Source: Staphylococcus roterodami (GTDB lineage: Bacteria > Bacillota > Bacilli > Staphylococcales > Staphylococcaceae). Taken from it: a stretch of 64,000 nucleotides of DNA. Position 1 is the stretch's first letter. Every line of letters begins with the position of its first letter. Below are positions 1-64,000 of the stretch, in pieces. Position numbers and translations under genes: made by a program. Location of the stretch: the NCBI GenBank assembly GCA_022493055.1, contig CP092781.1, positions 186,001 through 250,000 of the forward strand, read 5' to 3'. The notes beneath the pieces were generated by a model. It was not told the DNA's origin. It saw nothing but the letters and a program-made list of their open reading frames with translations, and made no database searches.

Positions 1-1692
1 CAGAAGTCATCGAAAGTTGAGGTAAAAGGTGAGCGACCGACGATACATTTCCTAGGACAAGCAAGTTATGAGAATGAAATGAATATTGTTAAAGATCAGT
101 TGGAAAATGCAGGATTTAACGTCAAGATGAATATTCAACCAGATTATGGTAGTTATCGCACGCAACGTCAAGCTGGTAATTATGATATTCAAATCGATGA
201 CTGGATGACAGTGTTTGGAGATCCTAACTATGCTATGACAGCATTGTTTAGTTCTACAGGATCAAATAGTTTATTAAAAGATAAGCATGTGGACCAGTTG
301 TTAAATAAAGCTTCTACTCAAAATGAAGTAGATGTAAAATCAACATATAAACAAATTGAAGATGAAGTTGTCTTTGATAAAGGATATATGGCACCATTAT
401 ATGGATCCAAAAAGAATTTAGTATATGACAATAAAGTGTTGGATAAAAATAGTGTTGGATTACCAAATTCACGTGCATTAATATGGCAACAATTTGACTA
501 TAACAATAGTAAAGAACGAGATACACGTCCACTTGTCATGACGCAACAAGACGGTGAAATTCCAACATTGGACCCAATACGTTCGATTGCGCCATCGGTA
601 TATTCAATTAATATGAATATGTATACAAGGTTATTGCTTTTAGATGAAAATGACCACTTAACAACGAAAGGTTCATTGAGTCGTGATTACGCTGTGAATA
701 AAGATAATAAAGCATTTTATTTTTTACTTAGAGATGATGATTATTTTGCGAAAGTGGTTAATGGCGAAGCACGTAATACAGGTGAACGTGTGTCGGCTGA
801 AGATGTTAAATTTTCTTTAGATAGGGCACGTGATAAAAAGTCTGTGCCTAACAATAATACGTACAATATGCATAAGCATATTAATGATATCAAGGTATTA
901 ACTGATGCAGATATTGATCAGTTGCGTAAAGAGAAAGATAAAGATGATAAATCAATCTATGACAAGCTGATTAAAGCATATAACGTCAAATCATTAACAA
1001 CAGATGGTCAAAAAGTAAATAACAAAGATGGTATTTATCAAATTGTTAAAATTACAACCGATCAATCGATGCCTCGAGAAGTGAATTATTTAACACATTC
1101 TTCGGCTGGTATTTTATCTAAAAAATTTGTTACTGAAGTAAATCGTCAATATCCAAAGGGCTATGGTGATAGCAGTACTCTTCCTGCTACTTCAGATGGG
1201 AAAAATGCGCTGTATGCAAGTGGTGCATACATTTTGACACAGAAAAATACTTACCAAGCAGAGTTTCAACGTAACCCTGGATTCAACGAAACAGAACAAG
1301 GTAGCTATAGTCCAGCAAAAATTAAAAACATCACATTGAAATTTAATGGTGATCCTAATAATGCATTGTCAGAACTTAGAAACCATTCAATTGATATGTT
1401 GGCAGATGTGAATCAAAAACATTTTGATTTAATTAAGTCAGATAAAAATTTAAGCATTATACGTAAAAATGGACGTAAGTCAGTCTTTTTAATGCTAAAT
1501 ATTAAAAAAGGTATATTTAAGACACATCCAAACTTGAGACAAGCAGTTGTGAATGCGATAGATCAGGATCAATTTATTAAGTTTTATCGTGGCGATAAAT
1601 TTAAAATTGCATCACCAATTACACCGCTTGTCGATACTGGTAATGTGCAACGTCAAGATCTAGAAAAAGTTGAGAAAGCCATTAATCAATAA
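1..1692 (+). CDS. gisD: Glutathione/oligopeptide ABC transporter substrate-binding lipoprotein (3' part)
   Basis: The frame is open from base 1, so the gene starts upstream of the window and the signal peptide and lipobox are not visible. The 560 or so residues seen have the fold signature of SBP_bac_5 (peptide/nickel/dipeptide) binding proteins: a segment about an SBP-type entry point (LDPIRSIAPSVYSINMNMYTRLL), the SAEDVKFSLDRA motif and the late LRQAVVNAIDQDQF motif. An RGD tripeptide occurs near the C-terminus (FYRGDKF); S. aureus annotations have called it an RGD-containing lipoprotein. It is followed after 36 bases by ggt. In S. aureus this pair belongs to the gisABCD-ggt glutathione import locus, in which the binding protein delivers glutathione to the permease and Ggt cleaves it. 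The family call is firm; the substrate comes from knowledge of the locus. Confidence 0.85.
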   Translation, partial: QKSSKVEVKGERPTIHFLGQASYENEMNIVKDQLENAGFNVKMNIQPDYGSYRTQRQAGNYDIQIDDWMTVFGDPNYAMTALFSSTGSNSLLKDKHVDQLLNKASTQNEVDVKSTYKQIEDEVVFDKGYMAPLYGSKKNLVYDNKVLDKNSVGLPNSRALIWQQFDYNNSKERDTRPLVMTQQDGEIPTLDPIRSIAPSVYSINMNMYTRLLLLDENDHLTTKGSLSRDYAVNKDNKAFYFLLRDDDYFAKVVNGEARNTGERVSAEDVKFSLDRARDKKSVPNNNTYNMHKHINDIKVLTDADIDQLRKEKDKDDKSIYDKLIKAYNVKSLTTDGQKVNNKDGIYQIVKITTDQSMPREVNYLTHSSAGILSKKFVTEVNRQYPKGYGDSSTLPATSDGKNALYASGAYILTQKNTYQAEFQRNPGFNETEQGSYSPAKIKNITLKFNGDPNNALSELRNHSIDMLADVNQKHFDLIKSDKNLSIIRKNGRKSVFLMLNIKKGIFKTHPNLRQAVVNAIDQDQFIKFYRGDKFKIASPITPLVDTGNVQRQDLEKVEKAINQ

Positions 1693-1728
1693 TATTTTAA
1701 TGATTTAAAGAAAGTAGGAGGATAAAAT

Positions 1729-3750
1729 ATGGTCATTAACTTAAATAATAAACAGAAAACAACATCTAAAGAAGGGTTAATTTCCGTGTCTCATCCTCTT
1801 GCGGCTAAAATTGGTAAGGATGTATTAGATAAAGGCGGCAATGCCATGGATGCAGTCATTGCGATTCAACTTGCACTGAATGTTGTAGAACCATTTGCAT
1901 CAGGTTTAGGTGGTGGCGGGTACTTGTTATATTATGAGCAAAGTACAGGCAGTATAACTGCATTTGATGCGCGTGAGACAGCGCCCGCACATGTAGATAA
2001 ACAATTTTATTTAAATGATTCAGGCGAGTATAAATCATTTTTTGATATGACTACACACGGTAAAACTGTGGCAGTACCGGCAATTCCAAAACTATTTGAT
2101 TATATTCATAAGCATTATGCTAAGTTGTCATTAGAAGAATTAATCAATCCTGCAATTGAGTTAGCTGTGGATGGCCATTCTGCCAATTGGGCTACTGAAA
2201 AATATTCACGCCAGCAACACGCAAGGCTGACAAAGTATCATGAAACGGCGAAAGTCTTTACGAATGAAAATCAATATTGGCGTGAAAATGATTGGATTGT
2301 ACAACCCGAAATAGGTAAGACACTTCAAATATTAAAAGAGCAAGGATTTAATGCATTTTATAAAGGTGACATCGCGGAAAAGTTAGTAAACGTTGTCAAA
2401 AAATATGGTGGCACAATTACTTTAGAAGACTTAGTAAATTATGACATTCAGATTAAAGCACCGATTAGTGCAACATATAAAGACTATGATATTCATTCAA
2501 TGGGACCATCTAGTTCTGGCGGTATCACAGTAATTCAAATATTGAAGTTATTAGAACATGTAGACTTACATTCGATGGGTCCAAGATCTGTTGATTATTT
2601 GCACCATTTGATACAAGCTATGCATATAGCATATAGTGATCGTGCACAGTATTTGGCAGATGATAATTTTCATGATGTACCTGTAGAGTCATTAATTGAT
2701 GACGACTATTTAAATTTACGTAGTAAGCTCATTGATAGTGAAAAAGCAAATATCGATATAGCACATGGGAATATTTCTGATTGCATAAGTCATACAGATG
2801 TTGATGAAAATCATACCGAAACAACACATTTTTGTGTGATTGATAAAGAAGGAAATATCGCTTCATTCACAACATCAATCGGTATGATTTATGGTTCAGG
2901 TATCACGATTCCAGGTTACGGTGTATTATTGAATACGACAATGGATGGCTTTGATGTAGTAGATGGTGGTATTAACGAAATTGCACCATATAAACGACCT
3001 CTAAGTAATATGGCTCCAACGATTGTGACACATCATGGGGAACCGATATTAACGGTAGGAGCACCTGGTGCCATAAGTATTATTGCTAGCGTGGCACAAA
3101 CTTTAATCAATGTATTAGTGTTCGATATGAATATTCAGGAAGCTATTGATGAACCTAGAATTTATAGTAGCCATCCTAATCGTATCGAATGGGAGCCTCA
3201 ATTTTCACAGTCTACAATATTAGCATTAATCGCACGGGGACATGCGATGGAACATAAACCAGATGCCTATATTGGAGACGTACATGGGTTACAGGTTAAT
3301 CTGAATACACGTGAAGCTTCGGGAGGTGCTGATGATACGAGGGAAGGCACAGTGATAGGTGGCGATGTATTATCAATTAGAAAACAACCATTACCTAGTC
3401 GCGAAATATACGATAATGACACCCATCGTGTATATTTCAATGATGTGCAGTTACCATTATTAGCAGAACAAGTACGATGGATGCATAACAAATGTTGGAT
3501 TGAGGAAAGTGTTATAAGAATCATTTTCCCTGGAGTTAGTGCACATATTGAAGATTTGAGAAGTTATGATATCGACGGAGAAAATTATATAGATATTGCC
3601 TGGTTGGCACGGAAGAAAGGTTGTCAAGTTACCTTAAAGGATGACAGTTTATACTTAAATGATGAAACGTATCATTCAGTAAAACGAAACACAAATGCAT
3701 ACTATAGATACGATCGAGATAGTATCTATAGTATGCATTTGTGTGTTTGA
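1729..3750 (+). CDS. ggt: Gamma-glutamyl transferase
   Basis: Ntn-hydrolase that self-cleaves and releases glutamate from glutathione or gamma-glutamyl peptides. The autocatalytic threonine is T365 in TTHFCV, followed by the DKEGNIASFTTSIG segment. Other family motifs are GLGGGGYLLYY near residue 65, PLSNMAPTIV and GAPGAISI. Start: ATG with GTAGGAGG seven bases upstream. The protein has 673 residues, about 90 more than typical bacterial enzymes. The extra C-terminal part (IDIAWLARKKGCQVTLKDDSLYLND) resembles the small copper-amine-oxidase N-domain-like repeat, which is an inference. The last 20 residues are encoded by a perfect 23-bp inverted repeat (see the entry at 3689). No classical Sec signal peptide is seen at this start. 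It lies directly behind the glutathione-binding protein gene, consistent with nutrient sulfur acquisition from glutathione. Confidence 0.93.
   Translation: MVINLNNKQKTTSKEGLISVSHPLAAKIGKDVLDKGGNAMDAVIAIQLALNVVEPFASGLGGGGYLLYYEQSTGSITAFDARETAPAHVDKQFYLNDSGEYKSFFDMTTHGKTVAVPAIPKLFDYIHKHYAKLSLEELINPAIELAVDGHSANWATEKYSRQQHARLTKYHETAKVFTNENQYWRENDWIVQPEIGKTLQILKEQGFNAFYKGDIAEKLVNVVKKYGGTITLEDLVNYDIQIKAPISATYKDYDIHSMGPSSSGGITVIQILKLLEHVDLHSMGPRSVDYLHHLIQAMHIAYSDRAQYLADDNFHDVPVESLIDDDYLNLRSKLIDSEKANIDIAHGNISDCISHTDVDENHTETTHFCVIDKEGNIASFTTSIGMIYGSGITIPGYGVLLNTTMDGFDVVDGGINEIAPYKRPLSNMAPTIVTHHGEPILTVGAPGAISIIASVAQTLINVLVFDMNIQEAIDEPRIYSSHPNRIEWEPQFSQSTILALIARGHAMEHKPDAYIGDVHGLQVNLNTREASGGADDTREGTVIGGDVLSIRKQPLPSREIYDNDTHRVYFNDVQLPLLAEQVRWMHNKCWIEESVIRIIFPGVSAHIEDLRSYDIDGENYIDIAWLARKKGCQVTLKDDSLYLNDETYHSVKRNTNAYYRYDRDSIYSMHLCV
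3689..3744. repeat. Perfect 23-bp inverted repeat at the 3' end of ggt, terminator-like
   Basis: The arms 3689-3711 and 3722-3744 are exact reverse complements (left arm begins ACACAAATGCATAC) with a 10-base loop. The ggt stop codon lies six bases after the right arm. The RNA hairpin would be very stable, but only a short U run (GTTTGAT) follows, so intrinsic termination is possible but not proven. The hairpin encodes the final residues of Ggt. Confidence 0.8.
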
Positions 3751-3876
3751 TATGAAGTTTGAAGTGGATTTTGATTTTTGTTGAACTAAAGGATGCGGTT
3801 TCAAATTTTAGAGTGACGCTTGAGTGTAGTAATGTTGAAGTTGTTATAAGAAACGCTAGACGCCTTTGTAAAATAT

Positions 3877-3978
3877 AAAACGCCCCACAAATTCGTTTTT
3901 TATGTACACCTCAATAGTTAGTCTGAAATCTAACTAGATGTGATTAGGTACAATTAAATGAATGACGTGAGGCGTTTT
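3877..3978. repeat. Nested inverted-repeat element between ggt and the next gene
   Basis: The outer arms AAAACGCCCCACA (3877-3889) and CGTGAGGCGTTTT (3966-3978) pair at 11 of 13 positions. Inside are TGTAC/GTACA and a perfect 7-bp pair TAGTTAG (3915-3921) / CTAACTA (3930-3936). It lies between a plus-strand and a minus-strand gene, so it may serve both as a terminator, with T runs at both ends. It may also be a small non-autonomous mobile-element relic. The rest of the 300-base gap holds no recognisable gene. Confidence 0.6.
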
Positions 3979-4049
3979 TATAATGTGTGATTTTAGTATG
4001 TTAAACGATAATCAATGATTTGGTTATTTCTATAATTACATCATAAATA

Positions 4050-4823
4050 TTAATGTTCACTTATTTTATTATAAGTAAGGCTTTCTTGGTATATAATTTG
4101 GTCTTTTCCAGGACTTGAAAAATAAAAATAAAGTTTCTGATCTTGATGTTTATTACCTTTTAAATCACTCATTCCCTTTAATTCCACCTTTGTTGATGCG
4201 TTTTTAGGAATATTATATCTACGTTTTAATTGTTTAACGTTTGGATTATCGTTCGACAACTTACCAGATAAATTATAATAATCAGTAGTAGGATCATGTG
4301 TGATTTTCAAATCATTACTGTTTAAAATACTTGGTAAATCGCCACTTTGAATCAAAAATTGATTGTTTTCGATTTTTTGTTTCAGCGCGGGATCTTTTAC
4401 GTCTTTTGTGAAAACGATTTTATTATTAACTACTTTTACTGGATAACTTTTGTATGTCGAGTCAGTAGCATTTTTTCTATCGTTTGTAGTTGTGTCATAT
4501 TCACCAGTTATTTTATGTGTGTTCTTATCTACTTTTAACAACATACGGTCTTCTTTTAAAAGCTCATCTGATCCAACAACTGAATAAGAGGATTCTATAT
4601 ACCATGTGTCTTGATCATTATTTTCGTAATGGGGGTTATCGTGACCATCAATTTCATAAAGCGTTTCTAAGTTTTTAATAGGATATGTACTTAGTACTTT
4701 TTTAAGACCATCTTTCAAATGAATTTGTTCCCACTTCATTGCCAAAAACATACCGCCACTGACTAAAATTGAAATAATAATAATTGCTGCTAAGTTTAAC
4801 CAGAAAATTTTATACGCTTTCAT
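4050..4823 (-). CDS. DUF576 (tandem lipoprotein/Csa1) family protein lacking the lipobox cysteine
   Basis: The body matches the staphylococcal tandem-lipoprotein family in order: KKVLSTYPIKNLETLYEIDG, a DTWYIESS segment (usually GTWxINS), YPVKVVNNKIVFTK, LKQKIENNQFLIQ, LSNDNPNVKQLKRRYNIP and LKGMSDLKGN. Start: ATG at 4823 with AAAGGTGTG upstream, giving 257 residues; an 11-codon longer frame has no ribosome site. Residues 5-29 form one hydrophobic segment (NLAAIIIISILVSGGMFLAM). Where a lipoprotein would have VSGC this protein has VSGG, so it should stay as a membrane-anchored protein and not be lipidated. It stands alone here, away from the usual tandem arrays of genomic islands. The family's function (surface antigens with a role in host-cell interaction) is known only for paralogues. 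Confidence 0.75.
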   Translation of the reverse strand: MKAYKIFWLNLAAIIIISILVSGGMFLAMKWEQIHLKDGLKKVLSTYPIKNLETLYEIDGHDNPHYENNDQDTWYIESSYSVVGSDELLKEDRMLLKVDKNTHKITGEYDTTTNDRKNATDSTYKSYPVKVVNNKIVFTKDVKDPALKQKIENNQFLIQSGDLPSILNSNDLKITHDPTTDYYNLSGKLSNDNPNVKQLKRRYNIPKNASTKVELKGMSDLKGNKHQDQKLYFYFSSPGKDQIIYQESLTYNKISEH

Positions 4824-5010
4824 ACATTCACACCTTTTCTTAAAATACTTAATTAACACTATAATAATATATTTTAAAAATATTTACATCAGTATTAAAG
4901 TGAATATCAAATTTTAAATTTATAAAAATAATAGGTATTTATAAAAAGTGGAAAATGCATACAATAAAAAACTGTATGACGTTGAGGAGTCACACAGTGT
5001 AATTAAAAAT

Positions 5011-5637
5011 TTAAAATGTAGTTGCTAATTTTTCAGCATTATTAATACTTGTTGCTTTAATTTCTTCAGTCTTATGAGGTTCGGCATTGTGGCCTTCGAT
5101 AATGATTGTTTCATATGATGGTACACCTAAGAATGTCATAATTGTTCTTAAATAACGATCACCCATTTCAAAATCAGCAGCAGGGCCCTCTGTATAATAG
5201 CCGCCACGAGATTGAATGTGTAATACTTTTTTGTCAGTTAGTAAACCTTGTGGTCCTTCCGCAGAGTATTTAAAAGTTTTACCTGCAATTGAAATAGCAT
5301 CAATATATGTTTTGACTACAGGAGGGAAAGAAAGGTTCCACATAGGTGTCACAAATACATATTTATCAGCGCTTAGAAATTCTTCTAAAATGTCACTCAA
5401 TCTAGAAACTTTCATTTGTTCATCATCTGTTAATGTCTCGCCATTGTTAATTTTTCCCCAACCAGTTAATACATCTTTGTCGATGGCTGGAATATAAGTT
5501 TCAAATAAATCAATATGTTTCACTTCATCGTCAGGATGTTGTTGTTGGTAAGTCTCTATAAATGCTTTACCAGCCGCCATAGAATTTGATACTAATTCAT
5601 TAAAGGGATGTGCTGTAATATACAATACTTTCGCCAT
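5011..5637 (-). CDS. azoR: FMN-dependent NADH-azoreductase (AzoR/AcpD family)
   Basis: A 208-residue flavodoxin-fold quinone/azo reductase that transfers two electrons from NAD(P)H through FMN to quinones or azo bonds. Visible family landmarks are [17 protein letters not shown] at the N-terminus (the FMN phosphate site), [21 protein letters not shown] in the middle (flavin and dimer contacts) and [12 protein letters not shown] near residue 140. Start: ATG at 5637 preceded by AGAGGAGAATTTTTAT. The length matches the family. It is a single gene with a 187-base gap to its upstream neighbour. The older name AcpD (acyl-carrier phosphodiesterase) is a misassignment for this family. The physiological substrate is probably a quinone, which is an inference. 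Confidence 0.92.
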
Positions 5638-5833
5638 ATAAAAATTCTCCTCTATTTCTATTTTAATTGAGTATAATTAATATACTAGATATAAAATTTA
5701 ATTACAACTGATAAGCTCCATGATAACTATACACTTAAGGTAGTAGTACCAAAGTATGAGTGCAATTAATTATGAAATAACAGATTTAGAATATATACTA
5801 AATATCCTAAACATATAAAGGATGGATGCCACG

Positions 5834-6412
5834 ATGACAAGACGACCTAAACGTATTTTGGCAACAATACTACTTTTTCTACCCTTATTATTAGCTGTTT
5901 TTTATATAGATGACATTCAAAAATGGTTTAACCAATATACTAATAAATTAACGCAAGATAATAAAGGACAAGGACACTCAAAATGGGAAGACTTTTTTAA
6001 AGGGAGTCGGGTTACTGAAACTTTTGGGAAATATAATCATTCTCCATTTGAAGGTAAACATTATGGTATAGATTTTGCATTGCCAAAAGGTACTCCAATT
6101 AAAGCGCCAACGAATGGCAAAGTAACACGAATTTTTAATAATGAATTAGGCGGTAAGGTATTACAGATTGCTGAAGATAATGGAGAGTATCACCAATGGT
6201 ACTTACACTTAGACAAATATAACGTCAAAGTAGGTGATCGTGTTAAAGTTGGGGATATTATTGCGTATTCTGGTAATACAGGTAAACAAACGACAGGCGC
6301 ACATTTACATTTTCAAAGAATGAAGGGTGGCGTAGGTAATGCCTATGCAGAAGATCCACAACCATTTATAGATAAGTTACCTGATGGGGAACGTAGTCTA
6401 TATGATTTATAG
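5834..6412 (+). CDS. M23 family metallopeptidase, membrane-anchored
   Basis: Peptidoglycan endopeptidase-type domain with a complete zinc site. Numbering from an ATG four codons upstream, the ligands are H80 and D84 in KHYGIDFAL and H163 in GAHLHF, with H129 in WYLHLD as the probable catalytic partner. The glycine-rich loops GTPIKAPTNGKV and VGDIIAYSGNTG are typical of LytM/lysostaphin-type domains. The N-terminus (RRPKRILATILLFLPLLLAVFYID) is a single membrane segment with a positive inside face and no clear cleavage site, so the enzyme is probably anchored facing the wall. The start at 5834 fits AAAGGATGG with normal spacing; the ATG at 5822 overlaps that site. It is one of several S. aureus M23 proteins; its cross-bridge specificity cannot be read from sequence. 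Confidence 0.85.
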   Translation: MTRRPKRILATILLFLPLLLAVFYIDDIQKWFNQYTNKLTQDNKGQGHSKWEDFFKGSRVTETFGKYNHSPFEGKHYGIDFALPKGTPIKAPTNGKVTRIFNNELGGKVLQIAEDNGEYHQWYLHLDKYNVKVGDRVKVGDIIAYSGNTGKQTTGAHLHFQRMKGGVGNAYAEDPQPFIDKLPDGERSLYDL

Positions 6413-6442
6413 TTTGGAAGTATGCCGGCAGTCTAAAATTTA

Positions 6443-6494
6443 AGCAATCATTATGTGGGTAGGATACTACTTATATAATGGTTGCTATTTTTTT
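6443..6494 (+). terminator. Rho-independent terminator after the M23 peptidase gene
   Basis: Stem AGCAATCATTAT (6443-6454) with ATAATGGTTGCT (6475-6486), one G-U pair, followed by ATTTTTTT. The following bases up to 6660 hold no gene. Confidence 0.8.
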
Positions 6495-6666
6495 GACTGA
6501 AAATCGAAATGCCAAGTCATACTTGTTTGATTTGTTTGCTAGTTAAAATGCGAAGGATGTTTGCTAACAGTATCACACAAAAACACATAGAACATCATAA
6601 TTGGCATACAGAAAATAGTTGTGCACGATAACTATTTTTTGTGTAAAAGTATAATTCTGAAAGTAA

Positions 6667-6746
6667 TGTAAACGTTTACAATTTATGATTGACATTAATA
6701 ATGACTGACTATATGATTTATGTAAGTATTTGTGCAAACGTTTTCA
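6667..6746 (+). promoter_or_regulatory. Promoter of the sugar importer operon with two cre-like operators
   Basis: A strong sigma-A type promoter is visible: TTGACA (6689-6694), a 17-base spacer and TATGAT (6712-6717). It is bracketed by TGTAAACGTTTACA (6667-6680), a perfect palindrome matching the CcpA cre consensus, and TGCAAACGTTTTCA (6733-6746), a second cre-like site in the transcribed leader. The arrangement predicts carbon catabolite repression, by roadblock from the downstream site. A LacI-family local regulator is an alternative, but none is encoded nearby. Confidence 0.75.
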
Positions 6747-6795
6747 CGAAATGTATTACACAATAAAAGTTTAAACAAAGTATGGGAGGCATAAC

Positions 6796-7893
6796 ATGGC
6801 AGAACTAAAGTTAGAGCATATTAAAAAGACGTATGACAATAACAACACTGTAGTGAAAGACTTCAATTTACATATTACTGACAAAGAATTTATTGTATTT
6901 GTCGGACCATCAGGATGCGGTAAATCTACAACATTACGTATGATTGCGGGTCTAGAGTCTATCACATCCGGGGATTTCTATATTGATGGGGAACGCATGA
7001 ATGATGTTGAACCTAAGAACAGAGACATTGCGATGGTATTTCAAAATTATGCATTATATCCACATATGACTGTTTTTGAAAATATGGCATTTGGACTAAA
7101 GCTGCGTAAAGTTAACAAAAAAGAGATTGAACAAAAAGTTAATGAAGCAGCAGAAATACTAGGTTTAACTGAGTATCTTGGACGTAAACCAAAGGCGTTA
7201 TCAGGTGGACAACGACAACGTGTTGCTTTAGGTAGAGCTATTGTAAGAGATGCGAAAGTATTTTTAATGGATGAACCATTATCAAATCTAGATGCGAAGC
7301 TACGTGTACAGATGCGTACAGAAATTTTGAAATTACATAAGCGACTTAATACTACAACGATTTATGTCACACATGACCAGACTGAAGCGTTGACAATGGC
7401 TAGTCGAATTGTTGTTTTAAAAGATGGCGACATTATGCAAGTTGGCACACCAAGAGAGATATACGACTCGCCGAATTGCATATTTGTGGCGCAATTTATC
7501 GGCTCTCCAGCGATGAATATGTTGAAAGCTACAGTTGAAATGGATGGGTTGAAAATTGGGACACACCATTTTAAATTACATAATAAAAAATTTGAAAAGT
7601 TAAAAGACGCTGGCTATCTAGATAAGGAAATCATTTTAGGTGTTAGAGCTGAAGACATTCATGAAGAACCGATATTTATACAATCCTCTCCAGATACACA
7701 ATTTGTATCTGAAGTAGTTGTATCTGAATTGTTAGGTTCTGAAATTATGGTACATAGTACATTCCAAGGAATGGAATTAATTTCTAAATTAGATTCAAGA
7801 ACGCAAGTGATGGCGAATGACAAGATTACATTAGCATTTGATATGAACAAGTGTCACTTTTTTGATGAAAATACTGGAAATCGAATTGTTTAA
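6796..7893 (+). CDS. Sugar ABC transporter ATP-binding protein (MsmX/UgpC type)
   Basis: A 365-residue cytoplasmic ATPase that energises carbohydrate importers of the CUT1 class. Seen: Walker A G37-T45 (GPSGCGKST), Q-loop [11 protein letters not shown], signature LSGGQ at 135-139, Walker B with D159-E160, H-loop YVTHDQTEA, and a C-terminal TOBE/MOP-like regulatory domain from about residue 240 ([23 protein letters not shown]). Start: ATG preceded by ATGGGAGGC. It is the first gene of the operon, behind a cre-controlled promoter and 12 bases before the binding-protein start. MsmX-type ATPases can serve several importers in Firmicutes, so this one may also power other sugar permeases in the cell. 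S. aureus annotations use msmX or ugpC for it. Confidence 0.92.
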
Positions 7894-7905
7894 GGGGGAA
7901 TGTTC

Positions 7906-9177
7906 ATGTCTAAATTTTTAAAATGTATCACGTTAGTTATTGCAATGTTATTAATCGTAACTGGATGTGGCCCTAATCGTTCGAAGGAAGATATTGATAA
8001 AGCATTAAATAAAGATAATTCTAAAGAAAAGCCGAATCAACTTACGATGTGGGTGGATGGCGACAAGCAGATGGCTTTTTATAAAAAAATTACTAATCAG
8101 TATACTAAAAAAACTGGTATAAAAGTAAAACTTGTAAATGTGGGTCAGAATGATCAATTAGAAAATATTTCACTAGATGCACCTGCTGGGAAAGGACCAG
8201 ATATCTTTTTTTTAGCACATGATAATACTGGAAGTGCATATCTACAAGGCTTAGCTGCGGAAATTAAATTATCAAAAGATGAGTTAAAAGGTTTCAATAA
8301 ACAAGCGCTTAAAGCGATGAATTATGACAACAAACAACTAGCATTACCTGCTATCGTTGAAACAACTGCACTTTTCTATAATAAAAAGTTAGTGAAAAAT
8401 GCGCCACAAACGTTAGAAGAAGTTGAAGCGAATGCTGCCAAATTAACAAATAGTAAAAAGAAACAATACGGTATGCTATTCGATGCTAAAAACTTCTATT
8501 TTAATTATCCATTTTTATTTGGAAATGACGATTATATTTTCAAGAAAAATAGCAGTGAATATGATATCCATCGATTAGGATTGAATTCTAAAAATGTAGT
8601 AAAGAATGCTGAACGTTTACAAAAATGGTATGACAAAGGGTATCTCCCAAAAGCTGCTACTCATGATGTGATGATTGGTCTTTTTAAAGAAGGCAAAGTA
8701 GGACAATTTGTAACGGGACCATGGAATATTAATGAGTATCAAGAGACATTTGGTAAAGATCTTGGTGTGACAACATTGCCTACAGATGGTGGCAAACAGA
8801 TGAAGCCGTTTCTTGGCGTACGTGGTTGGTATCTATCTGAATATAGTAAGCATAAGTATTGGGCTAAAGACTTAATGTTGTATATCACTAGTAAAGATAC
8901 ATTACAAAAGTATACAGATGAAATGAGCGAAATTACTGGTCGTGTGGATGTGAAATCATCTAATCCGAATTTGAAAGTGTTTGAAAAACAAGCGCGTCAC
9001 GCTGAACCGATGCCTAATATTCCAGAAATGAGACAAGTTTGGGAACCGATGGGCAATGCCAGTACATTTATCTCGAATGGTAAGAATCCTAAAGAAGCTT
9101 TAGATGAAGCAACGAATGATATTACGCAAAATATTAAGATTCTACATCCATCAAAAAATGATGAGAAAGGAGATTAG
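7906..9177 (+). CDS. Sugar ABC transporter substrate-binding lipoprotein (MalE-like)
   Basis: Extracellular solute-binding protein, SBP_bac_1 class. The N-terminus MSKFLKCITLVIAMLLIVTGCG is a lipoprotein signal with lipobox VTGC, so the mature protein is lipid-anchored at the outer face of the membrane. The body shows the maltose-binding pattern: LTMWVDGDKQMAFYKKITNQYTKKTGIKVKL, PAGKGPDIFFLAHDNTG, GQFVTGPWNI and a C-terminal EPMPNIPEMRQVWEPMGNA. The start at 7906 has AAGGGGG seven bases upstream; the ATG at 7900 almost abuts it. It is usually annotated as maltose/maltodextrin-binding, but the downstream oxidoreductases and isomerase suggest another glycoside or oxidised sugar. That is inference. 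Confidence 0.88.
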   Translation: MSKFLKCITLVIAMLLIVTGCGPNRSKEDIDKALNKDNSKEKPNQLTMWVDGDKQMAFYKKITNQYTKKTGIKVKLVNVGQNDQLENISLDAPAGKGPDIFFLAHDNTGSAYLQGLAAEIKLSKDELKGFNKQALKAMNYDNKQLALPAIVETTALFYNKKLVKNAPQTLEEVEANAAKLTNSKKKQYGMLFDAKNFYFNYPFLFGNDDYIFKKNSSEYDIHRLGLNSKNVVKNAERLQKWYDKGYLPKAATHDVMIGLFKEGKVGQFVTGPWNINEYQETFGKDLGVTTLPTDGGKQMKPFLGVRGWYLSEYSKHKYWAKDLMLYITSKDTLQKYTDEMSEITGRVDVKSSNPNLKVFEKQARHAEPMPNIPEMRQVWEPMGNASTFISNGKNPKEALDEATNDITQNIKILHPSKNDEKGD

Positions 9178-9179
9178 TT

Positions 9180-10448
9180 ATGATGAAACGTAACCCTAAA
9201 TTAGCTGCATTATTATCTGTCATACCTGGATTGGGCCAGTTTTATAACAAAAGACCTATAAAAGGCACGATATTCTTTATCTTCTTTATCAGTTTTATTT
9301 CTGTATTTTATAGCTTTTTAAATATTGGTTTTTGGGGATTATTCACATTAGGTACTGTACCTAAATTAGATGATTCTCGTGTATTACTAGCTCAAGGTAT
9401 CATTTCTTTATTGCTTGTAGCTTTCGCAATAATGTTATATATCATTAACATTTTAGATGCATATCGTAATGCTAAACGGTTTAATCGTAATGAAGAAATA
9501 AAAAATCCGAAAGCACTGATGGTTGCAACTTGGGATAAGACTTTCCCATATTTACTAATCTCACCAGGTACATTCTTATTGATATTTGTTGTTGTATTTC
9601 CACTGATATTTATGTTTGGTGTGGCATTTACGAACTACAATTTATACAATGCGCCTCCTAGGCACACATTAGAGTGGGTTGGTTTAGATAATTTCAAAAC
9701 ATTATTCACAATCGGTGTTTGGCGCAAAACATTTTTTAGTGTTATTACTTGGACATTAGTTTGGACACTTGTTGCAACAACACTTCAAATTGCATTAGGT
9801 CTATTTTTGGCAATCATTGTCAATCATCCTGTTGTTAAAGGAAAGAAATTTATTCGTACGGTGCTAATTTTACCTTGGGCTGTACCATCATTTGTAACGA
9901 TATTAATTTTTGTAGCATTATTTAATGATGAATTTGGTGCTATAAATAATAGCATTTTGCAACCATTATTAGGTGTGGCACCAGCGTGGTTAAGTGATCC
10001 GTTTTGGACAAAAATTGCTTTAATTGGTATCCAAGTATGGCTAGGTTTTCCCTTTGTCTTTGCACTTTTCACAGGTGTATTACAAAGTATTTCATCTGAT
10101 TGGTATGAAGCAGCAGACATGGATGGTGCATCAAGCTGGCAAAAGTTTAGAAACATCACATTCCCACATGTCATATATGCCACTGCACCATTGTTAATTA
10201 TGCAATATGCAGGCAATTTTAATAATTTCAATCTTATCTATTTATTTAATAAAGGTGGTCCGCCAGTTTCAGGTCAAAATGCGGGTAGTACGGACATCTT
10301 AATATCTTGGGTATACAATCTGACATTTGAGTTTAATAACTTTAATATGGGTGCAGTTGTGTCATTAATTATTGGTTTTATTGTGGCTATTGTGGCATTT
10401 ATTCAATTCAGACGTACTAGTACTTTTAAAGATGAGGGAGGTTTATAA
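9180..10448 (+). CDS. Sugar ABC transporter permease, MalF-like
   Basis: A 422-residue inner-membrane permease of the CUT1 importer. Residues 1-35 (KLAALLSVIPGLGQFYNKRPIKGTIFF) form the extra N-terminal membrane module common in Firmicute MalF proteins, followed by a hydrophilic stretch and six core helices. The EAA loop that contacts the ATPase is DWYEAADMDGASSWQKFRNITFPHV. The start codon lies two bases after the previous stop, with AAAGGAG eleven bases upstream, so translation is probably coupled. Function and partner follow from operon position between the binding protein and the MalG-like gene. Confidence 0.9.
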   Translation: MMKRNPKLAALLSVIPGLGQFYNKRPIKGTIFFIFFISFISVFYSFLNIGFWGLFTLGTVPKLDDSRVLLAQGIISLLLVAFAIMLYIINILDAYRNAKRFNRNEEIKNPKALMVATWDKTFPYLLISPGTFLLIFVVVFPLIFMFGVAFTNYNLYNAPPRHTLEWVGLDNFKTLFTIGVWRKTFFSVITWTLVWTLVATTLQIALGLFLAIIVNHPVVKGKKFIRTVLILPWAVPSFVTILIFVALFNDEFGAINNSILQPLLGVAPAWLSDPFWTKIALIGIQVWLGFPFVFALFTGVLQSISSDWYEAADMDGASSWQKFRNITFPHVIYATAPLLIMQYAGNFNNFNLIYLFNKGGPPVSGQNAGSTDILISWVYNLTFEFNNFNMGAVVSLIIGFIVAIVAFIQFRRTSTFKDEGGL

Positions 10449-10449
10449 G

Positions 10450-11289
10450 ATGGCAAAGAAGAAGCGTATTATAAAAGCAATCGGAATTTATAGTTTTATA
10501 GCGATGATGTTTGTCATCATATTGTATCCATTATTGTGGACGTTCGGTATTTCCCTTAATCCAGGTACGAATTTATATGGTGCTAAGATGATACCGGATG
10601 ATGCGACATTTAAAAATTATGCCTTTTTATTATTTGATGAAAGTAGTCAATATTTAACTTGGTATAAAAATACGCTCATTGTAGCATCAGCAAATGCATT
10701 GTTTAGTGTGATATTTGTTACGTTAACAGCATATGCCTTTTCAAGATATCGCTTTGTAGGACGCAAATATGGATTAATTACATTTTTGATTTTACAAATG
10801 TTCCCAGTATTGATGGCAATGGTCGCAATCTATATTTTATTAAATACAATCGGGTTATTAGATTCATTATTTGGATTAACGCTTGTATATATTGGTGGTT
10901 CGATACCGATGAATGCATTTTTAGTGAAAGGTTATTTTGACACGATCCCTAAAGAACTTGATGAATCTGCAAAAATTGATGGGGCTGGACATATGCGTAT
11001 TTTCTTACAAATCATGTTGCCATTAGCTAAACCGATTCTAGCAGTTGTTGCTTTATTCAATTTTATGGGACCATTTATGGACTTTATCTTACCTAAAATT
11101 TTATTGAGAAGCCCTGAAAAATTCACTTTAGCAGTCGGACTTTTCAACTTTATTAACGATAAATATGCAAACAATTTCACAGTGTTTGCGGCAGGGGCCA
11201 TTATGATTGCAGTCCCTATAGCAATTGTATTCTTGTTCTTGCAACGCTATTTAGTATCAGGATTAACGACAGGTGCAACAAAAGGTTAG
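10450..11289 (+). CDS. Sugar ABC transporter permease, MalG-like
   Basis: A 279-residue permease with about six transmembrane helices, the second half of the heterodimeric channel. The EAA loop is KELDESAKIDGAGHMRIFLQIMLPLAKPIL; the helix pattern starts IIKAIGIYSFIAMMFVIILYPLLWTFGISL. The start at 10450 is one base after the stop of the upstream permease and has GGGAGG eight bases before it; a longer frame from 10372 lies inside the upstream gene and is not used. With the preceding three genes it completes an ATPase, binding protein and two-permease importer. Confidence 0.91.
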   Translation: MAKKKRIIKAIGIYSFIAMMFVIILYPLLWTFGISLNPGTNLYGAKMIPDDATFKNYAFLLFDESSQYLTWYKNTLIVASANALFSVIFVTLTAYAFSRYRFVGRKYGLITFLILQMFPVLMAMVAIYILLNTIGLLDSLFGLTLVYIGGSIPMNAFLVKGYFDTIPKELDESAKIDGAGHMRIFLQIMLPLAKPILAVVALFNFMGPFMDFILPKILLRSPEKFTLAVGLFNFINDKYANNFTVFAAGAIMIAVPIAIVFLFLQRYLVSGLTTGATKG

Positions 11290-11360
11290 TTTGAATCGGA
11301 GTAGGACAGAAATGGTAAAGAACCACAAATGATGATAATGATTTAAAGGAGGACGCGATA

Positions 11361-12437
11361 ATGACGATTAAAGTTGGAATTATTGGATGTGGTGGTATTG
11401 CAAATGGCAAACACATGCCTAGTTTGCAAAAAGTTGAAGATGTTGAAATGGTCGCATTTTGCGATGTAGATATTTCGAAAGCGGAGTGTGCGGCAGAAGC
11501 ATATGGCACGAAAGATGCACAAGTTTATGATGACTATCAAGATTTGTTAAAAGATAAAGAGATTGATGTTATCCATGTATGTACACCGAATGATTCACAT
11601 TGTGAAATTACAGTAGCGGGATTATACGCTGGTAAACATGTGATGTGTGAAAAACCGATGGCTAAAACGACAGCAGAAGCTCAAAAAATGATAGATGCAG
11701 CTCAAGAAATAGGTAAAAAGTTAACAATAGGTTATCAAAACCGTTTCCGTTCAGATAGTCAAATTTTATATCAATCAGCGCAACGTGGTGATTTAGGTGA
11801 CATTTACTTTGGAAAAGCACATGCAATTCGTCGACGTGCTGTGCCAACATGGGGCGTTTTCTTAAATGAGGAAGCACAAGGTGGTGGCCCTTTAATTGAC
11901 ATCGGGACGCATGCATTAGATTTAACATTATGGATGATGAATAATTATGAACCAGAATCAGTGATGGGTTCAACATTTCATAAATTAAATAAACAACATG
12001 ATGCTGCAAATGCTTGGGGATCATGGAATCCAGATGAATTTACAGTTGAAGATTCTGCATTTGGATTCATTAAAATGAAAAACGGTGCAACCATTATTTT
12101 AGAATCTGCATGGGCAATTAATTCTTTGGAAGTTGATGAAGCAAAATGTTCGTTATCCGGAACAAAAGCGGGAGCTGATATGAAAGACGGTTTGCGTATT
12201 CATGGAGAAGATATGGGGACACTTTATACTAAACATGTTGAATTAGAAAACAAAGGTGTCGACTTTTATGAAGGTAATGAAGTGGACGAAGCTGAAGAAG
12301 AAGCGAAAGCATGGATAAATGCAATTGTGAATGATACAGAACCAGTTGTGAAACCTGAACAAGCAATGATAGTAACTAAAATACTTGAAGCAATTTATCA
12401 ATCTGCAAAATCAGGCAAAGCCGTTTACTTTGATTAA
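11361..12437 (+). CDS. Gfo/Idh/MocA family NAD(P)-dependent oxidoreductase 1
   Basis: A 358-residue two-domain sugar dehydrogenase. The N-terminal Rossmann fold begins VGIIGCGGIANGKHMPSL (dinucleotide loop) and carries the family lysine motif CEKPMAKTTAEAQ. The C-terminal alpha/beta domain has GGGPLIDIGTHALDLTLWMM, in which the aspartate and histidine are the usual catalytic acid/base positions. Start: ATG with AAAGGAGG. It follows the permease by 71 bases. Family members oxidise a ring hydroxyl of sugars, inositols or glycosides, or rearrange them through keto intermediates. The substrate is unknown. It is a paralogue of the next gene. Confidence 0.9.
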   Translation: MTIKVGIIGCGGIANGKHMPSLQKVEDVEMVAFCDVDISKAECAAEAYGTKDAQVYDDYQDLLKDKEIDVIHVCTPNDSHCEITVAGLYAGKHVMCEKPMAKTTAEAQKMIDAAQEIGKKLTIGYQNRFRSDSQILYQSAQRGDLGDIYFGKAHAIRRRAVPTWGVFLNEEAQGGGPLIDIGTHALDLTLWMMNNYEPESVMGSTFHKLNKQHDAANAWGSWNPDEFTVEDSAFGFIKMKNGATIILESAWAINSLEVDEAKCSLSGTKAGADMKDGLRIHGEDMGTLYTKHVELENKGVDFYEGNEVDEAEEEAKAWINAIVNDTEPVVKPEQAMIVTKILEAIYQSAKSGKAVYFD

Positions 12438-12461
12438 TATCTTTTATTAAGGAGGAACATC

Positions 12462-13502
12462 ATGACTAAACTAAACGTTGGTGTGATAGGTGTTGGCGGC
12501 ATTGCACAAGACCGTCATATTCCAGCATTACTGAAACTAAAAGATAAAGTTTCACTAGTAGCAGTGCAAGATATTAACACCGTGCAAATGATTGATGTTG
12601 CCAAACGTTTTAATATTCCGCATGCAGTTGAAACGCCAAGAGAATTGTTTAAACTCGTTGATGCGGTTATCATATGCACGCCTAACAAATTCCATGCTGA
12701 TCTTTCAATAGAAGCATTGAATCATGGTGTCCATGTAATGTGTGAAAAACCAATGGCAATGACGACAGAAGAGTGTGATCGTATGATTGAAGCTGCTAAC
12801 AGAAACCAAAAATTATTAACTGTTGCGTATCATTACCGACATACTGATGTCGCTATAACTGCTAAAAAAGCAATTGAATCAGGTGTGGTTGGTAAACCTT
12901 TAGTAGCACGTGTACAAGCGATGCGTAGGCGTAAAGTGCCTGGATGGGGTGTTTTTACAAATAAAGCATTGCAAGGTGGCGGTAGCTTAATCGACTATGG
13001 ATGCCATTTATTAGATTTATCCATGTGGTTATTAGGTAAAGATATGTTGCCACAAAATGTTTTAGGAAAAACATATAATCAATTGAGCAAACAGCCGAAT
13101 CAAATTAATGATTGGGGAACATTTGATCATGAAACATTTGATGTGGATGATCATGTCACGAGTTATATGACATTTTCCAATCGAGCTAGTATGCAGTTTG
13201 AATGTTCTTGGTCTGCAAATATTAAAGAAGACAAGATGCACGTAAGTTTATCGGGTGAAAATGGCGGTATTAATTTATTTCCTTTTGAAATTTATGAACC
13301 CCGTTTTGGAACTATTGTTGAAAGTTGTGCTGATGTTGAGCATAACGAAGACATCGCTGGAGATAGTCAGGCTCGAAACTTTGTTAATGCGTGTTTAGGG
13401 ATAGAAGAGATTGTGGTGAAACCGGAAGAAGCACGCAATGTAAATGCCCTTATAGAAGCGATTTATCGTAGTGATTTAGATGATAAGAGCATACAACTTT
13501 AA
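12462..13502 (+). CDS. Gfo/Idh/MocA family NAD(P)-dependent oxidoreductase 2
   Basis: A 346-residue paralogue of the preceding enzyme with the same landmarks: VGVIGVGGIAQDRHIPAL at the N-terminus, CEKPMAMTTEECDRMIEAA, a shared RRRKVPGWGVF motif (RRRAVPTWGVF in its neighbour), and GGGSLIDYGCHLLDLSMWLL. Start: ATG with AAGGAGGAACATC. The gap to the upstream stop is 24 bases. Two such dehydrogenases in tandem suggest either successive oxidation and reduction of one substrate through a 3-keto intermediate or a heteromeric enzyme. Both are inferences. Confidence 0.9.
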   Translation: MTKLNVGVIGVGGIAQDRHIPALLKLKDKVSLVAVQDINTVQMIDVAKRFNIPHAVETPRELFKLVDAVIICTPNKFHADLSIEALNHGVHVMCEKPMAMTTEECDRMIEAANRNQKLLTVAYHYRHTDVAITAKKAIESGVVGKPLVARVQAMRRRKVPGWGVFTNKALQGGGSLIDYGCHLLDLSMWLLGKDMLPQNVLGKTYNQLSKQPNQINDWGTFDHETFDVDDHVTSYMTFSNRASMQFECSWSANIKEDKMHVSLSGENGGINLFPFEIYEPRFGTIVESCADVEHNEDIAGDSQARNFVNACLGIEEIVVKPEEARNVNALIEAIYRSDLDDKSIQL

Positions 13503-13557
13503 TGATTGATATAAATGATAAAAAATTCTCAATATATAAATGAAGGAGTGCTTTTCA

Positions 13558-14526
13558 ATGAAAATAGGTGTATTTTCAGTATTATTTTACGATAAAAACT
13601 TTGAGGAAATGTTGGATTATGTTGCAGAATCTGGATTAGATATGATTGAAGTTGGAACAGGTGGTAATCCAGGAGATAAATTCTGTAAGCTAGATGAATT
13701 ATTAGAAAACGAAGACAAGAGACAAGTATTTATGAAGTCAATTACAGACAGAGGATTGCAAATAAGTGGCTTCAGTTGTCATAACAATCCAATTTCGCCA
13801 GACCCTGAAGAAGCAAAAGAAGCGGATGAAACTTTACGTAAAACAATTCGTTTAGCAAATCTTTTAGATGTACCTGTTGTTAATACGTTCTCTGGAATTG
13901 CTGGTTCAGATGATACAGCTAAAAAACCAAACTGGCCTGTGACACCTTGGCCAACAGCATACTCTGAAATATATGATTATCAGTGGAATGAAAAGTTGAT
14001 ACCATATTGGAAAGATTTAGCTGAATTTGCAAAAGAACAAGATGTTAAAATTGCAATAGAGTTACATGCAGGATTTTTAGTGCATACACCATACACAATG
14101 TTGAAATTACGTGAAGCTACGAACGAATATATTGGTGCTAATTTAGATCCAAGTCATTTATGGTGGCAAGGAATTGATCCAGTTGCCGCAATCCGAATTT
14201 TAGGCCAAGCAAATGCAATACATCACTTCCATGCAAAAGATACGTACATTAATCAAGAAAATGTAAACATGTATGGATTAACTGATATGCAACCATATGG
14301 TAATGTTGCAACAAGAGCATGGACATTCCGTACAGTTGGTTATGGACACAGTCCGTATATTTGGGCAGATATCATTAGTCAACTTATTATTAATGGTTAC
14401 GACTATGTATTAAGTATTGAACATGAAGATCCGATTATGTCAGTAGAAGAAGGTTTCCAAAAAGCATGTCAAACATTGAAGACTGTTAATATTTACGATA
14501 AACCAGCTGACATGTGGTGGGCATAA
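13558..14526 (+). CDS. Sugar phosphate isomerase/epimerase-like TIM-barrel protein
   Basis: A 322-residue AP-endonuclease-2-like TIM barrel (xylose-isomerase superfamily). Metal-site motifs are visible in sequence order: MIEVGTGGNPGD, VKIAIELHAGFLVHTP, IGANLDPSHLWWQGIDP, IHHFHAKDTYI and YVLSIEHEDPI, which supply the usual Glu/Asp/His ligands. The start at 13558 has GAAGGAG ten bases before it; the longer frame from 13540 overlaps that ribosome site. It ends the operon. TIM barrels paired with Gfo/Idh/MocA enzymes act as epimerases, isomerases or keto-sugar hydrolyases/lyases in inositol and 3-keto-glycoside pathways; which of these applies here cannot be read from sequence. Confidence 0.87.
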   Translation: MKIGVFSVLFYDKNFEEMLDYVAESGLDMIEVGTGGNPGDKFCKLDELLENEDKRQVFMKSITDRGLQISGFSCHNNPISPDPEEAKEADETLRKTIRLANLLDVPVVNTFSGIAGSDDTAKKPNWPVTPWPTAYSEIYDYQWNEKLIPYWKDLAEFAKEQDVKIAIELHAGFLVHTPYTMLKLREATNEYIGANLDPSHLWWQGIDPVAAIRILGQANAIHHFHAKDTYINQENVNMYGLTDMQPYGNVATRAWTFRTVGYGHSPYIWADIISQLIINGYDYVLSIEHEDPIMSVEEGFQKACQTLKTVNIYDKPADMWWA

Positions 14527-14729
14527 TCCAAAAGTTTGGTAAGTGTGAGGGTTGTCTGAAGTTAGACTGATGTAGGTGTTAAAATTGATGTGCTACTATC
14601 CTATTAAAATTATGACAATCGTCAATTGTAGTCGATGATAACAATAAAGAATACATCTCGCTATCCATTTAAATATGTCAATCAGATTGAGTGTATAAGT
14701 ATAATAACAAGCGTTGGTTTTAATAGTAA

Positions 14730-14848
14730 AAAGCCTGTTGTCACGTTCGTTGTAGATATAATATGTTTTAAAGATTTCTGGATGTATCAGAATATGCTTT
14801 AAAGATGTATATCTATTTTGATTAACGTGATGACAGGCTTTGTTTTTT
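14730..14848. terminator. Long bidirectional terminator hairpin
   Basis: AAAGCCTGTTGTCACGTT (14730-14747) pairs with AACGTGATGACAGGCTTT (14824-14841) over 18 positions with two internal mismatches, followed on the plus strand by GTTTTTT and preceded by AAAA for the minus strand. The 76-base loop contains a near-perfect direct repeat, ATATGTTTTAAAGAT and ATATGCTTTAAAGAT, and an inverted TAGATATA/TATATCTA. It separates convergent genes. Nothing else was seen in 14527-14730. Confidence 0.75.
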
Positions 14849-15341
14849 ATAAATTCATTAATTTCTCTTCTTGTTTAATTCGAACATATAAGAAATATGC
14901 ATATGGAACTAATAAGATTGTAGTGTATGTTGCGTGTGTTAATAATAATACACCGATTAATTCTGGGATTATGTTTAAGAAATAATTTGGGTGCTTCGTA
15001 ATTTTGTATAATCCTGATTTAATAATAGGGTGATTTGGTAAAATGAATAATTTTAACGTCCAGATACTGCCAAGTGTTTTAATTACCATAAATAACATGA
15101 TGTAAGCAAAGATTAAAATAACTAATCCGATGCCATTTGCTAAGCTAAAAGTATCTTTATTAATAAGAACTTCTATACCTGCACAAACATAAATTAATAC
15201 GTGTGTAATAGCTAATAGCTTTGAATTTTTAACGCCGTATTCAACAGCACCATCTGCTTTTAATTGTTTTGAATGATTAATTGAAATCTTTAAGCTGATT
15301 AATCGGATACAGAAAAAGATCAGTAATATAGATAAAATCAT
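14847..15341 (-). CDS. Isoprenylcysteine carboxyl methyltransferase-family membrane protein
   Basis: A 164-residue integral membrane protein with about four to five hydrophobic segments. The C-terminal half has the family signature KSGLYKITKHPNYFLNIIPELIGVLLL, in which HPNY and the following glutamate contribute to the S-adenosylmethionine site of ICMT/PEMT proteins. Start: ATG at 15341 with a GGAGG seven bases upstream (TGACGGAGGACATC); a longer frame to 15392 has no better site. In bacteria these proteins methylate small or membrane substrates that are mostly unknown; no prenylated protein is expected. It is divergent from uhpT. Confidence 0.75.
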   Translation of the reverse strand: MILSILLIFFCIRLISLKISINHSKQLKADGAVEYGVKNSKLLAITHVLIYVCAGIEVLINKDTFSLANGIGLVILIFAYIMLFMVIKTLGSIWTLKLFILPNHPIIKSGLYKITKHPNYFLNIIPELIGVLLLTHATYTTILLVPYAYFLYVRIKQEEKLMNL

Positions 15342-15513
15342 GATGTCCTCCGTCATTATGTTTATATGTATAAGCGTTGATTTTGACAACATAAAGTATT
15401 TTATAGATAAAGCCTGTCAAATACTATTAACTATTTATTAATTTTAGTACATAAATATGTCCTTCAATACTAGTTTATGTTCAGTTTTTGGGATAATTTA
15501 ATAATTTTAAGGA

Positions 15514-15530
15514 TATTAAGCGCTTACAAC
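15514..15530 (+). promoter_or_regulatory. cre-like site in the uhpT upstream region
   Basis: TATTAAGCGCTTACA contains the cre core AAGCGCTT and lies about 50 bases before the uhpT start. It is weaker than the consensus. HptR is known to activate uhpT, but its operator is not recognisable to me here. Confidence 0.4.
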
Positions 15531-15574
15531 ATCGTGCTATATTTGGCTTAACGAAATTGATAGAGGTGACAGAG

Positions 15575-16954
15575 ATGAACTTTTTTGATATCCATAAGGT
15601 TCCAAACAAAGGCATTCCATTATCAGTACAACGTAAATTATGGCTTAGAAACTTTATGCAAGCTTTCTTCGTTGTGTTCTTTGTGTATATGGCTATGTAC
15701 TTAATTCGAAACAACTTTAAAGCGGCACAACCATTTTTAAAAGAAGAAATCGGATTATCTACATTGGAACTTGGTTATATCGGATTAGCATTTAGTATCA
15801 CGTACGGTTTAGGGAAAACGTTGCTTGGTTATTTTGTCGATGGACGTAACACAAAACGTATTATTTCTTTCTTACTTATTTTATCTGCTATTACAGTTTT
15901 AATTATGGGATTCGTATTAAGTTACTTTGGTTCTGTAATGGGATTATTAATTGTTCTTTGGGGACTTAACGGAGTATTTCAATCGGTTGGTGGACCTGCA
16001 AGTTATTCAACAATTTCACGATGGGCACCTCGAACGAAACGTGGTCGTTATTTAGGGTTCTGGAATACATCTCATAATATTGGTGGTGCCATTGCAGGTG
16101 GTGTCGCACTTTGGGGGGCTAATGTATTCTTCCATGGTAATGTTATAGGTATGTTCATTTTCCCTTCAGTAATCGCATTACTTATTGGTATCGCAACGTT
16201 ATTTATCGGAAAAGACGATCCAGAAGAATTAGGTTGGAATCGTGCTGAAGAAATTTGGGAAGAGCCGGTTGATAAGGAAAATATTGATTCTCAAGGTATG
16301 ACGAAATGGGAAATCTTTAAAAAATATATCCTGGGAAATCCGGTTATATGGATTCTATGTATCTCGAACGTATTTGTATATATCGTGCGTATCGGTATTG
16401 ATAACTGGGCGCCATTATATGTGTCAGAGCATTTACACTTTAATAAAGGTGATGCAGTTAACACAATTTTCTACTTTGAAATTGGTGCATTAGTTGCAAG
16501 TTTATTATGGGGTTATGTATCAGACTTGTTAAAAGGACGACGCGCAATTGTAGCTATTGGATGTATGTTCATGATTACATTCGTTGTATTGTTCTATACA
16601 AATGCGACAAGTGTAACAATGGTAAATATTTCATTGTTTGCATTAGGTGCTTTAATATTCGGCCCACAACTATTAATCGGTGTATCATTAACTGGTTTTG
16701 TTCCTAAAAATGCCATTAGTGTGGCTAACGGTATGACAGGTTCATTCGCTTATTTATTCGGTGACTCAATGGCTAAAGTTGGATTAGCTGCTATTGCAGA
16801 TCCAACACGTAATGGTTTGAATGTTTTTGGCTATACACTAAGTGGTTGGACAGATGTGTTTATCGTCTTCTATGTAGCGTTATTCCTAGGCATGATTTTG
16901 TTAGGTGTCGTTGCATATTATGAAGAAAAGAAAATTAGAAGTTTAAAAATTTAA
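15575..16954 (+). CDS. uhpT: Hexose-6-phosphate:phosphate antiporter
   Basis: A 459-residue major facilitator (organophosphate:phosphate antiporter class) with about 12 transmembrane segments, importing glucose-6-phosphate in exchange for phosphate and also the entry route for fosfomycin. Family features: RKLWLRNFMQAFFVVFFVYMAMYLIRNNFKAAQPFLKEEIGLSTLELGYIG (including the conserved arginine region), GKTLLGYFVDGRN and GPASYSTISRWAPRTKRGRYLGFWNTSHNIGGA. Start at 15575 with AGAGGTGACAGAG before it, giving the standard length; a start at 15557 would add six residues without a ribosome site. The HptR/HptS/HptA genes that control it in S. aureus lie downstream on the opposite strand, and the RsaG RNA follows directly. 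Confidence 0.95.
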   Translation: MNFFDIHKVPNKGIPLSVQRKLWLRNFMQAFFVVFFVYMAMYLIRNNFKAAQPFLKEEIGLSTLELGYIGLAFSITYGLGKTLLGYFVDGRNTKRIISFLLILSAITVLIMGFVLSYFGSVMGLLIVLWGLNGVFQSVGGPASYSTISRWAPRTKRGRYLGFWNTSHNIGGAIAGGVALWGANVFFHGNVIGMFIFPSVIALLIGIATLFIGKDDPEELGWNRAEEIWEEPVDKENIDSQGMTKWEIFKKYILGNPVIWILCISNVFVYIVRIGIDNWAPLYVSEHLHFNKGDAVNTIFYFEIGALVASLLWGYVSDLLKGRRAIVAIGCMFMITFVVLFYTNATSVTMVNISLFALGALIFGPQLLIGVSLTGFVPKNAISVANGMTGSFAYLFGDSMAKVGLAAIADPTRNGLNVFGYTLSGWTDVFIVFYVALFLGMILLGVVAYYEEKKIRSLKI

Positions 16955-16989
16955 TATAAATAATTCAGAGGTTTGTCAATTAATTACTT

Positions 16990-17200
16990 TCATTTTGGCA
17001 ATACCTGCCCCGAAGGCATGTGCGTGAAGAGATGAAAGATACTGCTTCTACCCTTGCAAATATATCATCTCTATGTCTCGGGGCAGATTATAATTCCCTG
17101 TTATGAAGTATCCTTATTTGCCCGACTTAGGGTGACTCAATGAATTTACTCCCTACAATATAGACATATAGCGGTGTCGATATAGTAGGGAGTATTTGTT
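16990..17200 (+). ncRNA. rsaG: RsaG small RNA, 3' of uhpT
   Basis: The 268 bases between uhpT and hptR contain no gene but a strongly structured region. CTGCCCCGA (17005-17013) pairs with TCGGGGCAG (17078-17086), and inside it AGAGATGA (17028-17035) pairs with TCATCTCT (17065-17072). C-rich single-stranded stretches (TACCC, TTCCC, GCCC) follow, typical of staphylococcal target-binding motifs. The RNA would end at the hairpin at 17148-17193. S. aureus RsaG is known as a roughly 200-nt RNA made from the uhpT 3' region under HptRS control in response to glucose-6-phosphate. The 5' end given here is approximate. Confidence 0.82.
17148..17200. terminator. Terminator of RsaG and of the hptR transcript
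   Basis: ACTCCCTAC (17148-17156) pairs with GTAGGGAGT (17185-17193); extending inward, 17 of 19 positions pair. ATTTGTTG follows on the plus strand. The stem is symmetric, so it can also serve the convergent hptA-hptS-hptR transcript. Confidence 0.75.
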
Positions 17201-17222
17201 GTATAGATAATTATTAGTGATG

Positions 17223-17981
17223 CTATTTTGTTTGTTTACTATAATCACTCGGCGACATTTGTAAATATTTTTTAAAATGATAGCTGAACATTTTATATTC
17301 TGAAAAGCCAACTTTATCTGCAATTTCATAATGCTTATAATGACGATCAAGGAGTTGTAGAGATTGTAAAATACGATAGCGATTTAAATAATCGACAATT
17401 GTAATGCCAACGTGGTCTTTAAATGTGCGCATTGCATATGATTCACTAACTTCAATATGTTGAATTAAATCTGACACAGATACTTTCGTTTGATAAGATT
17501 GCTTAATTTGATCGATTATCTGATTAACATAATAATCATCATATTCCACTTTTAATAATGGCTGGAAAGCGTCGTGGCAAGGAGCTAAGCTACGTCCGTA
17601 ATGTGACTGTTGCTCTAATAACATTCGAACAAGTCGCTTTAAAATACCTTCTAATTGAGCGTGATCTACGGGCTTTAATAAATAATCTAGAACATGGTGT
17701 TGAATGCCAGCTTTCATATATTCGAAATCATCATAACTGGATAATATGATAACATTGCAATTTAAATGTCCAATATCATTGAGTAAATCGACGCCATTTT
17801 TTCGAGGCATACGAATATCAGTGATAACTAAAGCAGGTTGATGTTGACGAATGAGTGACAGAGCTTCAACGCCATCTTTAGCAGTATATATCGTGTTAAA
17901 ATGATATTCTCCCCAAGGAATCATTTGTTTTAAACCTTCTCGTATAATACGTTCATCATCACAAATCACAACTTTAAACAT
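17223..17981 (-). CDS. hptR: Response regulator HptR (AraC type)
   Basis: A 252-residue two-domain regulator. The receiver domain (1-120) has D8-D9 in the acidic pocket, phospho-acceptor D55 in [13 protein letters not shown], and the [11 protein letters not shown] lysine motif. The C-terminal 100 residues are an AraC-type double helix-turn-helix ([38 protein letters not shown] and [30 protein letters not shown]). Its start overlaps the hptS end by eight bases, so translation is coupled. In S. aureus HptR activates uhpT in response to external glucose-6-phosphate sensed by HptA/HptS. Confidence 0.95.
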
Positions 17982-19530
17982 CTACATTCCCCCTTGAAAT
18001 TGGTATTTTATAACAAATTAATGTGCCTTGATTTGGTTTTGAAAAAATATGAAGGCGAGCAATTGAGCCGTATTGAATCATCGCCTTATTATGTAAATGA
18101 TTTAAACCTAGATGTTCAGTATCAAATACATCATCATTTAGTGATTGACGCACATGTTTTAATTGGGAATCTGACATACCGATACCATTATCGCAAACTA
18201 AAATATGCAAAGCATGAGGTCTTAATGATAGTCTAATTTTGATAATTAATGTTTCTGTATCTCTGCCATGTTTAATAGCATTTTCCACGAGAGGTTGAAT
18301 CATCATTTTCCCAATAGTTTGGTGTCGTGCATTTTCGGAACTTTCAATATGAAGTTTTATCATGTCATCGAAACGAATATTTTGTATCGCGACATACTGT
18401 TCAATATATTGTAATTCTTCGTCTAACTTGACAGTATGTGAGTTTGTACGTAGTGAATAACGCAACATTTGCGATAATTGTTGTACGACAGTTTGTGCTA
18501 GTTTAGGTGACAATGTGATTAAATATTGTATTGTTTGCATCGTGTTGAATAAAAAATGAGGTTGAAATTGACGTTCAATCTCTTTTAATTGTATATCCCT
18601 TAATCGACGTTCAGTATGTTCAATCGAGTGAATCAATTGTTCATTTGATTCAAATAAATCATAGATATAATTATTTATTTCTTCTAGTTCGCTATTATTA
18701 TTTAATGGTGTATAAGCACCTAGATGTCGATTTTTAGCATAGTAAATCTTTTGAATAATAGTTTCGATATCTTTCGTTTGTCGTTTAGCCATATTATCTG
18801 CGCTAACAAATCCAAAAATGACAAGTAAAAACAGAACGATAATCATGACAATCAATAATGTAATACCATCTTCAATCGTTTCATGTATATCTTTGTAAAT
18901 AATGAGACGATGATCTGCGTTGTTTAGGTTTACTGACTCATTCATAAAGCCGAATTGTGCTGGTTTGTATTTTTCACCAATAGTAAAACGATCATCATTG
19001 GCATATAGAATGTTGTCATATTGATCAACAATAAGTGCAAATTGACGGCTGTCTTTTTTAATTTCACTTAATCGTGGCGTATTGGCCATATACAGCTTGA
19101 GCGTATATGTAGCATTTTTGAACTTAAGTTGGTTTTCTGAAAATAAATACATTTGTTTTGTATTTAGATGTTCATAATTGTTAGTTATAAATTGCTTCGG
19201 TCCAGATAATTCATAATAAAGTGTAGCAGGTTGTTCATGTATTAATTTTAATAATTCACGTTTTGTAACAGTAACATCATGATTATTTGTTAAATCAAGA
19301 TCATTAAATGATTGATGGTTTTGTTTAATGAATGTCCGTATATGCTTCTCGGTACGTTGTAATTCTGCTTGGCTTTCATCAGTATGTTGATGAATTGTTC
19401 GATGTTCAATCCAAATATATATTGCGTAGAAGCTTATCAATCCAATAATAATTACTAAAAATACTGGGAAAATGGTTGACGCAAATAACGATCTTCTTAA
19501 TTGGTGTCTATATGGTTTATATGCTGTCAT
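17974..19530 (-). CDS. hptS: Sensor histidine kinase HptS
   Basis: A 518-residue membrane kinase of the LytS/YesM (His_kinase) class. Transmembrane segment 1 is at about 16-38 ([23 protein letters not shown]) and segment 2 at about 224-246 ([19 protein letters not shown]), with an extracellular domain of roughly 185 residues between them. The phospho-acceptor is H325 in [15 protein letters not shown]. The HATPase part follows with [11 protein letters not shown] and VCDNGIGM. It overlaps hptA by four bases and hptR by eight. The extracellular domain is the expected contact surface for HptA. Confidence 0.95.
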
Positions 19531-20495
19531 TGAATCATCTCCAAAAACTTATGATGCGGAATGTTCGGTAATTTAGACTTCGGTATTAAAGGTATATTCT
19601 TCAGACTGGCAATAGATTGGTCATTTTGTTCAGTGACATCTTTTCGAATTGATTTAGCATCAAACTCAGCGACTAAACGTTGTTGTACAGACCGACTTGT
19701 TAAATATTGCACTAACTTCTTACGTTTAGGGTGAGGATGTGCATTTTTAACTAATGCAATACCGTCAACATTTAACATCGTACCTTCTGTTGGATAAATG
19801 ATAGATATAGGATAGCCTTTGTTTTTCCATGTGCGTGCATCCTGCTCATAGCTAAGTCCTGCATAGTATTTACCTTTCGATACATCTTCAATAACTTTAG
19901 AAGTTTGTGAAAGTTGCATTGCGTGATTTTGAAACTGATGAACATCACTCACTTGATGATTTATACTATAAATAGCACGCATATGTTGGTAACCTGTGGT
20001 TGTTGTGTTTGGATTAGAATATGCGATACGTCCTTTAAGCACAGGTTGCAACAAATCTTTATAACCTCGAATGGCAATATCACCTTGTAAGTCTTTATTC
20101 ACCACAATTACTGTAGGCATTAAAAGAAAACTGGTTACATATTTATTGTTTGATTGATAATCATCTAGTTGTTGTGTGACAGAACGATCTTGATAGGGTA
20201 CAAAATCCTCTGGATGATCAATCGTTTCTGATAATACGCCACCCATAAAGACATCACCACGTTCAGAAAGTTTCTCCTTATGTAAATTCGAAAGCAATAC
20301 TTGTGTAGATCCTCGTTTAATTTCTATTTTGACGTGTTCTCGTTTTTCAAAATCATTTAAAATCGGACGAATTAAATTTGCTGGATACGGGGAGTATACG
20401 GTTAATACGTTCTTTTCTGTTTCTGAATGATGTGTATTTGAACATGCTGCTAAAAAAATGAGAAATAATAGTAAGGTATAAGTTTTTAATTTCAT
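19527..20495 (-). CDS. hptA: Hexose-phosphate sensor lipoprotein HptA
   Basis: A 322-residue lipoprotein: signal [20 protein letters not shown] with lipobox LAAC. The body has the periplasmic iron/phosphate-binding-like fold ([69 protein letters not shown]) and is often annotated as an iron transporter binding protein. No permease gene is present, and it forms an operon with the kinase and regulator genes (ATGA-type overlap with hptS). This fits the known role of HptA as the extracellular glucose-6-phosphate/phosphate sensor that works through HptS, not as a transporter subunit. Confidence 0.93.
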
Positions 20496-20895
20496 GATAT
20501 CCCATCAATTCTATGTATATTTTAATACAATAATTTTAGCAATAAATGATGCATAAGTAATGTTAAATATGTAGAAAAGTTTTAAATATGACTTGTTAAG
20601 TCGTTTCAAATATTGTGAATAGCAGATGATTTTAGTTTGTCAAGATGACTTGCCGAGGCTGTAAAACTAAACTGTTATATTTTATTTGTAGCTGTTATAT
20701 AAAAAATAACGAGATATTTAATGGTTTGGAGTGAAGTTTTTAAGTAGAAAAAGGTATTTAATTTTGTCTATTCATATGTAAAATTAAATCTTTCTAAGTA
20801 TTGATTTAACGCTCTTTGACAATCATTTTTTAACAACAAAAATATGCACTGATATAAACTTTTAAATCAATGAAAATCGTGAACATTATAACTGT

Positions 20896-20933
20896 TGTGT
20901 AACAGAATGGAAATAGCATGATACTGTTACACA
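20896..20933. repeat. Inverted repeat upstream of the pflB promoter
   Basis: TGTGTAACAG (20896-20905) and CTGTTACACA (20924-20933) are perfect 10-bp inverted copies 18 bases apart. The left copy is itself inside CTGTTGTGTAACAG, a shorter palindrome. It lies just upstream of the pflB promoter in the divergent hptA-pflB gap and could be an activator or redox-regulator site. I do not recognise the binding factor. The rest of 20496-20890 shows no gene. Confidence 0.55.
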
Positions 20934-20954
20934 AAATAGTACAGTTTCTATGTT

Positions 20955-21040
20955 TTGACATACATTTGATGAAATTTGTACATAATTTATGTGAAAAAAA
21001 TCACAACAATCATGCTACAATGTTTATGAAAACGTTAACA
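20955..21040 (+). promoter_or_regulatory. pflB promoter with Rex-like and cre-like sites
   Basis: TTGACA (20955-20960) followed after 18 bases by TACATA is the probable promoter. Directly downstream TGTGAAAAAAATCACA (20990-21005) matches the Rex operator form also found twice at ldh1 in this window (one central base differs), and a Crp/Fnr-type (ArcR) factor is an alternative reader of TGTGA-N6-TCACA. TGAAAACGTTAACA (21027-21040) is a cre-like site. The combination predicts derepression at high NADH and glucose-dependent control. Confidence 0.7.
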
Positions 21041-21084
21041 TAGCATTTCAAATTCACAACATTATACAAATGGAGGCGTTTAGT

Positions 21085-23334
21085 ATGTTAGAAACAAATA
21101 AAAATCATGCAACAGCTTGGCAAGGATTTAAAGGTGGAAAATGGAACAGACATGTAGATGTTAGAGAGTTTATTCAATTAAACTACACACTTTATGAAGG
21201 CAATGATTCATTTTTAGAAGGTCCAACAGAAGCAACTTCTAAACTTTGGGAACAAGTAATGCAGTTATCGAAAGAAGAACGTGAACGTGGCGGCATGTGG
21301 GATATGGATACAAAAGTAGCTTCAACAATCACATCTCATGATGCTGGTTATTTAGACAAAGATTTAGAAACAATTGTAGGTGTGCAAACTGAAAAACCAT
21401 TCAAACGTTCAATGCAACCATTTGGTGGTATTCGTATGGCGAAAGCAGCTTGTGAAGCTTACGGTTACGAATTAGACGAAGAAACTGAAAAAATCTTTAC
21501 AGACTATCGTAAAACTCATAACCAAGGTGTATTCGATGCATACTCAAGAGAAATGTTGAACTGTCGTAAAGCAGGTGTAATCACTGGTTTACCTGACGCA
21601 TACGGACGTGGACGTATTATCGGTGACTATCGTCGTGTTGCATTATACGGTGTAGATTTCTTAATGGAAGAAAAAATGCATGACTTCAACACGATGTCTA
21701 CAGAAATGTCAGAAGATGTGATTCGTTTACGTGAAGAATTATCAGAACAATATCGTGCATTAAAAGAATTAAAAGAACTTGGACAAAAATATGGCTTCGA
21801 TTTAAGCCGTCCAGCTGAAAACTTTAAAGAAGCAGTTCAATGGTTATACTTAGCATACCTTGCTGCAATTAAAGAACAAAACGGTGCAGCAATGAGTTTA
21901 GGTCGTACATCAACATTCTTAGATATCTATGCTGAACGTGACCTTAAAGCAGGTGTAATTACTGAAAGCGAAGTTCAAGAAATTATTGACCACTTCATCA
22001 TGAAATTACGTATTGTTAAATTTGCTCGTACACCTGATTACAATGAATTATTCTCTGGAGACCCAACTTGGGTAACTGAATCTATCGGTGGTGTTGGTAT
22101 CGACGGACGTCCACTTGTTACGAAAAACTCATTCCGTTTCTTACATTCATTAGATAACTTAGGCCCAGCACCAGAGCCAAACTTAACAGTATTATGGTCA
22201 GTGCGTTTACCTGATAACTTCAAAACATACTGTGCAAAAATGAGTATTAAAACAAGTTCTATCCAATATGAAAATGATGACATTATGCGTGAAAGCTATG
22301 GTGATGACTATGGTATCGCATGTTGTGTATCAGCGATGACAATTGGTAAACAAATGCAATTCTTCGGTGCACGTGCGAACTTAGCTAAAACATTACTTTA
22401 TGCTATCAATGGTGGTAAAGACGAAAAATCTGGCGCGCAAGTAGGTCCTAACTTCGAAGGTATTAACAGCGAAGTATTAGAATATGACGAAGTATTCAAG
22501 AAATTCGATCAAATGATGGATTGGCTTGCAGGTGTTTACATTAACTCATTAAATGTCATTCACTACATGCATGATAAATATAGCTATGAACGTATTGAAA
22601 TGGCGTTACATGATACAGAAATTGTACGTACAATGGCTACAGGTATCGCTGGTTTATCAGTAGTGGCTGACTCATTATCTGCAATTAAATATGCACAAGT
22701 TAAACCAATTCGTAACGAAGAAGGTCTTGTAGTAGACTTTGAAATTGAAGGCGATTTCCCTAAATATGGTAACAATGATAACCGTGTAGATGATATCGCA
22801 ATTGATTTAGTAGAACGCTTCATGACTAAATTACGTAGCCATAAAACATATCGTGATTCAGAACATACAATGAGTGTATTAACAATTACTTCAAACGTTG
22901 TATACGGTAAGAAAACTGGTAATACACCAGATGGACGTAAAGCTGGCGAACCATTCGCACCAGGTGCAAACCCAATGCATGGTCGTGACCAAAAAGGTGC
23001 TTTATCTTCATTAAGTTCTGTTGCGAAGATTCCTTACGACTGCTGTAAAGATGGTATCTCAAACACATTCAGTATCGTACCGAAATCATTAGGTAAAGAA
23101 CCAGAAGATCAAAACCGTAACTTAACTAGTATGTTAGATGGTTATGCAATGCAATGTGGTCACCACTTAAATATTAACGTATTTAACCGTGAAACATTAA
23201 TAGATGCAATGGAACATCCAGAAGAATATCCACAATTAACAATCCGTGTATCTGGATACGCTGTTAACTTCATTAAATTAACACGTGAGCAACAATTAGA
23301 TGTAATTTCTCGTACATTCCATGAAAGTATGTAA
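21085..23334 (+). CDS. pflB: Formate acetyltransferase (pyruvate formate-lyase)
   Basis: Converts pyruvate and CoA to acetyl-CoA and formate under anaerobic conditions. The active-site pair is C413-C414 (IACCVSAM), and the glycyl radical is G724 in RVSGYAVNF near the C-terminus. Start at 21085 with a GGAGG seven bases upstream (TGGAGGCGTTTAGT), giving 749 residues, the normal S. aureus length; a start at 21070 would overlap the ribosome site. Codon use is strongly biased toward a small set, as in highly expressed genes. pflA follows 22 bases later. Confidence 0.97.
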
Positions 23335-23356
23335 CAAAATTTAAGGTGGGAGCACT

Positions 23357-24112
23357 ATGCTAAAGGGACACTTACATTCTGTCGAAAGTTTGGGTACTGT
23401 CGACGGTCCGGGATTAAGATATATATTATTTACACAAGGATGCTTACTTCGATGCTTGTATTGTCACAATCCAGATACTTGGAAAATCAATGAGCCATCA
23501 AGAGAAGTTACAGTTGATGAAATGGTGAATGAAATTTTACCATACAAACCATACTTTGATACATCAGGTGGTGGTGTAACAGTGAGTGGTGGCGAACCAT
23601 TATTACAAATGCCATTCTTAGAAAAACTGTTTGCAGAGTTACAAGAAAATGGTGTGCACACTTGCTTAGATACGTCAGCTGGTTGTGCCAATGATACTAA
23701 AGCGTTTCAAAGGCATTTTGAAGAATTGCAAAGACATACAGACTTAATATTGTTAGATATTAAACATATCGATAATGAAAAACATATCAAATTGACAGGA
23801 AAGCCTAATACACACATCCTTAACTTCGCGCGCAAACTGTCAGATATGAAACAACCTGTGTGGATTCGTCATGTCCTTGTGCCGGGGTATTCTGATGATA
23901 AAGAAGATTTAATTAAACTAGGTGAATTTATTAATTCTCTAGATAACGTCGAAAAGTTTGAAATTCTACCATATCATCAGTTAGGTGTTCATAAGTGGAA
24001 GACATTGGGTATTGCATATGAATTAGAAGATGTAGAAGCGCCCGATGATGAAGCTGTTAAAGCAGCCTACCGTTATGTTAATTTCAAAGGGAAAATTCCC
24101 GTTGAATTATAA
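23357..24112 (+). CDS. pflA: Pyruvate formate-lyase activating enzyme
   Basis: A 251-residue radical S-adenosylmethionine enzyme that installs the glycyl radical on PflB. The iron-sulfur cluster is bound by C29, C33 and C36 (CLLRCLYC). [15 protein letters not shown] is the SAM-binding GGE motif, and the N-terminal [21 protein letters not shown] is typical of PFL activases. Start: ATG with AAGGTGGGAG upstream. It is co-transcribed with pflB. Confidence 0.96.
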
Positions 24113-24129
24113 ATACAATTCAGACCGAA

Positions 24130-24178
24130 AAGAAAGCATATGCAACTTCGTGATTGAAGCGGCATATGCTTCTTTTTC
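24130..24178 (+). terminator. Terminator of the pflBA operon
   Basis: AAGCATATGC (24134-24143) pairs with GCATATGCTT (24162-24171), with an inner CTTC/GAAG pair, followed by CTTTTTC. The remaining bases to 24440 show no gene. Confidence 0.85.
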
Positions 24179-24440
24179 AATTGAGTACTAGCAAGCCGCA
24201 GTATGTATATGAAACAAGTCAAACAATTGTTGAATGAAGATGTTCTTTGCAAGTAGCTATTCTAATGACTAATGTGATGCCTCATTGAAGATGGATTTTA
24301 ATATTATCATATAGGTGATGTTGAGTTGGTTATTAATTGCTATTTGCATATGAATATGAGTCTTTTCAAATTTTTATTGACCCTGAGTAATGAAAAATAT
24401 TAAGATGAAACTTAATATTAAAGCAATGCGGAGCGTGATT

Positions 24441-26204
24441 ATGAAGAGAATTAGTAAAGATATATGGACAGTATTTAAATTACTGTATCAAAATAAAGGG
24501 CGCTTTAGTATTAACGCCTTACTATTGCAGTTAATCATGATTTTTATTAGTAGTACATACTTAATTTTACTATTTAATATGATGTTAAAAGTAGCTGGGC
24601 AAAGCCAACTTACGATTAATAATTGGACGGAAATCATAAGTCATCCTGCCAGTGTGATACTTCTTATTATCTTCATATTAAGTGTTGCCTTTCTGATTTA
24701 TGTCGAATTTTCATTATTAGTTTATATGGTTTATGCGGGCTTTGATCGACAAATTATTACGTTCAAATCGATTTTTCAAAATGCTTTTGTAAATGTGCGT
24801 AAATTAGTCGGCGTACCTGTTATTTTCTTTATTATATATTTAGTATTAATGATACCGATTGCCAATTTAGGTTTAAGTTCCGTACTGACGAAGAACATTT
24901 ATATACCTAAATTTTTAACAGAAGAACTTATGAAAACGACAAAGGGGATTATCATATACGGAACCTTTATGGTTGCTGTTTTCATTTTAAACTTCAAATT
25001 AATATTCACTTTACCGCTGACGATTTTAAATAGGCAATCATTATTTAAAAATATGAGATTGAGCTGGCAAATTACGAAGCGGAATAAATTTCGATTAGTA
25101 ATAGAAATTGTTATATTAGAAATCATCATTGGTGCGATTTTAACATTAATTATTTCCGGGGCAACTTTTTTAGCCATTTATGTAGATGAAGAAGGAGATA
25201 AGTTTTTAGTATCATCCATTTTATTTGTTGTACTGAAAAGCGCTTTATTCTTCTATTATTTATTTACGAAATTATCATTAATCAGTGTGTTAGTACTTCA
25301 CTTAAAACAAGAAAATGTATTAGATCAACCGGGATTAGAATTTAAATACCCAAAACCAAAACGTAAGTCTAAATTTTTCATTGTATCGATGTTGTTAGCG
25401 GTGACTTGTTTTATCGGTTATAACATGTATTTGTTGTACAATAATTCAATTAATCAAAACATTTCGATTATCGGGCACCGTGGTTTTGAAGATAAAGGTG
25501 TTGAAAATTCGATTCCGTCATTGAAAGCTGCGGCTAAAGCAAAAGTTGAATATGTTGAGTTAGATACGATGATGACCAAAGATAAACAATTTGTAGTTAG
25601 TCATGATAATAATTTGAAGCGTTTAACAGGTATTAATAAAAATATCTCTGAGTCTAATTTTAAAGATGTAGTTGGATTAAAAATGCGTCAAAATGGACAT
25701 GAAGCAAAACTTGTATCATTGGATGCATTTATTGAAGCGGCTAAAAAAGAAAATGTAAAGTTATTAGTAGAATTGAAGTCACACGGTAAAGAACCTAGTG
25801 ATTATACAGAACGTGTAATTGAGATTCTGAAAAAGCATGGTGTTGAACATGAATATAGAGTGATGTCATTGGATTACGATATAATGACTAAATTGAAAAA
25901 AGAAGCACCATACATTAAGTGTGGTTATATCATCCCTTTACAATTTGGACATTTTAAGGAAACGTCATTAGACTTCTTTGTTATTGAAGATTTTTCATAT
26001 ACACCAAGGTTGGTCAATCAGGCACATATGGAAAATAAAGAAGTGTATACATGGACAATTAATGGAGAAGAAGATCTTACGAAATATTTACAAACGAACG
26101 TTGATGGTATCATTACAGATGATCCAGCATTAGCTGATGATATAAAAGAAGCTAAAAAACATGAAACATACTTCGATCGATCTATTAGAATTTTATTTGA
26201 ATAG
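24441..26204 (+). CDS. Membrane-bound glycerophosphodiester phosphodiesterase
   Basis: A 587-residue fusion of a membrane region and a catalytic domain. The first 330 residues carry about eight hydrophobic helices and match the GDPD membrane domain; LLLAVTCFIGYNMYLLYNN near residue 325 is the last helix. The GDPD TIM barrel follows: IIGHRGFEDKGVENSIPS (catalytic histidine, RG, and E-N), VEYVELDTMMTKDKQFVVSHDNNLKRLTG (metal glutamate/aspartate and second histidine) and LLVELKSHG. It should hydrolyse glycerophosphodiesters at the outer membrane face to glycerol phosphate. Start at 24441 with CGGAG seven bases before it; a frame from 24390 lacks a ribosome site. It is a single gene between two terminators and is distinct from the secreted GlpQ. 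Confidence 0.9.
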   Translation: MKRISKDIWTVFKLLYQNKGRFSINALLLQLIMIFISSTYLILLFNMMLKVAGQSQLTINNWTEIISHPASVILLIIFILSVAFLIYVEFSLLVYMVYAGFDRQIITFKSIFQNAFVNVRKLVGVPVIFFIIYLVLMIPIANLGLSSVLTKNIYIPKFLTEELMKTTKGIIIYGTFMVAVFILNFKLIFTLPLTILNRQSLFKNMRLSWQITKRNKFRLVIEIVILEIIIGAILTLIISGATFLAIYVDEEGDKFLVSSILFVVLKSALFFYYLFTKLSLISVLVLHLKQENVLDQPGLEFKYPKPKRKSKFFIVSMLLAVTCFIGYNMYLLYNNSINQNISIIGHRGFEDKGVENSIPSLKAAAKAKVEYVELDTMMTKDKQFVVSHDNNLKRLTGINKNISESNFKDVVGLKMRQNGHEAKLVSLDAFIEAAKKENVKLLVELKSHGKEPSDYTERVIEILKKHGVEHEYRVMSLDYDIMTKLKKEAPYIKCGYIIPLQFGHFKETSLDFFVIEDFSYTPRLVNQAHMENKEVYTWTINGEEDLTKYLQTNVDGIITDDPALADDIKEAKKHETYFDRSIRILFE

Positions 26205-26210
26205 CATAAA

Positions 26211-26253
26211 GGCCTCTAGAAGTTATCGTAATGATACTTTTAGAGGTCTTTTT
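26211..26253 (+). terminator. Terminator after the glycerophosphodiesterase gene
   Basis: CCTCTAGAAGT (26213-26223) pairs with ACTTTTAGAGG (26236-26246), one G-U pair, followed by TCTTTTTA. Confidence 0.85.
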
Positions 26254-26316
26254 AATGCGTCATAGTGAATTAAGTATTCATATGAAAGTAGATGGAACAT
26301 TGTTAATAATGATATG

Positions 26317-26661
26317 TTAAAGACTGTTGGATTGAACATTATTAGTTAGTGATGAATAAATATTTTCCAATCTATATTTTGCTTTAGTCATTTGATCCAA
26401 ATTTTTAGTACGTATAGCAGACTTAGCAATATAATGTGCTGCCATAATATCTCGTTTTTGATATGCATCTAAATGTAGATGCGCTAATTTGTTTATATCA
26501 GTATTTGTGATTAATGTATGTAATTGGTCTACAAGCGCTTGATGTTGATACGTATGAGCTGTTGTTTCGGACTTGCGAGTTAATGTTATCCCAGTCGTAT
26601 CAAGGAGTGCAGCTTTAATGCCAGTTACTAAATAATTTTTGATTTTCATGTGTGTTGTCAT
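26317..26661 (-). CDS. Small hypothetical protein next to coa
   Basis: A 114-residue protein with a good ribosome site (AAAGGAGTAATAAAAC before ATG). I do not recognise a family. It is predicted to be largely helical and soluble, with no signal peptide and no cysteine. Helical blocks are IKNYLVTGIKAALLD, YQHQALVDQLHTLITN and AYQKRDIMAAHYIAKSAIRTKNLDQMTKAKYRLENIY. It is transcribed divergently from coa, with the SaeR box in the 189-base gap, so it could in principle share Sae control; that is inference. Confidence 0.7.
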   Translation of the reverse strand: MTTHMKIKNYLVTGIKAALLDTTGITLTRKSETTAHTYQHQALVDQLHTLITNTDINKLAHLHLDAYQKRDIMAAHYIAKSAIRTKNLDQMTKAKYRLENIYSSLTNNVQSNSL

Positions 26662-26768
26662 GTTTTATTACTCCTTTGATGTACATGAATCAAAAAGATT
26701 ATACACTATTATATATTGTAATGCTAATTAACTTTAACCAAAAGATAGTTAATGATTCGTTTATTCTA

Positions 26769-26797
26769 GTTAATATATAGTTAATGTCTTTTAATAT
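26769..26797 (+). promoter_or_regulatory. SaeR binding site and coa promoter
   Basis: GTTAATATATAGTTAA (26769-26784) is an exact match to the SaeR consensus GTTAA-N6-GTTAA, which in S. aureus overlaps the -35 region of target promoters such as coa. A -10-like TAATAT follows at 26792-26797. A further GTTAA half-site lies about 25 bases upstream, at AGATAGTTAATG. Confidence 0.85.
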
Positions 26798-26850
26798 TTT
26801 GTTTCTTTAAAGTAGGTTGGGCAATTACATTTTGGAGGAAAACAAAAATT

Positions 26851-28803
26851 ATGAAAAAGCAAATAATTTCGCTAGGCGCATTAGCAGTTGCATCTAGCTT
26901 ATTTACATGGGATAACAAAGCGGATGCGATAGTGGGTAAAGACTATAGTAAAGAATCAAGGGTGAAAGAAGAGAGCAAAAATGATTCGCCAATTTCAAAT
27001 GCCTATTATTGGGGAGTAGTGAAAAATCTAGAAACTCAATTTGCTGAAGCAGTTGATTTATTAGAAGACTACCAATATGGCGAAAAAGAGTATAAAAATG
27101 CTAAAGATAAACTGATGACAAGAATTTTGGGTGAAGATCAGTATTTATTAAAGAAAAAAATTGATGAGTATAATTTATATAAAGAATGGTATAAAAAGTT
27201 TAAAGAGAAAAAACCTAATGATAATTCAAAAATGACTTCTTTCGATAATTATAATTTATATAATTTTACAATGAAAGAATATAATGATATTAGGCTTTCT
27301 TTAAAAGAGGCAGTAGATCAATTCCGTAAAGATGTGGACAATATACAATCACAAAAGGTAGGACTAAAATCATATAGTAAAGATGAAGAAGATAAAGCCA
27401 CAGATGATGTTTATAGCCTTGTGTGCGAAGTTGATACACTATTTGCATCTTACTATGGACATGACAAATATGATCAAAATGCTAAAGAATTACGTGCTAA
27501 ATTAGATTTAATACTTGGTGATAAAGACAATCCACATAAGATTAGTAACGAGCGAATTAAAAAAGAAATGATGGATGATTTAAATTCAATTATTGATGAT
27601 TTCTTTATGGAGACTAATCAAAACAGGCCAAAAACTATAACGAAATTTGATTGGGATAAGCATAATTATAGAAATAAGCCAGAAAACAAGACAAATTTTG
27701 ATGCTTTAGTTAAAGAAACAAGAGAAGCGGTTGAAAAAGCAGACGAATCTTGGAAAACTAAAACTGTCAAAAGTTATGGTGAAACTGAAACAAAATCGCC
27801 AGTAGCAAAAGAAGAGAAAAAAGTTGAAGATTCTCAATCGCCTAAAGTTGATAACCAACAAGAAGTTAAAACTACAGTTGATAAAACTGAGGAAGCAACA
27901 TTACCAGTTGCACAACCTCTTGTTAAGATTCCAGGAGGAACAATTACTGGCGAAACTGTAAAAGGTCCAGACTATCTAACTATGGAAAATAAAACGTTAC
28001 AAGGTGAAATAGTAAAAGGACCAGAATATCCAACAATGGAGCAAAGTTCTTCTTCTTTAAGTGATAATTATACACAACCGTCTGTTACTTTACCTACAAT
28101 TACAGGTGAATCTAAAGTAACAAACCCTGTTGAATCAACTTTAAAAGGTATTGAAGGCAACTCATCTAAACTTGAAATAAAAACACAAGGTACTGAATCA
28201 ACGTTGAAAGGTATCCAAGGAGACTCAACTAAACTAGAGATTAAACCTCAAGTAACTGAATCAACAGAAGCTACACAATATCCAGCAAGACCACAATTTA
28301 ACAAAACACCTAAGTATGTTAAATATAGAGATGCTGGCACTGGTATCCGTGAATATAATGATGGAACATTTGGATATGAAGCAAGACCTAGATTTAACAA
28401 ACCGGCAGAGACAAACGCATATAACGTAACAACGCATGCGAATGGTCAAGTAACATACGGAGCGCGCCCAACAACTAAGAAACCGGCAGAGACAAATGCA
28501 TACAACGTAACAACACATGCAAACGGCCAAGTGTCGTACGGCGCACGCCCAACAACTAAGAAACCAGCAGAGACAAACGCATACAACGTAACAACGCATG
28601 CAGACGGCCAAGTGTCATATGGAGCACGTCCAACAACTAAGAAACCAGCAGAGACAAACGCATACAACGTAACGGCACATGCAAATGGCACAGTGTCATA
28701 TGGAGCACGCCCGACACAAAACAAACCAAGCAAAACCAACGCATATAACGTAACAACACATGCAGATGGTACTGCAACTTATGGACCTAGAGTAACAAAA
28801 TAA
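26851..28803 (+). CDS. coa: Staphylocoagulase
   Basis: Secreted 650-residue activator of prothrombin. Signal peptide MKKQIISLGALAVASSLFTWDNKADA; the mature N-terminus begins Ile-Val, the dipeptide that inserts into prothrombin and switches it on without cleavage. Residues 27 to about 310 are the helical D1-D2 prothrombin-binding domains. A linker (about 310-480) contains short internal duplications: GETVKGPDYLTME with GEIVKGPEYPTME, and ESTLKGIEGNSSKLEIK with ESTLKGIQGDSTKLEIK. An incomplete repeat (ARPQFNKTPKY...GTFGYE) precedes five tandem 27-residue fibrinogen-binding repeats at 511-645, and the protein ends PRVTK. Start: ATG after TTGGAGGAAAAC. RNAIII is known to repress coa mRNA; SaeRS activates it through the box upstream. 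Confidence 0.97.
   Translation: MKKQIISLGALAVASSLFTWDNKADAIVGKDYSKESRVKEESKNDSPISNAYYWGVVKNLETQFAEAVDLLEDYQYGEKEYKNAKDKLMTRILGEDQYLLKKKIDEYNLYKEWYKKFKEKKPNDNSKMTSFDNYNLYNFTMKEYNDIRLSLKEAVDQFRKDVDNIQSQKVGLKSYSKDEEDKATDDVYSLVCEVDTLFASYYGHDKYDQNAKELRAKLDLILGDKDNPHKISNERIKKEMMDDLNSIIDDFFMETNQNRPKTITKFDWDKHNYRNKPENKTNFDALVKETREAVEKADESWKTKTVKSYGETETKSPVAKEEKKVEDSQSPKVDNQQEVKTTVDKTEEATLPVAQPLVKIPGGTITGETVKGPDYLTMENKTLQGEIVKGPEYPTMEQSSSSLSDNYTQPSVTLPTITGESKVTNPVESTLKGIEGNSSKLEIKTQGTESTLKGIQGDSTKLEIKPQVTESTEATQYPARPQFNKTPKYVKYRDAGTGIREYNDGTFGYEARPRFNKPAETNAYNVTTHANGQVTYGARPTTKKPAETNAYNVTTHANGQVSYGARPTTKKPAETNAYNVTTHADGQVSYGARPTTKKPAETNAYNVTAHANGTVSYGARPTQNKPSKTNAYNVTTHADGTATYGPRVTK
28381..28785 (+). 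repeat. Five tandem 81-bp coagulase repeats
   Basis: Units begin at 28381, 28462, 28543, 28624 and 28705, each 81 bp and starting with GCA/GCG-AGA/CGC-CC (Ala-Arg-Pro). Consensus residues include KPAETNAYNVTTHANG. The units differ mostly at synonymous positions and at the second to fourth residues. The copy number is variable between strains and is used for coa typing. Confidence 0.95.
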
Positions 28804-29459
28804 ATTTGTAACTTTATCCTTCATCAACATTAAGCAATATTATTAACAGAAAACGATATGTATCTTAAAACTAAGCAATCATGTATTGAATGGTTTCCCC
28901 ACCAGGTTAATACATCACACAGACAAAATCATATCTTTTTATTATTCATCATTTTAGTCGCAAAATGAACATGACCTAACACTTCATAAACCCTATTAAA
29001 TAAACCACACACATCATTGTGAAATACGACGATTGTATAAGCAACATATGCTTTTGCAAGTCGTATCGAAAGTGAACGATAAATATTGAATTGAACATTC
29101 AACATTTAAGTACATTTCGATAACACAATAATGTGGGTGGTTTTCTTTATTTTCAAAAATAAAATATTTCAGTTGAAGCGTAACTCAAGTAAATATTATC
29201 AGATTAAAGGTCCTCAATCTGTAACAATCACATCAATAATTAAACGGCATATGGCTTTAAGTAACTCTATACGTTCCTAGATAAACGCTCTATACATTCA
29301 CTAATAATTTGAAGGGACCTTAATATAATTTCCAAAATTCAATTTTCCCAATCTAACGATATGCCGAACTATACAATTGAATCTCCAATTTATTTAGTTA
29401 CCAAATTTCGCACAGTGATAACATTAATCCGATTCCACCTTCATCCATAATCAAACAAT
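28804..29459. other. 656-base gap between coa and fadA, no gene seen
   Basis: No reading frame with a ribosome site is visible. Two hairpins are present: ATACGAC (29024-29030) with GTCGTAT (29060-29066), and TATCGAAA (29064-29071) with TTTCGATA (29115-29122), which share bases and so are mutually exclusive. CGGCATAT near 29244 recurs inverted near 29360. None has a classical T run, so the coa and fadA terminators are not identified. A small RNA is possible but unsupported. Confidence 0.5.
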
Positions 29460-30644
29460 CTAATGAATATACTCAAATATTGCAGCTGCGCCCATACCGA
29501 CGCCAATACACATTGTCACCATGCCGTAGCGACTATCGGGACGTCTACTCATTTCAGAAAGTAAACGTGAGGTTAATATAGCACCGGTTGCACCTAATGG
29601 GTGACCTAAAGCAATAGCACCACCATTTACATTAGTACGTGATGAATCTAGACCTACCGCATTCATAGAAGCGATTGTTTGAGAAGCAAATGCCTCATTT
29701 AGTTCTACTAAGTCGATGTCTTCGATTGTTAAATTGCTGAGTGATAACACTTCAGGAATCGCATATGCAGGACCAATACCCATAATTTTTGGATCCACAC
29801 CGACAGCTTTGAAACCAACGAATCGAGCGATGGGTTTCACACCTAGTTCTTTTACTTTGTCTCCTGACATTAAGACGACAAATGCTGCACCATCAGATAG
29901 TGGGGCAGATGTACCTGCAGTAACTGTGCCGTCAGCCTTAAACACTGTCGGCAATTTAGCTAATGCCTCTTTCGTTGTGTCAGGGCGAATTAACTCATCT
30001 TGTTCAAATATACCTTCTTTAAAGTCGACTCCGTCTTCAGTGTATTCAACGTATTCAACACTTATTGGAATGATTTCATCTTCAAAGCGACCTGCACGTT
30101 GTGCTTCATATGCGCGTTGATGACTTTGAACAGCATAGGTATCTTGTTCTTCTCTAGATACGCCATATTGTGACGCTACGTTTTCTGCTGTTAGTCCCAT
30201 TGGATATGACGCACCCACGTTTTCAAATTGTAATATTGGATTGTTGGTAGGTTCGTTTCCACCCATAGGGACAGCACTCATTAATTCTACGCCACCTGCC
30301 ACGAGTATATCTCCTTGGCCAGCCATAATTTGATTGGCTGCAGTTGCTATAGTTTGTAGCCCAGATGAACAGTAACGGTTTATAGTTTGTCCAGGAATAA
30401 AGTGCGATAAGCCTGTACGTAATGCAATCGTTCTTGCAATGTTTTGTCCTTGTAACCCTTCAGGGAAAGCAGTACCTACAATGACATCTTCAACCATATT
30501 ATTATTAAACTTTCCACCAACACGACGTAACACACCTTGTAATACTTTAGCAGCAACATCATCTGGTCTTTCATAAAATAATGACCCTTGTTTTGCCTTT
30601 GCAGTAGCTGAACGTCCATAAGCTACAATATATGCTTCTTGCAT
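29460..30644 (-). CDS. fadA: Acetyl-CoA acyltransferase (3-ketoacyl-CoA thiolase)
   Basis: A 394-residue thiolase for the last step of beta-oxidation. Active-site cysteine in INRYCSSGLQTIA (about residue 88), C-terminal histidine in GGAIALGHPLGATGA, and second cysteine in MVTMCIGVGMG. NEAFA, the acid/structural motif, is present in VELNEAFASQT. Start at 30644 with AGAGG eight bases upstream; the ATG three codons earlier abuts the ribosome site. It is the last gene of the minus-strand fadXDEBA cluster, 29 bases after fadB, forming the beta-oxidation pair with it. Confidence 0.94.
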   Translation of the reverse strand: MQEAYIVAYGRSATAKAKQGSLFYERPDDVAAKVLQGVLRRVGGKFNNNMVEDVIVGTAFPEGLQGQNIARTIALRTGLSHFIPGQTINRYCSSGLQTIATAANQIMAGQGDILVAGGVELMSAVPMGGNEPTNNPILQFENVGASYPMGLTAENVASQYGVSREEQDTYAVQSHQRAYEAQRAGRFEDEIIPISVEYVEYTEDGVDFKEGIFEQDELIRPDTTKEALAKLPTVFKADGTVTAGTSAPLSDGAAFVVLMSGDKVKELGVKPIARFVGFKAVGVDPKIMGIGPAYAIPEVLSLSNLTIEDIDLVELNEAFASQTIASMNAVGLDSSRTNVNGGAIALGHPLGATGAILTSRLLSEMSRRPDSRYGMVTMCIGVGMGAAAIFEYIH

Positions 30645-30673
30645 GCTTATCATCCTCTCTTAATAAATGTTCT

Positions 30674-32935
30674 TTAATTACGTAATGGCTTACCAGTTTC
30701 TAACATATGCTTAATTCTGTCGTATGTTTTTTTAGATTTTAGTAACTCAATAAAACTGATTTTCTCTAATTTTTGGATATAGCGTTGATTAATATATGTG
30801 TTACGAAGTAGTTCGCCACCAGATAAAACATATGCAATTTCTAAGGCAATATGATAATCGTAATTACTAATAAAATGACCTAGTCTTTGCGCGTCTAATT
30901 GTCCTTCAATTAATACTTTGTAATTTTCTCCTAAACCGATATATTTGTATTTTGGTTTAGGTATATAGTTTGTTTCTGCCTCATATTTCGCGCGTTTAAG
31001 TGCAACTTCGACACGTTGTGCTGTGTTGAAAATAATCGTATCTGTATCACGTAAATAGCCATAACGGCGAGCCTCAAATGCATTAGTAGATACTTTTGCA
31101 AATGCGATGTTTGTCAGTACTTTAGTCATTGAAGCTTGTTTATCATCAAATTTATGTGATGTGTGTAAAATGCGATCTGCCATTTCTGCAAGTCCACCAC
31201 CACTTGGTAATAAACCAACGCCCGCTTCAACAAGGCCAATATACGTTTCACTTGCTGCTACAACGATAGGCGAGTAAAGTACAAGCTCACATCCACCACC
31301 TAGGGCACGACCTTGTACAGCTGTGACGATTGGCTTTAAGCTATACTTCAAACGATTAAAGCTATAATGTAATTTATCAATTGATTGTGCAACGACATCA
31401 TCCACAAGACCTTCTTCATGCGCCTTTTTCATTAAGAAGAGGTTAGCACCTACGCTGAAATTATTACCATCAGCATAAATAACCATACTCGTATAATGTT
31501 TGTTTTCCAGCAAATCAATCGCCTCAACTAAAGCATCATTAAATTCATCGGTAATGACATTATTTTTACTCTGTAATTTTAGTAAAAGTTGATCGTCGTG
31601 AGTTACAGAAAGTTTAGCATCACCTTTATCCCAAAGTTCATCTTTTACAAAGTGAGATACAGGTGTTGCATATTCAATCGTTTCATTCTGTTTATAAAAG
31701 CTACCGTCTAATTCATTAATCCATTGTGGTAAGTCGCCAAGTTCATCTTCCATGCGCGATTTAACACGTTCAAATCCCATCGCATCCCATAATTGGAAAG
31801 GTCCAAGCTTCCAGTTAAATCCCCAAACAAGTGCGCGGTCAATGTCACGGAAGTCATCGGTAGCTTTAGGTACATTGATGGCAGAATAATAGAAGTTATT
31901 ACGTAAGGTCTCCCATAAAAATTGTCCTGCTTCATCTTGTGCATTAAAAATGACATCAAGGTTATGCGCTAAATCTTTATTAAATTCATTTAAAATAGGT
32001 GATTGTGGATGTGATACAGGAACATAATCTTGCTTTTCTTTATCGTAAACAAGACGTCCTTTAGTATCTTTATCTTTTTTATAAAATCCTTGCTTCGTTT
32101 TACGACCTAGTGCACCATTGTCAAACAATGTATTTACAACTTTAACATCGTGGAAGTAGGGTGCTTCCTCAGGGACTTGTTGCATACCTTTAATTACAGA
32201 TACTGCAATATCTAATCCGACTAGGTCAGATAGGGCATATGTGCCAGTTTTAGGACGACCAATAGCTTGACCAGTTAAAGCATCCACATCTATAATGTTT
32301 AAATTTTGCTCTTCTGCGCGATACATAATATCATTCATCGTTTGTGTACCGACTCTATTTGCAACAAATCCTGGTACATCATTAACAACGATGACACCTT
32401 TGCCTAATACATTTTGCGCAAAAGATTTTACCTCTGATACGATAGAGTGTTTCGTATATGATGTAGGTATTAGCTCTACTAATTTCATAATGCGTGGTGG
32501 GTTAAAGAAATGTAGTCCAAAGAATCGTTCTTGATCCGTGTTGTTAAATGCTTTTGCAATTGCTGTAATTGGTATGCCTGATGTATTAGTAGCAAATAAA
32601 GCATCTTCTTTAGCATGATGAGCGACTTGTTGCCATACCGCATGTTTGATTTCAATGTCTTCTTTAACTGCTTCGATATATAAGTCAGCATCATCATTAG
32701 CTAAGTCATCGTTAAAATTACCATATGTTAAATTACTTGCTAAATTTAAGTCAAATAGAAGTGGTCGTTTTTTGTCTACGATTTTATCATACGATTTTTT
32801 TGCAATAAGATTTGGATTATTTTCGTCGACTACAATATCTAATAATTTTACTTTTAGACCTGCATTTACAAAAAGTGCTGCAAGTTGTGCACCCATCGTA
32901 CCTGCACCAAGAACTGTTACTTTATTAATTGTCAT
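30674..32935 (-). CDS. fadB: 3-hydroxyacyl-CoA dehydrogenase/enoyl-CoA hydratase fusion
   Basis: A 753-residue bifunctional enzyme. The N-terminal NAD-binding domain begins VTVLGAGTMGAQLAALFVNAGL, with the dehydrogenase motif FGLHFFNPPRIMKLVELI and NDVPGFVANRV. The crotonase domain comes second (about 420-640), with AVQGRALGGGCELVLYSPIVVAA as the oxyanion region and VEAGVGLLPSGGGLAE carrying a catalytic acid. The order is dehydrogenase first, as in Bacillus FadN and opposite to E. coli FadB. Start: ATG with GGAGGTATAACT. It catalyses the hydration and second oxidation steps. Confidence 0.94.
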   Translation of the reverse strand: MTINKVTVLGAGTMGAQLAALFVNAGLKVKLLDIVVDENNPNLIAKKSYDKIVDKKRPLLFDLNLASNLTYGNFNDDLANDDADLYIEAVKEDIEIKHAVWQQVAHHAKEDALFATNTSGIPITAIAKAFNNTDQERFFGLHFFNPPRIMKLVELIPTSYTKHSIVSEVKSFAQNVLGKGVIVVNDVPGFVANRVGTQTMNDIMYRAEEQNLNIIDVDALTGQAIGRPKTGTYALSDLVGLDIAVSVIKGMQQVPEEAPYFHDVKVVNTLFDNGALGRKTKQGFYKKDKDTKGRLVYDKEKQDYVPVSHPQSPILNEFNKDLAHNLDVIFNAQDEAGQFLWETLRNNFYYSAINVPKATDDFRDIDRALVWGFNWKLGPFQLWDAMGFERVKSRMEDELGDLPQWINELDGSFYKQNETIEYATPVSHFVKDELWDKGDAKLSVTHDDQLLLKLQSKNNVITDEFNDALVEAIDLLENKHYTSMVIYADGNNFSVGANLFLMKKAHEEGLVDDVVAQSIDKLHYSFNRLKYSLKPIVTAVQGRALGGGCELVLYSPIVVAASETYIGLVEAGVGLLPSGGGLAEMADRILHTSHKFDDKQASMTKVLTNIAFAKVSTNAFEARRYGYLRDTDTIIFNTAQRVEVALKRAKYEAETNYIPKPKYKYIGLGENYKVLIEGQLDAQRLGHFISNYDYHIALEIAYVLSGGELLRNTYINQRYIQKLEKISFIELLKSKKTYDRIKHMLETGKPLRN

Positions 32936-33122
32936 AGTTATACCTCCAATTTAGTTGAGGATAAGATAACTTCTAAGCATTTCGAGCCAGTTTTACTATT
33001 TCATAAAATGAATTAAAAGTATCTTTGTCAGCTATCTTAACCTCTGATTTAAGGAAAGCATCATATTAAAAATAATTGTCTAGTTATGTGATACGCTAAT
33101 ATTTTGCAAAATCCTTATTAGC

Positions 33123-34334
33123 TTAAACAAATGCAGAATCACCAGTTAAGGCACGTCCAATTACTAATGCATTAATTTCATGAGTACCTTCGTATGTGTA
33201 AATTGCTTCTGCATCGGAGAAGAAACGTGCAATATCATAATCATCGGCAAGAATACCGTTGCCACCTGTAATGCCTCGTCCCATTGCTACCGTCTCGCGT
33301 AAACGTAATGCATTCATCATTTTAGCTGTAGAAGTTGCAACTTCATCATATTCACCATGTGCTTGCATGTTAGCTAATTGAGCACATGTTGCCATTGCTT
33401 GAGCTAAATTACCTTGCATCATTGCTAGCTTTTCTTGTATTAACTGATATTTACTAATTGGTTTGCCGAATTGCTTACGCTCAGTGACATAATCTAATGT
33501 GGCACGTAGTGCACCAGCCATACCACCCGTAGCCATATATGCGACACCTGCTCGTGTTGAATAAAGGATTTTAGCAATGTCTTTAAAGCTTGTTATGTTT
33601 TGTAAGCGATCTGCTTCATCTACTTTGACATTAGTTAATTTAATTAGTGCGTTAGGTACGATACGAAGGGCAATTTTGTTATCAATGACTTCAATATCCA
33701 CACCATCTTGCTCTGGTCTGACAACAAAGCAATGTGGTTTGCCTGTCTCCTTATTTACAGCGAATACAGGGATTACGTCAGAAACATGTGCACCACCAAT
33801 CCATTTCTTTTCGCCATTAATAACCCAAGTGTCACCTTGACGTTCTGCGACTGTTTCTAAGCCTCCTGCAACGTCAGAGCCATGCTCAGGTTCTGTTAAT
33901 GCAAAGCATGTACGCAATTCATGAGACTGTAATTTTGGTACATATTTCGCGATTTGTTCTTTGCTACCCCCGAAAAAGAAAGTGTTATGCCCCAAACCTT
34001 GGTGAACACCGAGTAGGGTTGCGAGTGAAATGTCAAAACGAGCGAGTAGATAAGACATGAAAAATTGAAATAGTTGACTCGGCATTTTGGCATTTGGTCT
34101 ATCTTTATAAAGTAATGGGTTATTAAAGTAATTTAATTCTCCTAAATCTTTAAAATAATCTTCAGGTACTGTGGCGTCTATCCAATGTTGATTGATATCT
34201 GGTCGATATTTACTTTCAAGTAAATTGTCAACTTGTTGTAAAAATTCAACTTCACCGTCTGTTAAACCTTTAGCAATACTAAGCACATCTTCAGGGAATA
34301 ATGATTTTAAGACTTTTTCTTTTTCAAATGTCAT
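33123..34334 (-). CDS. fadD: Acyl-CoA dehydrogenase
   Basis: A 403-residue FAD enzyme for the first oxidation of acyl-CoA. Visible motifs: CFALTEPEHGSDVAGG (FAD/substrate loop), WVINGEKKWIGGA, RKQFGKPISKYQLIQEKLAMM, and the C-terminal YEGTHEINALVIGRALTG, in which the glutamate is the likely catalytic base. The sequence pattern is close to the glutaryl-CoA dehydrogenase branch. Start: ATG with TTAGGAGGAATTTAT. In S. aureus the name fadD is used for this dehydrogenase and fadE for the CoA ligase, the reverse of E. coli. Confidence 0.92.
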   Translation of the reverse strand: MTFEKEKVLKSLFPEDVLSIAKGLTDGEVEFLQQVDNLLESKYRPDINQHWIDATVPEDYFKDLGELNYFNNPLLYKDRPNAKMPSQLFQFFMSYLLARFDISLATLLGVHQGLGHNTFFFGGSKEQIAKYVPKLQSHELRTCFALTEPEHGSDVAGGLETVAERQGDTWVINGEKKWIGGAHVSDVIPVFAVNKETGKPHCFVVRPEQDGVDIEVIDNKIALRIVPNALIKLTNVKVDEADRLQNITSFKDIAKILYSTRAGVAYMATGGMAGALRATLDYVTERKQFGKPISKYQLIQEKLAMMQGNLAQAMATCAQLANMQAHGEYDEVATSTAKMMNALRLRETVAMGRGITGGNGILADDYDIARFFSDAEAIYTYEGTHEINALVIGRALTGDSAFV

Positions 34335-34404
34335 ATAAATTCCTCCTAAAAATAATATGAATATTTATGGAAATCACATACATACAAACCTTAATGAAGA
34401 TATT

Positions 34405-34418
34405 TGTAAACGCTTACA
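34405..34418 (-). promoter_or_regulatory. cre site between fadE and fadD
   Basis: TGTAAACGCTTACA is a near-ideal CcpA cre palindrome in the 101-base gap between fadE and fadD. It would act as an internal roadblock or control a secondary promoter within the operon. Confidence 0.75.
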
Positions 34419-34435
34419 AAACAGCGTAAAATTTT

Positions 34436-35944
34436 TTACTTTAATGTTTCTGATACTTTGTCATTCATCATTTGTCGAATCGCAAGTTTGTCTGGTTTTT
34501 GTGTACTATTTAACGGCATATGTGTCACAGGTACATACATTCTTGGTACTTTGTAGCCAGCCAAACGATTACGCATATGTTGATCTAACTTTTCAGCATA
34601 GTTAGGATCATCTTCGCGAAGTATGATGGCTGCTGCTATTGACTCACCATATTTTGGATGATCATAGCCTACGACAACACACCGATCAATTAGTGGATGC
34701 TCAGCTAAAGCATTTTCAACTTCAGATGGTAAGACATTTTCGCCACCTGTAATGATAAGTTCTTTTTTACGATCAATGATGAAAATATCGCCATCTTCAT
34801 CCATTTTTGCTAGATCGCCTGTTAATAAATAACGACCATGAAACGATTTGGCAGTTTCTTCAGGTTTGTTCCAATATCCAGGTGTTACATTTTTCGCTTT
34901 AATAGCAAGCTCGCCGATGTCGCCAGTAGGGACTTCTTGACCATTTTCATCAAGAATTCGTGCATCAACAAACATGACTGCTTTACCAATACTCATCGGT
35001 TTGCGTTTCGAATTTTCCGGTGTATTAACGAGTACTAGAGGTGCTTCAGTTAATCCATAACCATTGATAATATTAATACCATATTGTTTAAATGCTGCTT
35101 GAATACTTGGTAATGGCTGTGAACCACCTTGAATAATGTAATCCATTGCTTTAAAATTATCAGGATTAAAATTACAGGCTCGTAGCGTACTATAATACAT
35201 CGTTGGAATCATGATAATAAAAGTAGGCTTGTACTGTGCAATCATGTCGTTCAATTCTTCTCCATTAAAATAACGTTGTAGAATCAATGTGCCACCTGAC
35301 ATCAAAACGGGCAACACTGTATCATTAAATCCTAAAACATGGAACATAGGTGTAGATACAATCGTAATATAATTTGAATTAAACTTATATGTCAGTTCTA
35401 AGTTTGCACCATTATGAACAAATGATTCATACGAGAACATTACGCCTTTAGGTGATCCAGTAGTACCACTTGTATAAATTAACGCTGCAAGATCTTGTGG
35501 TTCGACCGGTGTTGCTTGAAAAGGTTGATGATGATTTGGATCTACAATTTCATCATATTGACGCGAATCGATATCCATGTGTAATAGCTTTTGATCAATG
35601 TTTGTTAAAGAACTTAGGTGTTTTTCTGCATAAAAGAGAAGCTTTAGTTGTGCATCTTCCACAATAGCTGCTATCTCTTTAGGACTGAGTCTCCAATTCA
35701 TGGGTAAAAATACAGCACCTGTTTTAAAACAAGAAAATAGTAAATCTAATATTGCAATATCATTTGGAGCAAAAACACCTATGACATCACCTTTCTTAAC
35801 ACCTTGAGAAGTTAAATAATGCGCCATATTATCAGCGCGGGCGTTAAGTTGTTGGTATGTCCAAGAGGTCTGTTTTGCGTGATCAATGACAGCAGGTTTG
35901 TCATCATCGAAATCTGAACGCGTTTTAATCCAATCGAAATTCAT
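34436..35944 (-). CDS. fadE: Acyl-CoA synthetase (AMP-forming)
   Basis: A 502-residue adenylate-forming ligase that activates carboxylic acids to CoA esters. Motifs: P-loop LIYTSGTTGSPKGVMFS, GYGLTEAP, LTGDLAKMDEDGDIFIIDRKKELIITGGENVLPSEVE (hinge and core) and the C-terminal catalytic lysine in NSTQKPDKLAIR. Start at 35944 with AAAGGGGG eight bases upstream (MNFDWIKTRSDF); a frame from 36031 overlaps fadX and lacks a ribosome site. It is 25 bases after the fadX stop. Chain-length preference cannot be read from sequence; ligases of this clade often prefer short to medium or branched acids. Confidence 0.92.
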   Translation of the reverse strand: MNFDWIKTRSDFDDDKPAVIDHAKQTSWTYQQLNARADNMAHYLTSQGVKKGDVIGVFAPNDIAILDLLFSCFKTGAVFLPMNWRLSPKEIAAIVEDAQLKLLFYAEKHLSSLTNIDQKLLHMDIDSRQYDEIVDPNHHQPFQATPVEPQDLAALIYTSGTTGSPKGVMFSYESFVHNGANLELTYKFNSNYITIVSTPMFHVLGFNDTVLPVLMSGGTLILQRYFNGEELNDMIAQYKPTFIIMIPTMYYSTLRACNFNPDNFKAMDYIIQGGSQPLPSIQAAFKQYGINIINGYGLTEAPLVLVNTPENSKRKPMSIGKAVMFVDARILDENGQEVPTGDIGELAIKAKNVTPGYWNKPEETAKSFHGRYLLTGDLAKMDEDGDIFIIDRKKELIITGGENVLPSEVENALAEHPLIDRCVVVGYDHPKYGESIAAAIILREDDPNYAEKLDQHMRNRLAGYKVPRMYVPVTHMPLNSTQKPDKLAIRQMMNDKVSETLK

Positions 35945-35969
35945 TAGTATACCCCCTTTAGCTTCACTT

Positions 35970-37532
35970 TCATACTTTATGAATTGATTGTCTAAGTTGT
36001 CCCCACTTTTTTTGATAAATGCTACTATCAATCATTTTTAAATTGTCAGCAATCAATGGTTCAAATGCCATTTGATTTAATATATCTTTTTGCAAATCAA
36101 GGCCTGGTGCGATTTCAATTAGCTTTAAACCTTTATCCACTAGCTCGAATACGGCACGGTCAGTAACAAAGTATACTTCTTGATTAAGTGACCGCGAGTA
36201 CTGTGCATTAAAGTCTATATGGCTTACTTCGGATACAAATTTTTTAGTATGACCTTCGTTTTCAATATCTAATTTATGTTCATAACATGATATTGTGCTC
36301 CCTGCGACGAACGTTCCTGAAAAAATAATTTTGTTAACAGATTGCGTAATGTCTATAAAACCACCACAACCATTTAATCGGTCATTAAAGTAGGACACAT
36401 TGACATTGCCATATTGATCTACTTCTGCAAAGCTAAGATAAGCAACAGATACACCATTGTTATAGATAAAATCCCAAGCTTGATCATGACGCATACGTAC
36501 ATCTGCGTTATAGTTCATACCAAAACGTTCACGGCTTCCTACAAATCCACCAAAAATGCCGACATCTAGAATTGGTTGTACGTCATGTGCGACACGTTCT
36601 TCATAAAGCAAATTTGAAAGCTCATTGTTAATACCATAGCCAATACTAATCGTATCGCCGTATGTTAAAAATTGAGCGGCACGTCTAAGAATAAGTTTGC
36701 GATTATTAAATGGCAACGGTTGTTCAGGTATACAATCAATACGTTCTTGACCTGACAATGCAGGTAAATAATGACTTTGAATTACTTGACGATGATTGTG
36801 ATCATCTTGGGTAACATATACATAATCAACAATACTTCCAGGAATAATAACATCATTTGGTTTTAGTTGATAGTCATCAACTATAGCTTTAACTTGTACG
36901 ATAACGGTGCCATGATTGGCCTTAGTATTTAAAGCAACATGATAACATTCGCTCAAGTATGCTTCTTGTGTTAAATATATATTACCTTGCTTATCTGCAT
37001 AGGTTCCTCTCAGCAATGCCACATCAACGCTAGGGAATGTGTAATGCAAATATGTTTCATCGCGTATGTTGACTATAGAAACTAAGTCTTCTGTAGTATA
37101 CGCGTTTACTTTGCCTCCTCCATATCTGGGATCAACAGCAGTATTTAAACCAATTTTTGTAAGCACACCAGGTAAAAGATGGTTACTTTGACGATAATGA
37201 GTAGCAATGACACCTTGTGGTAAGAAGTATGCTTCAATGTCATTGTTTTTCATAGCTTGTGCTGTTTTTGACGAAGCAGTTAAAATACTCATAATGACAC
37301 GCTTAATCATGCCACGTTCAATAAAGTCATCTAGATCGGGTGCAACGCCCAAACTATGGATATCATTCGCTAAAATAAAGGTTAAATCATTAGGCGTCTG
37401 GTATTTGTCGTGTTGCGCTAACACAGCACGTAGAACTTCGGCAGGTAAATTGGCAACAGCTAGAGCCGATAAACCAATCACATCACCGTCTTTAATGATA
37501 TGTTGTAAATCGTGCCATGTGATTTGCTTCAA
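35970..37532 (-). CDS. fadX: Acetate/acyl CoA-transferase
   Basis: A 520-residue fused alpha-beta type I CoA-transferase (propionate/acetate CoA-transferase class). GGGKVNAYTTEDLV and GTYADKQGNIYLTQEAYL are in the first half. The expected active-site glutamate is in SIGYGINNELSNLLYEE, followed by VGSRERFG. Start: TTG at 37532 with GGAGGTG six bases upstream fits best; GTG or ATG codons at 37550 and 37547 lie before that ribosome site. It is the first gene of the operon. It would move CoA between acetyl-CoA or acetoacetyl-CoA and free acids. Confidence 0.88.
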   Translation of the reverse strand: MKQITWHDLQHIIKDGDVIGLSALAVANLPAEVLRAVLAQHDKYQTPNDLTFILANDIHSLGVAPDLDDFIERGMIKRVIMSILTASSKTAQAMKNNDIEAYFLPQGVIATHYRQSNHLLPGVLTKIGLNTAVDPRYGGGKVNAYTTEDLVSIVNIRDETYLHYTFPSVDVALLRGTYADKQGNIYLTQEAYLSECYHVALNTKANHGTVIVQVKAIVDDYQLKPNDVIIPGSIVDYVYVTQDDHNHRQVIQSHYLPALSGQERIDCIPEQPLPFNNRKLILRRAAQFLTYGDTISIGYGINNELSNLLYEERVAHDVQPILDVGIFGGFVGSRERFGMNYNADVRMRHDQAWDFIYNNGVSVAYLSFAEVDQYGNVNVSYFNDRLNGCGGFIDITQSVNKIIFSGTFVAGSTISCYEHKLDIENEGHTKKFVSEVSHIDFNAQYSRSLNQEVYFVTDRAVFELVDKGLKLIEIAPGLDLQKDILNQMAFEPLIADNLKMIDSSIYQKKWGQLRQSIHKV

Positions 37533-37579
37533 GAAATTCACCTCCATCACATCTGGAAATATAGCGTTTTTACACTTTG

Positions 37580-37624
37580 TGTAAACCCTTACAAGAAATA
37601 TAACATAAAGAAGTTTAAATGCAA
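37580..37624 (-). promoter_or_regulatory. fadX promoter and cre-like site
   Basis: Reading on the minus strand, TTGCAT (37624-37619) and TATATT (37602-37597) are separated by 16 bases. TGTAAACCCTTACA (37580-37593, plus-strand reading) is a cre-like palindrome with a CCC centre directly downstream of the -10, placed to block transcription. The rest of the gap up to 37905 shows no gene. Confidence 0.65.
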
Positions 37625-37905
37625 TTATAAATATCTTTTTATTCTGATAACAGTCACATTATAGACATAATTATAGAGTGCGTAATGATTGTAAAATCAA
37701 GGGTTTGGAATCGATTGAATGTTATTAAAATGTTTAAATGAAAATATTGTTCGGAACATAAAAAGTTGATTTGATTTAATTTTAAAATGTGTGTGCAAAA
37801 TAAAATAAGCAATTGGAGTAAATGGCATCAAAAGAATCATTAAGTTTCTATGGTGTATAATGTAACTATAAGAATGGGTTTGTATGTAAAGAAGTCGAAG
37901 ATGTA

Positions 37906-38577
37906 ATGAGAATAAATGTTTTACAACATACACCGAACGAAGGCTTAGGATATATTAGGGAGTGGGCTAAAGAGAGAGGTCATACTGTTTATATTTATCA
38001 TCCATATTGTTATAAAGGTGTGTTGCCCCGTGCCGATGAAACAGATATGTTAGTCATTCTTGGAGGACCAATGAGTCCTGATGATAATATACCTTGGATT
38101 AAAAATGAGAGGCAATTAATATTGGAATTGATGGCTAAGCACAAACCGATATATGGTGCCTGTTTTGGAGCACAACAAATTTCTAAAGCATTAGGAAATG
38201 AAGTTTTGAAATCACCCGTAAAAGAAGTGGGATGGGACGACGTGTATTTAGAGTCTGACATTATTTCCGACATACCAAGTCAATTAATGGCGCTGCATTG
38301 GCATGAGGATATGTTTCAGGTACCGGAACAAGCGACATTACTATTTTCTGGGAATCACATTAGAAACCAAGGATTTATCATTGGAAATAATGTAATTGGA
38401 TTACAGTTTCATTTTGAACCTGGTCCAGATGATGTTAGGGAAATTGTTATAAATGATCATGAGTATATTGCTAATTCTGTTTTGCAACAGTCGGCGGATG
38501 ACATTTTATCCTTTAAGGTACCAGAACAAAATAGAGTAACTATCTTCAAAATATTAGATTTTATAGTAAAAGCGTAA
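37906..38577 (+). CDS. Class I glutamine amidotransferase-like protein
   Basis: A 223-residue stand-alone GATase domain of the GMP-synthase-like group. The catalytic triad is complete: C86 in GACFGAQQ, H169 and E171 in LQFHFEPGPDDV. ILGGPMSPDD is the oxyanion-side loop. The ribosome site is weak (AAAGAAG), but the N-terminus MRINVLQHTPNEGLG matches the family. No synthase partner is adjacent, so it may be a gamma-glutamyl hydrolase or peptidase instead of an ammonia donor. Its substrate is unknown. It is divergent from fadX. Confidence 0.82.
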   Translation: MRINVLQHTPNEGLGYIREWAKERGHTVYIYHPYCYKGVLPRADETDMLVILGGPMSPDDNIPWIKNERQLILELMAKHKPIYGACFGAQQISKALGNEVLKSPVKEVGWDDVYLESDIISDIPSQLMALHWHEDMFQVPEQATLLFSGNHIRNQGFIIGNNVIGLQFHFEPGPDDVREIVINDHEYIANSVLQQSADDILSFKVPEQNRVTIFKILDFIVKA

Positions 38578-38715
38578 TGACTAGGATGAATTTTTATTTA
38601 ACAAATGTCGAATTTGAATGTGTTCAATTGCACAAAATATTTATATTAAATAATGGAAAATCCATCAATATTCAATTAAAATAGTTTTATTATGAAAATG
38701 AGAGTAGGTAAGTCT

Positions 38716-39975
38716 ATGGAAGGTCTTAATCATCGAAGAGACACAGAAAAAGAAACAACAACACAAGAGCAATCGATTTTAGATCAAGATATGACAAAGG
38801 AAGAAGGGACATCAACAACAAAACAAAAAGCTGTTCATCAAAGTGTACAAACTAAGCAGACAGCGGATATACATAACAATAAATCTATAGAAAAACAAAT
38901 GGATGATAAAGCATATGAGACAGCTCAGAATGCAGATTTAAAGCACGAAGCAAGGAGTTTGTTTGATAATGCGACGAAATCTATTGGTAGACTGGCAGGT
39001 AATGATGAAAGTTTAAACCTTAATTTGAAAGATATGTTTTCAGAAGTTTTTAAGCCACATACTAAAAATGAAGCAGATGAAATATTTATCGCGGGAACGG
39101 TAAAAACAACGCCGGCTATTTGTGATATTTCAGAAGAGTGGGGTAAACCTTGGCTCTTTTCACGTGTGTTTGTTGCCTTTACAGTGACATTTATTGCATT
39201 ATGGGTCATGGCTGCATTTTTCAATAATACAAATGCGATTCCTGGTTTAATTTTTATTGGTGCATTAACAGTACCATTATCGGGTTTATTCTTCTTCTAT
39301 GAATCAAATGCATTTAAAAATATAAGCATTTTTGAAGTCATCATCATGTTCTTTATTGGTGGCGTATTTTCATTATTAAGTACAATGGTGTTATATAGAT
39401 TTGTCGTGTTCAGTGATCAATTTGAAAGATTTGGTTCGTTAACATTTTTCGATGCATTTTTAGTTGGATTGGTTGAAGAAACAGGTAAAGCACTTATTAT
39501 TGTTTATTTTGTCAATAAATTGAAAACGAATAAAATTTTGAATGGTTTATTAATCGGTGCTTCCATAGGTGCCGGGTTTGCAGTTTTTGAATCGGCAGGT
39601 TATATTTTAAATTTTGCTCTAGGTGAAAATGTACCGTTATTGGATATTGTCTTCACACGTGCATGGACTGCAATTGGTGGTCATTTAGTGTGGTCAGCCA
39701 TAGTCGGAGCAGCTATTGTTATTGCTAAAGAGCAACATGGTTTCGAGTTTAAAGATATTTTAGATAAACGATTTTTAATATTCTTTTTATCAGCTGTTGG
39801 GTTACATGGCATTTGGGATACATCATTAACGATTCTTGGCAGTGATACTTTAAAAATATTCATTTTAATCTTAGTCGTATGGATACTCGTATTCATTTTA
39901 ATGGGTGCAGGGTTGAAACAAGTTAATACACTACAAAAAGAATTCAAAGAACAACAGAATAAAGTAGAAGAGTAA
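38716..39975 (+). CDS. PrsW-family intramembrane metalloprotease
   Basis: A 419-residue protein with a charged, low-complexity N-terminal region of about 140 residues (rich in Gln, Thr, Lys, Glu) followed by about eight membrane helices. The protease motifs of the PrsW family are present: E254-E255-x-x-K in LVEETGKALIIVYF, GASIGAGFAVFES, GGHLVWSAIVGA and GLHGIWDTS, which supply glutamate and histidine metal ligands inside the membrane. The start at 38716 has a weak AGTAGGT; the ATG at 38692 has none. Bacillus PrsW cleaves an anti-sigma factor; the substrate here is unknown and no anti-sigma gene is adjacent. Confidence 0.82.
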   Translation: MEGLNHRRDTEKETTTQEQSILDQDMTKEEGTSTTKQKAVHQSVQTKQTADIHNNKSIEKQMDDKAYETAQNADLKHEARSLFDNATKSIGRLAGNDESLNLNLKDMFSEVFKPHTKNEADEIFIAGTVKTTPAICDISEEWGKPWLFSRVFVAFTVTFIALWVMAAFFNNTNAIPGLIFIGALTVPLSGLFFFYESNAFKNISIFEVIIMFFIGGVFSLLSTMVLYRFVVFSDQFERFGSLTFFDAFLVGLVEETGKALIIVYFVNKLKTNKILNGLLIGASIGAGFAVFESAGYILNFALGENVPLLDIVFTRAWTAIGGHLVWSAIVGAAIVIAKEQHGFEFKDILDKRFLIFFLSAVGLHGIWDTSLTILGSDTLKIFILILVVWILVFILMGAGLKQVNTLQKEFKEQQNKVEE

Positions 39976-39980
39976 AAATT

Positions 39981-40023
39981 AAAGCTTATGTTGCTATGTG
40001 TTTTAGCGACATAAGCTTTTTTC
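39981..40023 (+). terminator. Terminator after the PrsW gene
   Basis: AAAGCTTATGTTGCT (39981-39995) pairs with AGCGACATAAGCTTT (40005-40019), one G-U pair, followed by TTTC. Confidence 0.85.
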
Positions 40024-40103
40024 GTACGTCGTAAAAATTTTAATACGAAGTGTAAAATTAAATGATATAGATTTATATGTCATCATAATTATAAGCATGA
40101 TAC

Positions 40104-40655
40104 TTACGAGTTGAGTATGTCATCCTTCAAATAAGGTTTTAATAGTAATAAGGTTTCATCAGCTTTATTTTGATAATCTGAATCACCGTTTAATGCAAAA
40201 TTCACCATAACACCTAGTATAGCCGAAGTTAAAAAACATAATAATGTTGATTTACTTATACCTTCATTAATGACGCTTTCAGAAATTTTATTTTCAAGTT
40301 GTTTGTAAATAACAGTCTCTAGTTTTTTACTGAATAGTGCTGAAATTGAACTTTTGAATAAAACACTGAAAATGTCTTTATTGTTATATAAATATTCAAA
40401 CCACTTAATATTACCAAGTTTAAAATTTATTTGCTCCTTGAAATGACATATCTCTACAAAATCTGAAATATAATCGCTCATAATATGTTCAACTAAATCA
40501 TATTTATCATTGAAATGTGCGTAAAAGGTTCGTCTAACGATTTCAGATTTATCACATATATCTGTCACTGTGATGTCTTCGATGTGTTGCTCTTTTAACA
40601 ACGTAATCATTGTTTGTTTCAATGTCCGTTGTGTTTTTTTAATACGTTTATCCAT
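40104..40655 (-). CDS. TetR family transcriptional regulator
   Basis: A 183-residue regulator. The N-terminal helix-turn-helix is HIEDITVTDICDKSEIVRRTFYAHFNDKYDLVEHI, a standard TetR signature. The C-terminal ligand domain is divergent. Start: ATG with TAGGAGCTATATC. It is divergent from the following NAD(P)-binding and hydrolase genes, with a palindromic operator candidate in between, so it probably represses that pair and itself. The inducer is unknown, possibly an electrophile given the enzymes controlled. Confidence 0.9.
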   Translation of the reverse strand: MDKRIKKTQRTLKQTMITLLKEQHIEDITVTDICDKSEIVRRTFYAHFNDKYDLVEHIMSDYISDFVEICHFKEQINFKLGNIKWFEYLYNNKDIFSVLFKSSISALFSKKLETVIYKQLENKISESVINEGISKSTLLCFLTSAILGVMVNFALNGDSDYQNKADETLLLLKPYLKDDILNS

Positions 40656-40761
40656 GATATAGCTCCTAAATATTGCTCGAAAATTAAGTACCTGTGCAAT
40701 AAGTCTTTTTTCACTACCTTTTAAGTTTAAAAATGATCGGTGAAGGTATATATTAGTGTAA

Positions 40762-40785
40762 CACTTGTTATTTAAAACACAAGTG
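40762..40785. promoter_or_regulatory. Candidate TetR-family operator
   Basis: CACTTGT (40762-40768) and ACAAGTG (40779-40785) are exact inverted half-sites ten bases apart, with outer TATTA/TAATA extending the symmetry. It lies 25 bases before the NAD(P)-binding protein start in the divergent gap with the TetR gene, the usual place for an autoregulatory operator. Confidence 0.65.
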
Positions 40786-40809
40786 AGTAATAAAAAGAGG
40801 TGATGTTAG

Positions 40810-41454
40810 TTGGAAAAGAAAAATATTTTAATCATAGGTGCAAGTGGTCAAATTTCTCAAGAGTTAATTGACTTATTATTAGATAAAACAGAACATCATT
40901 TAACACTTTACTTAAGAAATAAAGCGAAATTGATGAATATAGAAGATGGAAAACGCGTAACACTAATTGAAGCAGACGCAACAGATGAAGCTGCCTTGGA
41001 AAATGCATTGGATCAAATTGATGTTGTATTCGCTAGTTTAGCCGGTAATATAGATGAACAAGCTTATGCAATTGTATCAGCAATGGAAAATAAAAATGTG
41101 CAACGACTTATTTTTGTAACTGCATTAGGTATATATGATGAGGTGCCTGGCGCATTTGGCAAATGGAATAATGAGAATATTGGGCCATATCTTCCACCAT
41201 ATAAGAAAGCAGCAGAAATTATTGAAGGATCAAGCTTAGACTATACAGTATTACGTCCCGCATGGTTGACGAATAACGATGAGATTGAATATGAAACAAC
41301 AATTAAAGGCGAAGATTTTAAAGGCACAGAAGTTTCGCGTAAAAGTGTTGCTGCATTAGGATTAGAAATCATTGAGAATCCTTCAATCCACGTTAACGAA
41401 AGTTTAGGCGTAAATAAACCAAATACAGATGGCGATAAGCCACACTGGTTATAA
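40810..41454 (+). CDS. NAD(P)-binding oxidoreductase (NmrA/SDR-like)
   Basis: A 214-residue atypical short-chain dehydrogenase. The dinucleotide loop is ILIIGASGQISQELI. VTLIEADATDEAAL is the acidic/adenine region, and YKKAAEIIEGSSLDYTVLRPAWLTN has the family's KxxAE and LRP motifs. The start is TTG with AAAGAGGTGATG upstream; no in-frame ATG fits. Its stop is 12 bases before the next gene, forming a two-gene unit. Such proteins reduce quinones or sense redox; the substrate is unknown. Confidence 0.85.
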   Translation: MEKKNILIIGASGQISQELIDLLLDKTEHHLTLYLRNKAKLMNIEDGKRVTLIEADATDEAALENALDQIDVVFASLAGNIDEQAYAIVSAMENKNVQRLIFVTALGIYDEVPGAFGKWNNENIGPYLPPYKKAAEIIEGSSLDYTVLRPAWLTNNDEIEYETTIKGEDFKGTEVSRKSVAALGLEIIENPSIHVNESLGVNKPNTDGDKPHWL

Positions 41455-41466
41455 GGAGTTTTTGAC

Positions 41467-42369
41467 ATGGAAAAAGTAAATTTTAAAAGTAATAACTTAA
41501 ATGTAGTAGCTAATATGTATTTCCCAGAAAATTTTGATGAAAATAATCAATATCCTGCTATTGTCGTTAATCATCCAGCAGGAGGCGTGAAAGAACAAAC
41601 AGTTGGTTTATATGCAGAACGACTAGCAACTTTAGGTTATGTCACGATGGCTTATGATGCAAGTTATCAAGGTGAAAGTGAAGGACAACCACATAATTTA
41701 GAAAATCCATCATCACGTGTAGAAGATGTAAGAGCTGCTGTGGATTACTTTAATTCACTTGATTTTATTGATGATAGTCGTATTGGTGCGCTTGGTATTT
41801 GTGCAGGTGGTGGCTATACAATTAAAGCAGCGCAAACTGAAAAACGTATTAAAGCTGTAGTAGGCATTAGTGCTGCTGACATCGGTCAAAACTTCCGTAA
41901 AGGTTGGACGGGTAATCAAGATGAAAAAGACATTAATCCTTTATTAGAACAAGTTGCAGAACAAAGAAAAGCAGAAGCAAATGGTGCGCCACAAAAGCTA
42001 GTAGGTTTCGTTCCAGAAGAACCTACTGAAGATATGGATCAAGAAACAAAAGATGGGTGGGAATATTATCGTACGCCAAGAGCACAACATGAACGCTCAA
42101 TTAATCAATTTCCATTTATTAGTTTCGATCGTATCATTGAATTTACTGCATTTGATTTAGTAGATAAATTATTGACACAACCTGTGTTGTTTATCGCTGG
42201 TAGTGAAGCTGGTACATTATGGCAAAGTGAAAATGCATATGAACGTGCACTAGAACCGAAAGATATCCACATTGTAGAAGGTGCGAATCATTTCGATATG
42301 TATGACAAAGAACCATTTGTAACAGAAGCGGTTGAAAAAATGAAATCATTTTATGGTCAATATTTATAG
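41467..42369 (+). CDS. Alpha/beta hydrolase, dienelactone-hydrolase-like, with cysteine nucleophile
   Basis: A 300-residue alpha/beta hydrolase. The nucleophile elbow is GICAGG with C112 instead of the usual serine, as in dienelactone hydrolases. The C-terminal histidine is in EGANHFDMYD, and the acid is likely in the GSEAGTLWQSENAYERAL region. The N-terminus has the oxyanion segment VVNHPAGGVKEQT. Start: ATG with ATAAGGAGTTTTTGAC. It is co-transcribed with the upstream NAD(P)-binding gene, probably under the divergent TetR regulator, suggesting a detoxification pair. That role is inference. Confidence 0.86.
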   Translation: MEKVNFKSNNLNVVANMYFPENFDENNQYPAIVVNHPAGGVKEQTVGLYAERLATLGYVTMAYDASYQGESEGQPHNLENPSSRVEDVRAAVDYFNSLDFIDDSRIGALGICAGGGYTIKAAQTEKRIKAVVGISAADIGQNFRKGWTGNQDEKDINPLLEQVAEQRKAEANGAPQKLVGFVPEEPTEDMDQETKDGWEYYRTPRAQHERSINQFPFISFDRIIEFTAFDLVDKLLTQPVLFIAGSEAGTLWQSENAYERALEPKDIHIVEGANHFDMYDKEPFVTEAVEKMKSFYGQYL

Positions 42370-42407
42370 GACTTCCTATGAGATTGAAATAATATTATTT
42401 ATGAGAA

Positions 42408-42446
42408 ATGGCTGGTTTTGTGTTATAGCGAAACTAGCTATTTTTT
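42408..42446 (+). terminator. Terminator after the hydrolase gene
   Basis: ATGGCTGGTTTTG (42408-42420) pairs with CGAAACTAGCTAT (42429-42441) with G-U pairs, followed by TTTTT. The stretch to 42710 shows no credible gene. Confidence 0.75.
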
Positions 42447-42713
42447 ATAATGAACAGATTATTAAATAGTTAATGTGAAAGTAAAAGATTAATAATCAAT
42501 TTAAAGAGGAGAGGCGCAAACTAAATGGGGTTGGTCAGGAAATTAATATCTTGATAAAGAAATGGAACATTGGTTTTCAAAAAGTGTTTCACGTTAAACA
42601 ATTAGTGACAATTAATTTTATGTAAAATGAACATGTTTCATGGAAGTATGTAATATTCAATTTTATTGAAGTATTAAAACAAAAAAGTAATACAATCACA
42701 AAAATAAAGTAAA

Positions 42714-42755
42714 CCACATCACAATCATTACGAATGACTATGGTGTGGCTTTTTA
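42714..42755. terminator. Bidirectional terminator before the binding-protein gene
   Basis: CCACATC (42714-42720) pairs with GGTGTGG (42742-42748) with a G-U pair, and an inner TCATT/AATGA adds to the stem. CTTTTT follows on the plus strand. On the minus strand, which carries the adjacent gene, TTTACTTTATTTTT follows. Confidence 0.75.
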
Positions 42756-42781
42756 AGGTTTAGGCGAGTCGTATAGGATGT

Positions 42782-44260
42782 CTATCGTTCAATCGTTGTT
42801 TGATAATCTATTAAATATATGCCTTCAGGAGTAACTTTATAATTTTTAACGTTAGAATTTGCAGCGACAATTTGATCATTATAGGCGATGTAACTATTTG
42901 GCACATCTTGGCTAGATAATTTGATAATGTCATTAGAAATATTGTGACGTTCATCAACATTAACGGTATGATTCAACTGATCAATTAAATCATCAACTTT
43001 ACTATTATCATAGTTTCCTTTATTAATGGCACCATCTTTTTTATATGCTTGATTAAAGTAATAACCTGTATCACCGCGAGGGATTGTCCCAAAACTATAC
43101 ATCGTTGCATCCCATGCAGTACGGTCTTTTAAATAACCTTCAATGTCATCGACACTTTTAATATCGATATCAATGTTCGCCTTTTTAGCATCTGATTGTA
43201 GTACTTGTGCAATTTTAGATAATTCTGGACGACCATCATAAGTGATTAATTTAATTTTTAATGGATGATTTTTCGTATAACCTTCTTTGGCTAATAAATC
43301 CTTAGCTTTATCAATATTTTGCTTGGTCAATTTAGGCTCTTTAATGTAAGGTATTTTATCATTAAATGGACTTGTTGCAGGTTTTGCATAACCTTGATAA
43401 ATATGGTCTGCAATACCTTGTCTATCAATGATATTGTCTAGTGCTTCGCGAACGGGCTTAGTCATTTTTTTATTTGTATGATTATACATAAGTAAAGAAG
43501 TTCTAAAACCAGACTTTTTCGATACTTTCAAATGCTTGTCGCTCGTAATATCTTCTACTTTATTAACAGGTACATCGGTAATTAAATCGGCTTTTTTAGA
43601 TTCTAAATTTCTGACACGATTATTACCATCTTCTTGATACGTTACAGTAATATGATCTAATTTAGGTTTACCTTGCCAATAGTCTTTAAATTTTGCTAAA
43701 GATATTTTTTGTGATTGTTTATAATCTTTTATTTCATATGGTCCTGTACCAACAGGTGTTTGATTCACATCTGATTTTGCATCCGTGTCATAAATCGCCA
43801 TAAATGGATTCGCTAATTCTGATACAAGTTCAGGATAAGCTGATTTCGTTTTAATCGTTAGTTTTTGACCTTTAGCAGTAATAGATGATATAGGTAATGA
43901 AAATATAACTAAATCACTTTTCTTCATGCTATTTTCCAGACTTGATTTTACTTTTTCAGCAGTTAGTTTTTGTCCATTTTGAAATTTTATATTGTCTTTT
44001 AACTCTAAATCTAATGTCGTATCATTTGGTTGATGATATGATTTTACTAATACTTTTTCGATTTTACCTTGATCATTTGTTTTGAATAAGGACTCTGCAG
44101 CACCAATTTTAACAGGTACATCTGTTTCATAAGGCGCAATGGACTTCGTTTTTAAAGGTAACGAGATATTTAAACCTTTGCCAGATGAATGTGTTGAACC
44201 ACATCCTGATAATACTAAAGTTGCTGCTGCGATAATTGTCGCAAGACTTTTAAACTTCAT
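42782..44260 (-). CDS. nikA: Nickel/peptide ABC transporter substrate-binding lipoprotein, orphan
   Basis: A 492-residue SBP_bac_5 lipoprotein: signal MKFKSLATIIAAATLVLSGCGS with lipobox LSGC. Family motifs include AAESLF, LTAEKVKSSLENSM, TPVGTGPYEIKDYKQSQKISLAKFKDYWQGKPKLDHI, PVREALDNIIDRQGIADHIY and the C-terminal DVPNSYIAYNDQIVAAN. Start: ATG with AGAAAGAGAGTG upstream. No permease or ATPase genes are near, so it must serve a transporter encoded elsewhere. In S. aureus NikA (formerly Opp5A) is such an orphan and works with NikBCDE; I assign it on that basis. The family is certain, the exact identity likely. Confidence 0.78.
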   Translation of the reverse strand: MKFKSLATIIAAATLVLSGCGSTHSSGKGLNISLPLKTKSIAPYETDVPVKIGAAESLFKTNDQGKIEKVLVKSYHQPNDTTLDLELKDNIKFQNGQKLTAEKVKSSLENSMKKSDLVIFSLPISSITAKGQKLTIKTKSAYPELVSELANPFMAIYDTDAKSDVNQTPVGTGPYEIKDYKQSQKISLAKFKDYWQGKPKLDHITVTYQEDGNNRVRNLESKKADLITDVPVNKVEDITSDKHLKVSKKSGFRTSLLMYNHTNKKMTKPVREALDNIIDRQGIADHIYQGYAKPATSPFNDKIPYIKEPKLTKQNIDKAKDLLAKEGYTKNHPLKIKLITYDGRPELSKIAQVLQSDAKKANIDIDIKSVDDIEGYLKDRTAWDATMYSFGTIPRGDTGYYFNQAYKKDGAINKGNYDNSKVDDLIDQLNHTVNVDERHNISNDIIKLSSQDVPNSYIAYNDQIVAANSNVKNYKVTPEGIYLIDYQTTIER

Positions 44261-44457
44261 TTCATAACACTCTCTTTCTAATTACTAATTTAAACCCAGC
44301 AAACATTATTTTAGAACTTTGTTTGTATAAAGTAAAATATTGCTTAAGTTTAGTAATTTTAAAAATACTATTAACCTTAGTAATTATATTTTAAAAAAAT
44401 CGAATATTAGAAATGAAGTTAACGGCATGTATAGTGATTTATGCCATACACATATGC

Positions 44458-44814
44458 TTAAGTATTGAGTAACTGCTGAAGTATAACAGCTTGGTTATGT
44501 TCAATATCTTTGGCGGCATATAACAATAGAATATGATTATGTTTTTCAACAAGACCTTTTAATTCTTTGAAAGCAGCATTTTGAGCATCATTATCACGCA
44601 ACTCTTTTTTATACTTTTCTTTAAAAGCACCAAAAAGTCTTGGGTCATGATGGAACCATTTTCTCAACTCAGTAGAAGGGGCGACGTCTTTTAACCAATA
44701 ATCAATATTCGCAGTACTTTTCGACATACCTCTAGGCCATACTCTATCAACTAATACACGAATGGCATCAGTCTGTTCTTTGTGATCGTAAATTCGGGCG
44801 ATATCTATGGTCAT
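44458..44814 (-). CDS. DUF488 family protein
   Basis: A 118-residue cytosolic protein with the DUF488 pattern: IARIYDHKEQTDAIRVLVDRVWPRGMSKSTANIDYWLKDVAPSTELRKWFHHDPRLFGAFKEKYKKEL and the C-terminal LLYAAKDIEHNQAVILQQLL. Start at 44814 with AAAAAAGGAGTTTACAAA; a 12-codon longer frame has no site. The biochemical function of the family is not established. It is a single gene bounded downstream by the nikA-like gene and upstream by a palindromic repeat. Confidence 0.85.
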   Translation of the reverse strand: MTIDIARIYDHKEQTDAIRVLVDRVWPRGMSKSTANIDYWLKDVAPSTELRKWFHHDPRLFGAFKEKYKKELRDNDAQNAAFKELKGLVEKHNHILLLYAAKDIEHNQAVILQQLLNT

Positions 44815-44879
44815 TTTGTAAACTCCTTTTTTGTGAAATTCAATGCGCATTCCTTCATCCTAAAAATGCCTTAAAATTA

Positions 44880-45048
44880 AAAACGAGGTTGACGCATAGA
44901 GTTTTTGTGCTCTGGGAAACCGATTAACGGCGTCCCAAAAGCAGGATTTTCGGCAGAAACTCTCACGATTCGACAAAATTTCGAAAACAATTTTGCTCAT
45001 CGTTCGGTTCTGCTCAAATCCTAAACGCTTTTGTCCAGACCTCGTTTT
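44880..45048. repeat. 169-bp intergenic palindrome-ended repeat
   Basis: AAAACGAGGT (44880-44889) and ACCTCGTTTT (45039-45048) are perfect 10-bp inverted ends around a GC-richer core with a partly symmetric AATTTCGAAAAC segment. There is no reading frame. T/A runs at both ends let it act as a terminator for either strand. It looks like one copy of a dispersed staphylococcal intergenic repeat; only one copy lies in this window. Confidence 0.65.
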
Positions 45049-45057
45049 ACATACGTG

Positions 45058-45231
45058 TTATTTATTTTTACGTTTAGTTAAATACTTTAAACCAATGGCG
45101 AAGACAGTATAGCCAGTAATTGTTTGCACCAATGTTTTAATTAAATTGTTGTTTTTAACGATGATATTTGCAGTAATAATGCTTGTGAAATATAATGCAA
45201 ATACTTTAATGTATCGTTGGTTAAGTTTCAT
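45058..45231 (-). CDS. 57-residue membrane peptide downstream of hmp
   Basis: A short frame MKLNQRYIKVFALYFTSIITANIIVKNNNL...TITGYTVFAIGLKYLTKRKNK. It has two hydrophobic stretches (about 9-25 and 34-49) and a very basic C-terminus, as in small membrane proteins. It starts 25 bases after the hmp stop, with AAAGAGG upstream (GGAAAGAGGTTTAGTGTCGAT), so it is probably co-transcribed with hmp. I do not recognise a family. The coding-like properties and ribosome site support it. Confidence 0.6.
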   Translation of the reverse strand: MKLNQRYIKVFALYFTSIITANIIVKNNNLIKTLVQTITGYTVFAIGLKYLTKRKNK

Positions 45232-45256
45232 ATCGACACTAAACCTCTTTCCTTAA

Positions 45257-46402
45257 TTAGACTGCAACACTTAATCTTGGAATAAATGTTTCATAATGGA
45301 CGCGATTCATATCGTAATTTAAAGACTTAAGTGCTTCAATCATAGATTGTAAGAATTTTGTACCACCACAGATATAAATTTCAGGTTTATTCTCTAAAAA
45401 TACTTTTAATTCTTCAGCACCAATATAGCCTTGTTCATCTTTTAAATGTGTATATACGTTAGCATTGCCATGATGACGCGCGATACTGTCGAAGTTGTCT
45501 TTAAATGGTAAGTGTTCTTCATTTTCAGCAACTTGAACCATCTGTGTATCTATACCTTTCGCACTAGCAGCTTCAAACATTGCAACTAAAGGTGTTACAC
45601 CAATACCAGATCCTAAGAATAGTTGTGGTACAGTCGTATTTTCTAATACGAATCCACCTACTGGTGCAGCTAAATTAATCATATCGCCTTCTTTAATTTC
45701 GTCATGTAAAATTGTAGAAACTTCGCCTTCATGTTCTGTTGTGACATCACGTTTAACGCCAAAAGTTAAATGGTTTTTATCACCTGATACGATAGAATAG
45801 TGACGTTTAGCTCTATATGGAAGTTTGTCACTAGAAACATCAACTGTGATGTATTGGCCTGGTGTAAATTTACTAAAGTCATATGCATCAGTTTCAACAG
45901 TAAATGATTTAATGTCTGCAGATTCTTGCTTAATGTTAGTGATTTTGAACGGTTTGAAACCAATCCACATCATCTGATCATAAATGTCTTTTTCAATTTG
46001 GATAAACACATCTGCTATAACACCGTATGCTTTTGCCCAAGCTTGAATGACAGGATCATTTTCTTCTAATCCAGTAACATCTTGAATTGCTTTTAATAAA
46101 TTTTCCCCCACGATTGGATAATGTTCAGCGTAAACTTGTAACGCGCAGTGTTTATATGCAACTGGCATAATGACTGGTTTAATAACACTTAAGTTGTCTA
46201 TGTTAACAGCTGCGGCCATCACAGCTTGTGCTAGTGCTGAAGATTGCATGCCTCTTTTTTGGTTTGTTTGATTAAACATGTTTAAAAGTTCAGGGTGAGC
46301 TTTAAACATTTTTGGATAAAAGATTGATGTAATTTCAGTACCTTTCTCTTTAAGCAAAGGAACCGTTTGTTTGATAATGTCTTTCTCTTGTTCTGTAAGC
46401 AT
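45257..46402 (-). CDS. hmp: Flavohaemoprotein, nitric oxide dioxygenase
   Basis: A 381-residue enzyme that oxidises NO to nitrate. The globin domain occupies residues 1-140, with proximal heme histidine H85 in AYKHCALQVYAEHYPIVG. The FAD domain has FTPGQYITVDV and RAKRHYSIVSG. The NAD domain has LFLGSGIGVTPLVAMFEAA and EIYICGGTKFLQSMIEAL. Start: ATG with TAAAGGAGGAGTATC. It is divergent from ldh1, and both are part of the S. aureus nitrosative stress response, in which Hmp removes NO and Ldh1 maintains redox balance. Confidence 0.95.
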   Translation of the reverse strand: MLTEQEKDIIKQTVPLLKEKGTEITSIFYPKMFKAHPELLNMFNQTNQKRGMQSSALAQAVMAAAVNIDNLSVIKPVIMPVAYKHCALQVYAEHYPIVGENLLKAIQDVTGLEENDPVIQAWAKAYGVIADVFIQIEKDIYDQMMWIGFKPFKITNIKQESADIKSFTVETDAYDFSKFTPGQYITVDVSSDKLPYRAKRHYSIVSGDKNHLTFGVKRDVTTEHEGEVSTILHDEIKEGDMINLAAPVGGFVLENTTVPQLFLGSGIGVTPLVAMFEAASAKGIDTQMVQVAENEEHLPFKDNFDSIARHHGNANVYTHLKDEQGYIGAEELKVFLENKPEIYICGGTKFLQSMIEALKSLNYDMNRVHYETFIPRLSVAV

Positions 46403-46690
46403 GATACTCCTCCTTTAATCTGTGTAATTTGATTATTCTACTAAAAAAATTAATATTCAATTGATTGGTTTTGGAAAATATAAATAAATTGGCAAATTTG
46501 ATAATTGTATGACGTTTTTAATTTTTTTATGTTAGAACGAGAGGGATTGTGTACAATAATTTATTCGAACTTTAACGATTGAACTCATTTATTTGGGATT
46601 TGCAAAAGAATTTGTTGGTGAAAGTAGAATTAATTGCTGTTAATCGATATGTGAATGTAATTTAGTCAAAGGAACAAATAAAATTTACAA

Positions 46691-46704
46691 TGTAAACGGA
46701 TACA
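46691..46704 (+). promoter_or_regulatory. cre-like site upstream of ldh1
   Basis: TGTAAACGGATACA fits the cre consensus with imperfect symmetry and lies 55 bases before the -35 of the ldh1 promoter. The interval 46403-46690 shows no gene. Confidence 0.5.
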
Positions 46705-46734
46705 AATAAAAAAGGTGTAAAAATTAAAATAAAA

Positions 46735-46808
46735 TGTGAAATAAATCACAATAAATCGTTGACCAATCGATTTATGCATGTTACATTTTATATGTGAAAT
46801 AAATCACA
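46735..46808 (+). promoter_or_regulatory. ldh1 promoter flanked by two identical Rex boxes
   Basis: Two exact copies of TGTGAAATAAATCACA lie at 46735-46750 and 46793-46808. Between them are TTGACC (46759-46764), a 17-base spacer and TACATT (46782-46787), a good sigma-A promoter. Rex is the NADH-sensing repressor that binds such sequences in S. aureus and controls ldh1. Binding on both sides of the promoter, 58 bases apart centre to centre, suits tight or cooperative repression. Confidence 0.87.
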
Positions 46809-46942
46809 AACTTAAAAGTGTAAGACACATGACCTTTTAAGTTATGCGTTGAAAATCAAAGAGATGTTTATTTGCTTTTGTATCATCATTAAGCAGTAAT
46901 TAATAACTAAAATGCTTTCTAGTGTAAGTGGTGTTTTAGTGA

Positions 46943-47920
<978 letters not shown>

Positions 47921-47980
47921 CTTTAATTTAAAAACCATACCATTCCAAAAATTGTAAAACCTTACCCAAAAAATTGTATA

Positions 47981-48025
47981 AAGGACTATTTGATATAGAG
48001 ATATATCAGATAGTCCTTATTTTAT
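47981..48025 (+). terminator. Terminator after ldh1
   Basis: AAGGACTATTTGATATA (47981-47997) pairs with TATATCAGATAGTCCTT (48002-48018), one G-U pair, followed by ATTTTATTTT. The remaining bases to 48231 hold no gene. Confidence 0.88.
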
Positions 48026-48231
48026 TTTCAAAACAAAAATCAAATATGCAAAAAATAAAAAATGCCTCTACCAGTTCGATTTAATTAATACAGAATATGA
48101 AAGTCAAATTGATAGTCCTGTTAGGATCTTATTTGCAATATATACGATAATAAAAGCAACGAAACCAATTTTCAAATATACATGGAATTTATGGATCGCT
48201 GCTTTAATTTATGTTCATTTTATGCTTAAAA

Positions 48232-49761
48232 TTAATCTCCGAGTAATTCTTCAATTTCATTTTTAATAACTGTTACATGTGGACCGTAGATGACCTGAAC
48301 GCCGCTACCTTGTTGAATGACACCTTTAGCACCAGTACTTTCTAGCATTTCTTTATCAACATAATCGTTATGTTGGAGTGTGACACGTAATCGTGTAGCA
48401 CAGCAATCAACGATTTCAATGTTATCTTTTCCACCTAAACCAGCTACAATAGTTTGTGCTCTTTCAGTTGCCTCAACTTGCTGTTGCAATTCTTTATCTT
48501 CTCGACCTGGCGTTTTAAAATTAAACTTCGTGATTAAGAAACGGAAGACGATATAGTACAAGCAGAACCACACAATGCCAATAGGTATCACATATAAATA
48601 GTTTGTTTTACTATTGCCTTGTAACACGCCAAAGAGTAAGAAGTCGATAAAGCCACCACTGAATGTTTGACCAATTGTAATATTGAAGATATCGGCTAAC
48701 ATAAATGCTAAACCATCAAAAAAGGCATGAATCACATAAAGAATTGGTGCGACAAATAGGAAACTAAATTCCAAAGGTTCAGTAATACCTGTTAAAAATG
48801 ATGTTAGTGCAGCAGATAGCATTAAACCACCAACCACCTTTTTATTTTCAGGCTTAGCGGTATGATAAATAGCAAGTGCAGCACCACATAAGCCAAACAT
48901 CATTGTAATAAATCGACCGGACATAAATCTAGAAACACCTGAATAATATTTAGTTACATATGGATCACCAAGTTGTGCGAAAAATATATTCTGTGTACCT
49001 TGAACCAAATGTCCTTTCACTTCTAACGTACCCCCAAGCGCTGTTTGCCAAAAAGGTAAGTAAAAAATATGGTGTAAACCAAGGGGACCTAACAATCTTA
49101 AAATAAAACCATATACAAATGTACCAATGGCACCTGTTTTTGTTACAAAACCACCAACATGATAAATACCTGCTTGAATTGTTGGCCAAATAAAGAACAT
49201 GAAGACGCCTAAAAAAATTGCAGCAAAGGCAGTGACAATAGGGACAAATCGAGAACCACCAAAAAAGCCTAAGTAAGGTGGTAAGGTCACCTTATGATAT
49301 TTATTATGAAGTAATGCGGTCATTATACCTGTAATAATCCCACCGAAAACACCTGTTTCAACAGTTTGTATACCTAGTACCATTCCTTGGCCACTTTGTG
49401 CGAGTTGATCTTTCGCTAATGTTCCTGTAATTGTTAATAGACCATTCATCGTCGCATTCATAATTAAAAATCCAAGTAGTGCAGCTAAACCAGCTGTACC
49501 TTTATCACTTCTAGATAAGCCAATTGCAACACCAATCGCAAAGATGACGGGCAAATTTTGAAAAACGATACTTCCTGCAGCTGACATTAATGTAAAAATA
49601 TTTTGTAATAAGGTAATATCTAAGATAGGGTACGCTTTCACGGTGTTAGGATTACTTAATGCACCACCGATACCCAACAATAGACCTGCAGCTGGCAAGA
49701 TTGCGATAGGTAGCATAAATGATTTGCCAAACTGCTGTGCTTTTTCAAATAAAGATTTCAT
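48232..49761 (-). CDS. PTS glucose-type IICB component
   Basis: A 509-residue transporter with an N-terminal IIC domain of about ten membrane helices (KSFMLPIAILPAAGLLLGIGGALSNP at the N-terminus, and LTSFLTGITEPLEFSFLFVAPILYVIHAFFDGLAFML, with the GITEP signature). The C-terminal IIB domain is about 430-509; its phospho-cysteine is the second cysteine in DCCATRLRVTL. There is no IIA domain, so it depends on a IIA encoded elsewhere. Start at 49761 has GGAGGG six bases upstream; ATG 49767 abuts it. It is one of several glucose-class PTS permeases of S. aureus (ptsG/glcA-glcB-glcC group); I cannot assign the exact member with certainty. Confidence 0.9.
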   Translation of the reverse strand: MKSLFEKAQQFGKSFMLPIAILPAAGLLLGIGGALSNPNTVKAYPILDITLLQNIFTLMSAAGSIVFQNLPVIFAIGVAIGLSRSDKGTAGLAALLGFLIMNATMNGLLTITGTLAKDQLAQSGQGMVLGIQTVETGVFGGIITGIMTALLHNKYHKVTLPPYLGFFGGSRFVPIVTAFAAIFLGVFMFFIWPTIQAGIYHVGGFVTKTGAIGTFVYGFILRLLGPLGLHHIFYLPFWQTALGGTLEVKGHLVQGTQNIFFAQLGDPYVTKYYSGVSRFMSGRFITMMFGLCGAALAIYHTAKPENKKVVGGLMLSAALTSFLTGITEPLEFSFLFVAPILYVIHAFFDGLAFMLADIFNITIGQTFSGGFIDFLLFGVLQGNSKTNYLYVIPIGIVWFCLYYIVFRFLITKFNFKTPGREDKELQQQVEATERAQTIVAGLGGKDNIEIVDCCATRLRVTLQHNDYVDKEMLESTGAKGVIQQGSGVQVIYGPHVTVIKNEIEELLGD

Positions 49762-50131
49762 TAACATCCCTCCTAATTAATCTCAATATAGCTTTTGAGA
49801 AATTTAATATCAATGTATATTCTGTGTATGAAAATATTTTTCATAAAAATTGTTTGAATCATGTAACAATCATATAAATCAGCATTTATATTGTTGTGAA
49901 AGGTAATTTTGAAAAGATTGGAATGTTAATGTATACAATTTTAAAAAGCGTGTTGATGAACCATTATATAAATTACTTGATAAAAAAACTTACAATTGAA
50001 AACAATACCGCTACGATATAATCACGAGTTTGAATATTAGTATGGCAACTTTTCAAGGTAATCATACGTAACTAATATAAATAAATTTACATAAGCACTT
50101 CGACGACAACTTAAGAAAGGCGGAAATTTAT
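49762..50131. other. Divergent intergenic region, PTS IICB and nucleoside hydrolase
   Basis: A 370-base gap containing both promoters. ATTGTT and AACAAT near 49850-49870 form a short inverted repeat in the leader of the PTS gene. I see no clear antiterminator (RAT) sequence, cre site or small gene. Confidence 0.4.
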
Positions 50132-51067
50132 ATGAAGAAAAAAATTATTATGGATTGTGACCCAGGACATGATGATGCGATAGCACTTATTTTAGCAGGC
50201 GCAAATGATAGTCCGTTAGATATATTGGCAGTAACGACTGTAGCGGGAAATCAAGCAGTTGAAAAGAATACGACCAACGCATTGAACGTATTAGATATTA
50301 TGGGGCGTCAAGATATAGAAGTAGCCAAAGGTGCAGATAGGCCATTGATTAAACCGGCGGCCTTTGCGTCTGAAATACATGGAGAATCTGGCTTAGATGG
50401 TCCGAAACTACCTTCTACACCTTCACGTCAAGCAATTGAAATGTCAGCATCAGATGTCATTATTAATAAAGTATTGGCAAGTGATGTACCTGTCACAATT
50501 GTAGCAACAGGACCACTTACAAATATAGCAACAGCATTGATTCGTGAACCAAGAATCGCTAAACACATTGAATCTATTACTTTGATGGGTGGTGGCACTT
50601 TTGGTAATTGGACGCCTACAGCAGAATTCAATATTTGGGTAGATGCTGAAGCAGCGAAGCGTGTTTTTGAAAGTGGGATACCAATCCATGTGTTTGGTCT
50701 TGATGTAACGCATCAAGTATTAGCAACTAATGAAGTAATAAAACGCATTGAACGTATTAATAATCCTGTAGCACAGTTCGTTGTAGAACTACTAGAATTC
50801 TTTAAGACGACGTATAAAGAACATTTTAATATGGATGGCGGTCCAATTCATGATGCGTGTACGATTCTGTATTTATTACGACCAGATCTTTTTACAATGA
50901 CACATGTCAATATCGACATTGAACACCAAAGTCCGTTAACATACGGGACAATGGCTGTTGATTTAAATCATGTTACAGGTAAGCCTGCCAATGCTTATTT
51001 TGCTACGGCAGTAAATGTTGAAGAAGTATGGAACGTAATGGAAGAAAAATTGCGTACATACGACTGA
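50132..51067 (+). CDS. Ribonucleoside hydrolase (inosine-uridine preferring family)
   Basis: A 311-residue nucleoside hydrolase that splits nucleosides to base and ribose. The calcium-binding signature DCDPGHDDAIAL is at residues 7-18, EIHGESGLDGPKLP follows near 78, TLMGGGTFGNWTPTAEFNIWVDAEAA carries further active-site residues, and the late aspartate/histidine is in DGGPIHDACTILYLL. Start: ATG with AAGGCGGAAATTTAT. Single gene with its own terminator. It belongs to the RihA/RihB group; base preference (pyrimidine or mixed) cannot be decided from sequence. Confidence 0.92.
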   Translation: MKKKIIMDCDPGHDDAIALILAGANDSPLDILAVTTVAGNQAVEKNTTNALNVLDIMGRQDIEVAKGADRPLIKPAAFASEIHGESGLDGPKLPSTPSRQAIEMSASDVIINKVLASDVPVTIVATGPLTNIATALIREPRIAKHIESITLMGGGTFGNWTPTAEFNIWVDAEAAKRVFESGIPIHVFGLDVTHQVLATNEVIKRIERINNPVAQFVVELLEFFKTTYKEHFNMDGGPIHDACTILYLLRPDLFTMTHVNIDIEHQSPLTYGTMAVDLNHVTGKPANAYFATAVNVEEVWNVMEEKLRTYD

Positions 51068-51095
51068 TAGTCAATTAAATATATTTGTAAATTAG

Positions 51096-51136
51096 ACCCT
51101 GAGGCACATTCTATATGTGTTTTGGGGTTTTATTTT
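51096..51136 (+). terminator. Terminator after the nucleoside hydrolase gene
   Basis: ACCCTGAGGCACAT (51096-51109) pairs with ATGTGTTTTGGGGT (51115-51128), with several G-U pairs, followed by TTTATTTT. The gap up to 51404 otherwise shows only a doubtful reading frame without a ribosome site. Confidence 0.7.
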
Positions 51137-51404
51137 GCTTGTTTAAGAAGTTTGTGTTGCTTTAGTCTACGCCATTGAATAATGAAAATAGCTTAACAAA
51201 CTATGCACTGTTAATAGACTTGGAAAAAGTTAAATTGCTTTATTTTAAAAGAATTAAATTACAAAAAAATACCGCTATAATTAAAATATTGTCAACAAAT
51301 CACAATGATGTACAAATTGATTTTAAAAATATGTGTTCAATGTGTGTACATCGATGTGATGATTGATGATAAATTGAGCTCAGATGCTCAAAGGAGGATC
51401 GGAC

Positions 51405-53501
51405 ATGAACGTGGATAATCAACAAATACTAAGAGAAATTGTATTGAATCCTACAATTCATGGTAAAGAACTTGAATCAATATTTGGACTGTCTAGACGG
51501 CAATTAGGCTATCGTATTCAAAAAATCAATCTATGGCTAGAGCAAGAAGGTTATCCGAAGGTTGAACGAACAAGCCGAGGGAATTTTATTGTAAGTTCTG
51601 AAATCATGACGTTATTTAAACAAGAATTAAGAGATGAACAAAGTACAAATGCACAACAGATGATTTTCAGTATTGAAACACGTCGATATTATTTAATGCT
51701 AATGCTTTTTAGCAAAGAAAATGCAATGTCTCTTAATCATTTTGCGATTGATTTACAAGTTAGTAAAAACACTATTATTCACGATTTGAATCATGTGAAA
51801 AATTTGCTTGAAAGCCAAGGACTGGCACTTAAATATTCTCGTAAACGTGGATATGAATTAGTAGGGGATGAATTTGAAATTCGACGTTTTTTCATTAAAT
51901 TAATTGATCAGAGATTGGACCATGATATTACGAAAAGTGAAGTTTTGAAGGCGCTCAATCTTACATTTGAAGATATCGCATTTCAAAAAGACAAAATCAA
52001 ACAAGTGGAACAATTTTTGAAAAGCCAATTTATTGATAAATCATTGAGTTCGTTGCCATATGTTCTATGTGTCATTCGTAGAAGAATTAAAAGTGGGCAT
52101 GTCATTAATCCGTTAAATATTAATTATCGATATTTAAGGGATACGAAGGAATACGCAGCAACAGAAATTATGACGCAAGACGAACTAGGGGTACCAGAAG
52201 CGGAAAAACTATATTTAACATTGCACCTGTTATCAACTAGTGTTCAATGGACTGATTTGCAAGAATCTGATAACTTGTCGAATTTAACCGAAGCTATTGA
52301 ACAAATGATTCGTCATTTCGAGCAAATAACGTTTATCAATATCGAAGATAAGGAGAAACTTTCGAATCAATTATTGTTGCATTTAACGCCCGCCTTTTAT
52401 CGAATTAAATATAATCTGACGGATCGTGATGAATTGATAGACCCTTTGCAAGGAAATTATAAATCGTTATTTCATATGGTGAAACAATCATGTCAATCAT
52501 TAACTGAATATTTCGGAAAATCTTTACCAGACAATGAAATTGCGTATTTAACAATGTTGTTCGGAGGTAGCTTGAGACGTCAAGATGAAAATTTCGATGG
52601 AAAGATTAAGGCGATTATTGTATGTACTCAAGGCACATCGGTATCACAAATGATGTTATATGAATTACGAAGTTTATTCCCAGAAATCATTTTTTTAGAT
52701 GCAATTTCACTTAGAACATTTGAAAATTACGCTCTGGATTATGACATCGTCTTTTCACCAATGTTCATATTAACGCATAAAAAATTGTTTATCACAAAGG
52801 TAGCATTATCCAAAAATGAACAGCGTAAATTACGCAAAGAAGTAATGAAGTATATCAATAAAGAGTCGGCAGATATTGAGAAAGAAATTAATAAGCTAAT
52901 GGCGTTGATTGAACGAACTACAACTGTCAATGACATAAGTGAACTGCGTGAAGGTCTTGAAGATTTTGTTGCGAATTACAATTCTATTTCAACAATTAAT
53001 GGTTCTATTGTTACCCAAAGTAAGACATTAGATTTAGTGGATTTAATACCAGCAAGACATATTGTGCGAGCTCATCGAGTCCATAATATTGATGAAGCAA
53101 TTACAAAAGCGAGTGACATTTTGGTTAGAAATCATTTTATTGATGAACAGTATATTCATGAGATGCAACAAGCGTTCGATGATTCCTATATGGTAATCAT
53201 GCAAAATATCGCTATTCCACACGCTTATTCGGAATATTATGTTCATAAAACCGCGATGAGTATGCTCGTATTACAAGAACCATTATACATGTCAGATGGC
53301 ACGCCGATTCATATTATTGTACCAATTGCTGCTGTTGATAAAGTGACGCATCTAAGAGCATTACTACAATTAAGAGATTTAGCACAAAATCAAGATGCAA
53401 TTAATCAAATTATTCGTAGTCGAAAAAATTATGATGTGAATCAGATTTTAAATACATTTTCAAATAAAGAAACGAGGGGAAATGGATGGGACACCGATTA
53501 A
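51405..53501 (+). CDS. BglG/MtlR-type PTS-regulated transcriptional activator
   Basis: A 698-residue multi-domain regulator. N-terminal DNA-binding helices (GKELESIFGLSRRQLGYRIQKIN and LQVSKNTIIHDLNHVKNLL), two PRD domains in the middle (about 200-390), a IIB-like domain with C407 in AIIVCTQGTSVSQMML, and a C-terminal IIA-like domain with H606 in NIAIPHAYSE. Start at 51405 with AAAGGAGGATCGGAC; a start at 51384 overlaps that site. It overlaps the downstream IIA gene by 16 bases, so it is part of the PTS operon and probably activates it depending on phosphorylation by the PTS proteins. Confidence 0.9.
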   Translation: MNVDNQQILREIVLNPTIHGKELESIFGLSRRQLGYRIQKINLWLEQEGYPKVERTSRGNFIVSSEIMTLFKQELRDEQSTNAQQMIFSIETRRYYLMLMLFSKENAMSLNHFAIDLQVSKNTIIHDLNHVKNLLESQGLALKYSRKRGYELVGDEFEIRRFFIKLIDQRLDHDITKSEVLKALNLTFEDIAFQKDKIKQVEQFLKSQFIDKSLSSLPYVLCVIRRRIKSGHVINPLNINYRYLRDTKEYAATEIMTQDELGVPEAEKLYLTLHLLSTSVQWTDLQESDNLSNLTEAIEQMIRHFEQITFINIEDKEKLSNQLLLHLTPAFYRIKYNLTDRDELIDPLQGNYKSLFHMVKQSCQSLTEYFGKSLPDNEIAYLTMLFGGSLRRQDENFDGKIKAIIVCTQGTSVSQMMLYELRSLFPEIIFLDAISLRTFENYALDYDIVFSPMFILTHKKLFITKVALSKNEQRKLRKEVMKYINKESADIEKEINKLMALIERTTTVNDISELREGLEDFVANYNSISTINGSIVTQSKTLDLVDLIPARHIVRAHRVHNIDEAITKASDILVRNHFIDEQYIHEMQQAFDDSYMVIMQNIAIPHAYSEYYVHKTAMSMLVLQEPLYMSDGTPIHIIVPIAAVDKVTHLRALLQLRDLAQNQDAINQIIRSRKNYDVNQILNTFSNKETRGNGWDTD

Positions 53502-53953
53502 TCCATGAAGAGAATATAATCATCAATTTGTCGGCAACTGATAAAGAATCAGTATTATCGCAAATGTCAGATGTGTTGTATCAAAACGGTTTTGTAAAAT
53601 CAACGTTTAAAGATGCAGTCATTGAAAGAGAAAAAGAATTTGCGACGGGATTACCGACACATCTTTGTTCGGTAGCCATACCACACACAGATGTCGAACA
53701 TATTAATAATAGGACGATAGGTGTGGCTATTTTAGAAAAAGAAGTACCGTTTGTTGAAATGGGGACACTTGATCAACAGACTGATGTGAAAATTGTCTTT
53801 ATGTTAGCTATGGACAAGGTAGATGATCAACTTAAGCTATTACAGCAGTTGATGCAGATTTTTCAAAGTGAAGAAAAACTAGAACAGATTCTACGAACGA
53901 AAGACCAAGCAGCTTTAGCAACAATTATCAATGGATATTTGGAATATAACTAA
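53486..53953 (+). CDS. PTS sugar transporter subunit IIA (galactitol/fructose type)
   Basis: A 155-residue soluble phosphocarrier of the PTS IIA type 2 class. The phospho-histidine is in CSVAIPHTDVEHINN. The N-terminal IHEENIIINLSATDKESVLSQMSDVLYQNGFV and TGLPTHL are typical. Start: ATG inside the end of the regulator gene, after GAGGGGAAATGG. It passes phosphate from HPr to the IIB protein encoded next. The regulator's own IIA-like domain is a divergent relative. Confidence 0.9.
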   Translation: MGHRLIHEENIIINLSATDKESVLSQMSDVLYQNGFVKSTFKDAVIEREKEFATGLPTHLCSVAIPHTDVEHINNRTIGVAILEKEVPFVEMGTLDQQTDVKIVFMLAMDKVDDQLKLLQQLMQIFQSEEKLEQILRTKDQAALATIINGYLEYN

Positions 53954-53975
53954 AATTAAACTGGAGGAATTGAAA

Positions 53976-54254
53976 ATGAAACAAGTATTAGTCGCATGTG
54001 GTGCAGGTATTGCAACATCAACGGTAGTAAATAACGCAATTGAGCAAATGGCAAAGGAACACAATATTAAAGTAGATATTAAACAAATCAAAATTACGGA
54101 AGTCGGACCTTATGAAGATACAGCGGATTTATTAGTTACAACAGCTATGACGAAGAAAGAATATAAATTCCCAGTCATTAATGCACGTAATTTTTTAACT
54201 GGTATCGGCATTGAAGAAACAAAGCAACAAATTTTAACAGAGTTACAAAAATAG
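53976..54254 (+). CDS. PTS sugar transporter subunit IIB (galactitol type)
   Basis: A 92-residue IIB with the phospho-cysteine loop QVLVACGAGIATSTVVNNAI at residues 3-22. Start at 53976 with CTGGAGGAATTGAAA before it; the longer frame from 53931 overlaps the upstream gene. The galactitol IIB class is indicated by this loop and by the IIC neighbour. Separated from the IIC gene by 117 bases that contain a perfect 29-bp palindrome. Confidence 0.9.
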   Translation: MKQVLVACGAGIATSTVVNNAIEQMAKEHNIKVDIKQIKITEVGPYEDTADLLVTTAMTKKEYKFPVINARNFLTGIGIEETKQQILTELQK

Positions 54255-54287
54255 CAAGTATTGATTTGTGATTATGGTCAATGACAT

Positions 54288-54316
54288 TTATTTATATGCA
54301 ATTTGCATATAAATAA
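54288..54316. repeat. 29-bp perfect palindrome between PTS IIB and IIC genes
   Basis: TTATTTATATGCAA (54288-54301), a single T, then TTGCATATAAATAA (54303-54316): a 14-1-14 exact inverted repeat. In RNA the unpaired centre is short, so the real loop would be a few bases larger. No T run follows. It may modulate relative expression of IIB and IIC through RNA processing, or be an operator. Confidence 0.75.
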
Positions 54317-54371
54317 CCAACACAATTCAAATTTAGCGTAAGTATAGAGATATAACAGGGAGGGTTTAGAT

Positions 54372-55631
54372 ATGAGTTACTTCACTGATTTTGTAAGGGG
54401 ATTTTTAGATTTAGGTGCAACTGTTATTTTACCGGTTGTCATATTCTTACTTGGACTATTTTTCAGACAAAAAATTGGAGCAGCATTCAGGTCTGGTTTA
54501 ACTATAGGTGTGGCTTTTGTAGGGATTTTCTTAGTCATCGATTTATTAGTGAAAAATTTAGGACCGGCTACACAGTCAATGGTTAAAAATTTAGGTGTCA
54601 GTTTGAATGTAATTGATGTAGGTTGGCCAGCAACATCATCTATTGCATGGGCATCGTCAGTAGCAGCATTTATCATTCCACTCGGCATTATAGTCAACGT
54701 TGTATTGCTAGTAACTAAAATGACTAAAACAATGAATGTTGATATTTGGAACTTTTGGCATTACACGTTTACAGCAGCAATGGTATATGCGGTATCAGGT
54801 AGTATTTGGCAAGCGTTATTAGCAGCAGTTATTTTCCAAGTCATCTGTTTAAAAGTAGCAGATTGGACAGCACCAATGATGAGTGAATTCTTTGATTTAC
54901 CAGGTGTATCGATTGCCACAGGAAGTACAATCTCTTATGCACCAGGTATCTACTTAGTTAAATTATTACAAAAAATTCCTGGTCTGAATAAATTAGATGC
55001 AGATCCTGAAACGATTCAAAAACGATTTGGTGCTTTTGGAGAGTCAATTTTTGTTGGTTTGATTTTAGGATTGGGAATTGGCGTGTTAGCAGGTTATAAA
55101 CCTGGAGACGTTATAAATTTAGGAATGTCAATGGCAGCGGTTATGGTGTTAATGCCTAGAATGGTAAAAATCTTAATGGAAGGTTTAATGCCTGTATCAG
55201 AATCTGCAAGAACATGGTTGAATAAACGCTTTGGCGAACGTGAAATTTATATTGGTTTGGATGCAGCAGTAGCCTTAGGTCATCCAGCAGTTATTTCGAC
55301 AGCATTAATTTTAGTTCCCATCACTGTATTGTTAGCAGTCATTTTGCCAGGGAACCAAGTACTACCATTTGGTGACTTAGCAACGATTCCATTTGTTGTA
55401 GCATTTATCGTTGGCGCAGCAAGAGGTAACATTATCCATTCTGTTATTGTAGGTACGATTATGATTGCTATTTCATTATATATTGCGACAGACGTTGCAC
55501 CAATTTTCACAGATATGGCGAAAGGTACTAATGTACAAATGCCTAAAGGTTCATCTGAAATTTCAAGTATTGACCAAGGCGGTAACATTGTTAACTATCT
55601 TATTTTTAAACTGTTTAGTTTATTTAATTAA
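54372..55631 (+). CDS. PTS galactitol-type subunit IIC
   Basis: A 419-residue membrane permease of the PTS galactitol IIC family, with about ten to twelve hydrophobic segments starting VRGFLDLGATVILPVVIFLLGLFF. Features include IYIGLDAAVALGHPAVISTALILVPITVLLAVILPGN and the hydrophilic NKLDADPETIQKRFGAFGESIFVGLI loop. Start: ATG with AGGGAGGGTTTAGAT. It forms the channel for the sugar alcohol phosphorylated by IIB. Downstream polyol dehydrogenases fit this class of substrate. Galactitol itself is not proven; arabitol, ribitol or sorbitol are possible. Confidence 0.88.
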   Translation: MSYFTDFVRGFLDLGATVILPVVIFLLGLFFRQKIGAAFRSGLTIGVAFVGIFLVIDLLVKNLGPATQSMVKNLGVSLNVIDVGWPATSSIAWASSVAAFIIPLGIIVNVVLLVTKMTKTMNVDIWNFWHYTFTAAMVYAVSGSIWQALLAAVIFQVICLKVADWTAPMMSEFFDLPGVSIATGSTISYAPGIYLVKLLQKIPGLNKLDADPETIQKRFGAFGESIFVGLILGLGIGVLAGYKPGDVINLGMSMAAVMVLMPRMVKILMEGLMPVSESARTWLNKRFGEREIYIGLDAAVALGHPAVISTALILVPITVLLAVILPGNQVLPFGDLATIPFVVAFIVGAARGNIIHSVIVGTIMIAISLYIATDVAPIFTDMAKGTNVQMPKGSSEISSIDQGGNIVNYLIFKLFSLFN

Positions 55632-55648
55632 AAATCGAGGTGTTTGTG

Positions 55649-56692
55649 GTGAAAGCTTTAGTAAAAACAAGAGAAGGACATGGCAACTTAGAACTTCTTG
55701 ATAAAGAAGTGGCAACACCGCTAGATGATAAAGTGAAAATTAAAGTACATTATGCAGGAATTTGCGGTACAGATATTCATACGTTTGAAGGACATTATAA
55801 AGTTAATTTCCCAGTAACATTAGGACATGAATTTTCTGGTGAAATTATTGAAGTTGGCGAAGATGTTAAAGATTTTAAAGTTGGTGATCGTGTGACATCT
55901 GAGACGACATTTTATGTTTGTAACGAATGTGAGTATTGTAAAACAAAAGATTACAACTTATGTAATCATCGAAAAGGTATTGGGACACAAGTTGATGGTG
56001 CATTTACAAACTATGTGATTGCGCGTGAAGAAAGTTTGCATCATATACCGGATACAGTATCGTACCAATCTGCGGCTATGACTGAACCATTAGCATGTGC
56101 CCATCATGGTGTTTCAAAGATACAAGTAAATTCTGGTGATGTTGCAGTGGTGATGGGACCTGGCCCAATAGGATTACTTGTAGCACAAGTATTGAAAAGT
56201 AAAGGTGCAATCGTAGTGGTAACGGGTTTAGATAATGACAAAGTAAGGTTAGATAAAGCTGAACAATTACAAATGGATTATGTTGTTAATTTGCAACAAA
56301 CAGATTTAAAAACATATATCGATAATCTGACGGATGGTTACGGTGCAGACGTTGTTGTTGAATGTTCAGGCGCAGTACCAGCAGCACGGCAAGGTTTAGA
56401 TATTTTACGCAAAAAAGGATCATATAGCCAAATTGGTATCTTTAAAGATGCTGAAATCCCATTTGATATGGAAAAAGTGATCCAAAAAGAATTAACAGTT
56501 GTCGGTAGTAGAAGTCAAAAGCCTGCTGATTGGGAACCTTCATTACAACTGATGGCAGATGGATTAGTGGATGCTGAAGCATTAGTGACAAATGTATATG
56601 ACATTTCACAGTGGGATGACGCTTATCATCATTTAAAATCTGGTGAGGGAATTAAAGCACTACTAAAACCACTCGATTTAGATAACAATTAA
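55649..56692 (+). CDS. Zinc-binding polyol dehydrogenase 1 (sorbitol/galactitol-phosphate type)
   Basis: A 347-residue medium-chain dehydrogenase. Catalytic zinc residues in YAGICGTDIHTFEGHY and GHEFSGEIIEVG; the structural zinc tetrad is in CNECEYCKTKDYNLC. The Rossmann loop is VVMGPGPIGLLVAQVLKSKGA. Start: GTG at 55649 with CGAGG before it matches the length of its paralogue; GTG at 55640 would overlap the ribosome site. It lies 17 bases after the IIC stop and should oxidise the sugar-alcohol phosphate delivered by the PTS to a keto-sugar phosphate. Confidence 0.88.
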   Translation: MKALVKTREGHGNLELLDKEVATPLDDKVKIKVHYAGICGTDIHTFEGHYKVNFPVTLGHEFSGEIIEVGEDVKDFKVGDRVTSETTFYVCNECEYCKTKDYNLCNHRKGIGTQVDGAFTNYVIAREESLHHIPDTVSYQSAAMTEPLACAHHGVSKIQVNSGDVAVVMGPGPIGLLVAQVLKSKGAIVVVTGLDNDKVRLDKAEQLQMDYVVNLQQTDLKTYIDNLTDGYGADVVVECSGAVPAARQGLDILRKKGSYSQIGIFKDAEIPFDMEKVIQKELTVVGSRSQKPADWEPSLQLMADGLVDAEALVTNVYDISQWDDAYHHLKSGEGIKALLKPLDLDNN

Positions 56693-56705
56693 GGAGTGAA
56701 TCAAT

Positions 56706-56852
56706 ATGGTTGAAACGATGTTAACATTTATGCTTGGACCATTGAGACAAATTACTGATTTTTATATGGAACATTTACTTGTAAGTAATTCCATCGTCAT
56801 TGCAGGTTATTTTGCAACAGGTATTTTTAAAAAGAAAAAAGTTGTGAATTAA
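56706..56852 (+). CDS. 48-residue membrane peptide between two polyol dehydrogenase genes
   Basis: A short frame MVETMLTFMLGPLRQITDFYMEHLLVSNSIVIAGYFATGIFKKKKVVN, starting 13 bases after the previous stop with AAGGAGTGAATCAAT, a good ribosome site. It has one hydrophobic helix near the C-terminus (VSNSIVIAGYFATGIF) and a KKKK tail, consistent with a single-pass membrane protein with the C-terminus inside. I do not recognise a family. Its place inside the PTS operon suggests a partner of the IIC permease; that is inference. Confidence 0.68.
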   Translation: MVETMLTFMLGPLRQITDFYMEHLLVSNSIVIAGYFATGIFKKKKVVN

Positions 56853-56875
56853 ATCAAATTTGAGGTGATTTACAA

Positions 56876-57919
56876 GTGAAAGCTTTGAAGTTATATGGTG
56901 TGGAAGATTTAAGATATGAGGATTGTATCGAACCAGACATTGAGGAATCGAATGATGTCGTTGTTAAAGTTAGAGCAACAGGTATTTGTGGTTCAGACAC
57001 ATCACGTTATAAAAAGATGGGACCATATATTAAAGGTATGCCATTTGGTCACGAATTTTCAGGAGTTGTAGAAGCAATTGGTAGTAATGTTACGCATGTA
57101 AAAGTTGGTGATAAGGTAACTGGGTGTCCAGCAATACCTTGTTATGAATGTGATTTTTGTTTGAAAGGTGAATTTTCACGATGTGAACAGCTATATGTTA
57201 TAGGTTCTTATGAACCTGGATCATTTGCGGAGTACGTGAAATTACCTGCACAAAATATTATAAAGGTACCTGAAAATGTTGATTTTATTGAAGCGGCAAT
57301 GATCGAACCTTCAGCAGTTGTAGCTCATGGATTTTATAAGACGAATTTAAAACCAGGGATGACAGTTGCAGTGATGGGATGTGGCAGCATAGGATTGTTA
57401 GCGATTCAATGGGCACGCATTTTCGGTGCTACACATATCATTGCTATAGATATAGATGCTCATAAATTAGATATTGCGAAATCGTTAGGTGCACATCAAA
57501 CAATCAATTCGAAAGATGTAGACCTTGAGGCATTTATTGAAGATAATTACGCAAACCAAATCGATTTAGCGATAGAATCTTCTGGTGCAAAAGTAACAAT
57601 TGGTCAAATACTGACGTTACCCAAAAAAGGTGGCGAAGTAGTATTATTAGGCATTCCTTATGATGATATTGATATTGAAAGAGTACACTTTGAAAAAATT
57701 CTACGTAACGAATTAACGGTATATGGTTCATGGAACGGTTTGTCTAGTCATTTCCCAGGACGAGAGTGGTCAGCAACATTAAATTACATGGCCACGAAAG
57801 ATATAAATGTTAAGCCAATAATTTCACATTATTTACCTTTAGAAAAAGGACCAGAAACATTTGATAAGCTAGTAAACAAAAAAGAAGCGTTTGATAAAGT
57901 GATGTTTACTATATATTGA
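56876..57919 (+). CDS. Zinc-binding polyol dehydrogenase 2 (sorbitol dehydrogenase-like)
   Basis: A 347-residue paralogue of the gene two places upstream. Zinc motifs: ATGICGSDTSRYKKMGPYIKGMPFGHEFSGVVEAIG and CYECDFCLKGEFSRC. Rossmann loop VAVMGCGSIGLLAIQWARIFGA. Start: GTG at 56876 with TTGAGGTGATTTACAA before it. S. aureus annotations call this kind of gene gutB. Two different dehydrogenases in one operon suggest either two polyol substrates or one each for the phosphorylated and free form. Confidence 0.88.
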   Translation: MKALKLYGVEDLRYEDCIEPDIEESNDVVVKVRATGICGSDTSRYKKMGPYIKGMPFGHEFSGVVEAIGSNVTHVKVGDKVTGCPAIPCYECDFCLKGEFSRCEQLYVIGSYEPGSFAEYVKLPAQNIIKVPENVDFIEAAMIEPSAVVAHGFYKTNLKPGMTVAVMGCGSIGLLAIQWARIFGATHIIAIDIDAHKLDIAKSLGAHQTINSKDVDLEAFIEDNYANQIDLAIESSGAKVTIGQILTLPKKGGEVVLLGIPYDDIDIERVHFEKILRNELTVYGSWNGLSSHFPGREWSATLNYMATKDINVKPIISHYLPLEKGPETFDKLVNKKEAFDKVMFTIY

Positions 57920-58005
57920 AAACTATAATTTGATGCGATATCTATTATGTAAGAATTATAAAAACATATTTAAGGTTAACTTTTGACGAAGTATTAATTT
58001 AAAAC

Positions 58006-58046
58006 AGCCGGTTTACTTGTATAACACATATACTTGTGAATCGGTT
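58006..58046. repeat. Hairpin after the polyol operon, loop shared with the tarK-tarF gap
   Basis: AGCCGGTTTAC (58006-58016) pairs with GTGAATCGGTT (58036-58046) using G-U pairs. The loop region TTGTATAACACATATACTT closely matches TTGTATAGACATATACTT at 62093-62110 in the hairpin after tarK. It may end the polyol operon; only a weak T run follows. Confidence 0.55.
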
Positions 58047-58220
58047 CATTCTATGTAAAATAAGTTTCTAAATATGACGTTTTCTATATTTTTAATGCTG
58101 AAAATGTGGCATCGCCGTATAATAAGATAAATTTATTATAATATATGTTAAAATGAAGGCAGTAATAATGATTTTGAAATAAATAAGCATGAGCTTTATG
58201 AACTATGTAATATCGTCAGC

Positions 58221-58306
58221 GTTAATAATTAACTGCACGACATAACAACTTAGAATTGTCAGTTACAAAATTATTATTTTTATCAAAAATTATCACACTA
58301 TTGTGA
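58221..58306. promoter_or_regulatory. Two palindromes upstream of tarI'
   Basis: GTTAATAATTAAC (58221-58233) is an exact palindrome with inverted GTTAA halves. TCACACTATTGTGA (58293-58306) is palindromic except for one pair. An extended -10-like TATGTTAAAAT lies at 58144-58154. They are the only candidate control sites in the 504-base gap before tarI'. The regulators are unknown to me; Agr-dependent repression of this tar copy has been reported in S. aureus. Confidence 0.4.
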
Positions 58307-58423
58307 CAACTATGTCGTAATACAAAATGATGAGATACGGTAAATCATGTACTGAATTAAATCAAGAATAGATAGTAGATAATGTTTGATGAAAAATGAT
58401 GTAATGACAGAATGGAGGACAAC

Positions 58424-59140
58424 ATGATTTATGCAGGTATTTTAGCAGGAGGCATTGGCTCAAGAATGGGAAATGTCCCATTGCCAAAACAATTTTTGGA
58501 TATAGATAATAAACCGATTTTAATCCATACAATTGAGAAGTTTATTTTAGTAAATGATTTTAAAGAGATAATTATCGCGACGCCAGCACAGTGGATTTCA
58601 CATACACAAGATATTTTAAAGAAACATAGTATTAATGATGAACGCGTCAAAGTCGTTGCAGGTGGTACAGATCGTAATGAAACAATTATGAATATCATTG
58701 AGCACATACGCAATAATCATAGTATTAATGATGACGATGTGATTGTGACACATGATGCAGTAAGACCATTTTTAACACAACGCATTATTAAAGAAAATAT
58801 TCAAGTGGCTGTAGAACATGGTGCCGTAGATACGGTAATTGAAGCTATTGATACAATTGTGATGTCTAAAGATAAAGAACATATACACAGTATTCCAGTA
58901 CGCAATGAAATGTATCAAGGTCAAACACCACAATCTTTTAACATTAAACTATTACAAGAGAGTTATGAAGCCTTAAGTGATGCTCAAAAAGAAATACTTT
59001 CAGACGCATGTAAAATAATTGTCGAATCAGGTCATGCAGTTAAGTTAGTACGTGGTGAATTATACAATATTAAAGTGACAACACCATATGATTTAAAAGT
59101 AGCAAACGCCATTATTCAAGGTGATATTGCCGATGATTAA
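58424..59140 (+). CDS. tarI': Ribitol-5-phosphate cytidylyltransferase (first copy)
   Basis: A 238-residue IspD-like nucleotidyltransferase that makes CDP-ribitol for wall teichoic acid. CTP loop [22 protein letters not shown] with the conserved arginine and lysine; [14 protein letters not shown] and [15 protein letters not shown] are further active-site segments. Start at 58424 with ATGGAGGACAAC; the ATG at 58412 is inside the ribosome site. It overlaps tarJ' by eight bases. A close paralogue, tarI, begins at 63746. Confidence 0.93.
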
Positions 59141-60158
59141 TCAAGTATACCAACTCGTTGCACCGAGACAATTTGATGTTACATATAATAATGTTGATAT
59201 ATATGGCAACCACGTCATTGTTCGACCGCTGTACATGTCAATTTGTGCAGCAGATCAAAGATATTACACAGGTCGTAGAGATGAAAATGTATTGCGACAA
59301 AAATTGCCAATGTCATTAATCCATGAAGCCGTTGGAGAAGTCGTATTTGATAGTAAAGGATTATTTGAAAAAGGTACGAAAGTAGTTATGGTACCTAATA
59401 CGCCTACAGAACAACATGATGTTATAGCTGAAAACTATTTAACTTCTAGTTATTTTAGATCAAGTGGTTATGATGGTTTTATGCAAGATTATGTAGTCAT
59501 GGCGCATGATCGAGTTGTTCCATTACCTGAGGATATCGATTTAAGTACGATTTCGTACTCAGAATTAGTTTCAGTGAGTTATCATGCCATTCAACGATTT
59601 GAACGTAAATCTATTCCATTGAAAAATAGTTTTGGTATATGGGGCGATGGCAACTTAGGTTATATTACAGCTATTTTGCTTCGTAAGTTATATCCAGAAG
59701 CTAAAATTTATGTATTTGGTAAGACGGACTACAAATTAAGTCATTTTTCATTTGTAGATGAAGTTTATACAGTAAATCAAATACCACATGATTTAATGAT
59801 TGACCACGCATTTGAATGTGTTGGGGGCAAAGGTAGCCAAGTTGCACTTCAACAAATCGTCGAGCACATTTCACCAGAAGGCAGTATTGCTTTGCTAGGT
59901 GTGAGTGAATTACCTGTAGAAGTAAATACACGTTTAGTGCTTGAAAAAGGCTTAACACTAATTGGTAGTAGTCGAAGCGGTTCTGAAGATTTCGAGCAAG
60001 TAGTTGATTTATATCGTAAATATCCAGATATCGTTGAAAAATTAGCGCTGTTAAAAGGACATGAAATCGATGTACGTACGATGCAAGATATCGTTCAAGC
60101 ATTTGAAATGGATTTATCGACATCTTGGGGAAAAACAGTGTTGAAATGGACGATTTAA
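59133..60158 (+). CDS. tarJ': Ribulose-5-phosphate reductase (first copy)
   Basis: A 341-residue medium-chain reductase that converts ribulose 5-phosphate to ribitol 5-phosphate with NADPH, the step before TarI. Visible: [20 protein letters not shown] (catalytic zinc cysteine region), [35 protein letters not shown] (cofactor loop) and [11 protein letters not shown]. Start at 59133 with AAGGTGAT upstream; the frame from 59121 would extend further into tarI'. The 8-base overlap shows coupled translation with tarI', and the two proteins form a complex in related systems. Confidence 0.93.
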
Positions 60159-60179
60159 CAAACCTATGGGGGAATGACA

Positions 60180-61874
60180 ATGACAAAAATGAAACAAGCA
60201 ATACATATTGACCAAATATATTGGGAACGTGTGCAGTTATATATTGAAGGACATAGTGAAGGTATCGATTTTAATGCTGGACAATTTGTACTAAGAAATT
60301 TAACTGAGACGAAGACGTTAGAAGCAAATGAAACAGTTATAGATGGCAATGCATTTAAATGTAGATTTAATGTTGCGATTTTAGACGATGGTTACTATTT
60401 ACCTATGGATAAATATTTATTTATCTATCATGAACAATTAGATTACATTGGACAACTAAATCCAAATATTATTGATCAAGCCCACGCATCTTTAAATGAG
60501 GAACAGATTGAAGAATATGATGAGCTGACGACGCAAAATGGGAAAATCAATTATTTATTAGCCAATGAAGCTAAAGTATTTCGTAAAGGTGGCGTATCAC
60601 AGCATACGGTTTACACAATTACTCCGGAAATAGCGAGTGATGTAAATGAATTTGTATTCGATATTCAGATTACTTTTCCACAAGAAAAATCAGGAATGAT
60701 AGCGACAGGCGCACACTGGATCCATAAACAAGGACATAAAGCCTCATTTGAAAGTCGTAGCTTTTTATTCAAAGCTATTTTCAATATTACAAAATTACTT
60801 CATATTAAAAAAAGTAAGACGATATTATTCACATCAGATTCAAGACCGAATTTGTCTGGGAACTTTAAATATGTATATGATGAATTGCTACGCCAAAAAG
60901 TAGACTATGATTATGATATAAAGACGGTATTTAAGGCAAACATAACAGACAGACGTAATTGGAAAGATAAATTCAGATTACCTTATTTACTTGGTAAAGC
61001 AGATTACATCTTTGTTGATGATTTCCATCCATTGATTTATACCGTGCGTTTTAGACCATCACAAGAAATTATTCAAGTATGGCATGCAGTTGGTGCTTTT
61101 AAAACAGTTGGATTTAGTCGTACTGGTAAAAAAGGCGGTCCATTTATAGACTCGTTAAATCATCGTAGCTATACAAAAGCGTATGTGTCATCAGAAACGG
61201 ATATTCCATTTTACGCTGAAGCGTTTGGTATTAAGGAAGAAAATGTTGTGCCAACAGGCGTGCCACGTACAGATGTATTATTTGATGAAGTTTATGCGAA
61301 ACAAATTAAACAAGAAATGGAAGAAGAATTGCCAATTATTAAAGATAAAAAAGTCATTCTTTTTGCTCCAACATTTAGAGGTAGTGGTCATGGTACAGCA
61401 CATTATCCATTTTTCAAAATAGATTTTGAACGTTTAGCAAGATACTGTGAGAAGAATAACGCGGTTGTATTATTTAAAATGCATCCATTTGTTAAAAATA
61501 GATTGAATATTTCACGGGCACATCGTAAATACTTTGTAGATGTTTCAGATTATCGAGAAGTTAACGATATACTCTTTGTCACAGATTTATTGATTAGTGA
61601 TTATTCATCATTAATATATGAATATGCAGTATTTAAAAAGCCAATGATTTTCTACGCATTTGATTTAGAAGACTACATTACGACGCGTGACTTCTATGAA
61701 CCATATGAATCATTTGTTCCGGGTAAAATTGTGCAATCATTTGATGCCTTGATGGATGCTTTAGATAATGAAGATTATGAAGCGGAAAAGGTTGTACCAT
61801 TCTTGGATAAACATTTTAAATATCAAGATGGTCGCTCAAGTGAACGTTTAGTCAAAGACTTATTCAGACGCTAA
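60180..61874 (+). CDS. tarK: Teichoic acid ribitol-phosphate polymerase TarK
   Basis: A 564-residue cytosolic/peripheral enzyme of the CDP-glycerol glycerophosphotransferase family. The N-terminal 200 residues form a beta-rich domain, and the catalytic part has VWHAVGAFKTVGFSRTGKKGG, PTGVPRTDVLFDE, LFAPTFRGSGHGTAHYPFF, LFKMHPFVKNR and LISDYSSLIYEYAVFKKPMIFYAFDLEDY. Start at 60180 with GGGGG seven bases upstream. In S. aureus the tarI'J' copies are followed by tarK and the tarIJ copies by tarL; position and length support TarK, which polymerises ribitol phosphate like TarL. Confidence 0.88.
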   Translation: MTKMKQAIHIDQIYWERVQLYIEGHSEGIDFNAGQFVLRNLTETKTLEANETVIDGNAFKCRFNVAILDDGYYLPMDKYLFIYHEQLDYIGQLNPNIIDQAHASLNEEQIEEYDELTTQNGKINYLLANEAKVFRKGGVSQHTVYTITPEIASDVNEFVFDIQITFPQEKSGMIATGAHWIHKQGHKASFESRSFLFKAIFNITKLLHIKKSKTILFTSDSRPNLSGNFKYVYDELLRQKVDYDYDIKTVFKANITDRRNWKDKFRLPYLLGKADYIFVDDFHPLIYTVRFRPSQEIIQVWHAVGAFKTVGFSRTGKKGGPFIDSLNHRSYTKAYVSSETDIPFYAEAFGIKEENVVPTGVPRTDVLFDEVYAKQIKQEMEEELPIIKDKKVILFAPTFRGSGHGTAHYPFFKIDFERLARYCEKNNAVVLFKMHPFVKNRLNISRAHRKYFVDVSDYREVNDILFVTDLLISDYSSLIYEYAVFKKPMIFYAFDLEDYITTRDFYEPYESFVPGKIVQSFDALMDALDNEDYEAEKVVPFLDKHFKYQDGRSSERLVKDLFRR

Positions 61875-62072
61875 GTGGTAATACATTTCGTCTAAGTTTG
61901 AAATAAGGCATAGTTTTCAGAAAGTATGCTGATGACAATGAAGAGCACATTATGTCATGAGAAGCAGACCTATGTGATGAGAATTACCTATTTTCATGTA
62001 CAAGGTGATTCAATCAAAAAATCTATCACTTCCAACTGAATTGTCATTTTTAAAAAATAAAATAACCAATCC

Positions 62073-62133
62073 AATCGTTATCTAGTTCATTTTTGTATAG
62101 ACATATACTTTATGAATGGATAACGATTTTTTG
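62073..62133 (+). terminator. Terminator-like hairpin after tarK
   Basis: AATCGTTATC (62073-62082) pairs exactly with GATAACGATT (62119-62128), with an inner TTCAT/ATGAA pair, followed by TTTTTG. The other bases in 61875-62297 show no gene; an extended -10-like TATGTTAAAGT follows at about 62134 and may start tarF transcription. Confidence 0.75.
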
Positions 62134-62297
62134 TTATGTTAAAGTGAAACATTAATCATGTATTTCGTATAATTTCTAGCGACGAGTGTAATGGTTAAAA
62201 GAAATTTATAATGAAATGCTATAATAGGCATAAATTGCAACAGGTTTGCATAAACGTATTAATAATATTATTAACAAAGACACGTCGGAGGTACGAC

Positions 62298-63467
62298 ATG
62301 ATTAAAACTATAATTAAAAAAATGATTGAACGTTGTATACATACGAGTTTTAAATTACTATCAAAATTGCCAAATAAAAATCTAATTTATTTTGAAAGCT
62401 TTCATGGTAAACAATATAGTGATAATCCTAAAGCGTTATATGAGTATTTAGTTGAACATAGTGACGCGCAATTAGTTTGGGGTGTCAAAAAAGGATATGA
62501 AAGTATATTCAAACAAAACAATGTGCCATATGTTACAAAGTTTTCGATGAAATGGTTTTTAACGATGCCAAGAGCGAAAGCGTGGATGATTAATACACGT
62601 ACCCCAGATTGGTTATATAAAGGACCTCAAACAACGTATTTACAGACTTGGCACGGTACACCACTGAAAAAAATTGGTTTGGATATTAGTAATGTGAAAA
62701 TGCTAGGTACAACGACAACGGCATATCAAGATGATTTTAAAAAGGAAAGTCAACGTTGGGACTACTTAGTATCACCTAATCCGTATTCAACAGACATATT
62801 TCAACATGCATTTCATGTTAACCGAGATAAAATATTGGAAACGGGTTATCCACGTAATGACAAATTAACACATAAACAAAATGATACTGAATATATTAAT
62901 CGTATAAAGATGCGTTTAAATATACCTTTAGACAAAAAAATAATTATGTATGCGCCAACTTGGCGTGATGATGAAGCCATTCGAGAAGGTTCATATCAAT
63001 TTAATGTTAACTTTGATATCGAAGCTTTACGTCAAGCGCTGGATGATAATTATGTCATTTTATTACGCATGCATTATTTAGTTGTGACTCGTGTAGACGA
63101 GCATGATGATTTCGTGAAAGATGTCTCGGATTATGAAGATATTTCTGATTTGTATTTGATTAGTGATGTACTAATAACAGACTATTCATCTGTTATGTTT
63201 GACTATGGTGTTTTAAAGCGCCCACAAATTTTCTATGCTTATGATTTAGAAAAATATGGCGATGAACTCAGAGGATTTTATATGGATTATAAGAAAGAGT
63301 TGCCTGGTCCTATTGTTGAAAATCAAGCAGCACTTATTGAGACATTAAAACATATAGATATAACAGCTAATGATTATGTTGCAGCACGAACAGCTTTTTA
63401 TCAAAAATATTGTTCATTAGAAGATGGATATGCATCGCAGCGAATTTGCCAAACACTTTTTAAGTGA
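62298..63467 (+). CDS. tarF: Teichoic acid glycerol-phosphate transferase TarF
   Basis: A 389-residue CDP-glycerol:glycerophosphate transferase that adds the second glycerol phosphate to the linkage unit before the ribitol chain. Motifs: IYFESFHGKQYSDNPKALYEYL, LQTWHGTPLKKIGLDI (conserved histidine), TGYPRNDKL, MYAPTWRDDEAI, LLRMHYLV and LITDYSSVMFDYGVLKRPQIFYAYDLEKY. The N-terminus is an amphipathic membrane-binding helix region (IKTIIKKMIERCIHTSFKLLSKL). Start at 62298 with GGAGGTACGAC, giving the usual length. Separated from tarK by a hairpin and from tarI by 278 bases. Confidence 0.93.
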   Translation: MIKTIIKKMIERCIHTSFKLLSKLPNKNLIYFESFHGKQYSDNPKALYEYLVEHSDAQLVWGVKKGYESIFKQNNVPYVTKFSMKWFLTMPRAKAWMINTRTPDWLYKGPQTTYLQTWHGTPLKKIGLDISNVKMLGTTTTAYQDDFKKESQRWDYLVSPNPYSTDIFQHAFHVNRDKILETGYPRNDKLTHKQNDTEYINRIKMRLNIPLDKKIIMYAPTWRDDEAIREGSYQFNVNFDIEALRQALDDNYVILLRMHYLVVTRVDEHDDFVKDVSDYEDISDLYLISDVLITDYSSVMFDYGVLKRPQIFYAYDLEKYGDELRGFYMDYKKELPGPIVENQAALIETLKHIDITANDYVAARTAFYQKYCSLEDGYASQRICQTLFK

Positions 63468-63745
63468 TTCCGTAAAAAAACAATAAAACATTATAAATTA
63501 ATTGGTTTAGTGATATAAATAATAAACGAAATGTTTGCTTGTGTGTTATTATTTGTGTATAAAAACGTCTGATATGTTGTAATATAGACTTAAACAAAAT
63601 ATGCTAAAATATAAGCAAAATGTGTGTAATTTTATGTTTTACATTGACACTTAAAATTTTGATTTTAAAAACGAGTTATCACAAAAAATAGGAAATGAAT
63701 TTTAAATAATTAAATATAGATATAGTTGAATGGAGGAAGTATTTT
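63468..63745. other. tarF-tarI intergenic region
   Basis: Contains TTGACA at 63644-63649 and, upstream, TATGCTAAAAT at 63600-63610, which resembles the extended -10-like elements before tarI' and tarF. A complete promoter with ideal spacing is not evident. No small gene seen. Confidence 0.4.
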
Positions 63746-64000
63746 ATGAAATACGCTGGTATTCTAGCTGGGGGTATAGGTTCAAGAATGGGTAATGTAC
63801 CTTTACCTAAACAATTTTTAGATTTAGATAACAAACCTATTTTAATCCATACTTTAGAAAAATTTATTTTAATTAATGACTTTGAAAAAATTATTATTGC
63901 GACACCACAACAATGGATGACGCATACAAAAGATACACTTAGAAAATTCAAAATTTCTGATGAGAGAATTGAAGTGATTCAAGGTGGTAGTGATCGTAAC
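63746..64000 (+). CDS. tarI: Ribitol-5-phosphate cytidylyltransferase, second copy (5' part)
   Basis: The first 85 codons are present and the gene runs past the window end. The sequence [35 protein letters not shown] is nearly the same as tarI' and keeps the CTP loop with its arginine and lysine; divergence grows after residue 50 ([27 protein letters not shown]). Start: ATG at 63746 with TGGAGGAAGTATTTT. It should begin the tarI-tarJ-tarL set of S. aureus. Confidence 0.93.

What the first reader, a model, noticed from the sequence alone, without database searches (positions are those of the whole stretch)
6667..14526. Catabolite-controlled importer/dehydrogenase operon of unknown substrate
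Seven genes form one unit: ATPase, lipoprotein, two permeases, two Gfo/Idh/MocA dehydrogenases and a TIM barrel. The importer is usually called maltose-type, yet no glucosidase or maltose enzyme is present. Paired Gfo/Idh/MocA and TIM-barrel proteins are characteristic of inositol or 3-keto-glycoside chemistry. The operon may import and break down a glycoside or modified sugar by an oxidation-elimination route not described for S. aureus. The promoter is bracketed by two cre-like sites.
Basis: partly seen in the sequence, partly recalled or inferred. Interest (0 to 1): 0.72.

Follow-up and report, generated by a model that had tools for sequence, protein, structure and literature searches.

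The report
Maltose-type importer with 3-keto-sugar enzymes
This Staphylococcus aureus operon joins a maltose-type sugar importer to three enzymes that look like a cut-down version of a known pathway that breaks sugar bonds by first oxidising carbon 3 of glucose, a chemistry our searches did not find reported for this species.

Summary
The seven genes and two operator-like palindromes around a sigma-A-like promoter are confirmed. The importer is MalE/MalF/MalG-like. 'No maltose enzyme' is true only locally: a GH13 glucosidase (MalA by recall) lies 1.3 Mb away beside a LacI-type gene. In relatives that glucosidase closes the importer operon (Mammaliicoccus G020) or sits at the importer/dehydrogenase locus (7 of 11 Staphylococcus genomes with the linked set). 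Dehydrogenase 1 groups with DgpA, a characterised glucoside 3-dehydrogenase (54-58% identity, support 99). The TIM barrel's two best fold matches are AtHYD, a 2-hydroxy-3-keto-glucal hydratase, and SCO6571 of unknown function. Dehydrogenase 2's model matches DgpA best. Relatives often carry ThuA and sometimes an AtOGE-related eliminase-like TIM barrel as well; a Listeria record has five genes in a row. S. aureus keeps three, under purifying selection. Best reading: a catabolite-controlled alpha-glucoside importer fused to a reduced 3-keto-glucoside pathway (oxidation, elimination/hydration, reduction). Substrate and catalysis are untested. Inositol is not supported. New variant of a known kind.

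The parts
6667..6680 (.). upstream operator-like palindrome TGTAAACGTTTACA (cre / LacI-family type)
   Evidence: same position in S. schweitzeri and G030
6689..6717 (+). sigma-70-type promoter TTGACA-17-TATGAT, 11 of 12
   Evidence: 57 promoter-like hits in 10.5 kb against 55.4 in shuffles, so a match alone is weak; the place between the two operators is what counts
6733..6746 (.). downstream operator-like site TGCAAACGTTTTCA
6796..7893 (+). importer ATPase, MsmX/UgpC/MalK type
   Evidence: NF008653 497 bits, cut-off 432
7900..9177 (+). substrate-binding lipoprotein, MalE-like (matches PDB 4hs7/4hw8 over residues 20-425)
9180..10448 (+). permease, MalF type
10450..11289 (+). permease, MalG type
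11361..12437 (+). DH1: Gfo/Idh/MocA dehydrogenase of the DgpA clade (predicted glucoside 3-dehydrogenase)
12462..13502 (+). DH2: second Gfo/Idh/MocA dehydrogenase (predicted 3-keto-glucose reductase)
13558..14526 (+). TIM barrel, AtHYD-like (predicted 2-hydroxy-3-keto-glucal hydratase, perhaps with eliminase activity)
14730..14841 (.). inverted repeat followed by a T-run, likely transcription terminator after the operon

Best explanation
A LacI-family/CcpA-type controlled catabolic operon. Step 1: the lipoprotein, two permeases and ATPase import a maltose-like alpha-glucoside (inferred). Step 2: ordinary maltose is cut in the cytoplasm by a GH13 glucosidase (MalA by recall) encoded elsewhere (inferred). 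Step 3: DH1, an NAD-dependent DgpA-clade enzyme, oxidises C3 of a glucosyl residue of an imported or related glucoside (strong inference from clade). Step 4: the TIM barrel, probably metal-dependent, adds water to 2-hydroxy-3-keto-glucal and perhaps also does the preceding beta-elimination, as reported for LgdB2, giving 3-keto-glucose (inferred). Step 5: DH2 reduces 3-keto-glucose to glucose with the NADH formed in step 3 (weaker inference). The net result is redox-neutral hydrolysis of a glucosidic bond, a multi-protein equivalent of a GH4 glycosidase. I know of no experiment that shows any of these steps in S. aureus.
Against: The folds are shared by enzymes of differing reaction; no NCBIfam model of a named function passes its cut-off for DH1, DH2 or TIM. 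The binding protein scores higher with the galacto-oligosaccharide model GanS (263.5 bits, cut-off 700) than with MalE (213.5, cut-off 291), both below cut-off. The partner GH13 is MalA only by recall: NCBIfam puts phosphotrehalase first for three tested members, two below all cut-offs and the Oceanobacillus one over the PRK10933 subfamily cut-off. S. aureus lacks ThuA, and its only other PF01261 gene is deoxyribonuclease IV, so the elimination step has no dedicated enzyme of these types; AtHYD itself is reported inactive on 3-keto-phlorizin (PMC10628242, section 7), so a bifunctional TIM barrel is extrapolated from LgdB2. DgpA's substrates in the passages seen are aryl C- and O-glucosides, not disaccharides. 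If a glucosidase already splits maltose, an oxidative route for the same sugar looks redundant. SCO6571 (2zds), of unknown function, is as close a fold match as AtHYD. The ThuA-less, importer-linked state is a single event on the tree, so the 11-against-16 contrast is one observation.
Confidence: 0.5

Rival explanations
1. Salvage or repair: the three enzymes do not cleave imported sugar but return 3-keto-glucosides or 3-keto-glucose (made by other microbes or by side reactions) to normal sugars, DH1 and DH2 working mainly as reductases; the importer brings in 3-keto-maltose-like sugars along with maltose.
For: LgdA is reported to be faster in the reductive direction (PMC7676230, parts 1 and 2 read); lack of ThuA and of a second sugar-type TIM barrel leaves a set that suits reduction and hydration better than cleavage; a GH13 glucosidase remains for cleavage.
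Against: Two dehydrogenases plus a TIM barrel are more than a reductase needs; in Listeria the set is larger and looks fully catabolic.
Confidence: 0.2
2. A substrate other than maltose: the operon takes up and oxidatively cleaves another glycoside (trehalose-, isomaltose- or sucrose-like, a galacto-oligosaccharide, or a plant beta-glucoside).
For: DgpA acts on O- and C-beta-glucosides (PMC11239390, passages); the binding protein's highest-scoring family model is GanS, below cut-off; positions matching E. coli MalE W62, R66, E153, P154 and R344 are changed (alignment, contact list recalled); the tested GH13 partners score highest with phosphotrehalase models.
Against: The importer's genomic partner in relatives is a GH13 glucosidase with a LacI-type gene, and D14, K15, D65, E111, Y155, W230 and W340 of MalE are kept.
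Confidence: 0.17
3. Plain maltose operon with passengers: the importer serves maltose only, and the three downstream genes do something unrelated that happens to share the transcript.
For: In 6 Mammaliicoccus-type genomes the importer and the dehydrogenase cassette are on different contigs or far apart; in 16 of 27 Staphylococcus genomes with the cassette there is no ortholog of the binding protein.
Against: The two are within about 10 kb of each other in all 11 Staphylococcus genomes that have both, in three different arrangements among those read; the S. intermedius group puts the glucosidase directly behind TIM.
Confidence: 0.1
4. Inositol catabolism (IolG-like dehydrogenases and an IolE-like TIM barrel).
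For: IolG is the top NCBIfam hit for DH1 and second for DH2, and IolE the only hit for TIM.
Against: Scores 114 and 104.7 bits against cut-off 355 (IolG), 35.6 against 290 (IolE); the IolD model gives no hit over cut-off in the genome, while 3 of 14 control genomes pass it; DgpA is far closer.
Confidence: 0.03

Closest known systems
DgpA-DgpB-DgpC puerarin C-deglycosylation system (gut strain PUE)
   Same: DH1 is a DgpA-clade dehydrogenase, 53.6-57.5% identical; the DH2 model matches DgpA best
   Different: PF19906 (named CGDB in the output, taken here to be the DgpB family) gives no hit in the genome, but no control genome rang either; the TIM barrel's best rows are AtHYD and SCO6571; the importer is maltose-type
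Levoglucosan pathway LgdA-LgdB1-LgdB2-LgdC (Bacillus smithii; PMC7676230)
   Same: Two Gfo/Idh/MocA dehydrogenases plus TIM barrel(s) beside a sugar ABC importer and a LacI gene; LgdB2 (36 kDa, Mn-dependent, bifunctional) is the model for a lone TIM barrel
   Different: Only one TIM barrel here; DH2 reaches 108 bits of a 650-bit cut-off for levoglucosan dehydrogenase; the Lgd sequences themselves could not be compared
Agrobacterium GlycDH-AtOGE-AtHYD-Gfo operon (PMC10628242)
   Same: TIM is nearest to AtHYD among characterised structures; one relative's second TIM barrel is nearest to AtOGE
   Different: First oxidation there is by a flavoenzyme; S. aureus has no second sugar-type PF01261 gene
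MalE/MalF/MalG importers with a LacI-type regulator and GH13 glucosidase
   Same: Permeases and ATPase, GH13 partner gene in relatives, paired LacI-type operators
   Different: Three dehydrogenase/TIM genes share the operon, and the glucosidase lies elsewhere in the genome

Membership tests
Gfo/Idh/MocA oxidoreductases (DH1, DH2) | Pfam PF01408 over its cut-off | tested here: met
   110.1 and 109.6 bits, cut-off 24
Gfo/Idh/MocA oxidoreductases (DH1, DH2) | EKP and DxGxHxxD motifs with Lys and His (motif names recalled) | tested here: met
   sequences; E95, K96, P97, D178 invariant, G180, H182 and D185 at least 90% in 49 rows
DgpA-type glucoside 3-dehydrogenase (DH1) | falls in one clade with DgpA apart from the other Gfo/Idh/MocA groups of these loci | tested here: met
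   21-row clade, SH-aLRT 99; quick method, long-branch warning
DgpA-type glucoside 3-dehydrogenase (DH1) | 3-oxidation of a glucoside | not testable with these tools
   needs an enzyme assay
DgpABC C-deglycosylation system | DgpB/DgpC lyase present | tested here: inconclusive
   no PF19906 hit, control silent
AtHYD/LgdB2-type hydratase (TIM) | structural match to AtHYD above the general TIM-barrel background | tested here: met
AtHYD/LgdB2-type hydratase (TIM) | hydration of 2-hydroxy-3-keto-glucal, Mn-dependent | not testable with these tools
   needs an enzyme assay
Four-enzyme oxidation-elimination-hydration-reduction pathway | separate eliminase gene present (AtOGE/LgdB1-like TIM barrel, or a 3-keto-disaccharide hydrolase) | tested here: not met
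   only 2 PF01261 genes in the genome: this TIM and a deoxyribonuclease IV (474.5 bits, cut-off 333) unlike the AtOGE-related protein L049; no PF06439, 3 control genomes over cut-off
Maltose/maltodextrin importer (MalE, MalF, MalG) | NCBIfam equivalog cut-offs for MalE, MalF, MalG | tested here: not met
   213.5/291, 237.3/392, 187.6/261; for the lipoprotein GanS scores higher (263.5/700). This bars the exact label, not the likeness
Maltose/maltodextrin importer (MalE, MalF, MalG) | genomic partnership with a GH13 glucosidase and LacI-type gene in relatives | tested here: met
   Mammaliicoccus G020 operon; G074 and S. intermedius group. That this GH13 is a maltose enzyme is recalled
Myo-inositol pathway | IolG, IolE, IolD models over cut-off | tested here: not met
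CcpA/MalR regulon | binding of the regulator to the two sites | not testable with these tools
   sites only; PMC9871828 lists a MalR regulon of 9 target genes without naming them in the passage seen

The most novel reading that the evidence does not exclude
S. aureus carries a working oxidative (3-keto) route for cutting glucosides, in which one AtHYD-like TIM barrel does both elimination and hydration, so that three proteins plus an importer replace a glycosidase; it could let the bacterium use glucosides that its hydrolases cannot cut.
Probability: 0.35. Interest if true: 0.7.

Novelty: new variant of a known kind. Interest (0 to 1): 0.5.

Why it matters
If right, a much-studied human pathogen has an unrecognised sugar route, and an operon labelled simply 'maltose ABC transporter' in expression studies (PMC4207797, PMC4228149; passages seen) has been read for half its content. 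It also gives a natural test of whether elimination and hydration of a 3-keto-glucoside can be done by one protein, and makes testable what ThuA does, since related staphylococci differ by its presence.

Tried and rejected
Inositol catabolism was tested and put aside. A decaying remnant was considered because ThuA is missing; dN/dS of 0.025-0.162 against S. schweitzeri and 0.015-0.062 against G030 speaks against it. permG was not measured because the script used a start one base off. Against the more distant G074 the values are 0.033-0.139 with synonymous changes near saturation, and undefined for the ATPase.

A statistical reading of 'importer present exactly where ThuA is absent' (11 of 11 against 0 of 16 in the genus) was dropped as proof: the 8 ThuA-less rows among the 20 of the tree are one clade, so it is one event. 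I first thought G074 an independent case because its dehydrogenases are closest in pairwise identity to Mammaliicoccus; the tree did not support that.

The TIM barrel was aligned once with the distant second TIM barrel included; that alignment was not used further. PF19906 is inconclusive because no control genome rang. No DgpC structure is among the listed rows; this absence shows nothing by itself. That check, and the GanS score, made me lower the best explanation from 0.52 to 0.50 and raise the other-substrate rival from 0.15 to 0.17.

Literature. Searches were seen as listings with the starts of abstracts. I saw passages of PMC8563793, PMC11239390, PMC9007349, PMC12724307, PMC4207797, PMC4228149, PMC5020093, PMC12345173, PMC9152700, PMC4052901, PMC9871828 and PMC2697999; passages and section 7 of PMC10628242; parts 1 and 2 of 4 of PMC7676230. 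The word Staphylococcus does not occur in PMC10628242, PMC8563793, PMC11239390 or PMC12724307. PMC2697999 does not mention maltose, malR, SA0206 or SA0207 in its main text. The library holds open-licence papers only and supplements were not searched; 'not reported for S. aureus' means not found by these searches.

4hw8 is, as I recall, a maltose complex of this very lipoprotein; no call confirmed the ligand. The names MalA and MalR for the GH13 and LacI-type genes at 1,513 kb are recalled. That SACOL0192-0198 are these genes follows from the paper's product names and order; other locus tags used in searches were recalled.
Full report
Observation. The window lies at 186001-250000 of a 2.85 Mb single-contig genome of the S. 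aureus complex; S. schweitzeri matches the seven genes at 96-99%. Seven same-strand genes run from 6796 to 14526 with gaps of 1 to 71 bases. Two near-identical operator-like sites, 66 bp apart, stand on either side of a good sigma-A-type promoter. Both occur unchanged in two sister species. Two or more sites of the same type, with differing sequence and spacing, stand before the importer in G074 (one of them partial), S. intermedius, S. cornubiensis and Mammaliicoccus G020; in S. canis only one was found in the stretch before the called start. The promoter of the LacI-type gene at 1,513 kb also has two, one of which, TGCAATCGTTTGCA, is identical to a site before the Mammaliicoccus importer. 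Which sites CcpA and which the LacI-type regulator would use cannot be told from sequence. A regulatory-network paper lists a MalR regulon of nine target genes (PMC9871828, passage); nine is the sum of malR, malA and these seven genes, but the passage does not name them, so this is a coincidence of number until checked.

Importer. The permeases score best with MalF and MalG, the ATPase with the UgpC-type subfamily; the lipoprotein scores best with GanS (263.5 bits) and second with MalE (213.5). Only the ATPase passes a cut-off. The lipoprotein's best PDB match is 4hs7/4hw8, over residues 20-425 at 900 bits. Against E. coli MalE it is 30% identical and, by a recalled contact list, keeps D14, K15, D65, E111, Y155, W230 and W340 but not W62, R66, E153, P154 or R344. 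It is MalA by recall; the highest NCBIfam score is with phosphotrehalase, below cut-off. In 15 genomes searched by handle, each has one close ortholog of it (64-100%) besides one or two distant GH13 proteins (43-45%). In G074 and six S. intermedius/canis-type genomes that ortholog lies at the importer/dehydrogenase locus; in the four S. aureus-complex genomes and two S. xylosus-type genomes it lies elsewhere; in the Mammaliicoccus locus that was read (G020) it closes the importer operon. In G074 a gene for an MFS protein, best with a sucrose-symporter model but far below cut-off (65 of 511 bits), stands directly before DH1.

Dehydrogenases. DH1's two best solved relatives are DgpA1 (E 2e-129) and DgpA (E 2.5e-126); the next is at 1e-30. 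In a tree of 150 Gfo/Idh/MocA rows (148 from these loci, 2 DgpA), DH1 and 18 orthologs form a 21-row clade with DgpA, support 99. DgpA oxidises C3 of glucosides, with bound NAD and 3-oxo-glucose as oxidant (PMC11239390, PMC8563793; passages). DH2 forms a separate clade; its model still matches DgpA best, so 3-keto-sugar chemistry is likely, but the direction of the reaction is a guess by analogy with LgdC.

TIM barrel. By sequence the PDB hits at E 0.001 or better are 2zds (2e-11), AtHYD 8ro4 (1e-7) and 3dx5 (4e-4); by fold the first two stand clear of the rest. AtHYD is reported, on what its authors call preliminary evidence, to hydrate 2-hydroxy-3-keto-glucal (PMC10628242, section 7). LgdB2 of the levoglucosan route does this and, with low affinity, also the elimination before it (PMC7676230). 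Residues 235-261 of the model are of low confidence.

Cassette. Of 80 named loci kept from one scan (best 80 of 529, so biased to near relatives), 77 have at least one Gfo/Idh/MocA gene within 6 kb, 64 at least two, 58 ThuA, 19 a second TIM barrel, 16 GH13, 28 LacI, 13 AraC; 3 have no Gfo/Idh/MocA neighbour. These cluster names rest on one to three members tested each: ThuA L044, second TIM L049, AraC L050, GH13 L059, L041 and L121, LacI L041 and L068. The second TIM barrel of L049 matches the eliminase AtOGE (8bvk) best. A Listeria record (labelled plasmid) has in a row: a dehydrogenase 68% identical to DH1, a small TIM barrel 34% identical to that of L049, ThuA, this TIM barrel (65%), and a dehydrogenase only 25% identical to DH2; its small TIM barrel matches 8tcd-type entries slightly better than AtOGE. 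So S. aureus has a three-gene form of a cassette that is larger in many relatives. Its genome has no ThuA, no PF06439 hydrolase, and no other sugar-type PF01261 gene: the second one is deoxyribonuclease IV.

Distribution. Among 108 Staphylococcaceae genomes, 43 have a TIM ortholog (at least 64% identity), 32 have ThuA over cut-off and all 32 are among the 43; the 11 with TIM but no ThuA are the 11 genomes of the genus with the binding-protein ortholog (E up to 1e-60). In that genus the other 16 TIM genomes have ThuA and no such ortholog. Of the seven TIM-bearing genomes of group g4 (Mammaliicoccus by contig match), all have ThuA and six have the binding-protein ortholog, at a separate place. 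On the tree of the three enzymes the 8 ThuA-less rows of 20 are one clade (support 100/99), so this is one event.

Selection and expression. dN/dS against S. schweitzeri is 0.029, 0.031, 0.033, 0.162, 0.068 and 0.025 for ATPase, lipoprotein, MalF-type permease, DH1, DH2 and TIM, and 0.015-0.062 against G030; permG was not measured. DH1's higher value comes with a low dS (0.111). A transcriptome table lists all seven genes, SACOL0192-0198, at 10.2-21.5 in what I read as the aqueous-humour column (PMC4207797, passage). In endocarditis vegetations malE, malF and malK were raised in 10 of the 12 listed comparisons, malE being not significant in 2 of its 4 (PMC4228149, passage).

Judgement. It works like the oxidation-elimination-hydration-reduction routes. 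DH1 is a member of the DgpA clade. The set is not a member of the four-enzyme pathway as defined, since a dedicated eliminase of the known types was looked for and not found. Importer substrate: probably maltose-like, not proven. Overall a new variant of a known kind, moderately interesting, cheap to test.

Noticed in passing
L038:7465-7800: S. schweitzeri has about 265 more bases between permG and DH1 than S. aureus (which has 71), with a GGGGCCCCGCCCC stretch (STAR-like, name recalled); the two halves of the operon might be uncoupled there.
   Followed up: partly
L122:5183-7452: In genome G019 the DH2 gene is interrupted by about 1.4 kb carrying two minus-strand ORFs.
   Followed up: no
window 34404-34419: A strict cre-type inverted site lies between an acyl-CoA dehydrogenase-like ORF (33123-34334) and an acyl-CoA synthetase-like ORF (34436-36031), suggesting catabolite control of a fatty-acid oxidation cluster; the ORF names are from reading the sequence, not from a search.
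   Followed up: partly
window 21026-21041: A cre-type site just upstream of a 754-aa ORF at 21070 (likely pflB, by recall of gene order).
   Followed up: no
L118:11002-12405: An MFS transporter gene (sucrose-symporter-like, below cut-off) directly before DH1 in G074, with two palindromic operator-like sites in front and a partial third.
   Followed up: partly
G000:C1:1848588-1848601: The only other copy of the perfect palindrome TGTAAACGTTTACA in the genome; its gene was not looked up.
   Followed up: no
L123 (NZ_LR134401.1 25568-42533): A Listeria monocytogenes record labelled 'plasmid 4' (810 kb) carries the five-gene cassette next to ribonucleotide reductase genes, so it may be a chromosome piece.
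   Followed up: no
SAUSA300_0209 and 0211 (by locus tag): Transposon mutants of two genes of this importer are among the ciprofloxacin-competition hits of PMC12345173, with little or no change in MIC or accumulation in the table (passage).
   Followed up: no
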